DNA of 64,000 nt from Terriglobia bacterium (GTDB lineage Bacteria > Acidobacteriota > Terriglobia > UBA7540), in NCBI GenBank assembly GCA_020073545.1, contig JAIQEZ010000007.1, positions 1-64,000 on the forward strand. The letters run 5' to 3'. Shown here in pieces: positions 1-64,000 of the stretch. Position 1 is the stretch's first letter, and each line of letters opens with the position of its first letter. The translations under genes were made by a program, and so were the position numbers. The notes beneath the pieces were generated by a model, which was not told the origin of the DNA, did not search any database, and saw only the letters and a list, made by a program, of their open reading frames with translations.

Positions 1-1494
1 GATATCAATGAAGTGATGCAACTGACGCCGATAAGCGTTGAGGAGTTCCTCGTAGGAAGAAAAGCTGGTGGGGTCACCGGTTGCGAGGCCGACTTGCTTT
101 CCGGTGCGCGGGTCAACGCCGTTGTTGAGGGTGATCTCCAATACCTTGGGCAGGTTGAAATATCCCGTAAGAATGTAGGCTTCCTTGCCGAACGCCCCGG
201 TTTCCACGCACCCGGAGGTCCCACCCGCGCGCGCATCTTCCAGGGATTTCCCCTGTCGCAGCAGTTCTTCGACCACCAGGTCAGCGTTGAATATGGAAGG
301 CTGTCCCCAGCCTTTGCGGATGATCTCGACGCCTCGCCGCAGGAACCGGTTGGGGTTCCTCTTGCTGAGTTGCAGGTTCGAAGAGGGCTGCAAAAGCCGC
401 ATCTCCTCGATGACTTCCAGAGTCAGGTAGGTGACCTCGTTGACGCCGCAAGAGCCGTCCGCCCGCAGGCCGCCCAGGTTGATGTTGGCGAAGTCGGTAA
501 AAGTGCCGCTCTCCGCCGCGGTGACCCCGACTTTGGGCGGAGCAGGCTGGTTGTTGAATTTCACCCACAGGCATTGGAGAAGTTCTCGGGCAGATTCGCG
601 GGTCAGGGTGCCTTCCTCGATCCCGCCTTTATAGAAAGGATACAAATGCTGATCGAACCTGCCAGGGCAGAAGGAGTCCCAGCCATTCAGCTCGGTGATG
701 ACACTGAGGTGTACGAACCAATACGCCTGCAGGGCTTCCCAGAAATTCCTCGGTGGGTGAGCGGGAACGCGGCGGCAGACTTCTGCAATCGTTCTCAGCT
801 CGGCCTGGCGGTCAGGGTCCGGCTCCGCCTGGGCCATTTGCTCGGCCAGCTCCGCGTGCCGCTCGGCAAACCGCATCACGGCGTCGGCCGCCACGGACAT
901 GGCGCTTAGTTCTTCCAGTTTCCTGAGCGCATCGGAATCGTTCAGGAAGTCCAATTCCCGAAGGCGAGCGTGCACCTCCTCTTTCAGGTCTAGCAACCCC
1001 TTCCGGTAAATCACATCTCCGAGCACGGTGTGCCCGGGCGCGCGCTGTTCCATGAACTCCGTGAAGAGGCCGGCGTTGTATGCCTCTTTCCATTCCGGCG
1101 ACATCTCCGCGAAGATCCTGTCGCGCATGGACCGGCCTTTCCAGTAAGGGATCACCTCCCCACGCTGCACGCGGCGGGCGTCGTCGCCAACCTGATAGGA
1201 AATCTTGGGGCGAGAGTTGAGGATTTGCAGGTCTTCCTCGCTGTGACAGCACAACTCAGGAAAAGTGGGCGTAGCTTTTGGAGCCGGTCCCCTCTCACCG
1301 ACTATCAGTTCCTGGTCTCCGATGTAAATGGTCTCGTGATCGAGCAGATGTTTCAAGGCCTGCGCCCGGAGCATCGGAAGGGACGCGATTCGGGACTCTC
1401 GGTAGAAGTCCGTAAGCAGCTTGGCGCGCTCGATGGACACGCTGGGCTTGGCGGCAAGGCTCTGCTGGCGCAGCATGGCGACTCTCTCGTTCAT
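1..1494 (-). CDS. Glycyl radical enzyme (PFL/dehydratase family, possibly 4-hydroxyproline dehydratase-like), 3' end outside window
   Basis: My translation from ATG at 1494 stays open to base 1 (MNERVAMLRQQSLAAKPSVSIERAKLLTDFYRESR...GGTSGCVETGAFGKEAYILTGYFNLPKVLEITLNNGVDPRTGKQ). It has the thiyl Cys loop 'SGCVE' of dehydratase-type GREs. The ORF track misses it because it runs off the edge. It overlaps the activase stop (TAATG). Confidence 0.9.
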   Translation of the reverse strand, partial: MNERVAMLRQQSLAAKPSVSIERAKLLTDFYRESRIASLPMLRAQALKHLLDHETIYIGDQELIVGERGPAPKATPTFPELCCHSEEDLQILNSRPKISYQVGDDARRVQRGEVIPYWKGRSMRDRIFAEMSPEWKEAYNAGLFTEFMEQRAPGHTVLGDVIYRKGLLDLKEEVHARLRELDFLNDSDALRKLEELSAMSVAADAVMRFAERHAELAEQMAQAEPDPDRQAELRTIAEVCRRVPAHPPRNFWEALQAYWFVHLSVITELNGWDSFCPGRFDQHLYPFYKGGIEEGTLTRESARELLQCLWVKFNNQPAPPKVGVTAAESGTFTDFANINLGGLRADGSCGVNEVTYLTLEVIEEMRLLQPSSNLQLSKRNPNRFLRRGVEIIRKGWGQPSIFNADLVVEELLRQGKSLEDARAGGTSGCVETGAFGKEAYILTGYFNLPKVLEITLNNGVDPRTGKQVGLATGDPTSFSSYEELLNAYRRQLHHFIDI

Positions 1495-2438
1495 TATCCA
1501 CCTCCAATGCTCACCGAAAACCCGCTCTGCTCGAATTGTTGGGCGATGGTTTGTATAGATTCGGAGGAAGGCACATCCACATCGCCGAGGAGATAAGGCA
1601 TATGAAGCCGCGTGTACTTGCCGGTTCCGGTCCGATGGTAAGGCAGAAGGTGGACGCTGTGCAACTGGGAGCGCTTGAGAAGTCGGGCCATGCGTTGAAT
1701 CTCTCCAGGGTCGTCGTTGATGCCGGGAATAACCGGAATCCTGACGACCACGGAATTCCCTTGCCGCGCCAGAGCTTCCAGGTTCCCCACAATTTCGTCG
1801 TTGGGCACGCCCACGTATTTCCTGTGTTTGGCCGAGTCAAGAATCTTCAAGTCATAAAAGAAGACGTCGACCTTCTTGCCAAGAGTCAACAGCAATTCCC
1901 GGTTTGCATAACCGCACGTTTCTACCACCGTGTGGAGGCGCCTTTCGCCGCACGCGTCGAGCAGAGACAGCAGAAAGGCGGGTTGGTAAAGTGGTTCTCC
2001 CCCCGAAAAAGTGACTCCGCCAAAAGACTCGTCATAAAAGACGAGATCTTTCTCAATCTGTTGGATGACCTCCGCGACCGTCATCCAACGCCCGACGAGC
2101 TGACGGGCATTCGCCGGACACACCGAAACGCACGAGCCACAGGCTTCGCACTGCGAACTGGTCTGGAGCGAACCGTTGACTTCGACAATTGCGTTGTGAG
2201 GGCAAACGCCTACACACTCCCGGCACTGGACACACCGGTCTGGGAAGAACATGAGACTGGGGTTTCGGCTCCGGCCCTCAGGGTTGTGGCACCACCAGCA
2301 GGATAGCGGGCAGCCTTTGAAGAATACGGTAGTGCGAATCCCCGGGCCATCGTGAAGGGAGTAGCGGCGAATGTCGAAGACCAAGCCCCTCGTCTGGTCA
2401 ATGTTTTTCAAACGCGTGCGTTGTTCTAAGCCGCTCAA
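1494..2438 (-). CDS. Glycyl-radical enzyme activating enzyme (radical SAM, with ferredoxin-like CxxC clusters)
   Basis: CPLSCWWCHNPE (CxxxCxxC radical SAM motif), CVQCRECVGVCPHNAI and CEACGSCVSVCPANA, GGVTFSGGEPL; adjacent to the GRE. Confidence 0.93.
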   Translation of the reverse strand: MSGLEQRTRLKNIDQTRGLVFDIRRYSLHDGPGIRTTVFFKGCPLSCWWCHNPEGRSRNPSLMFFPDRCVQCRECVGVCPHNAIVEVNGSLQTSSQCEACGSCVSVCPANARQLVGRWMTVAEVIQQIEKDLVFYDESFGGVTFSGGEPLYQPAFLLSLLDACGERRLHTVVETCGYANRELLLTLGKKVDVFFYDLKILDSAKHRKYVGVPNDEIVGNLEALARQGNSVVVRIPVIPGINDDPGEIQRMARLLKRSQLHSVHLLPYHRTGTGKYTRLHMPYLLGDVDVPSSESIQTIAQQFEQSGFSVSIGGG

Positions 2439-2511
2439 ATGATCCTACTCCCCCAGCCACTCGTGCCAGCATTGATATTATTGCGCTCACGCTGAGCGGC
2501 ACGCTCTCCAC

Positions 2512-2523
2512 ATTGTATACAAT
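2512..2523. promoter_or_regulatory. Perfect 12-bp palindrome ATTGTATACAAT, GntR-type operator candidate
   Basis: Palindrome 74 bp upstream of the activase start; resembles GntR-family TTGTATACAA operators. Confidence 0.45.
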
Positions 2524-3044
2524 GCGGGATACAGTCGTAACGGTCAAGAGACATTATGCCCGTGTCCAGCTACGGCCTCTCCGTTAAGCGGTTTACAGAT
2601 CAGAAAGCCGGCCACGGTAATTATGTAGTTCGCCACCAGCATTTTATATCCCATATTGTAGCCCACGTGTCGAGCTTTCTGTGCTCGCTCGGTGTCCTCG
2701 CATCCGAGGTAAACGACGCAAGGGACTGGCCGCAGGTCACATTTTCCCGCCAGTCATAGCCGTCGTTATGAGAGTCCTTTGGGCTGTAGGCGTAGTCGCT
2801 TATGCAATGAGAACGTAGCACGGCCCGCTTTGCCTTCCAGCGGATAATTGCTTTCAGCAACATGGCTTTCCAGGCGAGGACACTTGTGTGTGACAGTAAT
2901 GATTCTATGCCTAAACAGTGAGACGCGACGCCATCAGAAAGGCTGCGATGCGAAATCCCACGCCCTGCGCGCTTGTAGATGTATTATCATCACGGTATCT
3001 CGTGTCCACACTCGCTGTCCCGAGCGTCTCTCCGGAGGTTTCCG

Positions 3045-6000
3045 ATGTCTATTCCAGCCACGCGGGGCCAGTCTTCAGTCCACGTCTGGGAGGAGCCCCT
3101 GGTGATCCCGACCTATCGCGTCGAGGAGCCCGATCGCGCGCCAGTCTTTTGCAGCGGTCGCGCCTATCAAGGTGTCAAGAGCGCCATCTACCCCTATCCG
3201 ATTCTGGACCAGCTTACCGACATCCGCGAGGGCCGGACCTACCGGGGCGTCTACCTCGAGAACCGGTTCATCAAGCTCTGCGTGCTGCCCGAGATCGGGG
3301 GGCGCATCTTCTGGGCCGTCGACAAGACGGACGGGTACGACTTCTTCTATCACCAGCACGTCATCAAGCCCGCGCTGGTCGGTATGCTGGGTGCGTGGAT
3401 TTGTGGAGGCGTGGAGTGGAACGTGCCGCACCATCACCGCGCAACCACCTTCATGCCGGTGGACTACACGCTCGAAGAGCGCCCCGACGGCAGCAAGACG
3501 ATCTGGGTCGGTGAGACCGAGCTCCGCCATCGCATGAGATGGAGTGTCGGCCTGACGCTCTACCCAAACCGCTCGTACATTGAGGCTGCTGTTAGACTCT
3601 TCAACCGCACGCCCTTGGCTCACTCCTTCCTGTTCTTCACGAACGTCGCCGTGCACGCCAACGAGGATTACCAAGTGATCTTCCCGCCCCGGACGCAGAT
3701 CGCCGTCGCTCACGGAAAGAGCCAATTCTCGCACTGGCCGATCTCGCACAGTGTGTTTGATGGCGTGGATTACACGCGCGGTGTGGACGTGAGCTGGTGG
3801 AAGAACCATCCTGCGCCCATCTCCTGGTTCTGCTGGCAGTGTGAAGAAGATTTCTTCGGGGGCTACGACCATGGCCGCGAGGCAGGCGTTGTCCACGTCG
3901 CCGACCACCACGTCGTCCGCGGAAAGAAGTTCTGGGAGTGGGGCACCGGCCCCGAAGGCGCCTTATGGCACCAGATCCTCACCGAGACGGACGGTCCATA
4001 CCTTGAGCTGTTGGCCGGTGCGTATTCTGACAACCTGCCGGACTACACTTGGATTCAGCCCTATGAAGTGAAGACCTGGAAACAGTACTGGTATCCGTTG
4101 CGGGGGATCGGAGGCGTCAAGAATGCCAACCTCAACGCGGCCGTCAACCTGGATGTGAGCTCGAACGGCGTTGCCGGCTTCGGTTTCAATGCCACCACAG
4201 AATACCGCGGCGCCCAGGCCGTCCTCGAGGCGGGCGAGCAAGTCCTCATTCGGGAGACCATCGACATCGGTCCGGAGAAGCCATACTGGAAGGAGATCCC
4301 GTTGCCGGCCAGAACAGACCCACAGAGTCTCAAGGCTGTGCTGTTGGGCTCAGCAGGAAAGGAGCTGGTCGGTTACAGCCCCGTTAAACTCAGCGAGATG
4401 CCCACGCCAGAGCCCGTCAAAGCTCCGCCCGCCCCGCGGGACGTCAAGACGAGCGAAGAACTTTACCTCACGGGCCTGCGCCTGGAGCAGTTCCACAACC
4501 CAGCGATGGAGCCGTATCCGTACTACGAGGAGGCGCTGCGCCGGGACCCCGGCGACACCCGCGTGAATACGGAACTCGGGATCCTCTACTGCCAGCGGGG
4601 AATGTTTCGGGAAGCGGAGGGAAACCTGGCGACCGCTCTGAAACGACTCACCTACAATCACACGAATCCGCGGAACGGAGAGGCGTCCTACTACTTGGGC
4701 GTAGCGCTTGAAGGACAGGGAAAATACGACTCCGCTTACGACGCTTATTTCCAGGCCACCTGGAGTGCGGCCTGGAGCGCCGCCTCCTATTACGCGCTGG
4801 CGCGGCTCGCTGCGCGCAAGGCCGATTTTGCCAAGGCGGTCGAACTAGTCGAAGCCTCGATTGCCACGAACGGCCTGAACTTTGAGGCGCGCGACCTCCG
4901 AGCGGCGATTCTGCGGCGCCAAGGGGACTACCCTGAAGCGGCGCGCGCCGCGCGCGAAGTTCTGGCGGTGGATCCCCTCGACTTCTGGGCCGGCAATGAG
5001 CTTTATCTTGCACAACTTGCAACGAGCGACAAGGCCGAGGCCGAGCACACGCTGCGAACTCTCACGTTACGGATGCGCGGCGAAACTCAATCTTATCTCG
5101 AGGTCGCTGTGGACTACGGCGATGCCGGATTGTGGGATGACACCATCGAACTCCTCGTGCGATTTGTGAATGCGGCGCCCTACAAGTCCCGCCTTAATCC
5201 CATGGTCTACTACTATCTGGCCTATTACTCGGACCAGCTTGGTAAGCGGGAGGACGCGTCGAATTACTGCCGGCTCGCGAGCCAGGCGCGCAGCGACTAC
5301 TGTTTCCCGTTCCGCTTGGAATCGATCAGCGTATTGCGTCGCGCGATGGAGGTGAATCCACGCGATGCGCGGGCGCCCTATTGCCTCGGGAACCTGCTCT
5401 ACGACCTGCAGCCGCAAGAAGCCATCCGCGCATGGGAAAAGGCTCGCGCCACGGACGATTCGCTCGCCATGGTCCACCGTAACCTCGGTCTGGCTTACTG
5501 GCGCATCCAAAACGATCTACCCGCGGCGCTCAAAGGCCTGGAAATGGCGGTCGCGCTCGACCGGAGCAATCCGCGGTTCACCTACGAACTTGATGTGCTC
5601 TTGGAAGCGGCCAATGTTCCTCCCGAGAGACGGCTGGAGCACCTGGAAGACAATCAGCCGACAGTTCTCCGGCGCGACGATGCTGTTTCACGGGAAGTGC
5701 GGCTCTACGTTCTGCTCGGGCAGTACGACAAGGCGCTCGCGATCTTGACGACGCGGCATTTCCACGCCTGGGAAGGAGGCGGGGAGATTCACAAGGTCTA
5801 TGTCGATGCCCACTTGCGGAAAGGCGAGCGATTCTTCCAGCAGGGGCAATATCGTCAGGCGCTCAGTGAGTTCGAAGCAGCGCGCGCCCACCCCCAGAAT
5901 CTGGAAGTCGGGGAGCCGTGCCGCGACCCGCGTCTCGCCGAGATTGCTTACCACATCGGTCTGGCCCAGGAAGAACTGGGAGAGAGTGCGGCCCGGCAAT

Positions 6001-6344
6001 CGTTTGAGCAGGCCGCGGCCGCTACCAGCAGCGAGGGGTCGGAGAATCGCTATTATCAGGGCTTGGCGCTCAAGAAGCTCGGACGCAACGAGGAAGCGAG
6101 TCGCCTGTTCGACGAACTGATCCAGGCAGGGAAGGAACATGAAGCGCGCGCGGACTTGGATTACTTTGCCAAGTTCGGCGATAAGCAGTCTGACACGGAG
6201 CGTCTGACGCGCGCCCACTACCTGCAGGGATTGGGGTTCCTCGGCAAAGGACAGACCGGAAGCGGCAAGAGGGAGTTCCAGAAAGTGCTGGCAATTAATG
6301 CCAGCCATCTCGGCGCACGCGGCCGATTGGCCGCACTGGAATAA
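3045..6344 (+). CDS. DUF5107-like domain protein with C-terminal TPR repeats
   Basis: N-terminal sugar-mutarotase-like DUF5107 pattern (EIGGRIFWAVDKTDGYDFFYHQHVIKPALVGMLGAWICGGVEWN), then TPRs; GGAGG upstream of ATG 3045. Confidence 0.8.
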   Translation: MSIPATRGQSSVHVWEEPLVIPTYRVEEPDRAPVFCSGRAYQGVKSAIYPYPILDQLTDIREGRTYRGVYLENRFIKLCVLPEIGGRIFWAVDKTDGYDFFYHQHVIKPALVGMLGAWICGGVEWNVPHHHRATTFMPVDYTLEERPDGSKTIWVGETELRHRMRWSVGLTLYPNRSYIEAAVRLFNRTPLAHSFLFFTNVAVHANEDYQVIFPPRTQIAVAHGKSQFSHWPISHSVFDGVDYTRGVDVSWWKNHPAPISWFCWQCEEDFFGGYDHGREAGVVHVADHHVVRGKKFWEWGTGPEGALWHQILTETDGPYLELLAGAYSDNLPDYTWIQPYEVKTWKQYWYPLRGIGGVKNANLNAAVNLDVSSNGVAGFGFNATTEYRGAQAVLEAGEQVLIRETIDIGPEKPYWKEIPLPARTDPQSLKAVLLGSAGKELVGYSPVKLSEMPTPEPVKAPPAPRDVKTSEELYLTGLRLEQFHNPAMEPYPYYEEALRRDPGDTRVNTELGILYCQRGMFREAEGNLATALKRLTYNHTNPRNGEASYYLGVALEGQGKYDSAYDAYFQATWSAAWSAASYYALARLAARKADFAKAVELVEASIATNGLNFEARDLRAAILRRQGDYPEAARAAREVLAVDPLDFWAGNELYLAQLATSDKAEAEHTLRTLTLRMRGETQSYLEVAVDYGDAGLWDDTIELLVRFVNAAPYKSRLNPMVYYYLAYYSDQLGKREDASNYCRLASQARSDYCFPFRLESISVLRRAMEVNPRDARAPYCLGNLLYDLQPQEAIRAWEKARATDDSLAMVHRNLGLAYWRIQNDLPAALKGLEMAVALDRSNPRFTYELDVLLEAANVPPERRLEHLEDNQPTVLRRDDAVSREVRLYVLLGQYDKALAILTTRHFHAWEGGGEIHKVYVDAHLRKGERFFQQGQYRQALSEFEAARAHPQNLEVGEPCRDPRLAEIAYHIGLAQEELGESAARQSFEQAAAATSSEGSENRYYQGLALKKLGRNEEASRLFDELIQAGKEHEARADLDYFAKFGDKQSDTERLTRAHYLQGLGFLGKGQTGSGKREFQKVLAINASHLGARGRLAALE

Positions 6345-6617
6345 GACCCCTTGGCCGCGATTTCTCGCCACGGAGGGGAAGGGCTGCCCGCTTTACGCTG
6401 CATTAGGACTTGGGCTCACTCCACGGTGGGGCAAGGTGGATCAGAAGGCTTGCTGCTTCTCACCGGCGCCTTCGTCCGGGGAGATGGCGACGAAGTAACC
6501 GGCGCCCTGCCGATTGACGCGAGCCCACTCGCCGGCGCACGCCCCTTGCGGTAATTACCCCGACGGGCGCGGATGTATACTCGTTACAGATCTACATGAA
6601 ATGAGCTACGGAAAGGA

Positions 6618-7148
6618 ATGGACATGAACTGGACGGAACTCCTCAAGGCAGAGATCCAGTCCACGTACGTAGTCACAGAGGGGTTGCTCGCTCTAGTAGA
6701 TGACGACACCCTGGAGTGGAAACCCTCCCCAGGCAGTAACTGGATGACAATCGGCCAACTCCTCAAACACATAACGCAGTGCTGCGGCGCCCCTTTGCGA
6801 GGCTTCATCACGGGTGATTGGGGACTGCCGGAAGGCATGGATATCAGCGAGCTGACGCCGGAAAAGGACCTGCCGCCAGCGGAAAAACTGCCCGCCGTTC
6901 AGAGCGTCGCCGAGGCGAGGCAGCTCTTGCAGGAAGACAAGCGAGTGGCACTCGAAATGTTGACAGCCTGTGGCGAGGAAGGGCTTGCTCACAACCCAAC
7001 GCCTGCCCCTTGGGATCCGACCGAGATGCTGCTGGGGCATCGCCTTCTCCAAATGGTGGATCACCTGAAACAGCACAAGGGACAACTCTTCTATTACCTG
7101 AAACTCCAGGGGAAGCCGGTCAACACTCACAACCTTTGGGGAATGTAG
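6618..7148 (+). CDS. DinB-family protein
   Basis: DinB-like four-helix sequence (WMTIGQLLKHITQCCGAPLRGFITG ... LLQMVDHLKQHKGQLFYYLKLQGKPV). Confidence 0.75.
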   Translation: MDMNWTELLKAEIQSTYVVTEGLLALVDDDTLEWKPSPGSNWMTIGQLLKHITQCCGAPLRGFITGDWGLPEGMDISELTPEKDLPPAEKLPAVQSVAEARQLLQEDKRVALEMLTACGEEGLAHNPTPAPWDPTEMLLGHRLLQMVDHLKQHKGQLFYYLKLQGKPVNTHNLWGM

Positions 7149-7261
7149 CGACTTTCGTGTTGGAGTCCAACGTCAAGGTGCCCGTCCCGCCGGCCACGAC
7201 GTGACTCTGCTGAACCTGATGTTTCAGGAAGACAAGAGATCGCACGACCACGGAGCGGATC

Positions 7262-7945
7262 ATGGATTACACCTATCAAGACATTGCCAAGATGATTGAT
7301 CATTCCCTGCTGAATCCCACGCTCACGGACCCGGAGCTGGAGCAAGGCTGCCGGTTCGCGCTGGATTCTGGCTGCGCGAGTGTCTGCGTCATGCCGTACT
7401 ACCTGAAGCGGTGCGCGGAGATTCTGAAAGGCAGCACGGTGAAGCCAAGCACCACGATCGGGTTCCCGCATGGCGGGCACGCCACGGCGATCAAGGTTGC
7501 GGAAGCCCAGAAGGCGCTTGACAACGGCGCGGAAGAGTTGGACATGGTCGTCAATATCAGTAAGGTGCTCAGTGGGGACTGGGATTATGTGCGGTGGGAC
7601 ATCAACGGCGTCATCGAACTCGCCCACGCGCGCGGCACGAAAGTGAAAGTGATCTTCGAGAACTGCTACCTGAAGAACGAGCACAAGATCAGGCTGTGTG
7701 AAATCTGCGGGGAACTAGGCGCCGACTGGGCGAAGACCTCCACCGGCTACGGCACGGGCGGGGCCACGCTGGAAGACCTGCGATTGATGCGAGCCCACTC
7801 GCCGGCGCATGTCCAGGTGAAAGCCGCAGGAGGCATCCGCGATCTGGACAAGCTGCTGGAAGTCCGAGCCTTGGGCGTAACCCGAGTCGGCGCATCCCGC
7901 ACGGCAGAGATCTTGAACGAATGCAAGCGGCGGCTGGGAAAGTAG
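7262..7945 (+). CDS. deoC: Deoxyribose-phosphate aldolase
   Basis: IDHSLLNPTLTD, EELDMVVNISKVLSGDW, KVIFENCYL, DWAKTSTGYGTGGATLEDL, VKAAGGIRD. Confidence 0.93.
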   Translation: MDYTYQDIAKMIDHSLLNPTLTDPELEQGCRFALDSGCASVCVMPYYLKRCAEILKGSTVKPSTTIGFPHGGHATAIKVAEAQKALDNGAEELDMVVNISKVLSGDWDYVRWDINGVIELAHARGTKVKVIFENCYLKNEHKIRLCEICGELGADWAKTSTGYGTGGATLEDLRLMRAHSPAHVQVKAAGGIRDLDKLLEVRALGVTRVGASRTAEILNECKRRLGK

Positions 7946-8372
7946 ACGGGGGTTTGTCGGGCGCTGCCGCCGGAGGGTGATCCGCCAGCATCTTTGCTCG
8001 ACTTGCCTGGTCGAAAGTGGAGACTCGACTGGCTGACAGGGAGCTTTCTTTGCAGGTCGGCTCCCGCCTGCCGCGCCAGGTTTCAGATCAATGGCGGGCA
8101 GCTTGCCGCCTGCATGCCAGATCCCTCCCGTCGTCATGATCATTGAAAAAATCACAGAAACCCTTGCCGGAAGCCTCGAAGATGGCTATCTTGGCCTCTG
8201 TCGTGATACGTCACCAAAAGGGCAGTTATGCAACCGCGCGGCGTGGGCCTCGCAAGCGCGCATCTCCGCATAGTGAGAGCCACCGACCTGAGGACCCGCT
8301 TCGCAATGCAGTCTTGACCCCCTGGCCACGCGGGTCGCTCAACGATCTGCCTGGAGACGAAAGGACGAAGTG

Positions 8373-9161
8373 ATGGGACAGACGATTTACCAAGTGGACG
8401 CGTTCACCAGCCGGCCGTTCGCGGGGAATCCCGCTGCGGTTTGCCTCCTACCGGCGCCGGCCGAGGAAGCATGGATGCGCGATGTGGCGCGCGAGAAGAA
8501 TCTTTCGGAGACGGCCTTCCTAGTGCGGCAGGCGGACGGCTTCAACCTGCGCTGGTTCACGCCCACGGTGGAAGTGGAACTGTGCGGGCACGCGACTCTG
8601 GCGAGCGCGCACATCTTGTGGGAGACCGGCGTGCTGAAGCCGAACGAGCAAGCGCGCTTCTACACGCTGAGCGGTTTGCTCACGGCCGAGCGCTGCGGTG
8701 AGTGGATCGAGCTGGATTTCCCCGCCAAGCCGGAGGAGCCCGCCACGCCCTGGGACGAGCTGGTGCGCGGGTTGGACATCACGCCGCGTTACGTGGGCAA
8801 GAGCCAGTTTGATTTTCTGGTGGAGGCTGACTCCGAGCAGACCGTACGCAGCCTGGCGCCGGATTTCACCTTGCTGAAGCGCGTGAGGGCGCGCGGGGTG
8901 ATCGTCACCGCGCGGGCGGAGAGCAGGGAATTCGATTTCGTCTCGCGCTTCTTCGCGCCGGGCGCAGGAGTGGACGAAGATCCGGTGACAGGCTCGGCGC
9001 ACTGCGTGCTGGGTCCGTACTGGGCGAAACATCTCTGCAAAACGGAGTTCGTGGCTTACCAGGCGTCAGCGCGGGGCGGCGTGGTGAAGGTCCGCCTGGT
9101 GGGCAACCGCGTGAAGCTGGGCGGCCAGGCCGTCACCGTGATGCGCGGGGAATTGGTGTAG
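8373..9161 (+). CDS. PhzF-family isomerase/epimerase
   Basis: YQVDAFTSRPFAGNPAAVCLLP ... LCGHATLASAHIL ... GVDEDPVTGSAHCVLGPYWA. Confidence 0.9.
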   Translation: MGQTIYQVDAFTSRPFAGNPAAVCLLPAPAEEAWMRDVAREKNLSETAFLVRQADGFNLRWFTPTVEVELCGHATLASAHILWETGVLKPNEQARFYTLSGLLTAERCGEWIELDFPAKPEEPATPWDELVRGLDITPRYVGKSQFDFLVEADSEQTVRSLAPDFTLLKRVRARGVIVTARAESREFDFVSRFFAPGAGVDEDPVTGSAHCVLGPYWAKHLCKTEFVAYQASARGGVVKVRLVGNRVKLGGQAVTVMRGELV

Positions 9162-9497
9162 CGAGTGAGGGCGCAAATGGAGACAGGCAACCCCCCGGCG
9201 GCATTATGCGCGACGCCATGAGATGCCCAAGGCAGCATGATTCTCCTCCCGCGAAATCGTCACGGGCTTGACGGCGAATCCCCACCAGACTGTTCGCCGC
9301 GTGCTGTTTGCTGCCTACTGCACACCGCCCACTGCCTTCTGCCTACTCAGGATGACACCGGTTTCGGGAGTTCCTTGACGGCACGGGCGATTCACACTGG
9401 ATCCGGACACCAGCGGCCCGCGAAACTCGTTGACAGGTTGGAATGGCAACGCCAAACTATGAGGAGAAGGCTCAGACTTCAGGGTAGTGAGGGTAGT

Positions 9498-9944
9498 ATG
9501 CAAGTTGAAAAGCGCGTGTCGCGTCGCCCACTCGAACAGGAGTTGGTCTCGCGCGGCGTGCGGATGACGCGCCAGCGACGCCTGCTGGTCGAGATCATCC
9601 AGAGCGCCGCCGGTCACCTGGACGCGATCGCCCTCTGGCAGCGCGCCAAGGAACAGGATCCCACCCTCAACAAAGTCACGGTGTATCGAACGCTGGGGAT
9701 GCTGAAAAAGCACGGCTTGGTGGACGAACTGGATCTGATGCACCTGGAGGGGGGGAAGCATTACTACGAAGCCAAGACCACGCGCGACCACATCCACCTG
9801 GCCTGTACGAAATGCGGACGCATTCAGGAGTTTGAAAGTTCACTGTTTGAGAAGTTGAAGGGCCAGATCGAACGTGAGCGGCAGTTTCGCATCAAGGTCG
9901 TCCGTGTAGAAGCCGGCGGTCTCTGCGATCGCTGCCAGGGCTAG
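9498..9944 (+). CDS. Fur-family metalloregulator
   Basis: RMTRQRRLLVEIIQSAAGHLDAIALWQRAKEQDPTLNKVTVYRTLGMLKKHGLVDEL ... HIHLACTKCGRIQEF; start set at 9498. Confidence 0.85.
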   Translation: MQVEKRVSRRPLEQELVSRGVRMTRQRRLLVEIIQSAAGHLDAIALWQRAKEQDPTLNKVTVYRTLGMLKKHGLVDELDLMHLEGGKHYYEAKTTRDHIHLACTKCGRIQEFESSLFEKLKGQIERERQFRIKVVRVEAGGLCDRCQG

Positions 9945-10111
9945 GTTCCTACCGCAGCTGGCTCTTCAGGGGATTGACCACTAGCCGCAGGAAATGGTCT
10001 CGTTGCCCAGCCACCCCCGCGCAATCTAGGAGAAACGGAACAGTGTCACCCGACTGAATGTCGTGGTCGCAACCGACGACGTACATCATTGGCACAATTT
10101 CGTTGGCAGCC

Positions 10112-11491
10112 TCAGTGATTGATCTGCTGCAACAGGCGCTCGTAAGCCTGCCGAAAGTCGGAATTCTTCGGGTCGAGTTCGTACGCCGCTCGGTATTCCT
10201 GCAAGGCGCCCTGGCGGTCGCCTTTTTGCTCAAGCGCAAAACCGAGTGAGTAATGCGCAAAACCATTATGGGGGTTCAGGCGTAGCGCCTCGCGCTGTTC
10301 GGCAATGTCTCCATCCCAATCGCCCTTGTGCCCAAGCGCCACGCCGAAAGCGCAGTGCGCTGCGTCATCATTGGGGTTCAGGTGCAGTGCCTCGTGCTCT
10401 TCCGCGATCGCTCCATCCCAATCGCCCTTATGCCCAAGCGCCAAGCCGAGATTGTAGTGCGCAGCGTCATCATTGGGGTTGAGGCGCAGCGCCTCGCGTT
10501 CTTCTGCGATCGCTTCATCCCAATCGCCCTTGCGCCCAAGCGCCACGCCGAGATTGTTGTGCGCCCTGTCATTATTGGGGTTGAGGCGCAGCGCCTCGCG
10601 GTATTCCGCGATCTCTCCATCCCGATCGCCCTTGCTCCCAAGCGCTCCGCCGAGATTGACGTGCGCCTTCTCATTGTTGGGGTTGAGGCTTAGCGCCTCG
10701 CGGTATTCCGTGACTGCGCCGTCCCTGTCACCCTTCTGCCCGAGCGCCACGCCGAGATTGTTGTGCGCCATGTCATTATTGGGGTCGAGGCGCAGCGCCT
10801 CGCGGTATTCCGCGATCTCTCCATCCCGATCGCCCTTGCTCCCAAGAGCCGCACCGAGTGCGGCGTGCAAATCCGAGTCTTGAGGTTGTAGCCGAACTGC
10901 CGCGCGATACTCCGTCTCGGCGTCAGCATAGCGCTTGTCCCGCATGAACTCCGCCCCCCGCGCGGCGTGTTGCCGGATTTCCGCTTGCCGCGCCCGCAGC
11001 GCTCGGCCAACATGCTCCGGCTTCGTTACCTTCGCGCCCTTCAGCGCGCTAATCAGTTCGTCCTCGCCGCCAGCCATGCGGACTTCCTGGAGATAATCAG
11101 TGGTGGGCTTGAAATCGATACCGCGTTCGCGGACCAGCATGGTTACTCGATGGCCCGGCACTTGGCCTGCCAGCAGGAGAATGATCTGAATCTGATCGAG
11201 CGGCCTCCTCGTTGCCCCGCCCGCTGGCTGGGGGCGTCTCGCCGCGCGCAGAGCTGCCAGGAACGCCTCGTTTGCCCCCACCGCTCTGAGAGTCTGGAGG
11301 AATTCTTCCGTCGGCGCAAAATCAATGCTTCGTTGCTCGATCAACTTCGCGCCCGATTCATCACCCAACCCGGACCGCACCAAGCCTTGCACTTGCTCTT
11401 GTGTGAAGGCCTTCTGCTGCGCCCTCGCGGGCAGCGCAAGAATCAGTGCGATCATGAGCATCAAGGCGGTCGTAACGGGCCGATGCTTCAT
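10112..11491 (-). CDS. Secreted/periplasmic TPR repeat protein
   Basis: Signal peptide MKHRPVTTALMLMIALILALPARAQ, then tandem 34-aa TPRs (AHNNLGVALGxKGDxDGAIAEYREALRLNPNN). Confidence 0.8.
   Translation of the reverse strand: MKHRPVTTALMLMIALILALPARAQQKAFTQEQVQGLVRSGLGDESGAKLIEQRSIDFAPTEEFLQTLRAVGANEAFLAALRAARRPQPAGGATRRPLDQIQIILLLAGQVPGHRVTMLVRERGIDFKPTTDYLQEVRMAGGEDELISALKGAKVTKPEHVGRALRARQAEIRQHAARGAEFMRDKRYADAETEYRAAVRLQPQDSDLHAALGAALGSKGDRDGEIAEYREALRLDPNNDMAHNNLGVALGQKGDRDGAVTEYREALSLNPNNEKAHVNLGGALGSKGDRDGEIAEYREALRLNPNNDRAHNNLGVALGRKGDWDEAIAEEREALRLNPNDDAAHYNLGLALGHKGDWDGAIAEEHEALHLNPNDDAAHCAFGVALGHKGDWDGDIAEQREALRLNPHNGFAHYSLGFALEQKGDRQGALQEYRAAYELDPKNSDFRQAYERLLQQINH
10183..10896 (-). 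repeat. In-frame ~102-bp tandem repeats encoding TPRs
   Basis: The g[ct]gcctcg[ct]g phrase recurs at about 10285, 10387, 10489, 10591, 10693 and 10795, an exact 102-bp period. Confidence 0.85.
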
Positions 11492-11620
11492 CCGCGCCTC
11501 CCGAAAGCAGGAATCGCATTGACGAATTGTGCGCATTGTAGCACGGGGAGGACGCCGGCGGATGCCCCCTTGCCGCGGGCGATCAGGATATGCTGGGACC
11601 GCGCCGATTGCCCCCATAGC

Positions 11621-11677
11621 GCCGACCTTCAGGTCGGCATTTTCTTGTTTTTCCATCGTGCTGACCTAAAGGTCAGC
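11621..11677. repeat. Pair of related short palindromes
   Basis: GCCGACCT-TC-AGGTCGGC (11621-11638) and GCTGACCT-AA-AGGTCAGC (11660-11677). Confidence 0.7.
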
Positions 11678-11721
11678 GCTACATCAATGCGCCACCTGCG
11701 CGAAGCGAAGAACCCCCACCA

Positions 11722-11885
11722 CCCTGTCATTCTGAGGGAGCGCAGCGACCGAAGAATCCCGGCAGTGAGTGGAAGAAGGTCCTTTCCGCGGGGCGAGCGA
11801 GATGCAGAGTTCCTTCGCGGAGTTCACCCTGAGCGAAATGACAAGGATCCTTCGGCTACGCCTCAGGATGACAGCGAATGGGATC
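11722..11885. repeat. Dispersed intergenic repeat family (TCATTCTGAG..GCGCAGCGA..CGAAGAATC)
   Basis: Same phrase family recurs at 33049-33183 and 39163-39255. Confidence 0.65.
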
Positions 11886-11984
11886 AGGATGACAATCTGG
11901 GTGTAGGGGTACGGCCTGCCGGGCCCTCGCGTCGGGCTGCTGAACACGGCGAAAGGGGTACGGCAAGCCGTACCCCTACTCTTA

Positions 11985-14900
11985 TTACGTGAAATGCCGC
12001 GCGGAGTCGAACGCGCCGACGTGTTCCGCCTCGAGGTTCTTTGCCCGCAATCTGCCACTCAGAATCTTGAAGATGGCGAAGGCGATCTGGGGCCGCTCGA
12101 GAACCAGTTCGTGAAAACTCTCGCGGTCGATCTTAAGGACGAGGGTGGATTCAAGAGCGCGCACGGAGGCCGAGCGCGGCGCCTCGTCCACGATGGCCAT
12201 TTCGCCGAAGCACTCCCTCTCGCCCAGTTGCGCCACGGGGTACTCGTTGGATTCCACGTGGTAGAAAACCTCCACCTTGCCGCGCGCCAGCACGTAGAGG
12301 TGGTGGGCTGGCTGGCCTTCTTCGAAGAGCAATTCGTTCACGGCAAATTCCTTTTCGAGCGCGATGTCGGCCAGGGCCGCCAGCTCCTCGCTGTCCAGAG
12401 CGGCAAACAAGGGAGCGGATTTCAGGAACAGAACTTTCTCGATGGTGAGCATGGGGGTACCTCCGTGGCCGGTGGATCCCGACTGTTCCGCCAGGATGCG
12501 TTGAGCGACGCCCTGAAAGGCCGGGTCGAGCGAATGCGCGGCGGCCTCGGTCTGCGCCCGCCAGGAATCCCGGAAAGCCGTCCAGCCGGCGTAAAGAGCC
12601 GTCTCGCGTACCACGCGGTCGTAGTCCGTGAGGAGCGTTTGTAGCAGATGCCCGATATCGGGGACCGGGCGACCGGAAAGGTAATAGGCCGTGCAGGCGC
12701 GCACCCAAGGCTTGGGGTGTTGCACCAGTTCGAGCACGAAGGGTTCAAGCGCCCGGGGCCGATCGCCGGCGGGGGCAGGAGGAGGCTCGAGCAGGGCCAG
12801 GACCTGGCTTCCAATCTTCTTGGGCGCCAGGTTGTCGAGCGCCTCCAGGGCATCGGCCTTTAAGCGCGCGTCGCCGGAATTGAGCTTATCGAAAATGGCC
12901 AGCATCTGGTCGCGCCCGTAGAGAATCCCCAGCATGTGGAAGACGCGTTCTTCAATCTTGACTCGATCGTCCGCGAGCGCGTGGGCCAAAACCTGCTCCG
13001 GCTGCGTGCTGGGTTTGGGAACCAGGGCGTGCGAGCAGAGCAGACTTTCCCGGAAGCGATCCAGCTCCTCGCTGGCGTATTGGAGGAGCGCGGCGCGCGA
13101 CTCCTCCGGCAGAGTACCGGCTCGGGCTCGGCGCTCGAAAGCCTTCAGCACTTTCCAGCGCACTCGCCATTCCGAATCGCGCAGCAGGCTGGTGAGGGCA
13201 GTGAAGACCTGCGGGGATTCCAACCGGCCCAGTACATCGGCCAGTTCGCTGCGGATCTCCGCGCGAGGGGAAGCCAGCGTCGTTCGCACCAGGTCTTCCA
13301 CACAGGCCCCGCCGCACGGCGCAACAATCTTGGCGAGACTTCGACGTGCGTAGTGTCGTAGTTGGTGCGGCCCCGCCAGGACTTCGATCAAGTCCGGGAT
13401 AGCCTCGGTCGATCCGACCGCGCCCAGGCTCTTCGCCGCCAGGCAGCGAGTGTGTAATTCCGGATCGTGGAGGAGGCCGCGCAGGATTTCGGTGGATTCC
13501 CCCAGAGGGAGTTGGCCGAGAGCGTAGGCAGCCGCGGAGCGCGAAACGGAATCGCCGCGCGCGAGGTCGCGAAGCATAGGGAGGCAATCGCGCACCGCCT
13601 CGGCCCCCTGGATGGTGCGGAGCGCCACGATCGCGCTGACGCGTACGCGGAGCGCGGGGTCATTCAACATCGCCCGCAGCTTTTCCACCAATGCCGGGTC
13701 GTGGGTTTGCCCCAAAGCTTCCACGGCGTTGGCGCTCACCCGGCTGGCCGGATCGTGGAGCAGTGAAAGGAGTTGGTCCTGGTACTGGGCTGCGGCCACT
13801 CGACCCAGAACCCCCGCGGCGGTCGAGCGCACCCGAACATCCGAATGGTGCAGCAGCGCGGCCACGGTTTCTGTGGCGGCGTCGGTGCGCAGCCCTTCGA
13901 GCAATTGCAGCGCGGCTACCAGGCGATCGGGATTTGAGGTTTCGAGAGTCCGGGCAAGGATCGCCAGGCTGGCGGGATCCTTCAGCTTGCCGAGAGCGTT
14001 CACCGCCGCTTGGCGCAGAGCGGGGCTTTCCGCACGCAGGTTGCGAAGCAGCGCGCCAATGTAACCGCTCTGCGCGGTCAGGGCGAAATACAGCCAGACA
14101 ATCCCCAGAGCCAGCGCTCCCCAGGAGAGTTGCTGGCCGGTGGCGATTTCCATTCCCAGCCAACGCAGCGGATGCAGGTAGCTGTTCCCGATGAGGACGA
14201 GCGCCCCGGCGCAAACCAGTGAGAGGGGCTTGATGTAACCCTCGATGAAACCGCGCACCCGGGCGCGCTTGTCCGGTGAGATGGGATTGTAGAGAAGCTG
14301 ATACGACGAGTCCGAGAATGTGTACAGCATGGTGGCGTCGCCGAGTTTGGTGGAGAGGACGGACGCATAGCCGTATCGCCCGCCCATCCAGGCGGTGCCG
14401 AGTACCAGACAGAGCGGATGAAAGTTGATGGTCCTGCCTACTCCGAAACGCGCGATGACGGGTCGGGTGAGAAACATCTGAATCACCAGACAGAGGAGCC
14501 CTTGCACGCCGACGAAAACGCCGAAGAAAGTGGCGAGGTCGGTGGAGTTCGGGTATTTCGCGCGCATGGTTTTGTTGAAACAGAAGTCCACTACCGCGTA
14601 CACGGTCCACATCAAAAGGATATAGCCGGCCATGGATCGCTCGAGCGGCTCACGAGCGACCTCGGCGAAGCCTTCTTTGATTTTCTCGAGCTCCGAAGGC
14701 CTCCTTCTGGGGGGCACGGAGGGATCGAGTTCAGGGGCTTCGGGCTTGGAGCGATAACGGCGATAGGTGACGCCACCCAGAACGAGTGCGGCGAAAATCA
14801 GCACGGCCCACAGGCCGAAAAGATTTTCCGTGCCGAGGGTTTTGATGATTCCCTTGCTGCCCAATCCCACCCCGATCATTCCCAACAGTCCCCCGATGGC

Positions 14901-15344
14901 CAGAAAAGGAAAAAGCCGCTTGGCCTGACGGGTGTCGAACAGGTCGCCGACGAACGTCCAGAATTGCATCAGGGTGAAATACCAGATAACCTGCGCTTCC
15001 ATGTAAAGCACGGGGAAGAACCAGTGAGGATGTCCGAACAGGACGAGCCGGCTGGCGATCAGGCTGGCGATGAAGATCAGGGAAATTCCGCCCAGGAACT
15101 TCGCCCGCTCGATGCGGTCTACCAGCGTGGTGAAGGCCAACGAGCACAACACCAGGAAGGCGGCGTTGGCGAAGTACATGTAGGGGAGATATTGAACCCC
15201 GAAGTAAATCAGGAAAAGCGCGTCGCGCGCGTTGCGCCCGAACATAATGCCGGTGACGACCAGGAAGTTGACGGAAAGACTCAGCCAGACTACTGGACCT
15301 TCGCCGGGATAGATCGGGGAGAGGCGAACCAGCCAGCGCTTCAT
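11985..15344 (-). CDS. ATP/ADP-translocase-like (NTT) membrane domain fused to HEAT repeats and a C-terminal cyclic-nucleotide-binding domain
   Basis: N-term multi-TM (LSLSVNFLVVTGIMFGRNARDALFLIYFGVQYLPYMYFANAAFLVL), middle HEAT/PBS repeats (DPASLAILARTLE, DPALRVRVSAIVALRTI), C-term cNMP domain (ELLFEEGQPAHHLYVLARGKVEVFYHVESNEYPVAQLGERECFGEMAIVDEAPRSASVRA). Confidence 0.8.
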   Translation of the reverse strand: MKRWLVRLSPIYPGEGPVVWLSLSVNFLVVTGIMFGRNARDALFLIYFGVQYLPYMYFANAAFLVLCSLAFTTLVDRIERAKFLGGISLIFIASLIASRLVLFGHPHWFFPVLYMEAQVIWYFTLMQFWTFVGDLFDTRQAKRLFPFLAIGGLLGMIGVGLGSKGIIKTLGTENLFGLWAVLIFAALVLGGVTYRRYRSKPEAPELDPSVPPRRRPSELEKIKEGFAEVAREPLERSMAGYILLMWTVYAVVDFCFNKTMRAKYPNSTDLATFFGVFVGVQGLLCLVIQMFLTRPVIARFGVGRTINFHPLCLVLGTAWMGGRYGYASVLSTKLGDATMLYTFSDSSYQLLYNPISPDKRARVRGFIEGYIKPLSLVCAGALVLIGNSYLHPLRWLGMEIATGQQLSWGALALGIVWLYFALTAQSGYIGALLRNLRAESPALRQAAVNALGKLKDPASLAILARTLETSNPDRLVAALQLLEGLRTDAATETVAALLHHSDVRVRSTAAGVLGRVAAAQYQDQLLSLLHDPASRVSANAVEALGQTHDPALVEKLRAMLNDPALRVRVSAIVALRTIQGAEAVRDCLPMLRDLARGDSVSRSAAAYALGQLPLGESTEILRGLLHDPELHTRCLAAKSLGAVGSTEAIPDLIEVLAGPHQLRHYARRSLAKIVAPCGGACVEDLVRTTLASPRAEIRSELADVLGRLESPQVFTALTSLLRDSEWRVRWKVLKAFERRARAGTLPEESRAALLQYASEELDRFRESLLCSHALVPKPSTQPEQVLAHALADDRVKIEERVFHMLGILYGRDQMLAIFDKLNSGDARLKADALEALDNLAPKKIGSQVLALLEPPPAPAGDRPRALEPFVLELVQHPKPWVRACTAYYLSGRPVPDIGHLLQTLLTDYDRVVRETALYAGWTAFRDSWRAQTEAAAHSLDPAFQGVAQRILAEQSGSTGHGGTPMLTIEKVLFLKSAPLFAALDSEELAALADIALEKEFAVNELLFEEGQPAHHLYVLARGKVEVFYHVESNEYPVAQLGERECFGEMAIVDEAPRSASVRALESTLVLKIDRESFHELVLERPQIAFAIFKILSGRLRAKNLEAEHVGAFDSARHFT

Positions 15345-15628
15345 GTGCGAGGATGCCACCTGCAGACTCCGCAGCAACTCGTCAGAGGATCGGCCACATC
15401 GCCGGGTTTCGAGGGCGGCGCCAATCATGAAGGGTACGGCGCAGCCGCAGACCCCGCAGCGGTCTGCATTTTAGCGCAACTTTGGGGAAATCAGGGTGTA
15501 ACAATTGGGAGAAGAATAGCTTGAGCTCGTAGGGTGGTTAGGGAGGGGCAGCCCGCACTACAGCACGGGGACGGGGGCACAACGCCGGAAAACCGGCTCG
15601 CCGACCGGAAGCGGCAGCGCTGGCCGCG

Positions 15629-15811
15629 TCATTCATCCTTGATGGCGGCTTTGACCATTGCCAGGACGGACGGCGGGATCATGGCGGCCGAGATGCCATG
15701 ATCTTTTTCTGCGTGCTCGGCGGCGAGCTTCAACAGTTTCTCTTCAGTCTCGGCGCGCATCTCTTTGGGGCAGTTCATTCCAAGGTCACGGCAGCGCAGC
15801 ACTTTGGCCAT
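15629..15811 (-). CDS. DUF1059-family small protein
   Basis: MAKVLRCRDLGMNCPKEMRAETEEKLLKLAAEHAEKDHGI. Confidence 0.75.
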   Translation of the reverse strand: MAKVLRCRDLGMNCPKEMRAETEEKLLKLAAEHAEKDHGISAAMIPPSVLAMVKAAIKDE

Positions 15812-16163
15812 GGAAAACTCCTCTCCAGATAGAAGGATGCGGGTATTCTACCACGCGCGTCCAGGCACACATCTGGCAATAGCGCGCTCTCGCCTATTGA
15901 TTTTTGTGTAACGCTTGATATGATATGCGAGCATGGCCATAAGTTTGCGGAAGCATGCGCGGAGTGTGTGAGGTCGACAGGCGGAATTCCGCCTGCAAGC
16001 ATTGAAGAACACCGGGCGCCACAGCCCAGGCAACTCCGCGGGTGCGCCGCGACGTCGAAATTCCGGCGTGCAACGGTGGATTCGTTCAACTGGGAGTCGA
16101 CCGGTGGTGAGTTAGGGCTCTCATTGTTACGTCTCATAAGTTAGCTTCGACACCAGGTCGCCA

Positions 16164-18293
16164 GTGAGAATTGGCAGGCAAATCGTAAGTTTTGCGGGCG
16201 GTGTTGCCGTAGGAGTCTGCCTACTTCTGCTTCCCAAGCTCTGGCATCAATTCCGAGAATCTTCATCCAAGGCTTCCCCGAGAGCCATAGTCGACCAGGC
16301 GCACAACTTTCCAACTTCCCGGGTTGCTCGACCGCCGGACCATGCCCGGGTCTCCGAATCCGTGCGGGCGAGTTCCAGCGAACCTCCCCGTGTGGGGGCG
16401 CGGATCGTGGGGGAGAGGCGGCCTCCGGCGCGTCCCGCGCCCGAGACCACCAAACGCGCCGAACCGACTGAAGCGAAGGAAGTTGCGCCTGCCTCCGGAG
16501 GCAAGAAAGCAGGGCAGGTGCAGGCAAGTGCAGGCAGGTTAACGGAAGACTCTCCAGATCCGCCCGCTCCGGCCTCGTTCAAACCGCTCGGTTATGTGGA
16601 GAAGGCCGGGGGACGGGTCGAGGCAATTGTTTCCCAGGATGACCACATCTATGTCGTTCACGCAGGCGAGCTCTTCGCCGACAAGTACCGAGTCCTGAAG
16701 ATTTCTCCCGACTCGGTCGAGGCCGTCGACGAAACGACCGTGCAGGCCGGCCTGCGCCTGCCTGCGCAGGCGGGCAGGCAAGTGGCCCTGAACCAGCCAA
16801 CCAGCCGTGTTTCCAAAGAGTTAAGCGCGAACGCTGGACAGAATCCATTTCTCGTTGCCAAGCTGGACGCGCCGGGGCAACCGGCCGCTAGGCCGCCTGC
16901 CACCCAGAAAGAACAGCTTTCGACCCATCAGGGCGCTACGTCGGCTACCGAACCTCTTGGTTACGTGGAGAGGGCAGACGGGCGGGTGGAGACCATCATG
17001 GCGGACGGCGAGCATGTTCGCTTGGTTCCCCAAGCTGCGGTAGTCGCTGTGGCTCGGCGTGCTCCGCCCAGCATAGTCCCCGACCGTGCCTCGGCAGCGA
17101 GTGTTTCGGCCGGCAAGATCGTCCCCCCAGCCCTCAGTTCTGCGCAAGTCGCTGACGGATCGGCTCTTCCCGTGGAGGACCCGGGAACCGGCCTCGCCCC
17201 GGCGATTCGTGCGGTGTCGTTTCAACTACCCGATCGAGTTCCGGCGCCTGCCTACGGGCGAGCGTCGAATCCGCCGGAGCGCGGCCGGGCTGAGCAGCCG
17301 GCTGGGAGGCTGAAAACCGGAATTTGCCCGACAGGGTCCTGCGCCTCCATCCGCACAAAGAACCCCACCGGCCCGGCCAGTGTCTCGACCAGCCCGCCGA
17401 TCTTGATGAGGCCCATCGGATTTGTCGAGAAGGCCGAGGGCGAACTCGACGCGATTCTCTCTCTAAGTGATGACGTATATGTAGTTCGGCAGGGGGACTG
17501 TTTTGCGGGGCGATACCGTGCCCTCAGAGTTTCCCGGGAAGCGGTGGAGGCTGTGGAAGAATTGCCACACGATGGACTTTCGCCGCCCCGCCTGCGCCGG
17601 CAGGCTGTCCCGCAACCGCCCGCCTTACCAGACCTGTTTTCGGTCGCGATCCGGGACGGACCCTCACCGCCTCTGGCGGGCCAAGTCCGTCCAGAGTCTC
17701 AAGCGGAGCAGGTCGCTGCACCGCCTGAAGCCGCACCCCTTGACGAGGCGGTCTGGGCAAGCATTCCGCCGTCAGTACGTGAAGATCGGCGTAAGCGCCG
17801 CAAGCCCGCAAAGTCTCCAGACCGCGACCGCGCAAAGGCTGCGGACAAAGTACCCGTGTCGCCTGAACCTGCCACTTTCGTGTTCCAAGCGCTTGGCTAC
17901 GTCGAGACTGCGAAGGGAGAAGTCCAAGCCATCGTTGTGGATGGCGCCCAAGTGTATTTGGTCAGGCAAGGAGACACCTTTGCGGACCAATACCGGGCCG
18001 TGAGTGTTGATCCCGCCATGGTGTTGGCGGTTCGGGCGCCTCCGGGAGAGGAGGGGAAAAATTCGCTCTTCAGTCGGACAGGACCCGGCACGCTTGCATC
18101 CAACAAGGTGTTTGGAGTCTTGCGTCTTCCGCCGTCAGGGGTGGCAGACGTAGGACTTCTCCAGGACAAAGGCGCACTTGGAGGCTCCGGCCTCACGGAT
18201 GTGGGCGTAAATCTTTTCGGATCGCCGGGATTTGCCGGGTTTGACTTGCAGTCACATCTGATGATGGCCGATAATCGCAATGTTTCATTTTAG
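16164..18293 (+). CDS. Membrane-anchored protein with about four tandem PilP/GspC-like modules
   Basis: N-term TM anchor. Modules FKPLGYVEKAGGRVEAIVSQDDHIYVVHAGELFADKYRVLKISPDSVEAVDE; TEPLGYVERADGRVETIMADGEHVRLV; MRPIGFVEKAEGELDAILSLSDDVYVVRQGDCFAGRYRALRVSREAVEAVEE; FQALGYVETAKGEVQAIVVDGAQVYLVRQGDTFADQYRAVSVDPAMVLAV. Confidence 0.65.
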   Translation: MRIGRQIVSFAGGVAVGVCLLLLPKLWHQFRESSSKASPRAIVDQAHNFPTSRVARPPDHARVSESVRASSSEPPRVGARIVGERRPPARPAPETTKRAEPTEAKEVAPASGGKKAGQVQASAGRLTEDSPDPPAPASFKPLGYVEKAGGRVEAIVSQDDHIYVVHAGELFADKYRVLKISPDSVEAVDETTVQAGLRLPAQAGRQVALNQPTSRVSKELSANAGQNPFLVAKLDAPGQPAARPPATQKEQLSTHQGATSATEPLGYVERADGRVETIMADGEHVRLVPQAAVVAVARRAPPSIVPDRASAASVSAGKIVPPALSSAQVADGSALPVEDPGTGLAPAIRAVSFQLPDRVPAPAYGRASNPPERGRAEQPAGRLKTGICPTGSCASIRTKNPTGPASVSTSPPILMRPIGFVEKAEGELDAILSLSDDVYVVRQGDCFAGRYRALRVSREAVEAVEELPHDGLSPPRLRRQAVPQPPALPDLFSVAIRDGPSPPLAGQVRPESQAEQVAAPPEAAPLDEAVWASIPPSVREDRRKRRKPAKSPDRDRAKAADKVPVSPEPATFVFQALGYVETAKGEVQAIVVDGAQVYLVRQGDTFADQYRAVSVDPAMVLAVRAPPGEEGKNSLFSRTGPGTLASNKVFGVLRLPPSGVADVGLLQDKGALGGSGLTDVGVNLFGSPGFAGFDLQSHLMMADNRNVSF

Positions 18294-18314
18294 TTGCGGC
18301 CAGGGGAGGGAGGG

Positions 18315-20111
18315 ATGTTCGGAAGAAGATTCCGGTTAGCAGCGGTATTGGGAGCGCTTGCCGTGTGTCTGAGTTGTGGGGGAGGCGGAAGTGTCGCCTT
18401 CAAGGAAGGGCGTAAGGCTGAGAACCGGAAGGATTGGGACTCGGCGCTGGTCAACTACGAAAAGGCTCTGCAGTCCGACCCCGCGAATGCGGCATACGTC
18501 CTTCACGACAGACAGGCGCGTACCGAGGCGTCTCTCTTCCACCTCAAGAATGGTCGTCTGCTGGTGAAGGAGGCACGGGTAGAGGAAGCCTCTGGTGAAT
18601 TCCAGAAGGCGGCACGTATAGACCCCAGCAATCAGGCCGCAGCTCAAGAGCTTGCGCGGATCCTAACCACGCAGGCAGAGGCGAAACGGGCTCGCGAGGC
18701 GGTCATTCAGCAGGCTCTCAAGTCCACGGGCCAACCCCCATCGGTTCAGCTTCTGCCCTTTCCCACTGAGCCACTTGCCCATTTTCGGATCAGCGCGGAC
18801 AGCCGCAAGATCATCGAGACTCTGGGCAAGCTGGCCGGTCTAAACGTCGTTTTCACCCCGGACTTCCGCCCCAACCCACTGAGCGTTGACCTGACCAACA
18901 TCAAGGTCGAAGATGCCCTGAGGGTTGTGGCGTTGCAGACGAAAAGCTTCTGGCGGGCTGTCACCCCCAACACGATTCTGGTCATTCCCGATGATCCCAA
19001 CCACCGCCGGGATTACGACGAGGAAGTCCTGAAGACCATCTACCTCTCGAATCCCCTGGGGCCCGCCGACCGCACCGCCATCACCACGGCCCTTAAGCAA
19101 GTGCTGGGTTTGCAGAGGATTATGGACAACCCGGACTCCAACGCGATCATCATTCGCGACACTCCCGCCAAGGTGGCGGCGGCGGAACAGCTCGTCCACG
19201 ATCTGGATCGGGCCAAGGCGGAGATCTTGGTCGAGGTGAATGTTGTGGAAGCCGACCGCGACCGCATTCGCGACCTGGGCCTGACGCCGGCCACGATCTC
19301 GTCGACCGGGACGATTACGCCGGGATTCCAGGCAGGGGCAGTCTTCTCGCCAGGCAGCGCGAGCAGCTCGTCGACTGCCTCTACAATCGTGAACCTTGGC
19401 CAACTGACTTATCGTGATTACGCTGCGGTCCTACCCAGTGCGACGGCCTCGGCGGTTTTGAACGATTCCAAAACTCATATCTTGCAGAGCCCTGAGGTAC
19501 GGGTTACGGACGGCCAAACCGCAAAATTGCGGATCGGCAGCCGTGTCCCTTACGCGACCGGCAGTTTCCTTCCATCCTTCGGTGGAACAACCAGTTCAAC
19601 CTCAGGGATCGGTTTGCTGGCCAGCACGCAGTTTCAGTATCAGGACGTTGGCGTGAACCTGGAATTGACGCCTCGGCTGCTCGCGACTGGGGAAGTCGCA
19701 CTTCACGCCAGGATTGAGATTTCCTCCCTGGGCGCACCCATTTCCGTCGGGGGTTTCAGCCAGCCGACTTTCGGCCAGCGGGTGATCGAACACGACATTC
19801 GCTTGCGGGAAGGCGAGGTCAACCTCCTGGGCGGGTTGATCCAGAACACCGTGACGTCCACGGTGACGGGAATCCCGGGGCTGGGTGACGTACCGTTGCT
19901 GCGCTACTTTTTCTCACAGACCCACCGAGAGGTTAATGACACCGAAGTGCTGGTCATGCTGACGCCGCGGGTCATTCGCCTTCCCGAACCTGCCCTGACC
20001 GTGGGCACGAACCTTCCCGTGGGAGGCGGCGGCGGGGCAGGACGGCCTGGGATGCCCGAGGTCCAACAACCCCCAGAGGTCCCCCCTGAGCCAGCCGAGC
20101 CGCCCCAATGA
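18315..20111 (+). CDS. gspD: Secretin (GspD/PilQ family) lipoprotein
   Basis: Lipobox-like LAVCLSCGGGG, N-domain repeats, secretin core (LTPRLLATGEVALHARIEISS...VIEHDIRLREGEVNLLGGLIQNTVTSTVTGIPGLGDVPLLRYFFS). Confidence 0.9.
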   Translation: MFGRRFRLAAVLGALAVCLSCGGGGSVAFKEGRKAENRKDWDSALVNYEKALQSDPANAAYVLHDRQARTEASLFHLKNGRLLVKEARVEEASGEFQKAARIDPSNQAAAQELARILTTQAEAKRAREAVIQQALKSTGQPPSVQLLPFPTEPLAHFRISADSRKIIETLGKLAGLNVVFTPDFRPNPLSVDLTNIKVEDALRVVALQTKSFWRAVTPNTILVIPDDPNHRRDYDEEVLKTIYLSNPLGPADRTAITTALKQVLGLQRIMDNPDSNAIIIRDTPAKVAAAEQLVHDLDRAKAEILVEVNVVEADRDRIRDLGLTPATISSTGTITPGFQAGAVFSPGSASSSSTASTIVNLGQLTYRDYAAVLPSATASAVLNDSKTHILQSPEVRVTDGQTAKLRIGSRVPYATGSFLPSFGGTTSSTSGIGLLASTQFQYQDVGVNLELTPRLLATGEVALHARIEISSLGAPISVGGFSQPTFGQRVIEHDIRLREGEVNLLGGLIQNTVTSTVTGIPGLGDVPLLRYFFSQTHREVNDTEVLVMLTPRVIRLPEPALTVGTNLPVGGGGGAGRPGMPEVQQPPEVPPEPAEPPQ

Positions 20112-20121
20112 GGTATCAAAG

Positions 20122-20700
20122 ATGAAGGAAGGACGCCCGCAGACTTCAAAACAAGGCTTCACCCCGATCCCAGAGCAGGAACCCGGGTTGCGGGCCTACG
20201 TCCAGCGTCTCTCAAAGGATCCCTGCGTGCCACGTGGAGCAATTTCAACCTCGGGGTCGGGGTTCACGTTGGTGGAACTGATTGCGGCGATTACTATCCT
20301 TTTGCTGCTGGCCAGCATCGCTTTGCCGATGGCACGCGTGCAGGTGCAGCGCACCCGGGAGGTCGGACTCCGGCGCGATTTGCGCGAGATGCGCGAGGCG
20401 ATCGATCGCTACAAGGATTTCTCGGATCGCGGCATGATTCCTGTGAAAGTGGACACCTTCGGTTATCCGCCCGACCTGCAGACTCTGGTCGATGGGGTAA
20501 CGGTGAAAGGCGCCGCCAACGCGAAATACCGATTCCTCCGCAAGATTCCCGTGGACCCTATGACCGGGAGAGCGGATTGGGGTATGCGATCCATGCAGGA
20601 TGACCCCGACTCGCGGAGTTGGGGTGGGCAGAACGCCTTTGACGTCTACTCAAGGAGCCAGGGAACGGGTCTGGATGGGACGCAATATGCAGATTGGTAG
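20122..20700 (+). CDS. Type II secretion major pseudopilin-like protein
   Basis: Prepilin motif SGFTLVELIAAITILLLLASIALP; GspG-like C-terminal region ending DGTQYADW. Confidence 0.85.
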   Translation: MKEGRPQTSKQGFTPIPEQEPGLRAYVQRLSKDPCVPRGAISTSGSGFTLVELIAAITILLLLASIALPMARVQVQRTREVGLRRDLREMREAIDRYKDFSDRGMIPVKVDTFGYPPDLQTLVDGVTVKGAANAKYRFLRKIPVDPMTGRADWGMRSMQDDPDSRSWGGQNAFDVYSRSQGTGLDGTQYADW

Positions 20701-21130
20701 GCTGGGAATTCGACGCCAGGGCATGCGCGTCAGGAAAGCGCGGGGATCTTGGGGCTTCACACTTCTCGAGCTGATGGTTGTGATTACGCTGATCTTGATC
20801 CTGGCGTCGTTCGCCATGCCCACGTACCAGGTCGCCGTGACCCACGCACGGGAGGCGGTTCTGCGCGACGACCTGTTCACGCTCCGCAAGCTGATTGACG
20901 AATTCACGATTGACAAACAACGCCCCCCGACGTCACTCGACGAACTGGTAGAGGCGGGTTACTTGCGGGGCGGAATTCCGGCTGACCCCTTCACGGGCTC
21001 GAACCAGACCTGGAGAACGGACATCGAGGATATGCCGATCAGCCCCGACCAGGCCGCGGCAGGGATTGTGGATGTGCACAGCGGTTCCGACGAGATCTCC
21101 CTTGATGGCACGCCCTATAGCAGTTGGTGA
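20687..21130 (+). CDS. Second GspG-like pseudopilin
   Basis: WGFTLLELMVVITLILILASFAMPTYQVAV; ends DGTPYSSW like its neighbour; start ATG 20687. Confidence 0.85.
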   Translation: MQIGRLGIRRQGMRVRKARGSWGFTLLELMVVITLILILASFAMPTYQVAVTHAREAVLRDDLFTLRKLIDEFTIDKQRPPTSLDELVEAGYLRGGIPADPFTGSNQTWRTDIEDMPISPDQAAAGIVDVHSGSDEISLDGTPYSSW

Positions 21131-21136
21131 GAAGGG

Positions 21137-21320
21137 CAGTTGAAAGTCGAAGGTCGAAAGTTGAAGGTTGAAGGTCGACAGTTGAAAGTCCACAGTCAAG
21201 GGAGCGCGTCTCTCGCCAGGGATTTTCTGCGGCGTGCAGGCGTGCCAACGGCAGGGCAAGGGTTTTGACTTTGAACTTTCGACTTTGGACTTTCGACCTT
21301 CAACTATGAACCTTGAACTG
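21137..21320. repeat. Degenerate GAAAGTTG/CAACTTTC tracts in inverted arrangement
   Basis: 'gttgaaagtcgaaggtcgaaagttgaaggttgaaggtcgac' left, 'gactttgaactttcgactttggactttcgaccttcaac' right. Confidence 0.7.
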
Positions 21321-21350
21321 ACGATTGATCACCGATGACTGACAACTAAA

Positions 21351-22556
21351 ATGGCCGAATTTGTCTGCAAATTGGGAACCGACGCGGGGCGGGTTCTGAC
21401 CCAGACCGAGCAAGCGCGTTCCGAGGAGGAGCTCCGCCAGCGGCTGCGGGCGCAAGGGTATTTGGTTTTCTCCATCCGCCCGAAAGATCTTCTCAGCATG
21501 CAAATCCGGGCTTCCCGTCCGGGAAAGATCCGCCCTGACGATTTCCTGATTTTCAACCAGCAGTTCCTGACGCTCTCCAAGTCCGGCTTGCCGCTCCAGA
21601 AGTCTCTCGAATTGCTGGCCCAGCAGAGCCAAAGTGAGGCGTTGCGGAGGGCCATCGAAGAAGTCCGGGACAAGGTGCGCGCCGGCGCGTTGCTTTCCGA
21701 GGCTTTTGAATCCACCGGGAGCTTTCCCAAGATTTACTGCGCGGCGGTTCGAGCGGGAGAACGGAGCGGAAGTCTCGACCGGGTATTGACGCAATACGTG
21801 ACTTACCAGAAGCAGACGCGCACCTTTCGCAAGAAATTTCTTTCGGCGCTGATCTACCCGGCTTTCCTGATGGTTTTCCTGGGCGGGCTGATCGTTTTCG
21901 TCATCACCTTTATCGTTCCCCGCTTCGCGGAGCTTTACGCCGACCTGGGCGTGGAGCTGCCCGCGCTGACGACCTTCGTCATCACCTTTGCGATGGGTAT
22001 CAAGCGCCTCTCCGGGCTGATCCTTATCGCGCTCGTCGCCTTGGCGCTGCTCGTGAGGATGGCCCTCCGCTCGTCACGCACCCGGCTGGGCTGGGAACGG
22101 CTGAAAATCCGGGTGCCGCTGGTGGGTAAGCTCTTGCTGAAGTTTTCGGTGGCGGAGTTCGCGCGCACGCTGGCGACGCTTCTGCAGGGCGGCATTCCCA
22201 TCGTCGCGGCGCTGGAAACCGCCAAGGATTCCGTCACCAGCCCCCTGCTGGCGCGGGCGATTGCCCAAGCCCAGAGGGAGGTGGCGGGGGGGCGTGCGCT
22301 CAGCTCGAGCCTGCGCCTAAGCGGTTTCTTCCCACCCATCGCGCTTGATATGATGGAAGTGGGCGAGACCACGGGCGCCATGTCAGGTATGCTGGAAGCG
22401 CTGGCGGAATTCTTCGAGGAAGACGTGAATATCGACCTCGCGACGCTGGTCGCGCTGGTTGACCCGATCATGATTGCTGCCATTGCGGTGGCGGTGGCGT
22501 TTGTCCTGGTGGCATTTTATCTTCCGCTGTTTTCTATGGCGGCCAAGGTTCAGTAA
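21351..22556 (+). CDS. gspF: Type II secretion / type IV pilus inner-membrane platform protein (GspF/PilC)
   Basis: FLIFNQQFLTLSKSGLPLQKSLELLA; FARTLATLLQGGIPIVAALETA; LDMMEVGETTGAMSGMLEALAEFFEEDVN. Confidence 0.92.
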   Translation: MAEFVCKLGTDAGRVLTQTEQARSEEELRQRLRAQGYLVFSIRPKDLLSMQIRASRPGKIRPDDFLIFNQQFLTLSKSGLPLQKSLELLAQQSQSEALRRAIEEVRDKVRAGALLSEAFESTGSFPKIYCAAVRAGERSGSLDRVLTQYVTYQKQTRTFRKKFLSALIYPAFLMVFLGGLIVFVITFIVPRFAELYADLGVELPALTTFVITFAMGIKRLSGLILIALVALALLVRMALRSSRTRLGWERLKIRVPLVGKLLLKFSVAEFARTLATLLQGGIPIVAALETAKDSVTSPLLARAIAQAQREVAGGRALSSSLRLSGFFPPIALDMMEVGETTGAMSGMLEALAEFFEEDVNIDLATLVALVDPIMIAAIAVAVAFVLVAFYLPLFSMAAKVQ

Positions 22557-22568
22557 CGGTCCCGGAGG

Positions 22569-24197
22569 TTGGACGTGGCGGAGAAGGCACCGGACCTGAA
22601 AGAAATGGAAGCGGCGCGCCAGTTAGCGGCGCGCTATCAATTCGAATTCGTGGACCTGCGGGACTCGCACCCGGACGGCGAGCTGCTGCGCACCATCCCG
22701 CTCGAGCTGATGCTCCACTATGAGTTTCTGCCCCTGGAGGGGCGCGACCATCAACTGGTGATTGTAGTGGCGGATCCCACCAACCTCGCGCGCCTGGATG
22801 AGCTGGAAATCAAGCTGGACCGGCAATTGGTGGTGCGTGTGGCCGCACCCAGCCAGGTAAGAGAGTTCCTGAAGAAGACGGAACCCTCGCAGCGGGTGCT
22901 GGACGAAGCCACGGAAGAGTTTCGCCTGGACGTGATTCGCGACGAAGAATCGGCCGGCGAAGGGCTCTCGCTCGAGCACCTCGTAGAGGAGCGGGACGTC
23001 AGCCCCATGATCCGGCTGGTGGACTCGATCATTTTTGCGGGCCTGGAGCGGCGCTCCAGCGACATCCACATTGAAAGTCGCGACAACTCTGTGGTGGTGA
23101 AGTACCGCATCGACGGCGTGCTGCAACAGGCCATGGCGCCGCTGGCGCGGGAGTTTCAGTCCAATCTCATTACGCGCATCAAAGTCATGGCGGAACTGGA
23201 TATTGCCGAGCGCCGCGTTCCCCAGGACGGCCGGTTCCGGGTGCGATATCGCGGCCGCCCCATTGATTTCCGCGTCTCCATCATGCCGTCGATTCACGGC
23301 GAAGACGCGGTGCTGCGAATCCTTGACAAGGAATCGCTGCACGAAAAGTTTCGCCAGTTGCGCCTGGATGTGCTGGGACTGGCGGACCGGGAAATCCGGA
23401 GGCTGCGGCGCTTCATCCGCGAGCCTTATGGCATGGTGCTGGTGACGGGCCCGACGGGCAGCGGCAAGACCACCACGCTGTATGCCGCGCTCTCCGAAAT
23501 CAAGAGCGACGAAGACAAAATCATCACCATCGAAGACCCCGTCGAGTATCAGCTGCGCGGCATCACGCAGATTCCGGTGAACGAGAAGCGTGGGCTGACC
23601 TTTGCGCGCGGACTGCGCTCCATCCTGCGCCACGATCCGGACAAGATCATGGTGGGCGAGATTCGTGACAACGAGACGGCGCAAATCGCCATCCAGTCAG
23701 CACTCACCGGACACCTGGTGTTCACCACCGTGCACGCCAACAACGTGGTGGACGTGCTCGGCCGATTCCTCAACATGGGCGTCGAGCCCTACAATTTCGT
23801 TTCAGCGCTCAACTGCATCCTGGCGCAGCGGCTGGTGCGAACCATCTGCGAAGCGTGCAAGCGCCCGGCGGAGGTGCCGATGGCGCTGCTCGAGGAGTCC
23901 GGCTTGGACCCGGCGGCCTGGAGGGACGTGACGTTTTACGAGGGGTCGGGTTGTCCGGAGTGCAACCAGACGGGATTTCGCGGACGCAGCGCGATTGGGG
24001 AGCTGCTGGCTCTGTCCGACAACGTCCGGGAACTGATCCTGGAGAAACGGCCATCCTCGGAGATACGCCGGGCGGCGCGCCAGGAAGGCATGGTGTCGCT
24101 CCGGGAGTCGGCCCTGGAGAAGGCCCAACAGGGGCTCACCACGCTGCGAGAGATTAATAAGGTTACGTTCGTGGAACAAGGAGGCGTGACGAAATAA
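22569..24197 (+). CDS. gspE: Type II secretion/type IV pilus assembly ATPase (GspE/PilB)
   Basis: ASDIHIE-like SSDIHIESRD, Walker A GPTGSGKTTTLYAAL, IITIEDPVEYQL, GLRSILRHDPDKIMVGEIRDNETAQIAIQSALTGHLVFTTVHAN. Confidence 0.95.
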   Translation: MDVAEKAPDLKEMEAARQLAARYQFEFVDLRDSHPDGELLRTIPLELMLHYEFLPLEGRDHQLVIVVADPTNLARLDELEIKLDRQLVVRVAAPSQVREFLKKTEPSQRVLDEATEEFRLDVIRDEESAGEGLSLEHLVEERDVSPMIRLVDSIIFAGLERRSSDIHIESRDNSVVVKYRIDGVLQQAMAPLAREFQSNLITRIKVMAELDIAERRVPQDGRFRVRYRGRPIDFRVSIMPSIHGEDAVLRILDKESLHEKFRQLRLDVLGLADREIRRLRRFIREPYGMVLVTGPTGSGKTTTLYAALSEIKSDEDKIITIEDPVEYQLRGITQIPVNEKRGLTFARGLRSILRHDPDKIMVGEIRDNETAQIAIQSALTGHLVFTTVHANNVVDVLGRFLNMGVEPYNFVSALNCILAQRLVRTICEACKRPAEVPMALLEESGLDPAAWRDVTFYEGSGCPECNQTGFRGRSAIGELLALSDNVRELILEKRPSSEIRRAARQEGMVSLRESALEKAQQGLTTLREINKVTFVEQGGVTK

Positions 24198-24241
24198 CCC
24201 TTCCGCGTGCCGGACTGCGAATCCCCGAAGGGGATTCATGA

Positions 24242-24270
24242 AATAGCCGGGGGCGTTGCCCCCGGCTATT
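24242..24270. terminator. Perfect 13-bp stem, 3-nt loop hairpin (AATAGCCGGGGGC GTT GCCCCCGGCTATT)
   Basis: Read directly, 45 bp after the gspE stop; no U-tract, so could be a REP-type element instead. Confidence 0.5.
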
Positions 24271-24450
24271 CCATGGCGCCCTTGTAGGGCACGGCAGTGC
24301 GCGTGGTGTGTCGTTTGTCGGAGCGAGACGCGTTGTCGGTGGAGTTGTGACTTGCTTTAACGCCTTTGGCTGGGCGGGCGCGAGAGTTCTGAGCAAAGCT
24401 GGAGTGGTTCTTGCATAGCGGCGTCTTAGCGGCGATATAGGGACGGGCGG

Positions 24451-25428
24451 TTGATGAGCTGGCAGGAGTGGAAGAAACGGCTGGGGCTGGAACTACCCGT
24501 GAGGTCGGCGCACTTCCTCCTGCCGACCGTGGCACTGGAGTTGGAGCCGGGTTTTGTGGCCGGAGCCCGCTTGGACGACGCCTCGCGACAGGTGCAGCGC
24601 GTGGCAGTCCAGGAGCTCCAGGTGGGAGCCCTGGCGCCTTCGCCCAACAAGCCCAACATCGCAGATGACGCCGCCATGCGGCGCACGATCGTGGAGGTTG
24701 CGGAACTGGTGAGCAATGGCGGCGGAAGGCTTGGCCTGTTGATTCCGGACCTGTCAGTGCGCGTGGCCTTGTTGCAGTTCGAAACACTGCCCGAAGGCCG
24801 CCGGGAGGCGGAGTCGCTGGTCCGCTGGCGCATGCGAGAGTTCCTGCCCTTTGCGCCGGAGGAAGCGCGCATCAGCTACCAAGTGCTGATGAAAGAACCC
24901 AGTTCGCTGGAGGTACTCGCCTTGGCGGTGCGAGGCTCCGTGCTGGCAGAGTACGAGGCGGCGCTCGAAGGCATCAATGGTGGGGCGGCTCTGGTCCTTC
25001 CGGCGAGCGTGGCCCTGCTGCCCTTGCTGCCGGAGGACGCGGCCGGGCAACTCCTGCTGCATCTGTGTCCTGGCGCGTTGACGGCAGTGGTGGTCACGCT
25101 TAACCGCGTGCGCTATTGGCGGACCCGGCCGCTGGATGCCGGGGCGGGGACGGACAGTCGCGAGGAAGTTGCGCGCGAAGCGGCGCGCGTCCTGGCGACG
25201 TGCCAGGATCACCTGAATGTCCCGGTTCAGAACGTTTGGTTCTGCGCGCGTCCGCCCGCGACGGCCGAGATGAAAGACGCGCTGGCCAAAACCCTGGGCC
25301 GCGAGCTGCGCCCGCTGGCGGGGAGTTTTGCGCAGGCCACCGCCCTGCCCGCCGGTGAACGGGAAGCCTTCCAGCATTTTGGGATGCCCTTTGCCGGTTT
25401 GCTTGCCAACCTGATCGAACGACGATGA
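24451..25428 (+). CDS. PilM-like cytoplasmic assembly protein
   Basis: Position in operon; actin-like PilM features (LLIPDLSVRVALLQFETLP ... LVRWRMREFLPFAPEEARISYQVL). Confidence 0.6.
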   Translation: MMSWQEWKKRLGLELPVRSAHFLLPTVALELEPGFVAGARLDDASRQVQRVAVQELQVGALAPSPNKPNIADDAAMRRTIVEVAELVSNGGGRLGLLIPDLSVRVALLQFETLPEGRREAESLVRWRMREFLPFAPEEARISYQVLMKEPSSLEVLALAVRGSVLAEYEAALEGINGGAALVLPASVALLPLLPEDAAGQLLLHLCPGALTAVVVTLNRVRYWRTRPLDAGAGTDSREEVAREAARVLATCQDHLNVPVQNVWFCARPPATAEMKDALAKTLGRELRPLAGSFAQATALPAGEREAFQHFGMPFAGLLANLIERR

Positions 25429-25997
25429 GAATTAGTCTCAATCTTGCCTTTGCCGAAAGCTCGCGTGACCGCTACGCGCTGGCGTGGGCGATTCCCGCTA
25501 CGCTGGTCGGTCTGGTGGGGTTTGTGCTGCTGGGGGTATCCGTAATCCGCGAATTCCGCGAATACCGGGGCGCCCGACGGCAGGTGGCCGAAGTCCAGCA
25601 ACGCGAAAACCAACTCCGCACGCAGGGAGCGGCCATTCGCCAGGAACTCGAAAAGCCGGAATTCCGCGAGTTGCTTCGCCAAGCCCGGTTTGTCAATACC
25701 CTCATCGATCAGAAGCGACTGTCGCCGACCGAACTGGCCGCGCGGCTGGCGGATCTACTGCCCGATCAGGCTCGCCTGACCGGATTGGCGCTGACCTGGC
25801 AGGGAGAAGACTTGGTTGTGCGATTGGGTGTTTCCGCAAAAAGCGAGGAAGACATCGAGTCGTTCCTGGGTGATCTCGAAGACGCCACGGACTTCAAAGA
25901 CGTAACGATTATCAATCAGGGATTTCAGGAAGAGGGCACGCAGCCGGGGCAGGTGAGCATCGCCTGCACCGCGCGTTACCTGCCCGGAGCGCGATAG
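25425..25997 (+). CDS. PilN-like inner-membrane assembly protein
   Basis: One N-terminal TM followed by coiled coil; ATGA overlap with the PilM-like gene. Confidence 0.55.
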   Translation: MRISLNLAFAESSRDRYALAWAIPATLVGLVGFVLLGVSVIREFREYRGARRQVAEVQQRENQLRTQGAAIRQELEKPEFRELLRQARFVNTLIDQKRLSPTELAARLADLLPDQARLTGLALTWQGEDLVVRLGVSAKSEEDIESFLGDLEDATDFKDVTIINQGFQEEGTQPGQVSIACTARYLPGAR

Positions 25998-26013
25998 GCG
26001 GCGGAGAGGATTT

Positions 26014-26562
26014 GTGCGGAAGAGCCGACGTCACATGGTGATGCGGATTGTGGAGGCTGCCGGCCTGGGGCTGGTGGTTCTAGATATCGTCCTCTACTTC
26101 GCCGCGTACCGGCCGCTGGGAAACATGGTCGCTTCCGAAGAGCGAGGCTACTCGGACGCGCGACAGAGGGTGCGTGAACAGCAACTTCGGGTTGACCGGC
26201 TGAAAAAATATCAAGCGGCGCTGCCGCAGGCTGACAAGCGGCTGGAGGATTTCACGAGCAACCATGCCCCGTCCCGTCGGCGAGGTTTTTCTGCGGCCGC
26301 CCACCTGATCCGACAGGTGGCGGACTCTTCCGGCGTGCAGCCTCCCAGCGTAGCTTATCGGCTCGACACGAAACACCAAGATCCGCTGGAACGGCTGGGG
26401 CTCGAGATCCGTGTGACGGGACGCTACACGGGCTTGCTGAAGTTTGCACATGCCTTGGAGACCGCCAACGATTTTATCCTGGTCCGCGAATTCAGTTTCG
26501 CTCCAGGCGATAATGGAATACTGAGCCTGCGGCTGGTCGCGGACCTCTACTTGACACCATGA
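26014..26562 (+). CDS. PilO/GspM-like inner-membrane assembly protein
   Basis: N-term TM, coiled coil, ferredoxin-like C-terminal region (LGLEIRVTGRYTGLLKFAHALE). Confidence 0.55.
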   Translation: MRKSRRHMVMRIVEAAGLGLVVLDIVLYFAAYRPLGNMVASEERGYSDARQRVREQQLRVDRLKKYQAALPQADKRLEDFTSNHAPSRRRGFSAAAHLIRQVADSSGVQPPSVAYRLDTKHQDPLERLGLEIRVTGRYTGLLKFAHALETANDFILVREFSFAPGDNGILSLRLVADLYLTP

Positions 26563-27113
26563 AACTGCCCGCCGGAATCGAGAAGTGGGGAAGCGCGGTC
26601 CTGGGCGTCGTGTCGGTACTCTTGCTGGTGAATCTGGTTAGCCAGTTCCGAGGCACGCGCGCGAGGGAATCCCGCCCGCTCCCCGCTCCCCCCAGGGCGG
26701 CTCGCGTGCGTGCGGAGCAAGGTTCGTCCCGTTCCGCTGACGATCTTGCCCGCTACGATCCCGTCGTGCACATCGAGGCGTTGAAGGAGCTGGAGGCCCG
26801 CCCCCTGCCGGACACGGAACGAAATCCTTTCGACTTTGTGGCGCCGCCTCCCGAGGTTATTCCCGCACAAACGGTGGCGGCGCAGCCGTCGGCTCCACCT
26901 CCTCTGCCCCCGGTGCTGTTGAAGCCTATGGGATACAACGAAATGTCGGGAGGGGTGAAAGAAGCTTTTGCCTCTTTTGAGGATCAGGTGTTTGTCGTGC
27001 ATGAGGGCGACGTCGTCGCGTCGAAGTACAAGATCCTCAAGATCACTCCCTTGGTGGTCACGGTTGAAGATGCCAATTCACACCAAGTCGTCGACCTGCC
27101 GATCCCGCAGTAG
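26559..27113 (+). CDS. PilP/GspC-like protein (single module)
   Basis: N-term TM; LKPMGYNEMSGGVKEAFASFEDQVFVVHEGDVVASKYKILKITPLVVTVED, matching the modules in CDS 16164-18293. Confidence 0.6.
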   Translation: MKLPAGIEKWGSAVLGVVSVLLLVNLVSQFRGTRARESRPLPAPPRAARVRAEQGSSRSADDLARYDPVVHIEALKELEARPLPDTERNPFDFVAPPPEVIPAQTVAAQPSAPPPLPPVLLKPMGYNEMSGGVKEAFASFEDQVFVVHEGDVVASKYKILKITPLVVTVEDANSHQVVDLPIPQ

Positions 27114-27849
27114 TGCGCGCGCACGTGGGCGCGAGGCGGACGGCATGGTACTGATCATCGTCCTAATGATCGCCACATTGCTGCTGGTAGCCTTGACGGT
27201 GGCGCTCCCCAGTGTCTATCAGGAAGGTCAGCGCGAACGCGAGGCGGAGTTGATCTTCCGGGGAACGCAGTACGCGCGGGCCATCGCGCTTTTCCACCGC
27301 CAGTTCAACCGCTACCCCGTGAGCATTCGTGAGTTGATGGGGACGAACGGCATACGGTTTCTTCGCCAGGAATATAAAGATCCGATGGACCCGAAAGGGA
27401 AGTGGCGATTCATTCACGCGAACGCCGCGGGCGTGCTCATCGACTCGAAGAATCGGCCGTTATCTCCCAACTCTCCTAATGCGAACAACCCCGCAGGAAG
27501 CACAGGGCTGATTACACCCCCGGCACAGACGGGCCTGGGGGGGCAGGCAGGCCAGACCAATCCCCAGACTCCGTCGGCTTTCTTCGGGAGCGGAAACGAG
27601 GTCCAGGGCGCTTACATCGTGGGGGTGGCTGCCACTAGCCATCGTGAATCCATCCGCATTTGGAGAAAACAGCAGCACTACGATGAGTGGGAGTTTCTGG
27701 GCATCGACCTGGGCATCCTGGGAATACAGGTGGGAATGCCCGCTTTCTCCCCGGAACCTGGGCAGCAACCGCCGCAGAGTCCGGGCGCTTCTCCGGGAAT
27801 CCTGAATCCCACCAGCTCCCCCACCAGCGAGGGACCTCCCCCATTCTGA
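27070..27849 (+). CDS. Pseudopilin-like protein lacking the canonical Glu+5
   Basis: DGMVLIIVLMIATLLLVALTVALPSVYQEGQREREAELIFRGTQYARAIALFHRQFNRYPVSIRELMGTNG; start may be 27070 or 27145. Confidence 0.6.
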   Translation: MPIHTKSSTCRSRSSARARGREADGMVLIIVLMIATLLLVALTVALPSVYQEGQREREAELIFRGTQYARAIALFHRQFNRYPVSIRELMGTNGIRFLRQEYKDPMDPKGKWRFIHANAAGVLIDSKNRPLSPNSPNANNPAGSTGLITPPAQTGLGGQAGQTNPQTPSAFFGSGNEVQGAYIVGVAATSHRESIRIWRKQQHYDEWEFLGIDLGILGIQVGMPAFSPEPGQQPPQSPGASPGILNPTSSPTSEGPPPF

Positions 27850-28087
27850 CGACACCCCAATAAGTCCTTGTGGACCTGAAAAGCAGGGAAGTTCCGCTTG
27901 ACAGTCCATAGGCAAGGGTGTATCAACAGTTCACGAAGTAGCTCAGGGAACGCTCTGCAAAACAGATGGTTTTTGATGAGGAGCTGCTTGCTGCCACGAC
28001 TCAACGTCCCCGCTGCCCAGCAGCGCTGGAGGTGCCCCTGTGGTGGGTGGCACGAGACGAAATTCTGAGCGGACTGGAGCTGGATCG

Positions 28088-29557
28088 ATGATGCGCGGCC
28101 TGCGTAGGAGAGTACCTGTTCTGGGCGTTAGTTTGAGCCTGCTGGTAGTGCTGGTGGCTTGCGGCGGTGGTGGCGGCCAACCGCCCCCGCCCGTCTCCGT
28201 CGTGGTGACCATCGCCAGTCCCACCGGCGCGCAGACCCTGCAGGTGAATCAGACGTTGGCGATCACGGCCTCGGTGTCGGGCACTTCGAATACGGCCGTT
28301 ACGTGGAAGGTGAACGGCGTGGCAGGCGGCAACACGACGTTTGGGACGATTAGCGGCTCAGGCTTGTCGGTGACGTACACCGCGCCGGCTTCTGTGCCCA
28401 GCCCTGCTACATTCAACATCACGGTGACCAGCCAGGCGGATACTTCGAAGTCCGCGTCGCTCCAGGTGATGATCGCGCCGCCGGTGTCGGTCTCCATCAC
28501 GAGTCCTACCGGCGCGCAGAGCCTGCAGGTGAATCAGACCTTGGCGATTACGGCGTCAGTCACTGGCACGACGAATACAGCTCTCACCTGGAAGGTGAAC
28601 GGGGTGACGAACGGTAATTCGACGTTCGGTACGATCACCGGAGGGACGTCCACCTCGGTGACGTATACTGCCCCGGCGAGCGTTCCGAGCCCGGCTACGT
28701 TTGCTGTCACCGCGACCAGCCAGGCGGATAACACCAAGACTGTTTCTCTTAGTGTGACGATCACAGCGGCGCCTGCCCCCGTCGTAGTGACCATTACCAA
28801 TCCGAGCAGCTCGACGGTGAGCGTACAGGTGAGTCAGACCTTGGCGATTACGGTCTCGGTGACGGGCACGACGAATACGGGTCTCACCTGGACGGTGAAT
28901 GCAGTGACGAACGGAAACTCCACGGTGGGGACGATTACCGGCACGTACCCGAACATCACCTTCCATGCGCCCGGTGCCATACCGCCCGGGAACCCCTTGA
29001 CTGTGATGGCCACCAGCCAAGCGGACAACACGAAGTCAGCTTCTTTGACGGTTACCCTTACGCCAGCAGCGGGTCAGCCCAACCCGGTAGTCGCGGGGGG
29101 AAACAACGTGCATACGACGGGGGTCAATTTTAGCCTTTCCAGCATGACCACCACGCTGGGCCTCGTGGCGCTGGGCACCTGCACGGGGACTCCGGCGAGC
29201 CCGGGGACTTGCACCGCCGGGGCGACCGGGTTCCAGGTCAAGCAGGGCGCGACATTGACCGTGTGGTTACTCGGGCAGGGTTTGACCGACGGCATCGGTG
29301 CATCACTGGCACCCGGTCTGGCCGTGAGCGTGAGTCAGGGAAGTACGAGCGATGTGACGGTGAGCAGTGTAACGCCTCAGTGTAATTCGACCGGGAACCC
29401 AGGAACCTGTCCTTTATCACCAGCACTGACGAACATTACTTTCCAGATCCAGGTGGGTGCGAGCGCGACGCTCGGGCAAAGGAACATCATTGTGACTAAC
29501 ACAGCCGGCGAGTTGCAGGCTTACGTCGGCGGGATTCAAATCATTGCGGGGCCATAA
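28088..29557 (+). CDS. Secreted lipoprotein with three tandem Ig-like/BIG repeats
   Basis: Lipobox LLVVLVACGGGGG; repeats beginning 'I(A/T)SPTGAQ(T/S)LQVNQTLAITASV(S/T)GT(S/T)NTA(V/L)TWKVNGV'. Confidence 0.75.
   Translation: MMRGLRRRVPVLGVSLSLLVVLVACGGGGGQPPPPVSVVVTIASPTGAQTLQVNQTLAITASVSGTSNTAVTWKVNGVAGGNTTFGTISGSGLSVTYTAPASVPSPATFNITVTSQADTSKSASLQVMIAPPVSVSITSPTGAQSLQVNQTLAITASVTGTTNTALTWKVNGVTNGNSTFGTITGGTSTSVTYTAPASVPSPATFAVTATSQADNTKTVSLSVTITAAPAPVVVTITNPSSSTVSVQVSQTLAITVSVTGTTNTGLTWTVNAVTNGNSTVGTITGTYPNITFHAPGAIPPGNPLTVMATSQADNTKSASLTVTLTPAAGQPNPVVAGGNNVHTTGVNFSLSSMTTTLGLVALGTCTGTPASPGTCTAGATGFQVKQGATLTVWLLGQGLTDGIGASLAPGLAVSVSQGSTSDVTVSSVTPQCNSTGNPGTCPLSPALTNITFQIQVGASATLGQRNIIVTNTAGELQAYVGGIQIIAGP
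28206..29060 (+). repeat. Three ~290-bp DNA repeats encoding Ig-like domains
   Basis: 'caggtgaatcagac.ttggcgat.acggc.tc.gt' recurs near 28240, 28530 and 28826. Confidence 0.75.
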
Positions 29558-29560
29558 GCG

Positions 29561-30397
29561 ATGAAGATGCGAGTTTGGCTTTTCGTGGCATTGCTGGCGG
29601 GGTGGATGATTCCCCCCGCGGGGGCGACGACCCTCATCTCCATGTCGCTGGACCAACTCACGCAGGCGTCCAGCGACATCGTGCGGGCGCGCGTGCTTAG
29701 CCAGGAAGCCCGGTGGAACGACGCCCACACCCAGATTGTGACCATCACCACTCTGGAGGTCTCGCAGACGCTGAAGGGCCATGCGTCTTCCACGGTCGAA
29801 GTCCAGCAAGCGGGCGGCGTCGTGGGCAACTGGAGCGTGTACGTACCGGGAAACACCATGCTCAAGCCCCAAAGCGAATACCTGCTCTTCCTCGAACCGG
29901 AGACGGGGAGCTCGCGGTATCACTTGGTGGGAATGACGCAAGGCGCCTACCGTGTGTATCAGGACGGGGCGACGCACGAGGAGCGGGTGATCCTGCCGCT
30001 CAGCCGGCTGCAGGTCCAGGATCAGATGATCGGCGCCGGGAATCCTGCCGGAACCTTTCCTCTCCCGGGATTCCACAAGTACGTGGCCACCATCGTCAAC
30101 AACGGGATTCAGATTCCTCACGGGCTCACCATGTCGGTGGCGATTGTTTCTACGGAGTCGCGGGGCGCCGGGCGCCTGCATGTTTACGGGCGAACCACGA
30201 CGGATTTATTTCCCAACCAGAACCTGGTGATCCCGGCCGGAACGGAGGTCGAGGGTGAAGCGGTCATGAGTGGCGGGAAATGGACGATCTATTGGGACGA
30301 AATGAATGTCCGCGGCGTGCATGCCCAGATTTCGGCGACCAGCCAGGAGCCCGGAGGTAGTCTGCGAGGCAGAAGTGTAGTCCTCAACGTGAGGTGA
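29561..30397 (+). CDS. Secreted protein of unknown function
   Basis: Signal peptide MKMRVWLFVALLAGWMIPPAGATTLISMSLDQLTQASSDIVRARVLSQEARW; tight spacing with neighbours. Confidence 0.65.
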   Translation: MKMRVWLFVALLAGWMIPPAGATTLISMSLDQLTQASSDIVRARVLSQEARWNDAHTQIVTITTLEVSQTLKGHASSTVEVQQAGGVVGNWSVYVPGNTMLKPQSEYLLFLEPETGSSRYHLVGMTQGAYRVYQDGATHEERVILPLSRLQVQDQMIGAGNPAGTFPLPGFHKYVATIVNNGIQIPHGLTMSVAIVSTESRGAGRLHVYGRTTTDLFPNQNLVIPAGTEVEGEAVMSGGKWTIYWDEMNVRGVHAQISATSQEPGGSLRGRSVVLNVR

Positions 30398-30423
30398 GAG
30401 CTGTGAGACTGAAGCGGATGATT

Positions 30424-31464
30424 ATGAAACATCAGAGATTTGTGCTGGGTGCGATTGCCATTGTGGGGATAGGCTCAGCCGCGGCGGTGCTTGCGGTTAA
30501 CTTTGAACTGATTCAGGTCGCTCCGACTGATATCGAGCAAGCCTCGTGGCCGACTGTGTCGGGTACCACCAGTATCACTTGGAGCGTGAACCCCACGAAC
30601 AGCAACGTGGACACGAGCGGTGGCGGGACGATTCCGGAAGCCTTGACAAACGCCTTCACAACGTGGTCCTCGGCGACGTATAACAGCTTGCAGGTGAATA
30701 CCCTCTCTTTTACGAAGGGATCGGACAGTACGCTCACAGCTGCTACGGTGGATTGCCAGAACGTGGTGGGTTTCACGGAGTCCCTGGGGACGGGCACTAT
30801 CGCCCAGGCCTTTGTGGCGTCGGCCTTTAGCTCTACTCCCGGATTCAACTATTCTTGTACGACAACCCCGACCACGCGAACCTGCCCGAACAAAATCTGT
30901 ATTGTGGACGCCGATATCGAGTTCAATCCCAACTACAACTTTGCGACCTACTCGCCCACCCCCGCCAACCATTTCGACGTTCAATCCATTGCCACGCACG
31001 AGATCGGGCACTTGATCGGGCTCGACCATAGTGGTCTGACCCATGCCGTCATGTTCCCTTACGGCGATACCGCCAACGCCGCCTCACAGCAAACCCTGGC
31101 GGTGGATGACATGATTGGCAGCGAGGTCCTTTACGGGAGCAGCGCCATCCAAGCCGTTGCCTCGGAGATCGACGGAACCGTCACTCTGGGCGGCAGCAAC
31201 GCCTTCGCGGCCCATTTGGTGGCCATCGACACTACCACCGGGAACGTGATAACCGATACTCTGAGCCGGCCGGATGGAACGTACGAGATGCCGATCGTGG
31301 CCGGGACGTACTATATTCTGGCGCTGCCCCTGGCGCCGGACGTGAACCACGGGCCTTACACCATCAACAACTTCACTGGGTTTGCCTGCGGCTTTGCCAC
31401 GACCTTCGCCACTTGTTCGGGCGTGCCTGTGAACCCTACCAACTATACGGGACGATATTTCTAA
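30424..31464 (+). CDS. Matrixin-type (metzincin) metalloprotease
   Basis: HEIGHLIGLDHSGLTHAVMFP (HExxHxxGxxH plus Met-turn), signal peptide. Confidence 0.85.
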   Translation: MKHQRFVLGAIAIVGIGSAAAVLAVNFELIQVAPTDIEQASWPTVSGTTSITWSVNPTNSNVDTSGGGTIPEALTNAFTTWSSATYNSLQVNTLSFTKGSDSTLTAATVDCQNVVGFTESLGTGTIAQAFVASAFSSTPGFNYSCTTTPTTRTCPNKICIVDADIEFNPNYNFATYSPTPANHFDVQSIATHEIGHLIGLDHSGLTHAVMFPYGDTANAASQQTLAVDDMIGSEVLYGSSAIQAVASEIDGTVTLGGSNAFAAHLVAIDTTTGNVITDTLSRPDGTYEMPIVAGTYYILALPLAPDVNHGPYTINNFTGFACGFATTFATCSGVPVNPTNYTGRYF

Positions 31465-31606
31465 CCGCTCTCCTTCCCAAAGACTCTATCAGGGCCGGCT
31501 CGCAAGCGCCGCCCTTAGGCTTTTGGGCCGAGACATCGCCCCAAGGTTCTGCCATGCTCCATCCGTCGGTGAGCGTTGCAGGCGCTCTGGAGTGCGGGAG
31601 CGTGTC

Positions 31607-31626
31607 ATTCCCGCGACAGCGGGAAT
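31607..31626. repeat. Short palindrome ATTCCCGC-GACA-GCGGGAAT
   Basis: 8-bp perfect arms in intergenic DNA. Confidence 0.6.
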
Positions 31627-31881
31627 TCCGCTTTGTGCCGGCGGCCTGCGGTCCGGGAAAGGGGAGCACGCCGCCGAGAAAGGCGGGAGCTCTGCTGCCG
31701 CACTTCCAGCGCGATCTTTCCCTCACACCACTTCCACATGGTTGCTGCTGGGGTGATTTGATCCGCGGAAACAGAGGTCAAATCTTAGGGAGGCTTTCGA
31801 CGACTTCAAACACGATGCTTCTGCCGGCGCCGGGTTTTCGGACCCGCCTGCCTCGGTCGAGGCTTCTGGGAAGCGAGCTCG

Positions 31882-31983
31882 TGCCGTTCCAACTTATCGC
31901 TCCCAAACAGACGGCAGACGACGCATTCCCAAAAATCCACTTGATGTCTCGGAGGAGTTAGCGCCAGAGAGTTGGAACGGCAC
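31882..31983. repeat. Perfect 14-bp inverted repeats bounding ~102 bp
   Basis: GTGCCGTTCCAACT (31882-31895) and AGTTGGAACGGCAC (31970-31983). Confidence 0.7.
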
Positions 31984-32531
31984 TAGGCGTGCGCCATGCG
32001 TCGAGTAGCTTCGACGCTCTTCGTCCCGCGCCGGTGATCCACCAGCATCGCCAGCAGGTCGCCCCGCTCCACCCTTTCGCAGTGGACGGTGCACATGGAG
32101 ATGGCATTGAACGGGCGGATAAACTCGTGAATGCGGCGCTGATAGTCGCGGATCGTGCCCACGTCACTGCCATTCCCGTACGCCCAGGACCAGTCCGTGA
32201 CCCAGCGCATCACCGTGCTGTGACGATGCAGCGGGCTGCGCTGCAAGGGCTCGCTGGGGCGGAGCAAATCGCCCAGGCAATTGGGCGCCGTCAGAAATAC
32301 GAGCCGGCCACTGTGCAACAAGGCGTCGGTCTTCAGGCCGGTCTCGCTGAGGCCGTGGGCTATTTCCTTCAGGCAGATGGGGCCAGCCATGATGACCACT
32401 TGCTGGCCGATGTCCAACCCGGCGACGACGAATTGTAGGATTTCGGCAAGACCCCTTTCTTTCCGAACTACCAAACGACACGCTTCACCCGGGGCCTGGA
32501 GGCCAGCGTGGTTCCCCGCCTGTAAACTCAT
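31983..32531 (-). CDS. MEDS (DcmR-type sensory) domain-like protein
   Basis: ACRLVVRKERGLAEILQFVVAGLDIGQQVVIMAGPICLKEIAHGL resembles MEDS N-terminus; family call by eye. Confidence 0.5.
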   Translation of the reverse strand: MSLQAGNHAGLQAPGEACRLVVRKERGLAEILQFVVAGLDIGQQVVIMAGPICLKEIAHGLSETGLKTDALLHSGRLVFLTAPNCLGDLLRPSEPLQRSPLHRHSTVMRWVTDWSWAYGNGSDVGTIRDYQRRIHEFIRPFNAISMCTVHCERVERGDLLAMLVDHRRGTKSVEATRRMAHA

Positions 32532-32639
32532 ATGCCTTCATTTTTGACGAAATCAGGTTGGCCTGTCAACAGGTCCTCGCAGGCGTCGGCATTATTGTCA
32601 CGGGCGCAATTTCGGGGCTTTCGCTTATTCTTCGCGCGG

Positions 32640-32815
32640 GCATTTTGGGGGTGCATGGCAGTCGAATCGAACCAAGAAAAGCAGCGAGGAAAACTCTGCT
32701 CGCTTTCCCAGTGCCACAGTGATGCTCCACCGCGCTACCGCCCGCTGTAGTAGTTTGAAGGTGGTAGCTCGAGGAGACCCCACGTGCCACTTCCCATATA
32801 CCACCTCCCGCTTGT
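32640..32815 (-). ncRNA. Candidate structured / tRNA-like intergenic RNA
   Basis: Minus strand: 8-bp stem AGGTGGTA...TACCACCT, then GCGGGCGGTAGCGCGGTGGAGCATCAC (tRNA-Gly 5'-half-like), hairpin AAAGCGAG...CTCGCTGCTTTT, then GGTTCGATTC (T-loop-like); no complete cloverleaf found. Confidence 0.25.
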
Positions 32816-33048
32816 TTGTCTTAGGCCATTTCGCATTTTAGAAATATGAGCTGTTATACGGGGCTTGAGGCCGGCGGCGCCGACCGATCCCAACTGCGGG
32901 CCACAGAGTAATGCGGTACCGCGCATAACACCACGCCCAAAACCCATCGTAGGGCCGGGGCTTGCCCCGGCCACGGCCAAGGGAAGTGCGTAGCCACGGT
33001 CAGCACTTTTCTGATCGTGGCCTTTTTCGCTTTTACGCCTGTCCTCCC

Positions 33049-33183
33049 ACGCTGTCATCCTGAGCGCTAGCGAAGGATCTCTGCAGTGCGCTCGTCCAGT
33101 GGGAAAGAGTCTCTTCGATCCAATGCCGGGATTCTCCGCGGAGTTTACCCTGAGCGCAGCGAATGGGCCTCAGGATGACAGGC
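33049..33183. repeat. Dispersed intergenic repeat family (TCATCCTGAGCG..GCGAAGGATC)
   Basis: Shares phrases with 11722-11885 and 39163-39255. Confidence 0.65.
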
Positions 33184-33309
33184 CCAGGCAGGTGAGTTCC
33201 CGGACGATTCGCCGGCGCATTTTCGGCCTACCGGTAGCCCGCGGGCGGTTCAGCCCGCATACCGTATGCCACCTACCACCTACGGCTTTCACCTCTTTCC
33301 TGCCGGTAG

Positions 33310-33835
33310 CCAAAATCGTATTTCACGCTCCTGACATTACCCCTGCGCTTATTGCTACTATGAGGGTGTGAGAGCTCGCGCGGCTCGATTCGTGTCAGGG
33401 CTTGCCCGACCCTCGTTGACCACGGTGCCCGGTTGTTGTAAGGGTGGGGCTCCCGACTTCGCCGGGACAGGTTGCCCTACCCTGGTTGGTCGTAACCATG
33501 AATTCGGGTACGGCCAGCCGTACCGCTACGCGGCGATCAATCAAAATGCAGGCGTCTCCGGTGATGTTAATGAAGAAAAGAGGACTTAACGAGCAAGAGC
33601 GGGAATTTCCATGGCCTGCGCCGAAAATGAAATCATCGAAATCAAAGCAGTTCTCAAGCTTGGGTGCGACCGGGACTGCGCGAAGAAAAAAAAGATGTTA
33701 AAAATGAAGGTATATCCAACGATCTCATTGAAAATAAATGGAGAGTGAAATTACCCGCGGGAATGTCCAACGATCTTGTTGAAAACAAGCTGGTTAACGG
33801 CTGAATGCAACGATGCTAATGAAAGGAAACGAGAT
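33310..33835 (+). repeat. Copy 1 of an uncharacterised repeat element (ENK-repeat element)
   Basis: Shares ordered blocks with reverse complement of 55165-55655: CTGACATTAC.CC.GCGCTT.TTGCT, GTCAGGGCTTGCCCGACCCT, CAAAATGCAGGC, GCGCGAAGAAAAA..GATGTTAA.AATGAAGGT, GAAAACAAGCTGGTTA..GCTGAATGC. Confidence 0.75.
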
Positions 33836-33924
33836 ACTTAAAGCGAAGCGTGCGGAGAACGAAGGACGTGAGGCTGATTCCGGGCAGGCGCAAATGGCGC
33901 CGGCAAGAACTTAACCGACTACTG

Positions 33925-35073
33925 CTATTCGAGTGACTTGTGGAAGCGCAGGACGCTGACGCTCAGCAGGATTACGGCAAAGCCCGCCAAGGCGGCAATC
34001 TGCGGCCAGAGCACGTCGAGCCCGACGCCCTTGAGGTAGACACTGCGCAGGACGATCATTATGTATCGCATCGGGTTGAGGTAGGTCAGCTTCTGGAAGA
34101 ACAATGGCATGCTGCTGATGGGCGTGCCGAATCCGGAAAGCGTGATCATGGTCATGGTGAACAAGAAGGAAGAAATCATCGCCTGCTGCTGAGTAGCGGA
34201 GATCGTCGAGAGAAAGAGCCCGAGCCCCAAGGACGCGAAGATGAAGGCCACCAATCCAGCCGCCAGCACCCCAAAGCTTCCGCGGAGGGGCACACCGAAC
34301 CACAGGGTGCCGACCAGGGCAATGATCGTGGCGTCGAAACAGCCGATGAGGAAGAAGGGAATGGTCTTGCCCAGGATGAATTCCCAGCGGCGAATGGGAG
34401 TGACCATGATCTGTTCGAGCGTGCCGATCTCCCGCTCGCGCACCACCGCAAAGGCGGTCAGCGTCATGACCATAATCATCAGGACATTGCCAATGACCCC
34501 GGGGACGAAATACCACTGGCTCTCCAGTCCTTCGTTGAACCAAGGCCGACTTTGGAGATCCACCTGGGGGAGGAACGACACCAGTTGCGGCGCGGCACGC
34601 CGCACGCGGTCGAGCTGATAGTCGCGCCCGAACCGCGCGCCGACCTGGTTGAGGTAACCCAATGCCACCAGCGCTGTGTTCGAGTTGGAGGAGTCCACCA
34701 GGACTTGCACCAAGGCGCCTTGGCCGTTGCGCAGGCGCTGAGCAAAGCCGGAATTGATTTCCAGCGCCGCCAGGAAATCGCCGCGGTCAATGCCTTCGCG
34801 GAGTTCCTCCCGCCGCGCGACATGTCCTGCGAGATGGAAATAGCGGCTGGCGGAAAGCCGGGAGACCAGCTCGCGGCTCTCCTGCGTATTGTCCAGGTCG
34901 AGTACGGCCAGCGCCACGTTCTTAACATCCAGCGTGGCGGCATACCCGAAGATCAGCATCTGGGCGATCGGCGGGAAGATGAGCAACAAGCGTGTACGCG
35001 GATCGCGCAGGGTCTGGATGAACTCCTTGAGGAGCACGTGATGGATGCGCGTAAGGGAAGAAAGTAAACTCAT
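33925..35073 (-). CDS. ABC-2 type transporter permease (YbhR/YbhS-like)
   Basis: LLKEFIQTLRDPRTRLLLIFPPIAQMLIFGYAATLDVKNV; C-terminal ABC-2 membrane region; 4-bp overlap with next permease. Confidence 0.88.
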   Translation of the reverse strand: MSLLSSLTRIHHVLLKEFIQTLRDPRTRLLLIFPPIAQMLIFGYAATLDVKNVALAVLDLDNTQESRELVSRLSASRYFHLAGHVARREELREGIDRGDFLAALEINSGFAQRLRNGQGALVQVLVDSSNSNTALVALGYLNQVGARFGRDYQLDRVRRAAPQLVSFLPQVDLQSRPWFNEGLESQWYFVPGVIGNVLMIMVMTLTAFAVVREREIGTLEQIMVTPIRRWEFILGKTIPFFLIGCFDATIIALVGTLWFGVPLRGSFGVLAAGLVAFIFASLGLGLFLSTISATQQQAMISSFLFTMTMITLSGFGTPISSMPLFFQKLTYLNPMRYIMIVLRSVYLKGVGLDVLWPQIAALAGFAVILLSVSVLRFHKSLE

Positions 35074-36203
35074 TCCAACCTCTTGTGAAAGGCGCGCGTG
35101 GCCAGCGTGATCAGCACCGCCGCAAAGATCGCCAAAGCAAGGATTTCGCCCGCCATCAGCCGCACCGCCGTGCCCTTTAGGAAGACGTTTCGCAGGATGG
35201 AGACGTAATAACGCGCCGGCAGGATTCGCGTGATCCATTGCACGACCACGGGCATCTGGTCAATCGGAAATATGAATCCAGATAACAGAAAGGTAGGCAA
35301 GAGGGTCGCCAGCAGCCCCATTTGGCTGGCCCCGAGCTGGGTCTTGCCCGTGACGGAGAAGAAATACCCGAGTGCCAACACGGCGACCAAAAACAGCGCC
35401 GAGCAAACGAATAAGACCGTCCAGCTTCCACGGAAAGGAACACCGAACCACCACACCGCCACGCCGGCGCAAAGCGCCGTATCCGTCATGCCGATGATGA
35501 AGTACGGAACGAGCTTCCCGATCTGGATTTCCAGTTTGCTCACGGGCGTGGCGATGAGCTGCTCCATCGTGCCGCGCTCCCACTCCCGCGCGACGGTCAG
35601 CGACGTCAAGAATGCGCCGACCACCGCCATCACCATGGCTACCACACCGGGCACAATGTTCGCCATGCTTTCCAGGTTTTCGTTGAACCACGTCCTGGGC
35701 TGGAAGGTGACGTTCGGGGGCAGGGTGGCCAGCCCGTGTCGCTGTTGCCAGTCGATCTGCACATGCGAGGCATAGGCCTGCACGATGCTCAGGGCATAGC
35801 TCAGGCCAATACTGGCTGTATTACTGTCGCTGGCGTCGAGCAGCGCCTGCACAGGGACCGGCCCGCCGGAGTGGAGTTCTTCCGAAAATTGCGACGGCAC
35901 CACCACCGCCACCGTGCAGGCGCCTTGGTCAATGTTCCGGACGACGTCGCCGTAGCTCTGCGACACGCGGACGATGGCGAAATAGTCAGTGGCCTGAAAA
36001 TGTTTCAGCAAGTCCTGGCTGTCTTGCGTCCCGTCACGGTCGTACACGCAAAGGGGGATGTGCTTGACGTCCAGGTTCACGCCGTAGCCGTAGATAACAA
36101 GCTGGATCAGTGGCATGGCGATGATGATCAGAAGGCTGAACGGATCGCGCCAGACCTGAATCACTTCCTTGCGCATCATGGCCAGGATGCGGCGCAGGCT
36201 CAT
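35070..36203 (-). CDS. ABC-2 type transporter permease
   Basis: MSLRRILAMMRKEVIQVWRDPFSLLIIIAMPLIQLVIYGYGVNLDVKHIPLCVYDRD; REWERGTMEQLIATPVSKLEIQIGKL. Confidence 0.88.
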   Translation of the reverse strand: MSLRRILAMMRKEVIQVWRDPFSLLIIIAMPLIQLVIYGYGVNLDVKHIPLCVYDRDGTQDSQDLLKHFQATDYFAIVRVSQSYGDVVRNIDQGACTVAVVVPSQFSEELHSGGPVPVQALLDASDSNTASIGLSYALSIVQAYASHVQIDWQQRHGLATLPPNVTFQPRTWFNENLESMANIVPGVVAMVMAVVGAFLTSLTVAREWERGTMEQLIATPVSKLEIQIGKLVPYFIIGMTDTALCAGVAVWWFGVPFRGSWTVLFVCSALFLVAVLALGYFFSVTGKTQLGASQMGLLATLLPTFLLSGFIFPIDQMPVVVQWITRILPARYYVSILRNVFLKGTAVRLMAGEILALAIFAAVLITLATRAFHKRLE

Positions 36204-37156
36204 GCTGTTCTCCCCGGTTTTGATTCGCGGGCGGCGGTCAGCGAGACAAAGACGTCTTCGAGGCTGGGCGGGATCTGCTCCAGCCGGCCCACCTGGATGC
36301 CGTGCGCCTCCAGGCCCTGTTTGACCCTGGGCAGGGCGGTCTTGGCGTCGGTGACGACGGCATGGAGGCTGCTTCCAAAAACCGCTGCGTCGAGCACGCT
36401 CGGAACGTCGTGCAGGGCTTCCAGACCCGGTCCCAGGGGCTCGCACTCGACGAGCAGGAGCTGGCCTTTCATGTATCGGCTCTTCAGCTCCGTGGGCGTG
36501 CCCATCGCCACAATGCGCCCGCGATTGATCAGCACCAAGCGGTTGCAGTATTCCGCCTCGTCCATGTAGTGCGTGGTGACGAATATGGTGATACCCTCGC
36601 TGACCATGTGCTGGATCAATTCCCAGAACTGCCGCCGCGAGACGGGATCGACGCCCGAGGTGGGCTCGTCCAGAAAGACGATGGGCGGGCGATGCAACAC
36701 CGCGCATCCCAACGCCAGCCGCTGTTTCCAGCCGACGGCCAGCGCGCGCGTCAGGGATTGGTCGCGCCCTTCCAGTCCCGCCATGCGCAGAGCCCACGCT
36801 ATGCGCTCGGGCGCATCCTCGGCGGGCACGCTGTATAATCCGGCGAAAAACCGCAGGTTTTCGCCCACGGTCAAGTCGTTATACAGCGAGAACTTTTGCG
36901 ACATATAGCCAATCTGCTGGCGGACCGCCTCGGGCTTCACGGCGACGTTAATCCCCGCGACCAGAGCGCGCCCGGCGGTGGGTCGCAACAGGCCGCACAG
37001 AATGCGGATGGTCGTGGATTTGCCCGCGCCGTTCGGGCCGAGGAAGCCGAAGATCTCCCCGCGGTGCGCCGCGAAGCTGATGTTGTCCACGGCCACAAAG
37101 GTTCCGAAACGCTTGGTCAGGCTTTCGACCACAACTGATGGTTCGTTCGAGCTCAT
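36200..37156 (-). CDS. ABC transporter ATP-binding protein
   Basis: Walker A GPNGAGKST, Walker B VFLDEPTSGVDPVSRR. Confidence 0.93.
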   Translation of the reverse strand: MSSNEPSVVVESLTKRFGTFVAVDNISFAAHRGEIFGFLGPNGAGKSTTIRILCGLLRPTAGRALVAGINVAVKPEAVRQQIGYMSQKFSLYNDLTVGENLRFFAGLYSVPAEDAPERIAWALRMAGLEGRDQSLTRALAVGWKQRLALGCAVLHRPPIVFLDEPTSGVDPVSRRQFWELIQHMVSEGITIFVTTHYMDEAEYCNRLVLINRGRIVAMGTPTELKSRYMKGQLLLVECEPLGPGLEALHDVPSVLDAAVFGSSLHAVVTDAKTALPRVKQGLEAHGIQVGRLEQIPPSLEDVFVSLTAARESKPGRTA

Positions 37157-38109
37157 GACGGTTTCGTCCCTACTGCGGCCGGTGACTCAACTTCCACCGC
37201 GGAAACAAAAAGGTCCTCGATGCTCGGCGCGACGGGCTGGATGGATTCATAGGAAACCCCGGCTGCGTCCAGGCGCGCGCGCAACTCCGGAAGCCGGCGA
37301 GCCACGCCGTCCACGAACACGTGGACGTGGTCACCCACTAGCAGCGCGCTGCGCACGCCCGGGGCGCCCGCCAGCACCTCGCGCACCCGCACGGGTTGGG
37401 AAGCATGCACGGCGAGAATCTCGCCGGGAAATCTCTTCTTCAATTCTTCGGGCCGGTCGCAGAAGAGCAGTCGGCCCTGGTGGAGGAGCCCGACGCGATG
37501 ACAACGCTCCGCCTCGTCGAGGTACGATGTGGAGGTGAGGATCGCCACGCCTTCGGCAACGAGAGAATACAGGATGCGCCAGAAATCGCGCCGCGACACC
37601 GGGTCGACGCCGTTGGTGGGCTCGTCGAGCAGGATCACCCGGGGAGTGTGGATCAGCGAGCATACCAAGCCGAGCTTTTGCTTCATTCCGCCGGAAAGGT
37701 TTCCCGCGAGGCGGCTCCGGAAATCGCTCAGGCCTGCGGCCGCCAGCAATTCCTGCGAGCGCTGCTCGCGCTGCTTGCGCCGGACCCCAAACAGGTCGGC
37801 GTAGAACCGGATGTTTTCCTCTGCCGTCAGGTCTTCGTAGAGGCCGAATCGCTGCGACATGTAGCTGAGGTGGTACTTGGCGCCCTCCGGGTCACGCACG
37901 ACGTCGCAGCCGGCCACCGTCGCCGTGCCGGAATCGGCCGCCAGCACGCCCGCCAGCATCCGGAGCGTGGTGGTCTTGCCGGCGCCGTCCGGCCCGACCA
38001 AGCCGAAGATTTCTCCTGCATACACTTCAAAGCTGAGCCGATCGACGGCGCGCACTTCGCCAAACTGCTTGCTCAGCGAGGAAACGATGATGGCAGGAAG
38101 GGAACTCAT
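37153..38109 (-). CDS. ABC transporter ATP-binding protein
   Basis: Walker A GPDGAGKTT, signature NLSGGMKQKLGL, VILLDEPTNGVDPVSRR. Confidence 0.93.
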   Translation of the reverse strand: MSSLPAIIVSSLSKQFGEVRAVDRLSFEVYAGEIFGLVGPDGAGKTTTLRMLAGVLAADSGTATVAGCDVVRDPEGAKYHLSYMSQRFGLYEDLTAEENIRFYADLFGVRRKQREQRSQELLAAAGLSDFRSRLAGNLSGGMKQKLGLVCSLIHTPRVILLDEPTNGVDPVSRRDFWRILYSLVAEGVAILTSTSYLDEAERCHRVGLLHQGRLLFCDRPEELKKRFPGEILAVHASQPVRVREVLAGAPGVRSALLVGDHVHVFVDGVARRLPELRARLDAAGVSYESIQPVAPSIEDLFVSAVEVESPAAVGTKPS

Positions 38110-38119
38110 GGCACACTCG

Positions 38120-39106
38120 CTACGGCAGTTTGATATTGGCATCGGCTGGCATCCCCGGCTTCAGCCCGCGGTCTGGATTTTCGACGTCCACTTTGACCCG
38201 GTAGACCAGTGTTACGCGCTCTTTCTCAGTCTGCACGCTCTTGGGCGTGAATTCGGCCTCCGAGGAAATGAACGAAATCCGGCCGCGATAAATCTTGTCA
38301 GGATAGGTGTCGGTGCGCACATCGACCGCCTGGCCCCAATGCACCTTGCCGAGATCCGTTTCCGGCACATAAACCCGGACCCAGAGGTGGTTCAGGTCGG
38401 CCAGCGTCACAATCGGCGCGCCGGGTAAGACGACCTCCCCCAGCTCTGCCTGCCGCGCCAGAATCACGCCGTCGAATGGCGCGCGCAGCACGGTGTAGGC
38501 CAGCCGGATCTGGGACAGGTGCTGGCTTTGATCCGCCTGACGGACATTGGCGCGTTGCACGGCGAGTTCTTCTTCTCGCGTCCCCTCGACCAGCTCGTTG
38601 TAGACTTGTTGCGCCCGGTCGAAAGCAGCTTGCGCCCGGGTCACGTTCGTGGCCGCCTGGTCGCGCCTCTGCGCGGGAATCTCGTCCTTTTGGTAGAGCG
38701 CTTGGTAGCGCGCACAATCCTTCTTCTTCTGCTCGAGGTCGGCCTGAGCGTCGAGGACTGCTTGCTTGGCGGCCTCGATGTCTTGCGTCCGACTGCCCGC
38801 CAGGCCGAGGGCGAGTTGCCGGTCCCGCACGCGAGAAGTGGCCTCGTCCACCGCAACCTGTTGCCGGTAGTCATCATTGTCCAGCCGTGCCAGCAAATCG
38901 CCGGCTTTCACCGTCATGCCCTCATCCACTGGCAAGTTAATGATGCGACCGGTCACCTTGAAGCTGACCAGGCTTTGGTGCGCTTCGAGGTTCCCGGAGA
39001 GCTTGAGGACGTTCTCGGTGGAAGGTTTACGGAACCATTGCGGATGGAAGTAGACTGCTGCTGCACCAATCGCCACCAGCAGCAGGAGCAGAAGCACGCG
39101 TTTCAT
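38120..39106 (-). CDS. HlyD/RND-type membrane fusion protein
   Basis: MFP signature: VSFKVTGRIINLPVDEGMTVKAGDLLARLDNDDYRQQV, long coiled coil, LRAPFDGVILARQAELGEVVLPGAPIVTLADL. Confidence 0.92.
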   Translation of the reverse strand: MKRVLLLLLLVAIGAAAVYFHPQWFRKPSTENVLKLSGNLEAHQSLVSFKVTGRIINLPVDEGMTVKAGDLLARLDNDDYRQQVAVDEATSRVRDRQLALGLAGSRTQDIEAAKQAVLDAQADLEQKKKDCARYQALYQKDEIPAQRRDQAATNVTRAQAAFDRAQQVYNELVEGTREEELAVQRANVRQADQSQHLSQIRLAYTVLRAPFDGVILARQAELGEVVLPGAPIVTLADLNHLWVRVYVPETDLGKVHWGQAVDVRTDTYPDKIYRGRISFISSEAEFTPKSVQTEKERVTLVYRVKVDVENPDRGLKPGMPADANIKLP

Positions 39107-39162
39107 GGTCGTTTCACCTCTTTGGTACTAACGCTCGGATTCCTCGCTGGGCGCGCAGAAAA

Positions 39163-39255
39163 GCATATCCTTCGCGGAGTTTATCCTGAGGGCTCTGCCC
39201 GAAGGGCTCAGGATGACATGTCATTCTGAGCGCAGCGAAGCGAAGAATCCGCCTT
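39163..39255. repeat. Dispersed intergenic repeat family (third copy)
   Basis: 'tccttcgcggagtttatcctgag...ggctcaggatgacatgtcattctgagcgcagcgaagcgaagaatc'. Confidence 0.65.
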
Positions 39256-39276
39256 GGGTTGCGGCCAACGGCCGCC

Positions 39277-40614
39277 TCAGGGCTCGCCGAGGTACGTCTG
39301 GTAAATCTTTTCGGTTCCCCCCAGCGAGCGCACCAGGGCCATGACCGCATCGGCATGCCGCGCCAGCGCCGCGATGCGATCGTTCTGGGTGCTCGCCAGC
39401 ATGTCCTGCGCCGTTACGACCTCGATGTTGTCCGTCACGCCATTACGAAAACGGTCTTGGGCGAGAGTCAGTTCGCGTTCCGCCAAGCTAAGGGTCTCCT
39501 CCGTGACTGTCACCTGATTCTCAGTAGACTCCAGGTCGAGCACCGCCTTGCGCAGTTCCTGCTCGATTCCCCGGCCCAGGTCGTCAATCTGCTCGCTCAA
39601 GCGTTTCACCCGGCTCTCGGTCTCCTTCTGTTGCCCGGCGCGGTCCCGGTCGAACAAGGTGACGTTGAGCGTCCCCTGGATTTGGCCGGTCCCCGCCAGG
39701 GAGCCAAACGTGCGCCCAATCGCGCCGTAATCCCCGTTGATCGAAAGGGTCGGCAGATAGCGCGCCCGCGCGGCCTTCTGTTGTTCGATGAGGGACTCGC
39801 GTTGCAGGAAGAGCGCGCGATAGTCGGAGCGCGCTTCGAGCGCCGCGTGGAGCGTCTGGGCCGGATCGGGTACTTCCACATGGCGGAATTTCAACTGCTC
39901 GGCCAATTCGAGCGGGGTTCCGGGGCTCAGCCCGAGAAAGTGCGCCAGGACGAGCAGTGACGTCTGGTAGGCGTTACGAGCCACGAGCAGGTTTTGCCGG
40001 TCACGTGCGAGTTGCACCTGCGCGCGAACGACATCCACAGCGGTTGCCAGCCCTTGGTCATGCTGGTCGCGTGCTAGTTTTTCCAGGGCCTGCGAGGTCC
40101 TCACTCGAGATTCGATTGCTTCCACTTCCGCGGCAATAGCTTGGGCGTCCAGATAAAGCCCCGCCGCCTGCCGGATGACCAGATCGCGCGCGTCCTGGTA
40201 ATCGAGCTTGGAGGCCTGCGCTTGCTTCTCGCTGGCCTTCCAGTTGTGGTAAGCCTGGCGGTCAATCAGGGCCTGGCTCGCGGAGACGCGGAAATCGTAG
40301 TGCGCGAAAGGCCCGACCACGGAGGGAAAATTGGGAATAGAAATGCCCAGGGCCCCCAGGTTAATACTCTCCCGGTTGGCCAGCGAGTTCCCGGACACGC
40401 GTGGGAACAGCGAGGCCAGCCGCCTCTCACGCGTGCCCTCCAATTCTTCCACTTGAGCACCGGCCAGCCGCACGCTGAGGTTTTTCCTCAGTGCCAGACC
40501 GATCGCGTCTTTCAGCGTCAGTTGCTGCGGAGTGACCTGCTGCGCACCCGCAGGAATTCCGCCCGCAAGCGATAACGCCATAAGCAACGCGACCCGTCGC
40601 GCCTTCAGCCGCAT
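39277..40614 (-). CDS. TolC-family outer-membrane efflux protein
   Basis: LTLKDAIGLALRKNLSVRLA; YLPTLSINGDYG; coiled-coil OMF repeats. Confidence 0.92.
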   Translation of the reverse strand: MRLKARRVALLMALSLAGGIPAGAQQVTPQQLTLKDAIGLALRKNLSVRLAGAQVEELEGTRERRLASLFPRVSGNSLANRESINLGALGISIPNFPSVVGPFAHYDFRVSASQALIDRQAYHNWKASEKQAQASKLDYQDARDLVIRQAAGLYLDAQAIAAEVEAIESRVRTSQALEKLARDQHDQGLATAVDVVRAQVQLARDRQNLLVARNAYQTSLLVLAHFLGLSPGTPLELAEQLKFRHVEVPDPAQTLHAALEARSDYRALFLQRESLIEQQKAARARYLPTLSINGDYGAIGRTFGSLAGTGQIQGTLNVTLFDRDRAGQQKETESRVKRLSEQIDDLGRGIEQELRKAVLDLESTENQVTVTEETLSLAERELTLAQDRFRNGVTDNIEVVTAQDMLASTQNDRIAALARHADAVMALVRSLGGTEKIYQTYLGEP

Positions 40615-40657
40615 GGATCTTCTCCTTTGCTGCGCAGCCCCGTCCAGGCTGCGACTC

Positions 40658-41311
40658 TCAAATCCGTTTCTTCTGCAGGCTCCCCAACACGAACTCCAGG
40701 TGCGCCTTCATGTAGGCATCCAGGTCGAGCCGATGTCGCTCGCCAAAGATCAATGTCCACACAATGGCCAGTACCCCGGGAGCTACCAACATCTGCGGAA
40801 ATTTCAGGGCTTTGGTTTTTCGAAATTCACCCGACGCTATACCCCTCTTCGCCACTTGGCGCAGGGCCTTCAATCCCGGTCCAATAATCTCCTGATGGTA
40901 AATGTCGGAAAGTTGAGGGAACTTGCCACTTTCGGCTACCAGCAAGCGAACGATAGCCCGGACCCTTTCGTTTCTCACCACCAGGGTGTACATCCGTGAC
41001 AGCATCTCGCGAAGCAGCTTTTCCGCAGATCCACTGAAGGTCCCCACAATGGCGTCGAGTCTTTTTTGAATCAAACTGCGGACCACGGCCCGAAAGAGCC
41101 GTTCCTTATCTTTGAAATAGAGATAGATCGTTCCCTTGGCTATTCCCGCCCGCTTGGCGACATCGTCAAGACGAGCAGCCGCATACCCGTGGGCGGCAAA
41201 TTCCTGGAAACCGGCTACCAGGATCTGTTCCTGGCGGTGCGCCTTCGGTTTCCGCCCTCGGGGGACTGGTTTCGCAGTCTTCAGTCGCGCCGAATCAGTT
41301 ACCTTCATCAA
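40658..41311 (-). CDS. TetR-family transcriptional regulator
   Basis: RQEQILVAGFQEFAAHGYAAARLDDVAKRAGIAKGTIYLYFKDKERLFRAVV. Confidence 0.92.
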   Translation of the reverse strand: MMKVTDSARLKTAKPVPRGRKPKAHRQEQILVAGFQEFAAHGYAAARLDDVAKRAGIAKGTIYLYFKDKERLFRAVVRSLIQKRLDAIVGTFSGSAEKLLREMLSRMYTLVVRNERVRAIVRLLVAESGKFPQLSDIYHQEIIGPGLKALRQVAKRGIASGEFRKTKALKFPQMLVAPGVLAIVWTLIFGERHRLDLDAYMKAHLEFVLGSLQKKRI

Positions 41312-41322
41312 GGCCCACCTTT

Positions 41323-41340
41323 ACTGACTGAACAGTCAGT
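41323..41340. promoter_or_regulatory. TetR operator palindrome ACTGACTG-AA-CAGTCAGT
   Basis: 8-bp perfect arms, 12 bp upstream of the tetR start. Confidence 0.7.
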
Positions 41341-41936
41341 CAGTGTGACGACGAAAAAGTCTACATGCAAGAAGATGTGTTGTCAACTTCGTTCGACTAC
41401 CACAACGAATCCCGACGCCGCCCACAAAGCGGAGCTGCGGAGCTCCGGAGGCTGCCCACCCGGTTTTCGCACACTTGCAGAAGGAGCGATGTTGACCTGA
41501 GCTAGGTCGAGGGGGCGGGTTCTGTGCAGTTATCAGCCCGGCGGAAGTCGGCATTGAAAACTACGGAGCACAGGTAACCCCGCGGCAGTTTCTGACCTTC
41601 AGTTCCGTCGAAGGATGGTCCCTCACCGCGCAACTTCGGCTCTTGGGAAAGAAGTGAGGATCCAGTTGTTCCAGTCAAATGGGGAAAAGTTCGACGGGCA
41701 CTTGCCACTTGGGCCACTCGGCAGCGGTTGTCGGCCGAGACGAGGCCAACGAGAACCGCCGGTCTGCCGGGCCGCGGACCGCAGCAATGGTTTTGCGTGT
41801 AAACCAATTCGTGCTAATGTGTTGAGAGTTTGTCAGGTCGGCGGGAAACGGGCCAACCCAGGAAGGGAAGTACGCGGGCCCGGAGACGCCGGATGGGCTC
41901 TGTTATTTCTCGAGTTTTCCGGACTTCGCAGGGAGG

Positions 41937-44900
41937 ATGGTGCGGATCATGCAATTTTCGGTGCGACGGCTATTACTATGCCTGTTTCTTCTCGTGGGCG
42001 TGGGGTGTGGGGTTGCCTTGGCGCAGACCTTTCAGGGCAGCTTCACGGGCACGCTCACGGATCCCATGGGGGCAGTGATCCCGGGCGCTCTCGTGACGAT
42101 CCTGGAGCAGGACAAAGGGTTTTCGCGCAGCGTGACCACCGACAGCGACGGGACTTACGGGGTTCCGCTCCTGCCCCCGGGGCGCTATCGCCTCACCGCG
42201 CAGAAGGAGGGCTTCGCGAAGACCGTGCGCGGCCCCATCACGCTCCTCGTGAATCAGCATCTCCTGGTCGATCTGACGCTGAAGGTGGGCGCGCAGGCGA
42301 CCACCATTACCGTGGAGTCCACCCCGTCCCCGGTGGAGAGCCAAACTTCTTCGGTGGGAACCACCATCGACGAGCAGAAGGTGACTGAGGTCCCGCTGAA
42401 TGGCCGGAATTTTCTGGAGCTGACGTTGCTCGTGCCCGGCGTGTCCCCGGGGACCGCGGGCAGCCGGATCAGTGACAGAGGAGGCGCCATCAACGTGAAT
42501 GGGATGCGCGACTCGATGAACTCCTATTGGCTGGACGGCCTGGATGATACCTCCGTGGGCGTCGGCCAGTACACGGTGGCGCCGCCGCTCGACTCTGTGC
42601 AGGAGTTCCGCATGGAGACCGGGGTCTACGAGGCCAAATTCGGCGCCCACGCCGGGGCCGAGGTCAACATGGTCACCAAGTCCGGGACGAATGACGTCCA
42701 CGGAAGCATCTATGAGTACGCGCGCAACACCTCCTTCGACGCGCGCAACTTCTTCGATCCCGCGGTGGCGCCCATGCACCGCAATCAGTTCGGCGGAACG
42801 CTCGGCGGACCGGCAGTGCTCCCGGGGGTCTACGACGGACACGACCGCACCTTTTTCTTCTTCGCCTACGAAGGCACGCGCGAGCACCGGGGCTTTTATG
42901 ACAACTTCCTCGTTCCCACCCCGGCCGAGCGCCAGGGTGACTTTTCCGACCTCCTGGACCCCACCTGTTCCACGCAGACCGTGCTGCTCAACCCCTTGGC
43001 TCTGATGCAGGGCCAGGTTCAGCCCTTCACCAGTATCAGCGAGGTCTTGCCGCAAGCAGACCCGGTGGGGCAAGCTCTTGTCAACCTGTACCCGTCGCCC
43101 AATATCTCGAATGCCTCCTGTGGCGCTGCGAACTACAGGGCGTTGGTCAACCGGCAGGTCAGCTACGACACCATGACCGGGCGCATCGACCATCGGTTCA
43201 ACACCAAGGACTCGATGTTCGTCCGCTACAGTCTGAACTTTGACCGAGAGTTTTGGCCGACGGGCACAGTTCCGGAAAGCACTACGGCGCTCCCCGGGTA
43301 TGGCGCCATCGCCCATAACTCATACCAGATGGCGGGTCTCGACTGGACGCACATCTTCACTCCCAACTTTGTTAACGAGGTCAAGATCGGCTACAACCGT
43401 TGGCAGATCCATGAGGTCAATCAAGATCTGGGAAGTACCCTGGCCTCCACTCTCGGGATCGGGGGCATCCGTAACATCGGTTCCGTTCCCGCCGGTCTCC
43501 CCAATCTGACCTTTTCGAGTTATGCCAGCATCGGCGCCGACGAAGGTATCCCCCAACGGGGCGCCGTGAACACCTTCCAGTTCGGGGACACGCTGACCCA
43601 CGTGGTGGGGTCCCACACGCTGAGCTACGGAGCCGATCTCCGTTTGGTCCGGCGGGGGAATTTCACCGTCGACAACGTTATCCGCGGCGAATTCGATTTT
43701 ACGGGGCTGGTGACGGGTGGCCTCGGACAGTTGGACCCGCAGACCCAGCAGGGGATCGCCCTGGAATTTGGACTTCCCTGCGCAGCAACGGGCAACTGCC
43801 GGACGGGCAACAGCATTGCTGACGCGCTCTTAGGTCTGCCGCAAGACTGGATCAACGGCTTTGAGGAATACATCTCTGGCTCCTTCGGCGAATATGACTT
43901 TTTCGTTCAGGACGACTGGCGCGTGCGTCCCCACCTGACCCTGAATGTTGGCTTGCGCTATGAATACAAGAGCTTGGTGACTGAAAAAAGTAACGGCTTT
44001 TCTAACTTCGACTTCGCTACCGGGAACCTCATGGTGGCGGGGACCAGCGCCGCAACCCTGTGGAGCTTTAACCCCACCATCGACCCGCTCACCGGTCTGT
44101 ATCAAATTAACCCTCAGCCGTGCACGCCTGAAACTTGCGCACAAACCACGCTGAACCTGGGAAGCACCGCACGTAACCGGTCGCTCCAATATCCGGATCG
44201 AAACAATTTCGCGCCGCGCATCGGCGTCGCCTGGCAGCCCTTCGCGAACTCCAAAACCGTTCTGCGGGCCGGCTACGGCGTTTTTTACGACCAGACCTTT
44301 GGCGACGTTTATTTCCAGAAGGCCGCTAACCCGCCGTTCGTCCAGCTCAAGGAGGGCAGCTTCGCTTCGGCCCTCGCCAGCGGGTTACAGCCCGGCAGCG
44401 GCGCCATCATCGGGAGTGCTTTGACGGAGGGTACCCTGCCGGGTTACCCCGCGATGAGCCCCTTCCAGCTCAATTTCCGGAACGCTTTCATCCAGCAATG
44501 GACTGCGGATGTGCAGCGACAGCTTGGCGGGACTTGGCTCCTCGACCTCGGCTACGTGGGGACTCGCGGGCTGCGCCTCGTGCAGGAGACTGACCCGAAT
44601 CAGCCGATCAACTTCTCGGTAGACCCGCAGGCGGCGGTCTGCCCCTCTCCGACGAGCCCCACCGGGGGCTGCGCGGCGCCTTATCCCTATCTCACGAACT
44701 TCGCGTACACGCAATCCTCTGGCAGCTCCATCTACCATTCCTTCCAGGCCAAGGTAGAACGGCGATTCTCGAGAGGACTCTCACTCCTGGCCTCGTATAC
44801 CTATTCGAAGTCCATTGACAACGCGTCCGGACCCTTCAGCGATTCGCGCAACGCCAACTTCCCTCAGAACTCGTATAACGTGGCGGCGGAGAAGGCTGTG

Positions 44901-45503
44901 TCCGATTTCGATTTCACCCATCGACTGTCTGTCGCCTATCTTTGGGCGATGCCCTTCGGCGCGAGCGTGGGGAAGCTCTCCAACCCGCGCCTCAACTACC
45001 TGATTGAAGGATGGCAGGCGGGAGGTGTCTTCTCCGTCCAATCCGGCGCGCCTTTCACTCCTGCCGTGAGCGGTGGCATCAGCGGTGCCAACGAGGTGAA
45101 TAACCCCACGGTGTTAGCCGACACGGACCGCCCGAACGTCACCGGCGGCGCGTTCTACCCCGCGAAGCAGATGCCGCAGCAGTGGGTGCTGGCCTCGGCC
45201 TTCAGCATGCCGAGCCCGTATACCTTTGGCAACGCCGGGCGGAACATCCTGCGCGGGCCGGGACTGGGAACCTGGGATTTCTCCCTCCTTCGGAACTTTC
45301 GCTTAAGGGAATCCAGTAAGCTGGTGTTCCGCGCTGAGATGTTCAACATCTTCAACCGTACCAACTTCGACATTCCCCAGCGCAATTTGACCGCATCGAG
45401 CTTTGGCCAGATTTTCAATACTGTACAGCCGGTCGCGGGCCTGGCTTCCGGCGGACCGGGCGAGCCGCGGGAACTCCAGTTAGGTTTGTCGCTCGTCTGG
45501 TGA
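41937..45503 (+). CDS. TonB-dependent receptor with N-terminal carboxypeptidase-regulatory-like domain
   Basis: FQGSFTGTLTDPMGAVIPGALVTILEQDKGFSRSVTTDSDGTYGVPLLPPGRYRL; VPLNGRNFLELTLLVPGV; plug and beta-barrel sequence. Confidence 0.9.
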   Translation: MVRIMQFSVRRLLLCLFLLVGVGCGVALAQTFQGSFTGTLTDPMGAVIPGALVTILEQDKGFSRSVTTDSDGTYGVPLLPPGRYRLTAQKEGFAKTVRGPITLLVNQHLLVDLTLKVGAQATTITVESTPSPVESQTSSVGTTIDEQKVTEVPLNGRNFLELTLLVPGVSPGTAGSRISDRGGAINVNGMRDSMNSYWLDGLDDTSVGVGQYTVAPPLDSVQEFRMETGVYEAKFGAHAGAEVNMVTKSGTNDVHGSIYEYARNTSFDARNFFDPAVAPMHRNQFGGTLGGPAVLPGVYDGHDRTFFFFAYEGTREHRGFYDNFLVPTPAERQGDFSDLLDPTCSTQTVLLNPLALMQGQVQPFTSISEVLPQADPVGQALVNLYPSPNISNASCGAANYRALVNRQVSYDTMTGRIDHRFNTKDSMFVRYSLNFDREFWPTGTVPESTTALPGYGAIAHNSYQMAGLDWTHIFTPNFVNEVKIGYNRWQIHEVNQDLGSTLASTLGIGGIRNIGSVPAGLPNLTFSSYASIGADEGIPQRGAVNTFQFGDTLTHVVGSHTLSYGADLRLVRRGNFTVDNVIRGEFDFTGLVTGGLGQLDPQTQQGIALEFGLPCAATGNCRTGNSIADALLGLPQDWINGFEEYISGSFGEYDFFVQDDWRVRPHLTLNVGLRYEYKSLVTEKSNGFSNFDFATGNLMVAGTSAATLWSFNPTIDPLTGLYQINPQPCTPETCAQTTLNLGSTARNRSLQYPDRNNFAPRIGVAWQPFANSKTVLRAGYGVFYDQTFGDVYFQKAANPPFVQLKEGSFASALASGLQPGSGAIIGSALTEGTLPGYPAMSPFQLNFRNAFIQQWTADVQRQLGGTWLLDLGYVGTRGLRLVQETDPNQPINFSVDPQAAVCPSPTSPTGGCAAPYPYLTNFAYTQSSGSSIYHSFQAKVERRFSRGLSLLASYTYSKSIDNASGPFSDSRNANFPQNSYNVAAEKAVSDFDFTHRLSVAYLWAMPFGASVGKLSNPRLNYLIEGWQAGGVFSVQSGAPFTPAVSGGISGANEVNNPTVLADTDRPNVTGGAFYPAKQMPQQWVLASAFSMPSPYTFGNAGRNILRGPGLGTWDFSLLRNFRLRESSKLVFRAEMFNIFNRTNFDIPQRNLTASSFGQIFNTVQPVAGLASGGPGEPRELQLGLSLVW

Positions 45504-45970
45504 CGTTCTGACGCGGAACCCCAACCGCGCTCCCAACTTGTAGGGGAGGCCTTCGCTGTGCACGCGTCGCGGCCTTCCCCCTCTGCGAATTGCGTCGCAC
45601 ATCTGCTGCTCGGCTTGGCAGCAGGCGGGTTGCCGATCAGTTCGTGAAGCTGCAAGACTCGCCCACCGTGGAATCCAGAGAGCTGGGACCATCCTGAAAA
45701 CACCTGGGGGAAAAGGAAGCCTTGTCTCCGATTCGCAGGACCCAACGCGGGCCTTCAACGGCGGGAGTTTGTCTGTCGTTCGCAGTTGCGTCCGGTTTGT
45801 GGTCTAATCGACAAGCGTGCTTCTGAGACTGTACGGCGGGTGGCCACGGCCGAAGAGGTGGGAAGTTCTGAGAAAAGGATGCGATGTACAGGGCTCACTC
45901 AAATCGCCACGGGCGTCGCGAAGACCGGTCGGCTCGGTGTAGCGGGCCGCTACGCGCTGGGCGCCACCCA

Positions 45971-46837
45971 GTGTTGCGAACCTTCCTGTTAATTGCGATT
46001 CTGGTCAGCGGGGCAACGCCGGCGCTGGCCTGGGGTGATCTGGCCCACCAGATGGTGAACGCTGCGGCCATCGAGGACCTGCCGGAGCCGATACGCTCGT
46101 ACTTCCGTGCGCGCAAAATCTACCTCCTGGAGCACGCCTCGGAGCCCGACTTAGTGGCACACGAGGATCCTGCCGAAGGCCCGCACCATTACACCGAAAT
46201 CGAGGCCTACGACCGGTACCCTTTCCGTCAGTTCGAACGGCGCTTCGTCGCCGAGCATTGGCGCCCGCTGCCGTCGGAGCTCCGCTACGGAGACTCTGTC
46301 TGGCAGATCGAACGCTACACGCTGCGGCTGGCCGAGGATTTTCGCCGCCGCCGCTGGGACGCCGCCGACCACGACGCGGTTTTTGCCGCGCACTACGCGG
46401 CCGACCTGACCCAGCCCTTGCACACCGTCATCAACTTCGATGGGCAACTGACGAACCAGCGGGGAATCCATGCGCGGTTTGAAACCGAGCTGGTGCGCGA
46501 CTTGGCAGGCCGCTGGACGCTGCGGCCCGAGCCGGCGGAAGTCGTCCCCGATCTGCGCGCGCGAATTTTCCGCGAGCTGGTCGCGAGCTATTCGGATCGC
46601 CAGGTGATATTTTCCGCAGACCGCGAGGCGGCGGCAGGGGGCGGTTATCTGGACCCGCAATTTCCCGCGCGATTCGAGCGGCTGGCAGGGCCACTCGCCC
46701 TGCGCCAGCTCAATGCGGCCGCCGGCCTGGTGAGTTCCTTTTGGTATACTGGCTGGGTTCGGGCGGGCAGACCCGTCTTGCCCAGGGTGCACCGGGCGCC
46801 CCAGTTGGTCGGGGCGCGGACGGGCGAGGGACGATGA
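45971..46837 (+). CDS. S1/P1 nuclease / zinc-dependent phospholipase C-like secreted enzyme
   Basis: Mature N-term WGDLAHQMVNAAAIEDLP, HYAADLTQPLHTVINFDGQLTNQRGIHARFE; start GTG 45971 gives a signal peptide. Confidence 0.65.
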   Translation: MLRTFLLIAILVSGATPALAWGDLAHQMVNAAAIEDLPEPIRSYFRARKIYLLEHASEPDLVAHEDPAEGPHHYTEIEAYDRYPFRQFERRFVAEHWRPLPSELRYGDSVWQIERYTLRLAEDFRRRRWDAADHDAVFAAHYAADLTQPLHTVINFDGQLTNQRGIHARFETELVRDLAGRWTLRPEPAEVVPDLRARIFRELVASYSDRQVIFSADREAAAGGGYLDPQFPARFERLAGPLALRQLNAAAGLVSSFWYTGWVRAGRPVLPRVHRAPQLVGARTGEGR

Positions 46838-47280
46838 AGCGCAGAACGATCCTCCTCGTTGTCGGGTTGGTGCTCGTGGCGTTTGTGCTGGGGAGGCTGG
46901 TCGGCTCGCGTCACGGGCAGAAGCCGATGGTGAGCGGTCCGATCCAATCCTCCGGCGCCCCCGCCTCGCCGGTCGCGGGCGGTACGGGTGCCTGCGCGGA
47001 CTTTCGCGACGCCGGTTCGCAGGTGGGAACGTCCGGCTGCGTGTCTGGGCAGGTGCTGGGCGTTTTCACATCGCGGGCAGGGAACACCTTCCTGGATTTC
47101 TGCCCAGATTATCGGAGCTGTCCATTTACCAGCGTGATCTTTGCTTCCGACAAAAACAAGTTTGGCGACCTGGAATCTTTGCAGGGAAAACGCGTGGAGA
47201 TTCGGGGCGCCATCACCGTTTACCAGAGCCGTGCGGAAATCATCATTCGTGATCCTCAACAGATTCGCAGAGCCCCTTGA
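46834..47280 (+). CDS. Membrane-anchored OB-fold protein
   Basis: TM anchor plus CVSGQVLGVFTSRAGNTFLDFCPDYRSCPFTSVIFASDKNKFGDLESLQGKRVEIRGAITVYQSRAEIIIRDPQQI; ATGA overlap with preceding gene. Confidence 0.65.
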   Translation: MKRRTILLVVGLVLVAFVLGRLVGSRHGQKPMVSGPIQSSGAPASPVAGGTGACADFRDAGSQVGTSGCVSGQVLGVFTSRAGNTFLDFCPDYRSCPFTSVIFASDKNKFGDLESLQGKRVEIRGAITVYQSRAEIIIRDPQQIRRAP

Positions 47281-48736
47281 CGCCGGACGAGCCGGGAAGC
47301 TGGGGCACCACCCGCATCGGCGTGGGTTCGCCGGAGCGGTGATCGTTCTCAGCTTTTGCGCCTGCTGCCTGATGCGGCCGGCCGCCGCCGCGCCCCCGCA
47401 AGCTTCTGAGCAGACGCCAGGCGCGTCCGTCATGCAGCTTTCCCAGCAAGCGACGGAATTCATCCTGCAGGGATTCGATCTGCTGGGGCAGCACAACGCT
47501 CCGGGCGCCGAGGCGGTCTTCCGCCAAGCCATCGAAGTGCAGCCGGAAGCGCAGCCCGCACACCGCGGTCTGGGGCTGGCACTACGCGAGGAGGGCAAGC
47601 TGACGGACGCCTTTCGCGAGCTGCAGACCGCCACGCGCCTCGATCCCTCCGACGCGGAGGCGCACTACGCGCTGGGCTCGGTAGCGTGGGCGCTCAGCAC
47701 GCCGGTGAGCTCGGCTCCGGGCAAAGCGGGAGGGCTCGCCCCGGCGGATTATCAGAATTTCGCTGCCGCCGAGTTTTCCAAGGCCCTCGCGCTGAGCCCC
47801 CAAGACGCGACATTGCGAATGAGCCTGGCCGCACTTTACCTCGAGGCAGACCGGCCGCACGCTGCCGTGCCGCAAGCGGAAGAAGCGGTGCGCATCGCGC
47901 CCGACAGCGCGGCTGCCCACGTCACCCTGGGACGCGCCTACTTCGCAAGCGGGGAGGAGGAGAAAGCTGCGGCGGAATTCCAGGCGGCGGAGAAACTCGA
48001 CCCGCAAGACGGGGGAGCCTATCTGGCGCTGGGCCAACTGCGGATGTTCCAACGCCGCAATCGGCAGGCGGAAGAAGCCTTTCGCCGCGCCATCCAGGTT
48101 TCACCCAATCTGGGGTCGGCGTACGCGGCGCTGGCGCAGATTCTCACCGTGGAGGGGAAAAGCGCCGAGGCGCGCGGTTTGTTGGAGAAGGCCGTGGCGT
48201 TGAATCCGCAGGACTGGCAGAGCCAGTACCAGCTTGCCCTGCTACTCAACCAAGCTGGCGAATCGGCGCGCGCGACGGAATTACTCAAGGAAGTATTGCG
48301 CACCAATCCGGACTTCCCTGGGGCGCACGAGCAGGTGGCAGCCGGACTCTTGCGCCGGGGCGATGCGAAAGGTGCGACCTCGCTGGCGGAAAAGATGATC
48401 GCGCAGAATCCGCAGGGACCGGAGGGCCATCGCATCATGGCCCTGGCCCTCTGGAAGGAGCGCGACTACGAAGGCTCGCTCGCCGAGTGCGCGATGGCGC
48501 TCAACGGCGATCCGAATTCCAGCGCGATGACGGCGCTGCAGGCGATCGAGCTCTGGCAGCTCGGCCAAAAGAAAGAGGCACAGACGGCCTTCCGCGAGGC
48601 GGCCAAGCTCGAGCCCAAAGTGGCATCGGCCGACGTCTTCTGCCGCCTCCTGTTGTGCGACGCGCATGACATCAACATAGTCAGCGACTTTCTGCACAAG
48701 ATCCGCTGGCTGCTCGCCCCTCCGCCGACACCCTGA
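47249..48736 (+). CDS. Secreted TPR repeat protein
   Basis: GTG 47249 gives a signal-like N-term; multiple TPRs (AYLALGQLRMFQRRNRQAEEAFRRAIQVSPNLGSAYAALAQIL). Confidence 0.75.
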   Translation: MILNRFAEPLDAGRAGKLGHHPHRRGFAGAVIVLSFCACCLMRPAAAAPPQASEQTPGASVMQLSQQATEFILQGFDLLGQHNAPGAEAVFRQAIEVQPEAQPAHRGLGLALREEGKLTDAFRELQTATRLDPSDAEAHYALGSVAWALSTPVSSAPGKAGGLAPADYQNFAAAEFSKALALSPQDATLRMSLAALYLEADRPHAAVPQAEEAVRIAPDSAAAHVTLGRAYFASGEEEKAAAEFQAAEKLDPQDGGAYLALGQLRMFQRRNRQAEEAFRRAIQVSPNLGSAYAALAQILTVEGKSAEARGLLEKAVALNPQDWQSQYQLALLLNQAGESARATELLKEVLRTNPDFPGAHEQVAAGLLRRGDAKGATSLAEKMIAQNPQGPEGHRIMALALWKERDYEGSLAECAMALNGDPNSSAMTALQAIELWQLGQKKEAQTAFREAAKLEPKVASADVFCRLLLCDAHDINIVSDFLHKIRWLLAPPPTP

Positions 48737-48776
48737 GACTTCTTGCGAACAGCCCACGGCGAACCCCGCCGGAGCC

Positions 48777-50900
48777 TTACTCGGCCGGAAGCAGGACGCC
48801 GACTTCGCGCGGCGGCAGCGTGATGCTGCTCGCAGCGTCACCTCCGCGCAGCGCCTCCCGCATGGGGCGTGGTAACGAGATCGTCTGCGGCTCAGTAGTG
48901 TGATTGATCACAATGAAAACCTCTTTGCCCGACCCCACGCGGCGGCAAACCTCCACGCCCTCCGGGGCCGCGCCCAGAGCGGGTTTCACTTGGCTCACCT
49001 GGATCATCCACGCGGCGAGGGAATCCATCGTTTTGTCATCGAGCCAAGCCCCGATGTAGGTGATTCGCCCCGCGCCCACGCGGCGCGTGATGACGGCGGG
49101 CTGGCCATCCAGCCAGCCGTTGCTCTTGCCGTAACGCACTAGGACATCCGCATCGGGCGCCGTGGTTTCGAGCATCTCCGCCCAGATTTTAGCTTCGCCC
49201 TCCCCACCTTGCCCAGAAACCGGCGCGGGTTTCTCCAGGGCGTAGAATTGCCGCACGTCGCCGCCCAGCAAATTGCCGAGGATGGTCCCGGGCTGGCGCG
49301 AGGGCAGCAGCGCGTTGTAGGCGTCCTTCATACCAGAGCGCGGCCCCAGTACTAGGTGCCCGCCGCCTTGGACGAACTCCCGCAGGTGATTGGCCACCCC
49401 GTCGGGCAGGACGTTCAGGTGCGGCGCCACCACCAGCCGGTAGGACGCGAGCGGGGCAGAAGGATGCACCACGTCCACGGCCTGCGTCAGGGCTTGCAGC
49501 GGGCGATAGTAGCTGCGGAAATGCGCGAAGGTGTCGAAGTCCTGGTTGTGCTTTTGGAACTGGATGGCCCAGCGGCTGTCGTAGTCCTGGAGAAGCGCCG
49601 TTGCGGCCGCGGGGCTGGTGCCGCGCAAATTCTCTCCCACCTTGGCGAACTCCTTCCCGATCTGTACGATCTCCTCGTAGAGGGGAACGGGTTTCCCATC
49701 TGCTCCCACGAGCGTGCCGTGATACTCCTCCTGCCCGCCCAGAGCGCTGCGCCATTGCCAATAGCTCACGGCGTCGGCGCCGTGGCCGATGGCCTCCCAG
49801 GCCATGTCGCGCACTTCGCCGCGGTCCAGGGAATTGTTCACCGGCGCCCAGTTCACGGATCCCGGCTGGGTTTCCATCACCCAGAAGTTTTTGCGCTTGA
49901 AGCCGCGCGTCAGGTCGTGGAGCAGCGCGTTCGACGCCGGATTCAGGTGGCCGGTTCCGACATAGTCATCCCATGAGGCGAGATCGAGGTCTGCGCTCAG
50001 AATGTAATGGTCAAACACATCATACCATCCCATGAAATTGTGAGTGATGAACTGACGGGGATCGGCGTGAGCGCGGATCGCTGTAACTTGATTGTGATTG
50101 AAATCCCGGAAGGAATCGGTAATAAATCGTTGCCACTCCAGCTTCAGCCCCGGATTGTGCTCGCCGACGGGGATGGGGATTTCCTGCCAGTTGTCGTAGG
50201 TTTCGCTCCAATAGCTCGTGGTCCAGTGTTGGTTCAGTGAGTCGAGCGTCTTGTAGCGGGCCTTCAGCCACTGCTGGAATTGGCGTCGCGTGTCCTCGTC
50301 ATAGGAAACGGGGCCGTACTCATTGTCAATCTGCCAGCCGATCACATGGGGATTGTGGCCGAAGCGTTGGGCCATCCCTTCGGCGATGCGGCGCGCGAGT
50401 TCGCGGTAACGCACGCTGGTAAGGCTGCACTGTTGGCGGTTGCCATGTGTTGCGCGGCGGCCGTTTTCGTCTATAACGAGTGTTTCGGGGTACTTTTGCG
50501 TCAGCCAAGCAGGCGGTGCGGCCGTAGGAGTTCCCAGCACCACGAGGATGTCGTGCCGGGCGGCCAGCGCCACGGCGCGCTCGAGCCAGGCGAAATCAAA
50601 CTTGCCTTCCTGGGATTCCATGCGGCTCCAGGCGAATTCGGCAACCCGCACCATGCGAATTCCCGCCGCTTGCATCAGGGTCAAGTCTTCCTCCCACCGC
50701 GCCTCCGGCCATTGTTCCGGATACCAGGCTGCGCCGAGGATCAGCCGCGGCAGGGCTGGACCGGGCGACGGGGCCGTGGCTGAGGCCTGAGGCTGGACAG
50801 GCGGTTTTTGGGCCGGCGAAGGAGAAGACGCCTGGGCGCCAAGAGAAATGACCGCGCAACAGAAAACTGCCCAAAAGGCAGGGAATGACAATCGCTTCAT
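48777..50900 (-). CDS. GH42-family beta-galactosidase, secreted
   Basis: LGAAWYPEQWPEARWEEDLTLMQAAGIRMVRVAEFAWSRMESQEGKFDF; VIGWQIDNEYGP; signal peptide. Confidence 0.9.
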   Translation of the reverse strand: MKRLSFPAFWAVFCCAVISLGAQASSPSPAQKPPVQPQASATAPSPGPALPRLILGAAWYPEQWPEARWEEDLTLMQAAGIRMVRVAEFAWSRMESQEGKFDFAWLERAVALAARHDILVVLGTPTAAPPAWLTQKYPETLVIDENGRRATHGNRQQCSLTSVRYRELARRIAEGMAQRFGHNPHVIGWQIDNEYGPVSYDEDTRRQFQQWLKARYKTLDSLNQHWTTSYWSETYDNWQEIPIPVGEHNPGLKLEWQRFITDSFRDFNHNQVTAIRAHADPRQFITHNFMGWYDVFDHYILSADLDLASWDDYVGTGHLNPASNALLHDLTRGFKRKNFWVMETQPGSVNWAPVNNSLDRGEVRDMAWEAIGHGADAVSYWQWRSALGGQEEYHGTLVGADGKPVPLYEEIVQIGKEFAKVGENLRGTSPAAATALLQDYDSRWAIQFQKHNQDFDTFAHFRSYYRPLQALTQAVDVVHPSAPLASYRLVVAPHLNVLPDGVANHLREFVQGGGHLVLGPRSGMKDAYNALLPSRQPGTILGNLLGGDVRQFYALEKPAPVSGQGGEGEAKIWAEMLETTAPDADVLVRYGKSNGWLDGQPAVITRRVGAGRITYIGAWLDDKTMDSLAAWMIQVSQVKPALGAAPEGVEVCRRVGSGKEVFIVINHTTEPQTISLPRPMREALRGGDAASSITLPPREVGVLLPAE

Positions 50901-51202
50901 GGTTCCTCCTATCCGAATGCATCGAGCAAAATCCGGCCGTTAAGGTTCTATCATGCTGACGTGTTAAGCGCCAGGGGAACGAGCGTTGCGCAGACCAAGT
51001 GGCACTGGTCTTCGCGTCGGCGCGAGATGAGGAGGGCGGGCGCTAGCCGCTGGATTCTGTCGCTCTATAAAACCGTAGCTTGGTGTTTCGCAAAATGCCT
51101 CGGCCCGTGATACGATGCCTAGCGAATGGGTTGAACCTCTGACCGTCAATAGCGCCCCCTTTGACGGACCTTGACGATCGATCCCAGTGGGGAGGAATCC
51201 CG

Positions 51203-51559
51203 GTGGCAATCTATATAGTGGAGAAACTCCTAGGTGGCCTGATGGTGGTGGACGTGCGCGGGCGCATCACCTTGGGGCCGGAAACGGAAGCGCTGCGCGG
51301 CAAGCTGAAGCAGTTGATCGAAGGTGGCCAGCGCCGCATCATCCTTAACCTGGGAGAGGTCACCTATGTTGATAGCGTGGGACTCTCGACCTTGGTCGCC
51401 AGTTACACTTCCGCGCGGCGGGCGGGTGGTGATTTGAAACTCCTGCATCTTCCGCGGGGAGTCCATCAACTCCTGCAGATCACCCGGCTCAGCACGGTCT
51501 TCGAAATCTACGAGAACTTGGAAGCCGCCCGGCAAGCCTTCCTACTGCAAAACTCCTGA
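51203..51559 (+). CDS. STAS-domain anti-sigma factor antagonist
   Basis: VVDVRGRITLGPETEALRGKLKQLIEGGQRRIILNLGEVTYVDSVGLSTLVASY; GGAGG before GTG 51203. Confidence 0.88.
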   Translation: MAIYIVEKLLGGLMVVDVRGRITLGPETEALRGKLKQLIEGGQRRIILNLGEVTYVDSVGLSTLVASYTSARRAGGDLKLLHLPRGVHQLLQITRLSTVFEIYENLEAARQAFLLQNS

Positions 51560-51927
51560 ACGTATTTGGGACACTGTAATACGAAGACCGAGTTTGCTCG
51601 CTGCGCGCGAAGGTTCCTCCTGTGAGGACTTCCTCCGTGTCCTCGGTGGCCAGCAGAGCCTCAACGCAGAGGTCGCTCGGATGATCCGTGCCTCGGTGTT
51701 GAGGCTTGAGAGGCACGGAGGTCATGGAGAACTTCGTTTTGGCTGCGGCCAACAGCCGCGCTGTGACATATTGTCTCCTCCGATGGCGCCACCCTCTTCA
51801 ATCCTTTGACAAAGAACTTGCGTGCTGGTAGAGTTGCCCCCAAGCGTAAGTGAGGTAACTTTACTGGCAGTCTTATCCATGTTGACTGACCCGCCACGAA
51901 GGTCCCTATACGCAAACAGAGGTGTTT

Positions 51928-52131
51928 ATGCAGGGCACAATAAAGCGAGTCATCCGCGACCGCGGTTTTGGCTTCATTCGGGCCGCAGATGGGCAAGAGG
52001 TGTTTTTCCACCGCAGCAGTCTCCAGGAACTGAACTTTGATGGATTGAAAGAAGGCGAGACTGTTGAATTCGAGATAGAGCGCGGCGAGAAGGGTCCGCG
52101 GGCTACGAGCGTTCGGCCTAGTGCGACGTAA
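51928..52131 (+). CDS. Cold-shock-domain protein
   Basis: MQGTIKRVIRDRGFGFIRAADGQEVFFHRSSLQELNFDGLKEGETVEFEIERGEKGPRA. Confidence 0.88.
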   Translation: MQGTIKRVIRDRGFGFIRAADGQEVFFHRSSLQELNFDGLKEGETVEFEIERGEKGPRATSVRPSAT

Positions 52132-52508
52132 GTTTCCAGGCTTTGCGACTCCCCACAGGAATTGCACCTTTCGGGCACCGGCGGTGAGGTGTCGTCGCTG
52201 GGGCGTCGTCGGTTTTTTCCCTGGCACCCCCCTCCGGGCGAACGGGAATGCGCTCTTGCCGCCTGTAATTATATCTCTTAGTAGAGAAATACCCTGGAAG
52301 ATATTGCTGATCCACTAGCAGGGAGTACTCCGTGACGCGGAGGGATGTCACGCGCGCCTGCTCGATTATCCCAAGCTGGGGATCGCGCGAAGTTTCGTCT
52401 CCCCTGTGCTTGCGGGTGCGGTGAAGGCCCTGCCGCGACCGGGGCAAATATCCGCGCCCGGCTGAGGGTGAGACGGCAAAACGGCTCGCCTAGGGTATCG
52501 AGGGACTT

Positions 52509-52585
52509 TGGCAGGGGTGGGGAGACTCGAACTCCCGACCCTCGGATTAGAAATCCGATGCTCTATCCGGCTGAGCTACACCCCC
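52509..52585 (-). tRNA. tRNA-Arg(TCT), CCA encoded
   Basis: GGGGGTGTAGCTCAGCCGGATAGAGCATCGGATTTCTAATCCGAGGGTCGGGAGTTCGAGTCTCCCCACCCCTGCCA; anticodon loop TTTCTAA. Confidence 0.93.
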
Positions 52586-52682
52586 CCTAAGAGCTTAGCT
52601 TACTGCATTCGGTGGGTTTTCATCAAACACTTCATCGAGGGGTTTTCCTTAAGGAAACCTTGGGGCAGGCGCTTGAGTGGCA

Positions 52683-52759
52683 TGGGGTGGGTGACGGGAT
52701 TCGAACCCGCGACGTCCAGATCCACAGTCTGGCGCTCTACCAGCTGAGCTACACCCACC
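52683..52759 (-). tRNA. tRNA-His(GTG), CCA encoded
   Basis: GGTGGGTGTAGCTCAGCTGGTAGAGCGCCAGACTGTGGATCTGGACGTCGCGGGTTCGAATCCCGTCACCCACCCCA; loop CTGTGGA, G-1 present. Confidence 0.93.
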
Positions 52760-52851
52760 GTGTCGGCGTGCTGCGCTGAAGATTAGCCGTCTCTTCTTTG
52801 TAACATCGGGCGGTGAAGGGTGTCAACTAAGCGCATGGCGCGACAGTGGGG

Positions 52852-53319
52852 CTACTTGCTCGATTCCTCCACACGGATCTCCTGCAGTTCGGTTGGTTGC
52901 TGACAGCAGATGCAGGGTCCAGGCTCGAGTGCCACGATGTTGCAGACCTTGCAGAAGTAGCGCACGCGAAAAAGCTTGCCCTGGTGAATCGTGTAGAGCC
53001 ACTGGACCTCGAACGTGCCACCAGGCTTTCGGGTGCCTTCCACGCGCACTTCGCGGCCGTCCAATCGCTTGTCCTGCAGCGTATGAAAAAGGTACTGCGT
53101 CACTGCCGAAAGCGGTTGGTCCTTGTCGTGCATCTTCAGGACCGGCCCCTTAGTACCCGTCGCAAGCAGCTCCCCTTCGAGGGCGGCCAGGGGCTTTGCT
53201 TGACCGGCCCAAAGCCCAGAAGCCAGAAGGGAAGCGAGCACCAGGGCAAGCCCGAACCCGAGCCTTCTGCCGAGCGTTCGGAAGGCGCATCCTGAACGTT
53301 TTGTTGTCTGCGACTTCAT
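52852..53319 (-). CDS. Secreted protein with C-terminal Cys cluster (CKVC...CICC)
   Basis: Signal-like N-term, VRYFCKVCNIVALEPGPCICCQQPTE. Confidence 0.55.
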   Translation of the reverse strand: MKSQTTKRSGCAFRTLGRRLGFGLALVLASLLASGLWAGQAKPLAALEGELLATGTKGPVLKMHDKDQPLSAVTQYLFHTLQDKRLDGREVRVEGTRKPGGTFEVQWLYTIHQGKLFRVRYFCKVCNIVALEPGPCICCQQPTELQEIRVEESSK

Positions 53320-53403
53320 CACTCCATCGCCTACTGCCCACTGCTTTGCCCGCCGCCTTGCCAATCCAAAATCGCAAATCCAAAATTGCCGAGGCCTCCT
53401 CAC

Positions 53404-54072
53404 TCAGCCCTGCCATTTGCCGATCACGGTGAACGCCAACGGCAGCTCCCCGCTTTGCCCGTGGCCTTTCACCTGAAGGTTCCAATGATCCTGGTCATCC
53501 TTCACGACCGAGGGGAAATCGGTACCGCTTACTTGCGCGCCGACCAGGAACCCCGGATGGGGCGTCCCCGAAGCCTGCCGGCCCAATTTCACTAGATCGT
53601 CGAACCCGAACGCCTTGGCGGGATCTTGGTCGACCGAAACCGGCGCCAGAACGATCGCGTCGCGATACGGATTCACGCCCATATGGTTTCCGTCCTGGGG
53701 AATGAGGGCATAGCGCAGCGTGTAGAAGCCGGCTTTCATTGTTTGGCCACGAAAATCGGTCGCCGCATTGGGAAAGTGCAGAACTCCCAAGAAGGTTCCT
53801 TCGGCCAATGCTCCATAAAGGAGATCGGATGACGTGTTGGGACTCGCACGCGTCGGGAGGCTCTTGGGCAGCCAAACCTCACAGAGCGCCGCGCCCTGAT
53901 CGTTGACCACGCGAACTCCCTGTGAGTCAAGAACGGTCTGGAGCGAAGCTGGAACGTCCGCGGCCGGTGCAGCGCCGATGGCTTCGGCTTTGTAGCTGCC
54001 CTGGCCCAAGGCTGTCGCCGCCGCCCAGAGTTGAGTTGCCAGAATCAGTCCAAGTATGCGGTGCAATTTCAT
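53404..54072 (-). CDS. Secreted protein of unknown function
   Basis: Signal peptide MKLHRILGLILATQLWAAATALGQ; long ORF in tandem with neighbours. Confidence 0.6.
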   Translation of the reverse strand: MKLHRILGLILATQLWAAATALGQGSYKAEAIGAAPAADVPASLQTVLDSQGVRVVNDQGAALCEVWLPKSLPTRASPNTSSDLLYGALAEGTFLGVLHFPNAATDFRGQTMKAGFYTLRYALIPQDGNHMGVNPYRDAIVLAPVSVDQDPAKAFGFDDLVKLGRQASGTPHPGFLVGAQVSGTDFPSVVKDDQDHWNLQVKGHGQSGELPLAFTVIGKWQG

Positions 54073-54269
54073 CGCAAAGCCTCCTTACCTATTGGATGTC
54101 ACCAAGCCCCATCCCGATGCCGGATGGCTTCCCCGGTGATTATCCCTCTTTCCGCCGCCGGGTTGGAATATGGAAATTGAACCCCGATGCGCTCGGGGGT
54201 GAACACAAGACGGAAAGCCCCCTCGCGGGTGCTTCCCGTCCTTCAAGCGGTGTGCGGGGATCGACGTTA

Positions 54270-54941
54270 TCAGAGGGTGAAGGCGCCGACAAACGCGCTG
54301 CGCTTATCCACGTGCTTCCACACGACGCCCAGACCCTGTCCCTGGAAGGATTCATCCAGCGTGAAGGCCGGCATGGCGTGAGCGAGACTGACCAGCGGCG
54401 GGTAATAGACAAACTCGTTTCCGCAAATGTGATCACCGTGGCATAGGCTCCGCGTCTCGATGCGAGCGATATTGCCCGCTACCAGCTTTGCCGCGCCGTG
54501 ATGATCGCCATGTTCAACCGTCAACTGAATCGGCGCAGTCTCCACGCGCACGACGTTATCCAGCAAACCGCCCGCATTCGACCTAGCGAACTCCCTGAGG
54601 GCAGTTCGCTGTTCGCTGCTCGCCTGGGAATCCAGGATCAGCACAGAGTGAGCCGGGTACGGGGTGTGATAAGGATCGCCCAGCGTGGCCTGGGCCGTAA
54701 CGACCGCCACGACGCTCAGCCCGTTCAGGCTGACACCCTTCCAGCTACCTTCCTGAACCTTCCAGGCCAAAATGGCTTCCTTGCCCGTCAAACCCACTTC
54801 GGAGTTGGCAAAGCAAGGACCCGTGTAAACGTCCGCGCTGCGGACTTCGATGTAATCACCCTTGATGGCCGCGCTTCCGGAAACTGCCAAACCCGAAAGC
54901 AGAAAGAAACCGACGGCCAGAGGAACCATGAGTTTCCGCAT
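54270..54941 (-). CDS. DUF1326-family protein
   Basis: IKGDYIEVRSADVYTGPCFANSEVGLTGKEAILAWKVQEGSWKGVSLNGLSVVAVV. Confidence 0.75.
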   Translation of the reverse strand: MRKLMVPLAVGFFLLSGLAVSGSAAIKGDYIEVRSADVYTGPCFANSEVGLTGKEAILAWKVQEGSWKGVSLNGLSVVAVVTAQATLGDPYHTPYPAHSVLILDSQASSEQRTALREFARSNAGGLLDNVVRVETAPIQLTVEHGDHHGAAKLVAGNIARIETRSLCHGDHICGNEFVYYPPLVSLAHAMPAFTLDESFQGQGLGVVWKHVDKRSAFVGAFTL

Positions 54942-55164
54942 GATCCTATCCTCCACGGAGCAGATTTTCTGACAGTGCCCTGAAGAGGTTATTGTATTAC
55001 ACCCTGCCAGCAGATTCAACCTTGGCGACGACTCGGACGGAGGCAGTAGGCAGCGAGCGCCGTGTGCGAGTCCCGACAAAGTCGGGAAAGGCACTTCGGC
55101 CCCCGACTTCGGACCTCGAACTTCGGCCATTGTCTCCTAACTCCTGACTCCTAACCACTAACTC

Positions 55165-55655
55165 CTAGCTTTTCAACAACATCGTCGCATTCAGCGACTA
55201 ACCAGCTTGTTTTCATCAATATATCCGGATCGACCTGCCGAAGACTCTCTCCATCCTTTGTTTTCATAGAGATTTCCGGATCGACCTTCATTCTTAACAT
55301 CTTTTTCTTCGCGCTGTCCCTGCCGAACCTCAATCCGACTAAGTGCTTGCATTTCAACAACTTCGTTTTCAGCCCAGGTCATAGAAAATTCCCGCACACC
55401 GTCGCTAGGTCCATTGGTTTTCATCAATATATCCGGATGAGCCTGCATTTTGTTTGATCGTCGCGTAGGGGCACGGCTTGCCGTACCCGCATTCATCGTT
55501 ACAACCAACCAGGGTCGGGCAAGCCCTGACATGAATCGCGCAGCGCGCACTCCCAAACGCGTTGCCTCCGAACGCACTACGCCGTAACTCCTCACATCTA
55601 TAGCTTAGCAACAAGCACGGGTGTAATGTCAAGGCTATGACGCACGATTTATCCT
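55165..55655 (-). repeat. Copy 2 of the ENK-repeat element (inverted relative to copy 1)
   Basis: Reverse complement shares ordered blocks with 33310-33835; internal repeats RSGYIDENK / RSGNLYENK. Confidence 0.75.
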
Positions 55656-56273
55656 GCCGGTAGCCCAAAAATGCACCGGTTGGCACCTGATTGTCCGGCG
55701 AATCCCATGCCGGAAGCAGTGGTAGGGCCGAACGGCGTTCGGCCCGCTGGGGGCGAGCAGCCTGCGCCCCAGAGGCTTCGGCCGCCGGGGCGCCGCTCGC
55801 CCCTACAAGCAAAAGAGCGCCCCGATGTGTCGGGGCGTCTCTTCCAGAAGCGCGGGTTCTGCCCGCGCCGCAATTGCCTTCGTAGAGGGGGTAGCGAAGA
55901 GTTTGCGCCTTTCAAACTCTGCGGCCTGCCTGCGCAGTCAGGCTTGAATGTTCCAGGCCATTTCGTATTTGTTCAATATGAATCGTTCCACCAGAGCGAG
56001 GTTACGGTGGTGGCGATGACCCCCGACCACGAACCGCAGAGTCTCTGGAGAACGAGACTCTGCGCTTGTATCTACCCACTCCTAACCCACTTAGGTCATT
56101 TCTAGGCGATGGGCGGTCATCGGGACCCACGCAGCGTGACCGATCTGAGGTTTCGTGCTACGATTTACAGGTGACTCCGAGCACGCAATCCGGCTGGGCG
56201 TGGATGGGTGGCAGTCGTGTTCGAAGATCCCGTTTCCACGGTGGGCGAAAGACCGTGGCCGCGAGGAGGGTAA

Positions 56274-56972
56274 ATGCCGGGAAGCACCGACTACCTCGAC
56301 GGCACTTACTTGCAACAGAATCCTGACTGGCATGTCCCTGATTCTGCCTGGAAGGTTCGGCAGATTTTAGGGATTTTGAGCCGCAACCAGATTGTTCCAA
56401 GAACAGTCTACGATGTTGGCTGCGGGGCTGGAGAGGTTCTCCGGCTACTCCAGCAGAACCTCGGCACCGCCTGCGAACTCTGGGGCACCGACGTATCGCC
56501 CCAGGCCATCGAGATGTGCCGAGCCAGGACAAACGATAGATTGCACTTCGCATTATCGGACGATTGCCCATGGGCTGGACAGTTCTTCGATTTAGTGATT
56601 GCGATCGATGTCTTAGCACACGTTGAGGACTACCGCGGGTTTTTGCGCAATATCAAGCTAAAGGGTACATATAAACTAATTCACATCCCGCTCGACGTTT
56701 CCGTTCAGCATATCTTGCGGGAACACAGTATGATTAATCGCCGACGAAGCCACCCACACTTTCACTATTTCTCGAAGAGGACCGCGATGTTTGCTCTCGA
56801 AGACCTCGGATTTGAAATCGTGGATTGGTTCTATACTCCTCGGTCGATCGATATTCCCGGTCACACGAGAGGAAAGCTCGTAAGGCTTCCTCGGAAGCTA
56901 CTCTTTGCTGTCAATCAGGACTTCGCCGTCAAACTGCTAGGCGGCTTCAGCTTAATGGTTCTGGCGAAGTGA
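56274..56972 (+). CDS. Class I SAM-dependent methyltransferase
   Basis: TVYDVGCGAGEVLRLLQQN (motif I), FDLVIAIDVLAHVEDYRGFLRNIK. Confidence 0.8.
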   Translation: MPGSTDYLDGTYLQQNPDWHVPDSAWKVRQILGILSRNQIVPRTVYDVGCGAGEVLRLLQQNLGTACELWGTDVSPQAIEMCRARTNDRLHFALSDDCPWAGQFFDLVIAIDVLAHVEDYRGFLRNIKLKGTYKLIHIPLDVSVQHILREHSMINRRRSHPHFHYFSKRTAMFALEDLGFEIVDWFYTPRSIDIPGHTRGKLVRLPRKLLFAVNQDFAVKLLGGFSLMVLAK

Positions 56973-57077
56973 ATGACGTGACAATCCAGGGCTAAGAGAC
57001 AAAGGTATACTGTGGGGTTATATTTGTCTGTTTGTGTGGGTTAGTATTCGACGTGCACACAACATGCTGCGATATCT

Positions 57078-58220
57078 ATGGAAACGCCACGAAGAGGTAA
57101 AAAGCGGGATGGGAGAGTCGGAGCCGAGACTAAAACTGTGCGATCCCTTTTCTCCAAAGCCAACGCTCAATCGGTAAATGCGACGAGTCCTAGGAGCGTC
57201 GAGTTTCTCTACCTCGACCAAGCGGCGGTCCTTGACGCTGACGTGCTGGACATGCCGCGAGCAATGGATGTCGTTGGACGGGCGCAAGCCTCATTCGCAA
57301 AAGGTGAAGTCCGGCAGCCGCACAAGGTCGTGCTGCGCAGCGGAGACACTGCAGAGAGCGAAGAACTGGGGCGCTTCAACGGCCTCTCGGCGTCCATAGG
57401 TACGCCGGTGCAGTGTATGGGATTTAAGTGGATTGGAAGCTTCCCCGCGAATCGAAAGCTCGGTCTGCCTCGCGCCAGCGCACTGATCATCTTGAACTCC
57501 CCGCAAACCGGACTTCCACTTGCCTTGCTGGACGGAACCCTGATCAATGCGATGCGGACGGGCGCTATGACCGGACTCGGCGTTCGATACCTCGCCCCAA
57601 GTCAGACACGTAAGGTCGGCATCCTCGGCGCAGGTGTCCAGTCTCGTACGCAGATCCTGGGTTTGTACACGGCGCTACCTAAGATTGAGGAGATCGCTCT
57701 TTACGCTCGGAGCATTTCTGCCTCGGAAGCGGTTGCTGAGGATTGCCGGCGGCGGTGGGGCGCTCCGGTCCGAGCAGTCCGGACGATTGATAATGCACTC
57801 CTCGACGCCGACGTGGCCCTCACCATCACGACCGCCCATGAGCCGATCGTGCTCGCGCGGCACATCAAACGGGGCGCGCTCACGGTGCAGCTTGCGGGTC
57901 ATGAATGTGAGTTCGGCGTTATACAGTCGTGCCGTAAAATAGTCACGGACGACTGGGACGCAGTGAAGCATCGGGCCATCATGACTCCGGCTATCATGCA
58001 CCAGCAGGGGTTGCTCCACGATGAAGACATTTACGCAAACCTGGGCGAACTGATTCTCGGAAGGAAGGCCGGCCGGGAAAGCGACAAAGAAAGAATTCAC
58101 TATTGCCACATGGGTATGGGTATTAATGACGTCGCACTCGCATGGTCGGTTTATGAGATGGCGTGCGAACGAAACCTCGGCATACGTTTGCCTCTGTGGC
58201 GGGAGCCACTGTGGGTTTAA
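57078..58220 (+). CDS. Ornithine cyclodeaminase / mu-crystallin family dehydrogenase (SbnB-like possible)
   Basis: PLALLDGTLINAMRTGAMTGLGVRYLAPSQTRKVGILGAGVQSRTQILGLYTALPKIEEIALYAR. Confidence 0.88.
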   Translation: METPRRGKKRDGRVGAETKTVRSLFSKANAQSVNATSPRSVEFLYLDQAAVLDADVLDMPRAMDVVGRAQASFAKGEVRQPHKVVLRSGDTAESEELGRFNGLSASIGTPVQCMGFKWIGSFPANRKLGLPRASALIILNSPQTGLPLALLDGTLINAMRTGAMTGLGVRYLAPSQTRKVGILGAGVQSRTQILGLYTALPKIEEIALYARSISASEAVAEDCRRRWGAPVRAVRTIDNALLDADVALTITTAHEPIVLARHIKRGALTVQLAGHECEFGVIQSCRKIVTDDWDAVKHRAIMTPAIMHQQGLLHDEDIYANLGELILGRKAGRESDKERIHYCHMGMGINDVALAWSVYEMACERNLGIRLPLWREPLWV

Positions 58221-58227
58221 CTGAGGT

Positions 58228-59496
58228 GTGCTGCGCGCGTCCATCGTTATGAGGGATTCATCTGACCGCATGCGAATCAAGGACAATTGTGTCCCGGTCG
58301 TTGTGCTCGTGTCGTCCCAGCCTGGCGGCCTTGGCCTTATTCGGAGCCTTGGCAGACAAGGTGTCCGCGTATATGGCGTCCACCAATATTCATTGGAACC
58401 GGCGGCGTGGTCCCGCTTTTTGCGGGGTGTATTTTGCTGGAATTTCTCGCGAGCCTCTGCGGGGGATTCAGTATTGTTCCTGCTGGACGTTGCCAAGCGG
58501 ATTGGAACAAGACCGATCCTGATTGCCACCTCGGATGTAACCGCGCTCTTCGTCGCCGAAAACGCAGAATCTCTTGAGGAACAGTATCTGATCGCCACGC
58601 CGCCGGCTAACGCGGTCCGCATTTTCTCCAGCAAGAAGCAAACCGCCGATCTATGCCAAAAACTGAGTATTCCCTCGCCTGAGACCGCACTACCGACTTC
58701 GCGCGAAGACGCGTTACAGTTCGCGCAAACCACGAAGTTCCCCACCATTGTGAAGGGCGAATACGGTGAGTTCTTGCAACGAAGAGGGCGATCCGTGCGG
58801 GTCGCCATTGTAGCTAGCAAGAAGGCACTGCTCGATATCTACGACTTGAATGCGGAGATCGGCATTCCCCGCTTAATTTTCCAAGAGTACATCCCCGGCG
58901 GCGACGACGCGATCTGGATGTTCAATGGCTACTTCAATGCCCGATCCGAATGTTTATTCGGCGGCACGGGGCGAAAACTCCGTCAGTTCCCAGCGCATCG
59001 TGGCAGCACGTCGCTTGGAATATGCGCGAGAAATGACGCGGTGGAAACCCAGACGATGCTATTGATGCAAGCCGTCGGCTATCGGGGACCGGTGGATTTG
59101 GGCTATCGCTTTGATGCTCGCGATGGCCGGTACAAATTGCTGGATGTAAATCCACGCATTGGCGCAACCTTTCGTTTATTTACCGCACAGAACCAACTGG
59201 ACGTTGCCCGAGCGCTCTATCTTGACCTCACGGGACAGACGGTCCCGTCCGCGGAGGTATCCGAAGGACGCAAATGGATCGTGGAGAGCAATGACTTGAT
59301 CTCGAGTTGGACTCACTTTCGAGAAGGACAGTTGAGTCTTGGCGCATGGATCCGCTCTTTGCGCGGCATTCACGAGGGCGTTTGGCTCACCACAGACGAT
59401 CTGGCCCCGGTGGCTCTTCTTCCCTTTTTGTTGTTCCGCAAGCACTTTGGAAGAGACAAGGATCCAGTCTCTGGGAAAAAGCTGAAAAGATCCTGA
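58228..59496 (+). CDS. ATP-grasp ligase-like protein
   Basis: FPTIVKGEYGEFLQ, IFQEYIPGGDDAIWMFNGYFNARSECLFGGTGRKLRQFPAHRGSTSLG, GYRFDARDGRYKLLDVNPRIGATFRLF. Confidence 0.8.
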   Translation: MLRASIVMRDSSDRMRIKDNCVPVVVLVSSQPGGLGLIRSLGRQGVRVYGVHQYSLEPAAWSRFLRGVFCWNFSRASAGDSVLFLLDVAKRIGTRPILIATSDVTALFVAENAESLEEQYLIATPPANAVRIFSSKKQTADLCQKLSIPSPETALPTSREDALQFAQTTKFPTIVKGEYGEFLQRRGRSVRVAIVASKKALLDIYDLNAEIGIPRLIFQEYIPGGDDAIWMFNGYFNARSECLFGGTGRKLRQFPAHRGSTSLGICARNDAVETQTMLLMQAVGYRGPVDLGYRFDARDGRYKLLDVNPRIGATFRLFTAQNQLDVARALYLDLTGQTVPSAEVSEGRKWIVESNDLISSWTHFREGQLSLGAWIRSLRGIHEGVWLTTDDLAPVALLPFLLFRKHFGRDKDPVSGKKLKRS

Positions 59497-59977
59497 GAAC
59501 CCGCTTTACCGCAAGCTTGCCCTAACATCCGATAAGCGTATTTTACGCCCACCTCCAGGGTGCCGTTTTCGGCCGGAAAGGGAGGGACCCACGTGGGGAA
59601 GGCATTTGCGGGCAAAAGTACAGTGGAGTGCCATTATCGGCAGAATGCGGCCTTCGTGGGAGTATGAAACCACAGATCCTAGTAAGCGCCCTTCACCTCA
59701 AGAGGAAGAAGTGGCCGTCCACCGGCTGCCATTTGGGCGTATGGTCGGCGACCCGCAGGTCTTGATTCTGGTCATAATCGCAGGTCGCGGGCGGTTGACG
59801 TCGCACCCGAAACAATCCACCTGGTCGTATTACGCCCTTATGGGGAATTGACCCACTACGCGAGTCCTCGGGCGGAGGACTGGGGCAGGGTCAGAGCAGA
59901 CGGGCACCGCCTCAAGAAGCATTGAAGCTGCCCGAAGTCTGCGCTCCCCCGGAATGAGAGGTTGGGCGGCGGGACGC

Positions 59978-61285
59978 TCACCTTCTTGGCAGGCCTGAAA
60001 TCGCGGGATCCCACTTATTGACGTCGGGCAAATCGGGAGCAGGACGACCCCAAACGTCTCCGTAAATTTCTCCCTTTAAATGGGTCACTACCAGCCTCTG
60101 GACCAAATTCATGTTTGGCAGGCTGATATGAAAGCCGACTTTCTCCAGAATACGGTCCTTGAATTCCCAGAAACCGAAATCGTCCGGGGTCACGCAAACG
60201 ACCTCTTCCGTGGGAATGAAGTTCGACCTCGCGCCGAGGTACGGTACGGTATTGTCGCCAGTCAAGACATGGAGAGCTGGATCAGGGTTGTTCCATTCAT
60301 TGCGGACGTCCGTATCAGCCAAGTTAAAGCGCGGAGTGCCATCTGGACTCTTGCTGATGGCCATACGGGTGCGAACCTTTTCATTCACACCGACAATGCT
60401 CAGCCATTTCTTGGAATCGGTCAACACGAGGTTCTCCAAGGAATTTCGATGTGCATGGGCGGCGTCGAGGATTCTCTTCAGCAGCGTCAGCGCTTGTTGG
60501 CGAACATCCGTCGCTTGGTCCCTTCCATACATACGAACGAACGAGGCGAGCGAGTCAATAATTCCAGGCTGCCAGGTATCCGGAACGAACAGATCTCCAG
60601 ACAGCCCGTCCCCTGCCTCAACTGCACCCTTGAACGAAGGCAACAGATAATACAAGGCGGGAGTCACCCTCGCTGTTTCACGTTCGCGGGAACTGCCGGG
60701 TGACATTCCCAGGGCGCCAACGCCAGTCGCCACTTTGGAAACCGACTCCAGCGAACCCCGAAAGGGCGAGGCCAGGGTTGCGACCTTATCAACTTTCGCA
60801 TCGCTGTTTTGTCGAAGGTATCCAGCCACAATCAAGCCGCCCATCGAATGGGCGACGAGATTGACTTTGGCCGGAAACTGAGGCGTGCCGAATCCTTGGG
60901 CATAATAGTGGCGCAGGAGGGCCGTGCGGCTAATGACCTCGTCGATGAATTGACTCAGCAACTGCTGGATGTCCTCCAACGGTTGCCTCCAATCGTACGC
61001 AAATGGAAAGACGGGGACCGGCTCATCCGCTTGTGGACTGAGGTTGTGGCGCAGTTCTTCGATCAACTCGGAGTAAATCACTTCAAAAAGTTGATCCCGC
61101 GTCACTCGCGCCGGTTCGTAAAGCTCCAGGCGTGTGTTGTCGGGGTGCGGCGTGATTCGAGCGTAGTCGGAAGTCAACAACTTGGATGGCGACCAGACGG
61201 TCTCTGGGGCGACCGGGTATTCATCGCGCAGAGCACTACCCATTATGCCGGGAAGAAGAATCACCGGACTGGGATATTTTGCCAT
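59978..61285 (-). CDS. LCAT-like alpha/beta hydrolase (lipase/acyltransferase)
   Basis: VILLPGIMGSALRDEYPVAPETVW; NLVAHSMGGLIVAGYLRQ. Confidence 0.8.
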   Translation of the reverse strand: MAKYPSPVILLPGIMGSALRDEYPVAPETVWSPSKLLTSDYARITPHPDNTRLELYEPARVTRDQLFEVIYSELIEELRHNLSPQADEPVPVFPFAYDWRQPLEDIQQLLSQFIDEVISRTALLRHYYAQGFGTPQFPAKVNLVAHSMGGLIVAGYLRQNSDAKVDKVATLASPFRGSLESVSKVATGVGALGMSPGSSRERETARVTPALYYLLPSFKGAVEAGDGLSGDLFVPDTWQPGIIDSLASFVRMYGRDQATDVRQQALTLLKRILDAAHAHRNSLENLVLTDSKKWLSIVGVNEKVRTRMAISKSPDGTPRFNLADTDVRNEWNNPDPALHVLTGDNTVPYLGARSNFIPTEEVVCVTPDDFGFWEFKDRILEKVGFHISLPNMNLVQRLVVTHLKGEIYGDVWGRPAPDLPDVNKWDPAISGLPRR

Positions 61286-61707
61286 AGAGTTTCCCTCAAG
61301 CGTCCTAGGTTAGCAGGTAGCAGGTGGCCATCACGGCTGGCGCGGAGGGTGGGCAAAGAGGCGGGTTTGGCGGGAAAGCCAGGGGCTTTCCGCACAGACG
61401 ACATGCGCCTGGGGCGCGCCACCGAGCATGAAAATGGTCCACTTGATTGCCCTCCCGCTGTGGCGCGAGAGGGCCAGGGGCACGCGGCTCACCTCCTTGA
61501 TAAGGAGGAGGCCAGCCCCGCACCAGATGGTACAGAGCCGGGGGGGGGTTGACCTTGGCTCTTGCTCCCAGACCCACCACCCCCTAACCCCTCCTCAGCC
61601 GAGCAGGGGAGCTATTTTCATGGCACCGAGGCGGGAGAGCCGCGGTGAATGCTCAAACCCCTCGCGAATTTGCACAAGCCCGATTCGCGACCGCGCCTAC
61701 TTCGCCT

Positions 61708-61926
61708 TCAGAGCGGCTCGTAACACGCTCGCCCGGAGGTACAAGCCCCCGGGGTTACGACCTGGCCGTCCGGGCCCAGGCAGTTCTGGGTGTGCACGCA
61801 CCAGCAGATGCCGCTATCGGAGCGAGGAACCGTGGGGTCAGGCTCCGCTTCAATGAACATCCACTTGGAACGTAGCAGGCGGCATGGTTCCTGGGTCTGA
61901 GGGAGCTGCGGAGATGGTTCAGGCAT
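61708..61926 (-). CDS. Small Cys-rich protein (72 aa) at the end of the XDH-like operon
   Basis: ATG 61926 two bases after FAD-subunit TGA; MPEPSPQLPQTQEPCRLLRSKWMFIEAEPDPTVPRSDSGICWCVHTQNCLGPDGQVVTPGACTSGRACYEPL. Confidence 0.5.
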   Translation of the reverse strand: MPEPSPQLPQTQEPCRLLRSKWMFIEAEPDPTVPRSDSGICWCVHTQNCLGPDGQVVTPGACTSGRACYEPL

Positions 61927-61928
61927 AA

Positions 61929-62915
61929 TCAAGCCTCTCCTTTCGCGGCACGCAGGATGGCGCGCTTCACGGCCACACGGGCGAGCTGGACTTTGTAGAC
62001 GTTCTTGGAGAGCGGGGTCGCCTTGCTGAGGGCGGCCTTGCCGGCTTCCCAGGCCGCATCTTCGCTTACGGATTTGCCCGTCAGCGCTTCTTCCGCTTCC
62101 GGTGACGGCCAAGGCACCGGGGCCACGTGACCGAGTACCACTCGTACCTTCTTCACGGTATCGCCCTCGAGATTGAGGACCACCGCGGCAGCCGCGAGCG
62201 GCCAGTCCAAGGCCTCTTTCTGCCGAACTTCGTAGACCGCCATCTTGACGTCTCCCGGGGCCGGCACCAGGATTTCCGTAACGATTTCGCCCGGCTGGAG
62301 GGCGTGCTCGATCTCCTGGTCGTTCTTGGGCGTCAGAAAGAAATCCTGCACGGGCAGCTCGCGCGCGCCTTGCGGGCCGTGGAGTTTCACCTTCGCGTTC
62401 AAAGCAACCAGGATGGGAGCCAGGCTGGAGGGGCTCACAAAATAGGCCGGCCCGGAATTCCCGAGGATGGCGTGGTAGCGGTTGTCGCCGTCCGGAACCA
62501 GTGGCTTGCCATTATAAATTGCCAGCAATCCGAACCCGGCGCGATAGTACCAGCAGCGCGGTCGCTGACAAAGGTCGCCGGCCACGGTTCCCGTGTTGCG
62601 GACTTGCGGGCTGCTCACGCCCTCCGCCGCCTGAGCGAGCGCGGGGTAGTGCTTCCGGACGTCGGGGTTCTCCAGCAGCTCTTCAAAGGTCGCGGTGGCG
62701 CCCAGTCGCAAACCCGTCCCCGGGTGGAAAGTGATTCCCCGGAGTTCCTTCACGTGTTGCAGGCTGACCAGACGCGCGGGCCTAGCGACGCCATCTTTCA
62801 TCAGACTGAGGATGTCCGTGCCCCCGGCCAGCACTTGAGCTCCGCCTTTCGCACCGGTGAGCAGCTTGACCACTTCTTCGTTTGTAGTGGGCCGTGCGTA
62901 TTCAAAGGCTTCCAT
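61929..62915 (-). CDS. Xanthine dehydrogenase-type FAD-binding subunit
   Basis: FEYARPTTNEEVVKLLTGAKGGAQVLAGGTDILSLMKDGV; VSSPQVRNTGTVAGDLCQRPRCWYYR. Confidence 0.92.
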   Translation of the reverse strand: MEAFEYARPTTNEEVVKLLTGAKGGAQVLAGGTDILSLMKDGVARPARLVSLQHVKELRGITFHPGTGLRLGATATFEELLENPDVRKHYPALAQAAEGVSSPQVRNTGTVAGDLCQRPRCWYYRAGFGLLAIYNGKPLVPDGDNRYHAILGNSGPAYFVSPSSLAPILVALNAKVKLHGPQGARELPVQDFFLTPKNDQEIEHALQPGEIVTEILVPAPGDVKMAVYEVRQKEALDWPLAAAAVVLNLEGDTVKKVRVVLGHVAPVPWPSPEAEEALTGKSVSEDAAWEAGKAALSKATPLSKNVYKVQLARVAVKRAILRAAKGEA

Positions 62916-64000
62916 TAGGCAGCTCCTCCTTTCTCGAGTGCAGCCAGGACCTTGTCGGGGGTGATGGGCAGCGTGGGCACGCGCACGCCGAGGGCGTTGG
63001 CCACGGCGTTGGAAATGGCGGCGCCCGGAGAAATCACGGGAGGCTCGCCGAGTCCGATCGTTCCCCGTTCGTCGTAGCCGGGGCCGGTCATCATGTGGAC
63101 GACCAGTTCGCCGATGTCCCCGATGCCCGCCAGCTTGTAGAATTCCATGTTGTTGTTCAGCATGCGGCCGGTCGCGCGGTCCATGACTTTCTCTTCAAAA
63201 AGCGCGTAGGTGATGCCCATGATCATCGCGCCATAGCACTGGCTCTCCGCCGTCTTCAGGTCGATGATGAGGCCGCAGTCCTGCGCCGCCACCATCTTGT
63301 GGATCTTCACCAGGCCGGTTTCCGTGTCCACGGAGACGTCGGCGATCTGCACCCCGCCCACGCCGCTCGACCCCAGCGCGCACTGGCCGGGGTTCTTCCC
63401 TGTGACCTGAAGGGTTTTCACTTGCAGCTTGGCGCAGGCTTCTTTCCAGGTCAGTTTCTTCGCGGCATCGCCCTTCGCCTGGATGTGTCCATCCACCGCC
63501 ACGAGTTGATCGGCCGGCACGCCCAGACTGGGGGCGACGACCGCGAGAAGTTGTTGCAGGGCATCGACCGAGCCGCGCCGAGTGGAGGCTGACACACCAC
63601 CCACCGTCGTGCTGCCGCCCGAAGCACCAGAGGACGGGAACTTGCTGTCGCCAATGTTCACCCTGATGGCTTCCACCGGAAGCCCCAGCGTCTCCGCCGC
63701 CACGACGGCGATGACGGTTCGCGTACCGGTCCCGAGGTCCTGGCTGCCCAGGGTCACTTCCACGGAACCGTCCGGGTGGATGGTCACATTGCAGTTACTG
63801 TTGTGCCCGCGACCGCCCCAGGTGTGGAGGCTCAGGCCGAGGCCGCGCTTGATGGTTCCTGCACTTTTGTCCCCGCGCGGATGCCAGTTCTTTTGCCAAT
63901 CGATCAGTTCCGCGGCCTTGCGGAGTTCCTGCCGGTAGACTTCGGCGCGCTCACCGGCCAGGTCGGCGTTCTTGGAGAAGAACTCCACGGGGTCCATGTT
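62915..64000 (-). CDS. Xanthine dehydrogenase-type molybdopterin-binding subunit, N-terminal part outside window
   Basis: VTLGSQDLGTGTRTVIAVVAAETLGLPVEAIRVNIGDSKFPSSGASGGSTTVGGVSAS; frame open through base 64000. Confidence 0.92.
   Translation of the reverse strand, partial: NMDPVEFFSKNADLAGERAEVYRQELRKAAELIDWQKNWHPRGDKSAGTIKRGLGLSLHTWGGRGHNSNCNVTIHPDGSVEVTLGSQDLGTGTRTVIAVVAAETLGLPVEAIRVNIGDSKFPSSGASGGSTTVGGVSASTRRGSVDALQQLLAVVAPSLGVPADQLVAVDGHIQAKGDAAKKLTWKEACAKLQVKTLQVTGKNPGQCALGSSGVGGVQIADVSVDTETGLVKIHKMVAAQDCGLIIDLKTAESQCYGAMIMGITYALFEEKVMDRATGRMLNNNMEFYKLAGIGDIGELVVHMMTGPGYDERGTIGLGEPPVISPGAAISNAVANALGVRVPTLPITPDKVLAALEKGGAA

Follow-up and report, generated by a model that had tools for sequence, protein, structure and literature searches.

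A dispersed family of direct-repeat arrays with promoter-like heads, linked in part to an orphan protein gene, in a family of acidobacteria

The window, a stretch of 64,000 nucleotides from a contig of a Terriglobia bacterium (JAIQEZ010000007.1), contains two copies of a repeated element. Both were found where, and in the orientation in which, an earlier note had placed them, copy 1 at 33.2-33.8 kb on the plus strand and copy 2 at 55.2-55.7 kb on the minus strand. Their neighbours are ordinary, with a matrixin and an ABC-2 permease beside copy 1 and a DUF1326 gene and a methyltransferase beside copy 2. Two tRNA genes (52512-52585 and 52686-52758, minus strand) lie about 2.4 kb from copy 2. The 3' parts of the two copies are 74% identical over 358 bp (E about 1e-56), and a block further up is 85% identical over 53 bp (E about 1e-11). 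Reading and aligning both copies recovered the head, the units, the block order and the two translations that had been quoted, and the similarity extends slightly beyond the stop codon, as claimed. The statement that no transposase is adjacent holds for the window copies; complete copies elsewhere carry their own gene for an orphan protein.

The two copies have in common an operator/promoter-like head and 3-4 'ENK' units. The repeated unit is real, although it is better written YCC-NNN-(G/A/T)ATNTTNNTGAAAAYAAR than in its original form, and so written it occurs four times on the plus strand in copy 1 and four times on the minus strand in copy 2. Each unit consists of a ~10-bp half that is specific to the element, here called the address, followed by a constant half, TT..TGAAAAYAAR. 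To the head as first described we add a palindrome, CTACCGGTAG / CTGCCGGTAG, upstream of the -35-like box. The features of both copies are given below, where R1 is a sequence-only profile built from 15 copies of the window genome.

Copy 1
33228..33237, plus strand: distal head palindrome CTACCGGTAG; a second palindrome is also present in other heads
33300..33309, plus strand: proximal palindrome CTGCCGGTAG, operator-like, ~26 bp upstream of the -35-like box
33331..33361, plus strand: promoter-like CTGACA-N19-TACTAT; heads homologous, TTGACA enriched upstream of arrays
33437..33529, plus strand: dispersed repeat (TAGGG..CCGACTTCGCCGGG..GGTACGG) lodged in the element and foreign to it
33555..33581, plus strand: unit U1, degenerate (position matrix score 14.9)
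33694..33712, plus strand: conserved lead GATGTTAAAAATGAAGGT ahead of the main unit (invariant columns, alignment A1)
33713..33739, plus strand: main unit U3, address CCAACGAT (score 24.1; R1 E 3.6e-22)
33764..33790, plus strand: unit U4, address CCAACGAT as in U3, 51 bp after U3
33804..33830, plus strand: unit U5, address GCAACGAT, 40 bp after U4, 3' end of the element
Copy 2
55654..55663, minus strand: proximal palindrome CTACCGGCAG
55600..55632, minus strand: promoter-like TTGACA-N19-TAAGCT
55475..55535, minus strand: dispersed repeat as in copy 1, approximate limits
55413..55439, minus strand: unit U1, address ATCCGGAT (position matrix score 17.4)
55256..55282, minus strand: main unit U3, address ATCCGGAA (score 23.2; R1 E 4.6e-20)
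55205..55231, minus strand: unit U4, address ATCCGGAT, 51 bp after U3
55165..55191, minus strand: unit U5, address ATGCGACGAT, diverged, 40 bp after U4

The element is not the single homogeneous 0.5-kb repeat that had been proposed. Its middle block (GTCAGGGC.. with a GTACGG stem; GTCAGGGCTTGCCCGACCCT / GTACGG..GCCGTACC) is an unrelated dispersed repeat, and a search of the genome with positions 148-240 of the copy 1 query matched contigs C237, C52, C32, C143, C222, C105 and C33. At these places, which number seven or more outside the ENK elements, no ENK unit is near. Because it sits inside copy 1, copy 2 and the element of C231, these three probably descend from one copy. The dispersed repeat (GTAGGGGTAGGGCTTGCCCTACCC...GGTACGGCAAGCCGTACCCCTACAA) stands in tandem at C143.

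The window genome (5.28 Mb, 261 contigs) contains 26 matches to copy 1, 24 sites of the unit pattern with up to one mismatch, against none for the reversed pattern, and 25 places that match R1. The profile also matches in 8 of 8 other genomes of the genus, with up to 85 matches counted in one, and more weakly in other genera of the bacterial family. In that family, the pattern RATGTTNNTGAAAAYAAR with one mismatch is present in 30 of 39 genomes and 14 of 18 genera; summed over the 39 genomes it has 829 sites, compared with 10 for the reversed control. When no mismatch was allowed, two single chance-like matches were obtained in 296 other acidobacterial genomes, as many as for the reversed control. 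The named relatives that carry the elements are metagenome-assembled genomes of uncultured Acidobacteria or Terriglobia, some labelled bog and fen. The proposed undescribed repeat family with a promoter-like head is therefore supported: rather than two isolated copies or the remnant of a known gene or insertion sequence, it comprises hundreds of units family-wide with no database match. We also found no description of it in the literature that is open without subscription. On the strength of these negative database and literature searches, the family is apparently undescribed; an earlier description in another source is possible.

Simple repeats accompany some of the arrays. In G001, ENK units occur singly in tandem repeats of ~160-170 bp (C47, 20.3-21.0 kb, and C50; L244 and L245), each preceded by GGGGATAACCCGAGAAGTT and with CTCCTGACTCCTGG-like simple repeats between. 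In the window genome, heptamer-like (GGAGTTA)n or (GGAGTCA)n repeats directly follow several arrays (C89, C91, C21 and C260). Such tails are missing in other genomes, and a retrotransposon-like reading of them was rejected. A 5' truncation of the group B copies of the window genome was also dropped, as most of these copies keep a head further up.

The arrays are ordered in their spacing and in their addresses. The gaps between units peak at 39-41 bp (104 cases), 50-51 bp (98), 54-56 bp (49) and 61 bp (15), with further peaks at 85-91 and 125-127 bp. Gaps of 40, 51 and 61 bp correspond to about 4, 5 and 6 helical turns at about 10.2 bp per turn; those of 55 and 87 bp do not fit. The ~10-bp half is alike in all units of one element and differs between elements: units of the same element agree at 4.51 of 7 address positions, compared with 3.48±0.04 in shuffles. 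Position by position, in 103 arrays, the excess identity within elements is confined to -8 to +2, with sharp edges and none outside, and long-tract conversion is therefore not its cause. The address classes include CCACGAT, CCATTAT, CCGGCGAT, TCGCGAT, CCTTGAAT, CCAAGAT and CCAATGA, among others, and the same classes recur in different species. In G006, a subfamily has a 50-bp box (AGAGATGTTAAAAATGAAGGAACCTCCGGGGATGTGTATGAAAACAAAGG) that is ~100% alike in at least 11 copies (L228-L241) with diverged flanks; the lead before the main unit is likewise ~100% conserved in 11 copies of this genome. A short open reading frame (MQRMEDSSLRQLWRLTNVL..) runs into the box, and a hairpin and T-run lie just downstream. 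The near-identical, regularly spaced repeats of a CRISPR array are not seen here, as the units are degenerate and their gaps unequal but fixed (55/87/51/40).

The heads carry promoter-like signals. TTGACA occurs upstream of arrays on the same strand at 0.91 per kb, compared with 0.21 per kb for the opposite strand and 0.23 per kb for the downstream side, a 4-fold enrichment, and these boxes usually have a plausible -10 box. In the heads of the window genome, CTACCGGTAG recurs as a shared palindrome some 26 bp upstream of the -35 box. The proximal-palindrome pattern has 14 sites in this genome against none for its reverse, and most of those inspected have units downstream. In the heads of C231, C124 and C56, a second palindrome lies ~93 bp upstream of the proximal one, and G001 and G003 have a GTAGCCTCTA-like motif in a similar position. 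Promoter and operator are predicted from matches to sequence signals, which do not by themselves prove transcription.

In complete copies, a gene of 320-390 aa (~360 aa) with a ribosome-binding site lies just upstream of the array, which begins with a unit that overlaps the gene end or lies directly against it. Its product follows the pattern MSL.KK...K.AANR.NG..S.GP.T.EG..R....NLRHG.Y...LGEDP ... LM.R.EDSN.R...R..NLL.K..R, and dN/dS between copies of 0.22-0.44 indicates purifying selection. Within the genus and family, at least 7 cases of such linkage between gene and array were found. The window genome holds one intact 365-aa gene, spread over contigs C3 and C221 with an exact 104-bp overlap and followed by an array of class CCTTGAAT, as well as several deletion derivatives and remnants. 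The internal-deletion derivatives fuse N- and C-terminal parts and retain the array. By sequence, the protein has no match in Pfam, NCBIfam, PHROGs, PADLOC or PDB, and tblastn was negative in both phage and plasmid collections. Its AlphaFold model is all-helical and of moderate confidence (pLDDT 66.5, pTM 0.45), and a fold search with it returned only coiled-coil noise (best E 0.1). Distant relatives of the N-terminal region occur in a few genomes outside the family. An Acido-Lenti-1 RNA (Rfam RF01687; L212, 147-192) lies near a complete element in G003.

Comparison with relatives suggests that the element may be mobile. Six relatives have the conserved downstream gene but lack copy 2 next to it. 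At the copy 1 site two of three relatives lack an array, and in the third an array from a different subfamily occupies the position with the orientation unchanged. As the other flank is rearranged in the relatives, neither copy yielded a clean empty site or a target duplication. Arrays lie within 1 kb of contig ends in 7 of 22 cases against 2.2 expected (P 0.004), as is the case for repeats generally. No terminal inverted repeats spanning the ends are common to copies 1 and 2, and searches of Pfam, NCBIfam, PHROG and PDB sequences revealed no transposase homology in complete copies. Pairwise, the complete copies of G002, G005 and G008 have flanks in common and seem to have been inherited vertically, which gives no support to frequent transposition. 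At one locus (G000:C89:1-320; L050/L078), a gcvT-like frame ends at its junction with a group-B array that comes directly after it, and the remainder of gcvT is absent from the 1.4 kb beyond. This boundary may be an insertion or an assembly junction.

The best explanation of the window copies is that they derive, by loss of the gene, from a promoter-driven genetic element present in many copies. In its complete form this element would consist of a palindrome and a sigma70-like promoter, the ~360-aa orphan gene and 3-5 direct-repeat units. In the reading that we tentatively favour, the units of an array serve as binding sites for the protein that the element itself encodes, or for one of its paralogues, with DNA or RNA as the ligand. 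The constant half TT..TGAAAAYAAR would be read by all members, the ~10-bp half would be the address of the element, and the orphan gene in the same transcription unit would encode the natural candidate for the binder. A homogeneous private address joined to a constant motif, with free neighbouring bases, looks like a set of sites for one sequence-specific binder. The gaps of about 4, 5 and 6 turns lean to a DNA ligand, and the conserved promoters of gene-less copies to an RNA ligand. Since head and array are kept after gene loss, recognition of the gene-less copies probably takes place in trans, which would make them non-autonomous copies or competitors. Several observations count against such self-recognition: the protein has no recognisable nucleic-acid-binding domain and a model of only moderate confidence, its N-terminal region occurs in G010, which has no units, the majority of arrays (24 to 85 or more per genome) stand without an adjoining gene, and the complete copies of G002, G005 and G008 seem to be vertically inherited. 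The protein-address pairs number about ten, too few for a test of co-variation. A further reading, which we consider possible but doubtful, is that of a new element class. In it, a protein family specific to this lineage would diversify together with its arrays, so that a genome holds tens of systems distinct from one another, and arrays without a gene would exploit the proteins of related elements or block them.

Other explanations place the function elsewhere. The array could be a regulated non-coding RNA or 3' UTR that acts independently of the protein, for instance as an unstructured sponge or as identical seed sites that target messenger RNAs or an RNA-binding protein, with the gene as an optional passenger. 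The promoter and operator retained by gene-less copies, the strand-specific promoter enrichment and the 3-5 occurrences of an address per transcript, which resemble repeated seeds, would suit such an RNA. However, the arrays have no Rfam match, no consensus structure, a folding z-score of about 0, no enrichment of terminators downstream and no partner in cis complementary to the address beyond the control, and seed sites need no fixed spacings; we consider this explanation somewhat unlikely. Long-range pairing between head and array likewise showed no excess, and a striking 16-bp inverted pair in L215 is absent from its sibling copies. It is unlikely, too, that the element is a new DNA transposable element, with the array as one end bearing iteron-like sites, the orphan protein as transposase or accessory factor and the gene-less copies mobilised in trans. 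High copy number, deletion derivatives, the absences in relatives, the excess near contig ends and the turn-like spacings would all be accounted for. Against them stand the lack of conserved terminal inverted repeats, of a clean empty site or target duplication and of a transposase-like motif, together with the seemingly vertical inheritance of complete copies.

Two explanations derive the units from coding sequence. We disfavour as improbable the view that they are pseudogene debris, formed when the 3' end of a decaying gene family was duplicated in tandem and conserved by recent descent only. The gene end and the first unit often share one frame (...DVxENKG) and some copies contain stops, but the conservation of the units and of their spacings far exceeds that of the adjoining sequence, as the G006 box illustrates, the promoters are conserved, and the concordance is limited to ~10 bp of the unit. 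Translation of the arrays into small ENK peptides is most improbable of all and we reject it, although KNEG.S.DV.ENK appears in one frame across several subfamilies and the G006 open reading frame enters the unit. The gaps between units do not keep the frame (mod 3: 87, 87, 48), the difference rates by codon position (0.34, 0.28 and 0.35) show no excess at the third position, only 54 of 90 cases keep the ENK frame open from one unit to its neighbour, and elements with synonymous addresses (CAC GAT, CAT GAT) form distinct groups. The earlier suggestion of a nucleic acid rather than a peptide agrees with these results; the arrays are not translated as a unit.

If the binding-site reading is right, tens of loci per genome run a recognition system of orphan proteins and private addresses in a family of peat and soil acidobacteria, without counterpart in the libraries searched. 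This may prove to be a new kind of mobile element or a new code by which protein and nucleic acid recognise each other, and the variation of the addresses makes specificity directly testable by swaps. Whatever the mechanism, a poorly understood phylum gains a large family of repeats and a conserved family of proteins, both of them unannotated.

Several known systems resemble the element in part. Multi-site regulatory RNAs of the Rsm/Csr type and sponges are also promoter-driven arrays of short repeated motifs; here, in contrast, there are no structured loops and no Rfam match, the address differs per locus, and a protein gene lies in the same unit. Type III toxin-antitoxin systems (ToxIN) also combine short repeats and a small gene in one transcription unit, whereas in our elements the repeats lie downstream of the gene at unequal spacing, and PADLOC and Pfam gave no endoribonuclease homology and no match to a defence or toxin model. 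As with MITEs and other non-autonomous repeats, many short gene-less copies accompany a few gene-bearing ones, and internal deletions occur. Unlike MITEs, no terminal inverted repeats or target duplications were found, and promoter and operator are conserved while the copies are strongly diverged. The iteron arrays of replication initiators and multi-site transposon ends (Tn7, Mu) are compared here from general knowledge, not by a homology test. The elements differ from them in having no known initiator or transposase domain and no replicon, and in the position of the array at the 3' end of a transcription unit. Like iterons and these transposon ends, however, they have several direct repeats of ~20-25 bp, in part at roughly helical distances, with the gene of a candidate binder adjoining, and the repeats are similar within an element and different between elements.
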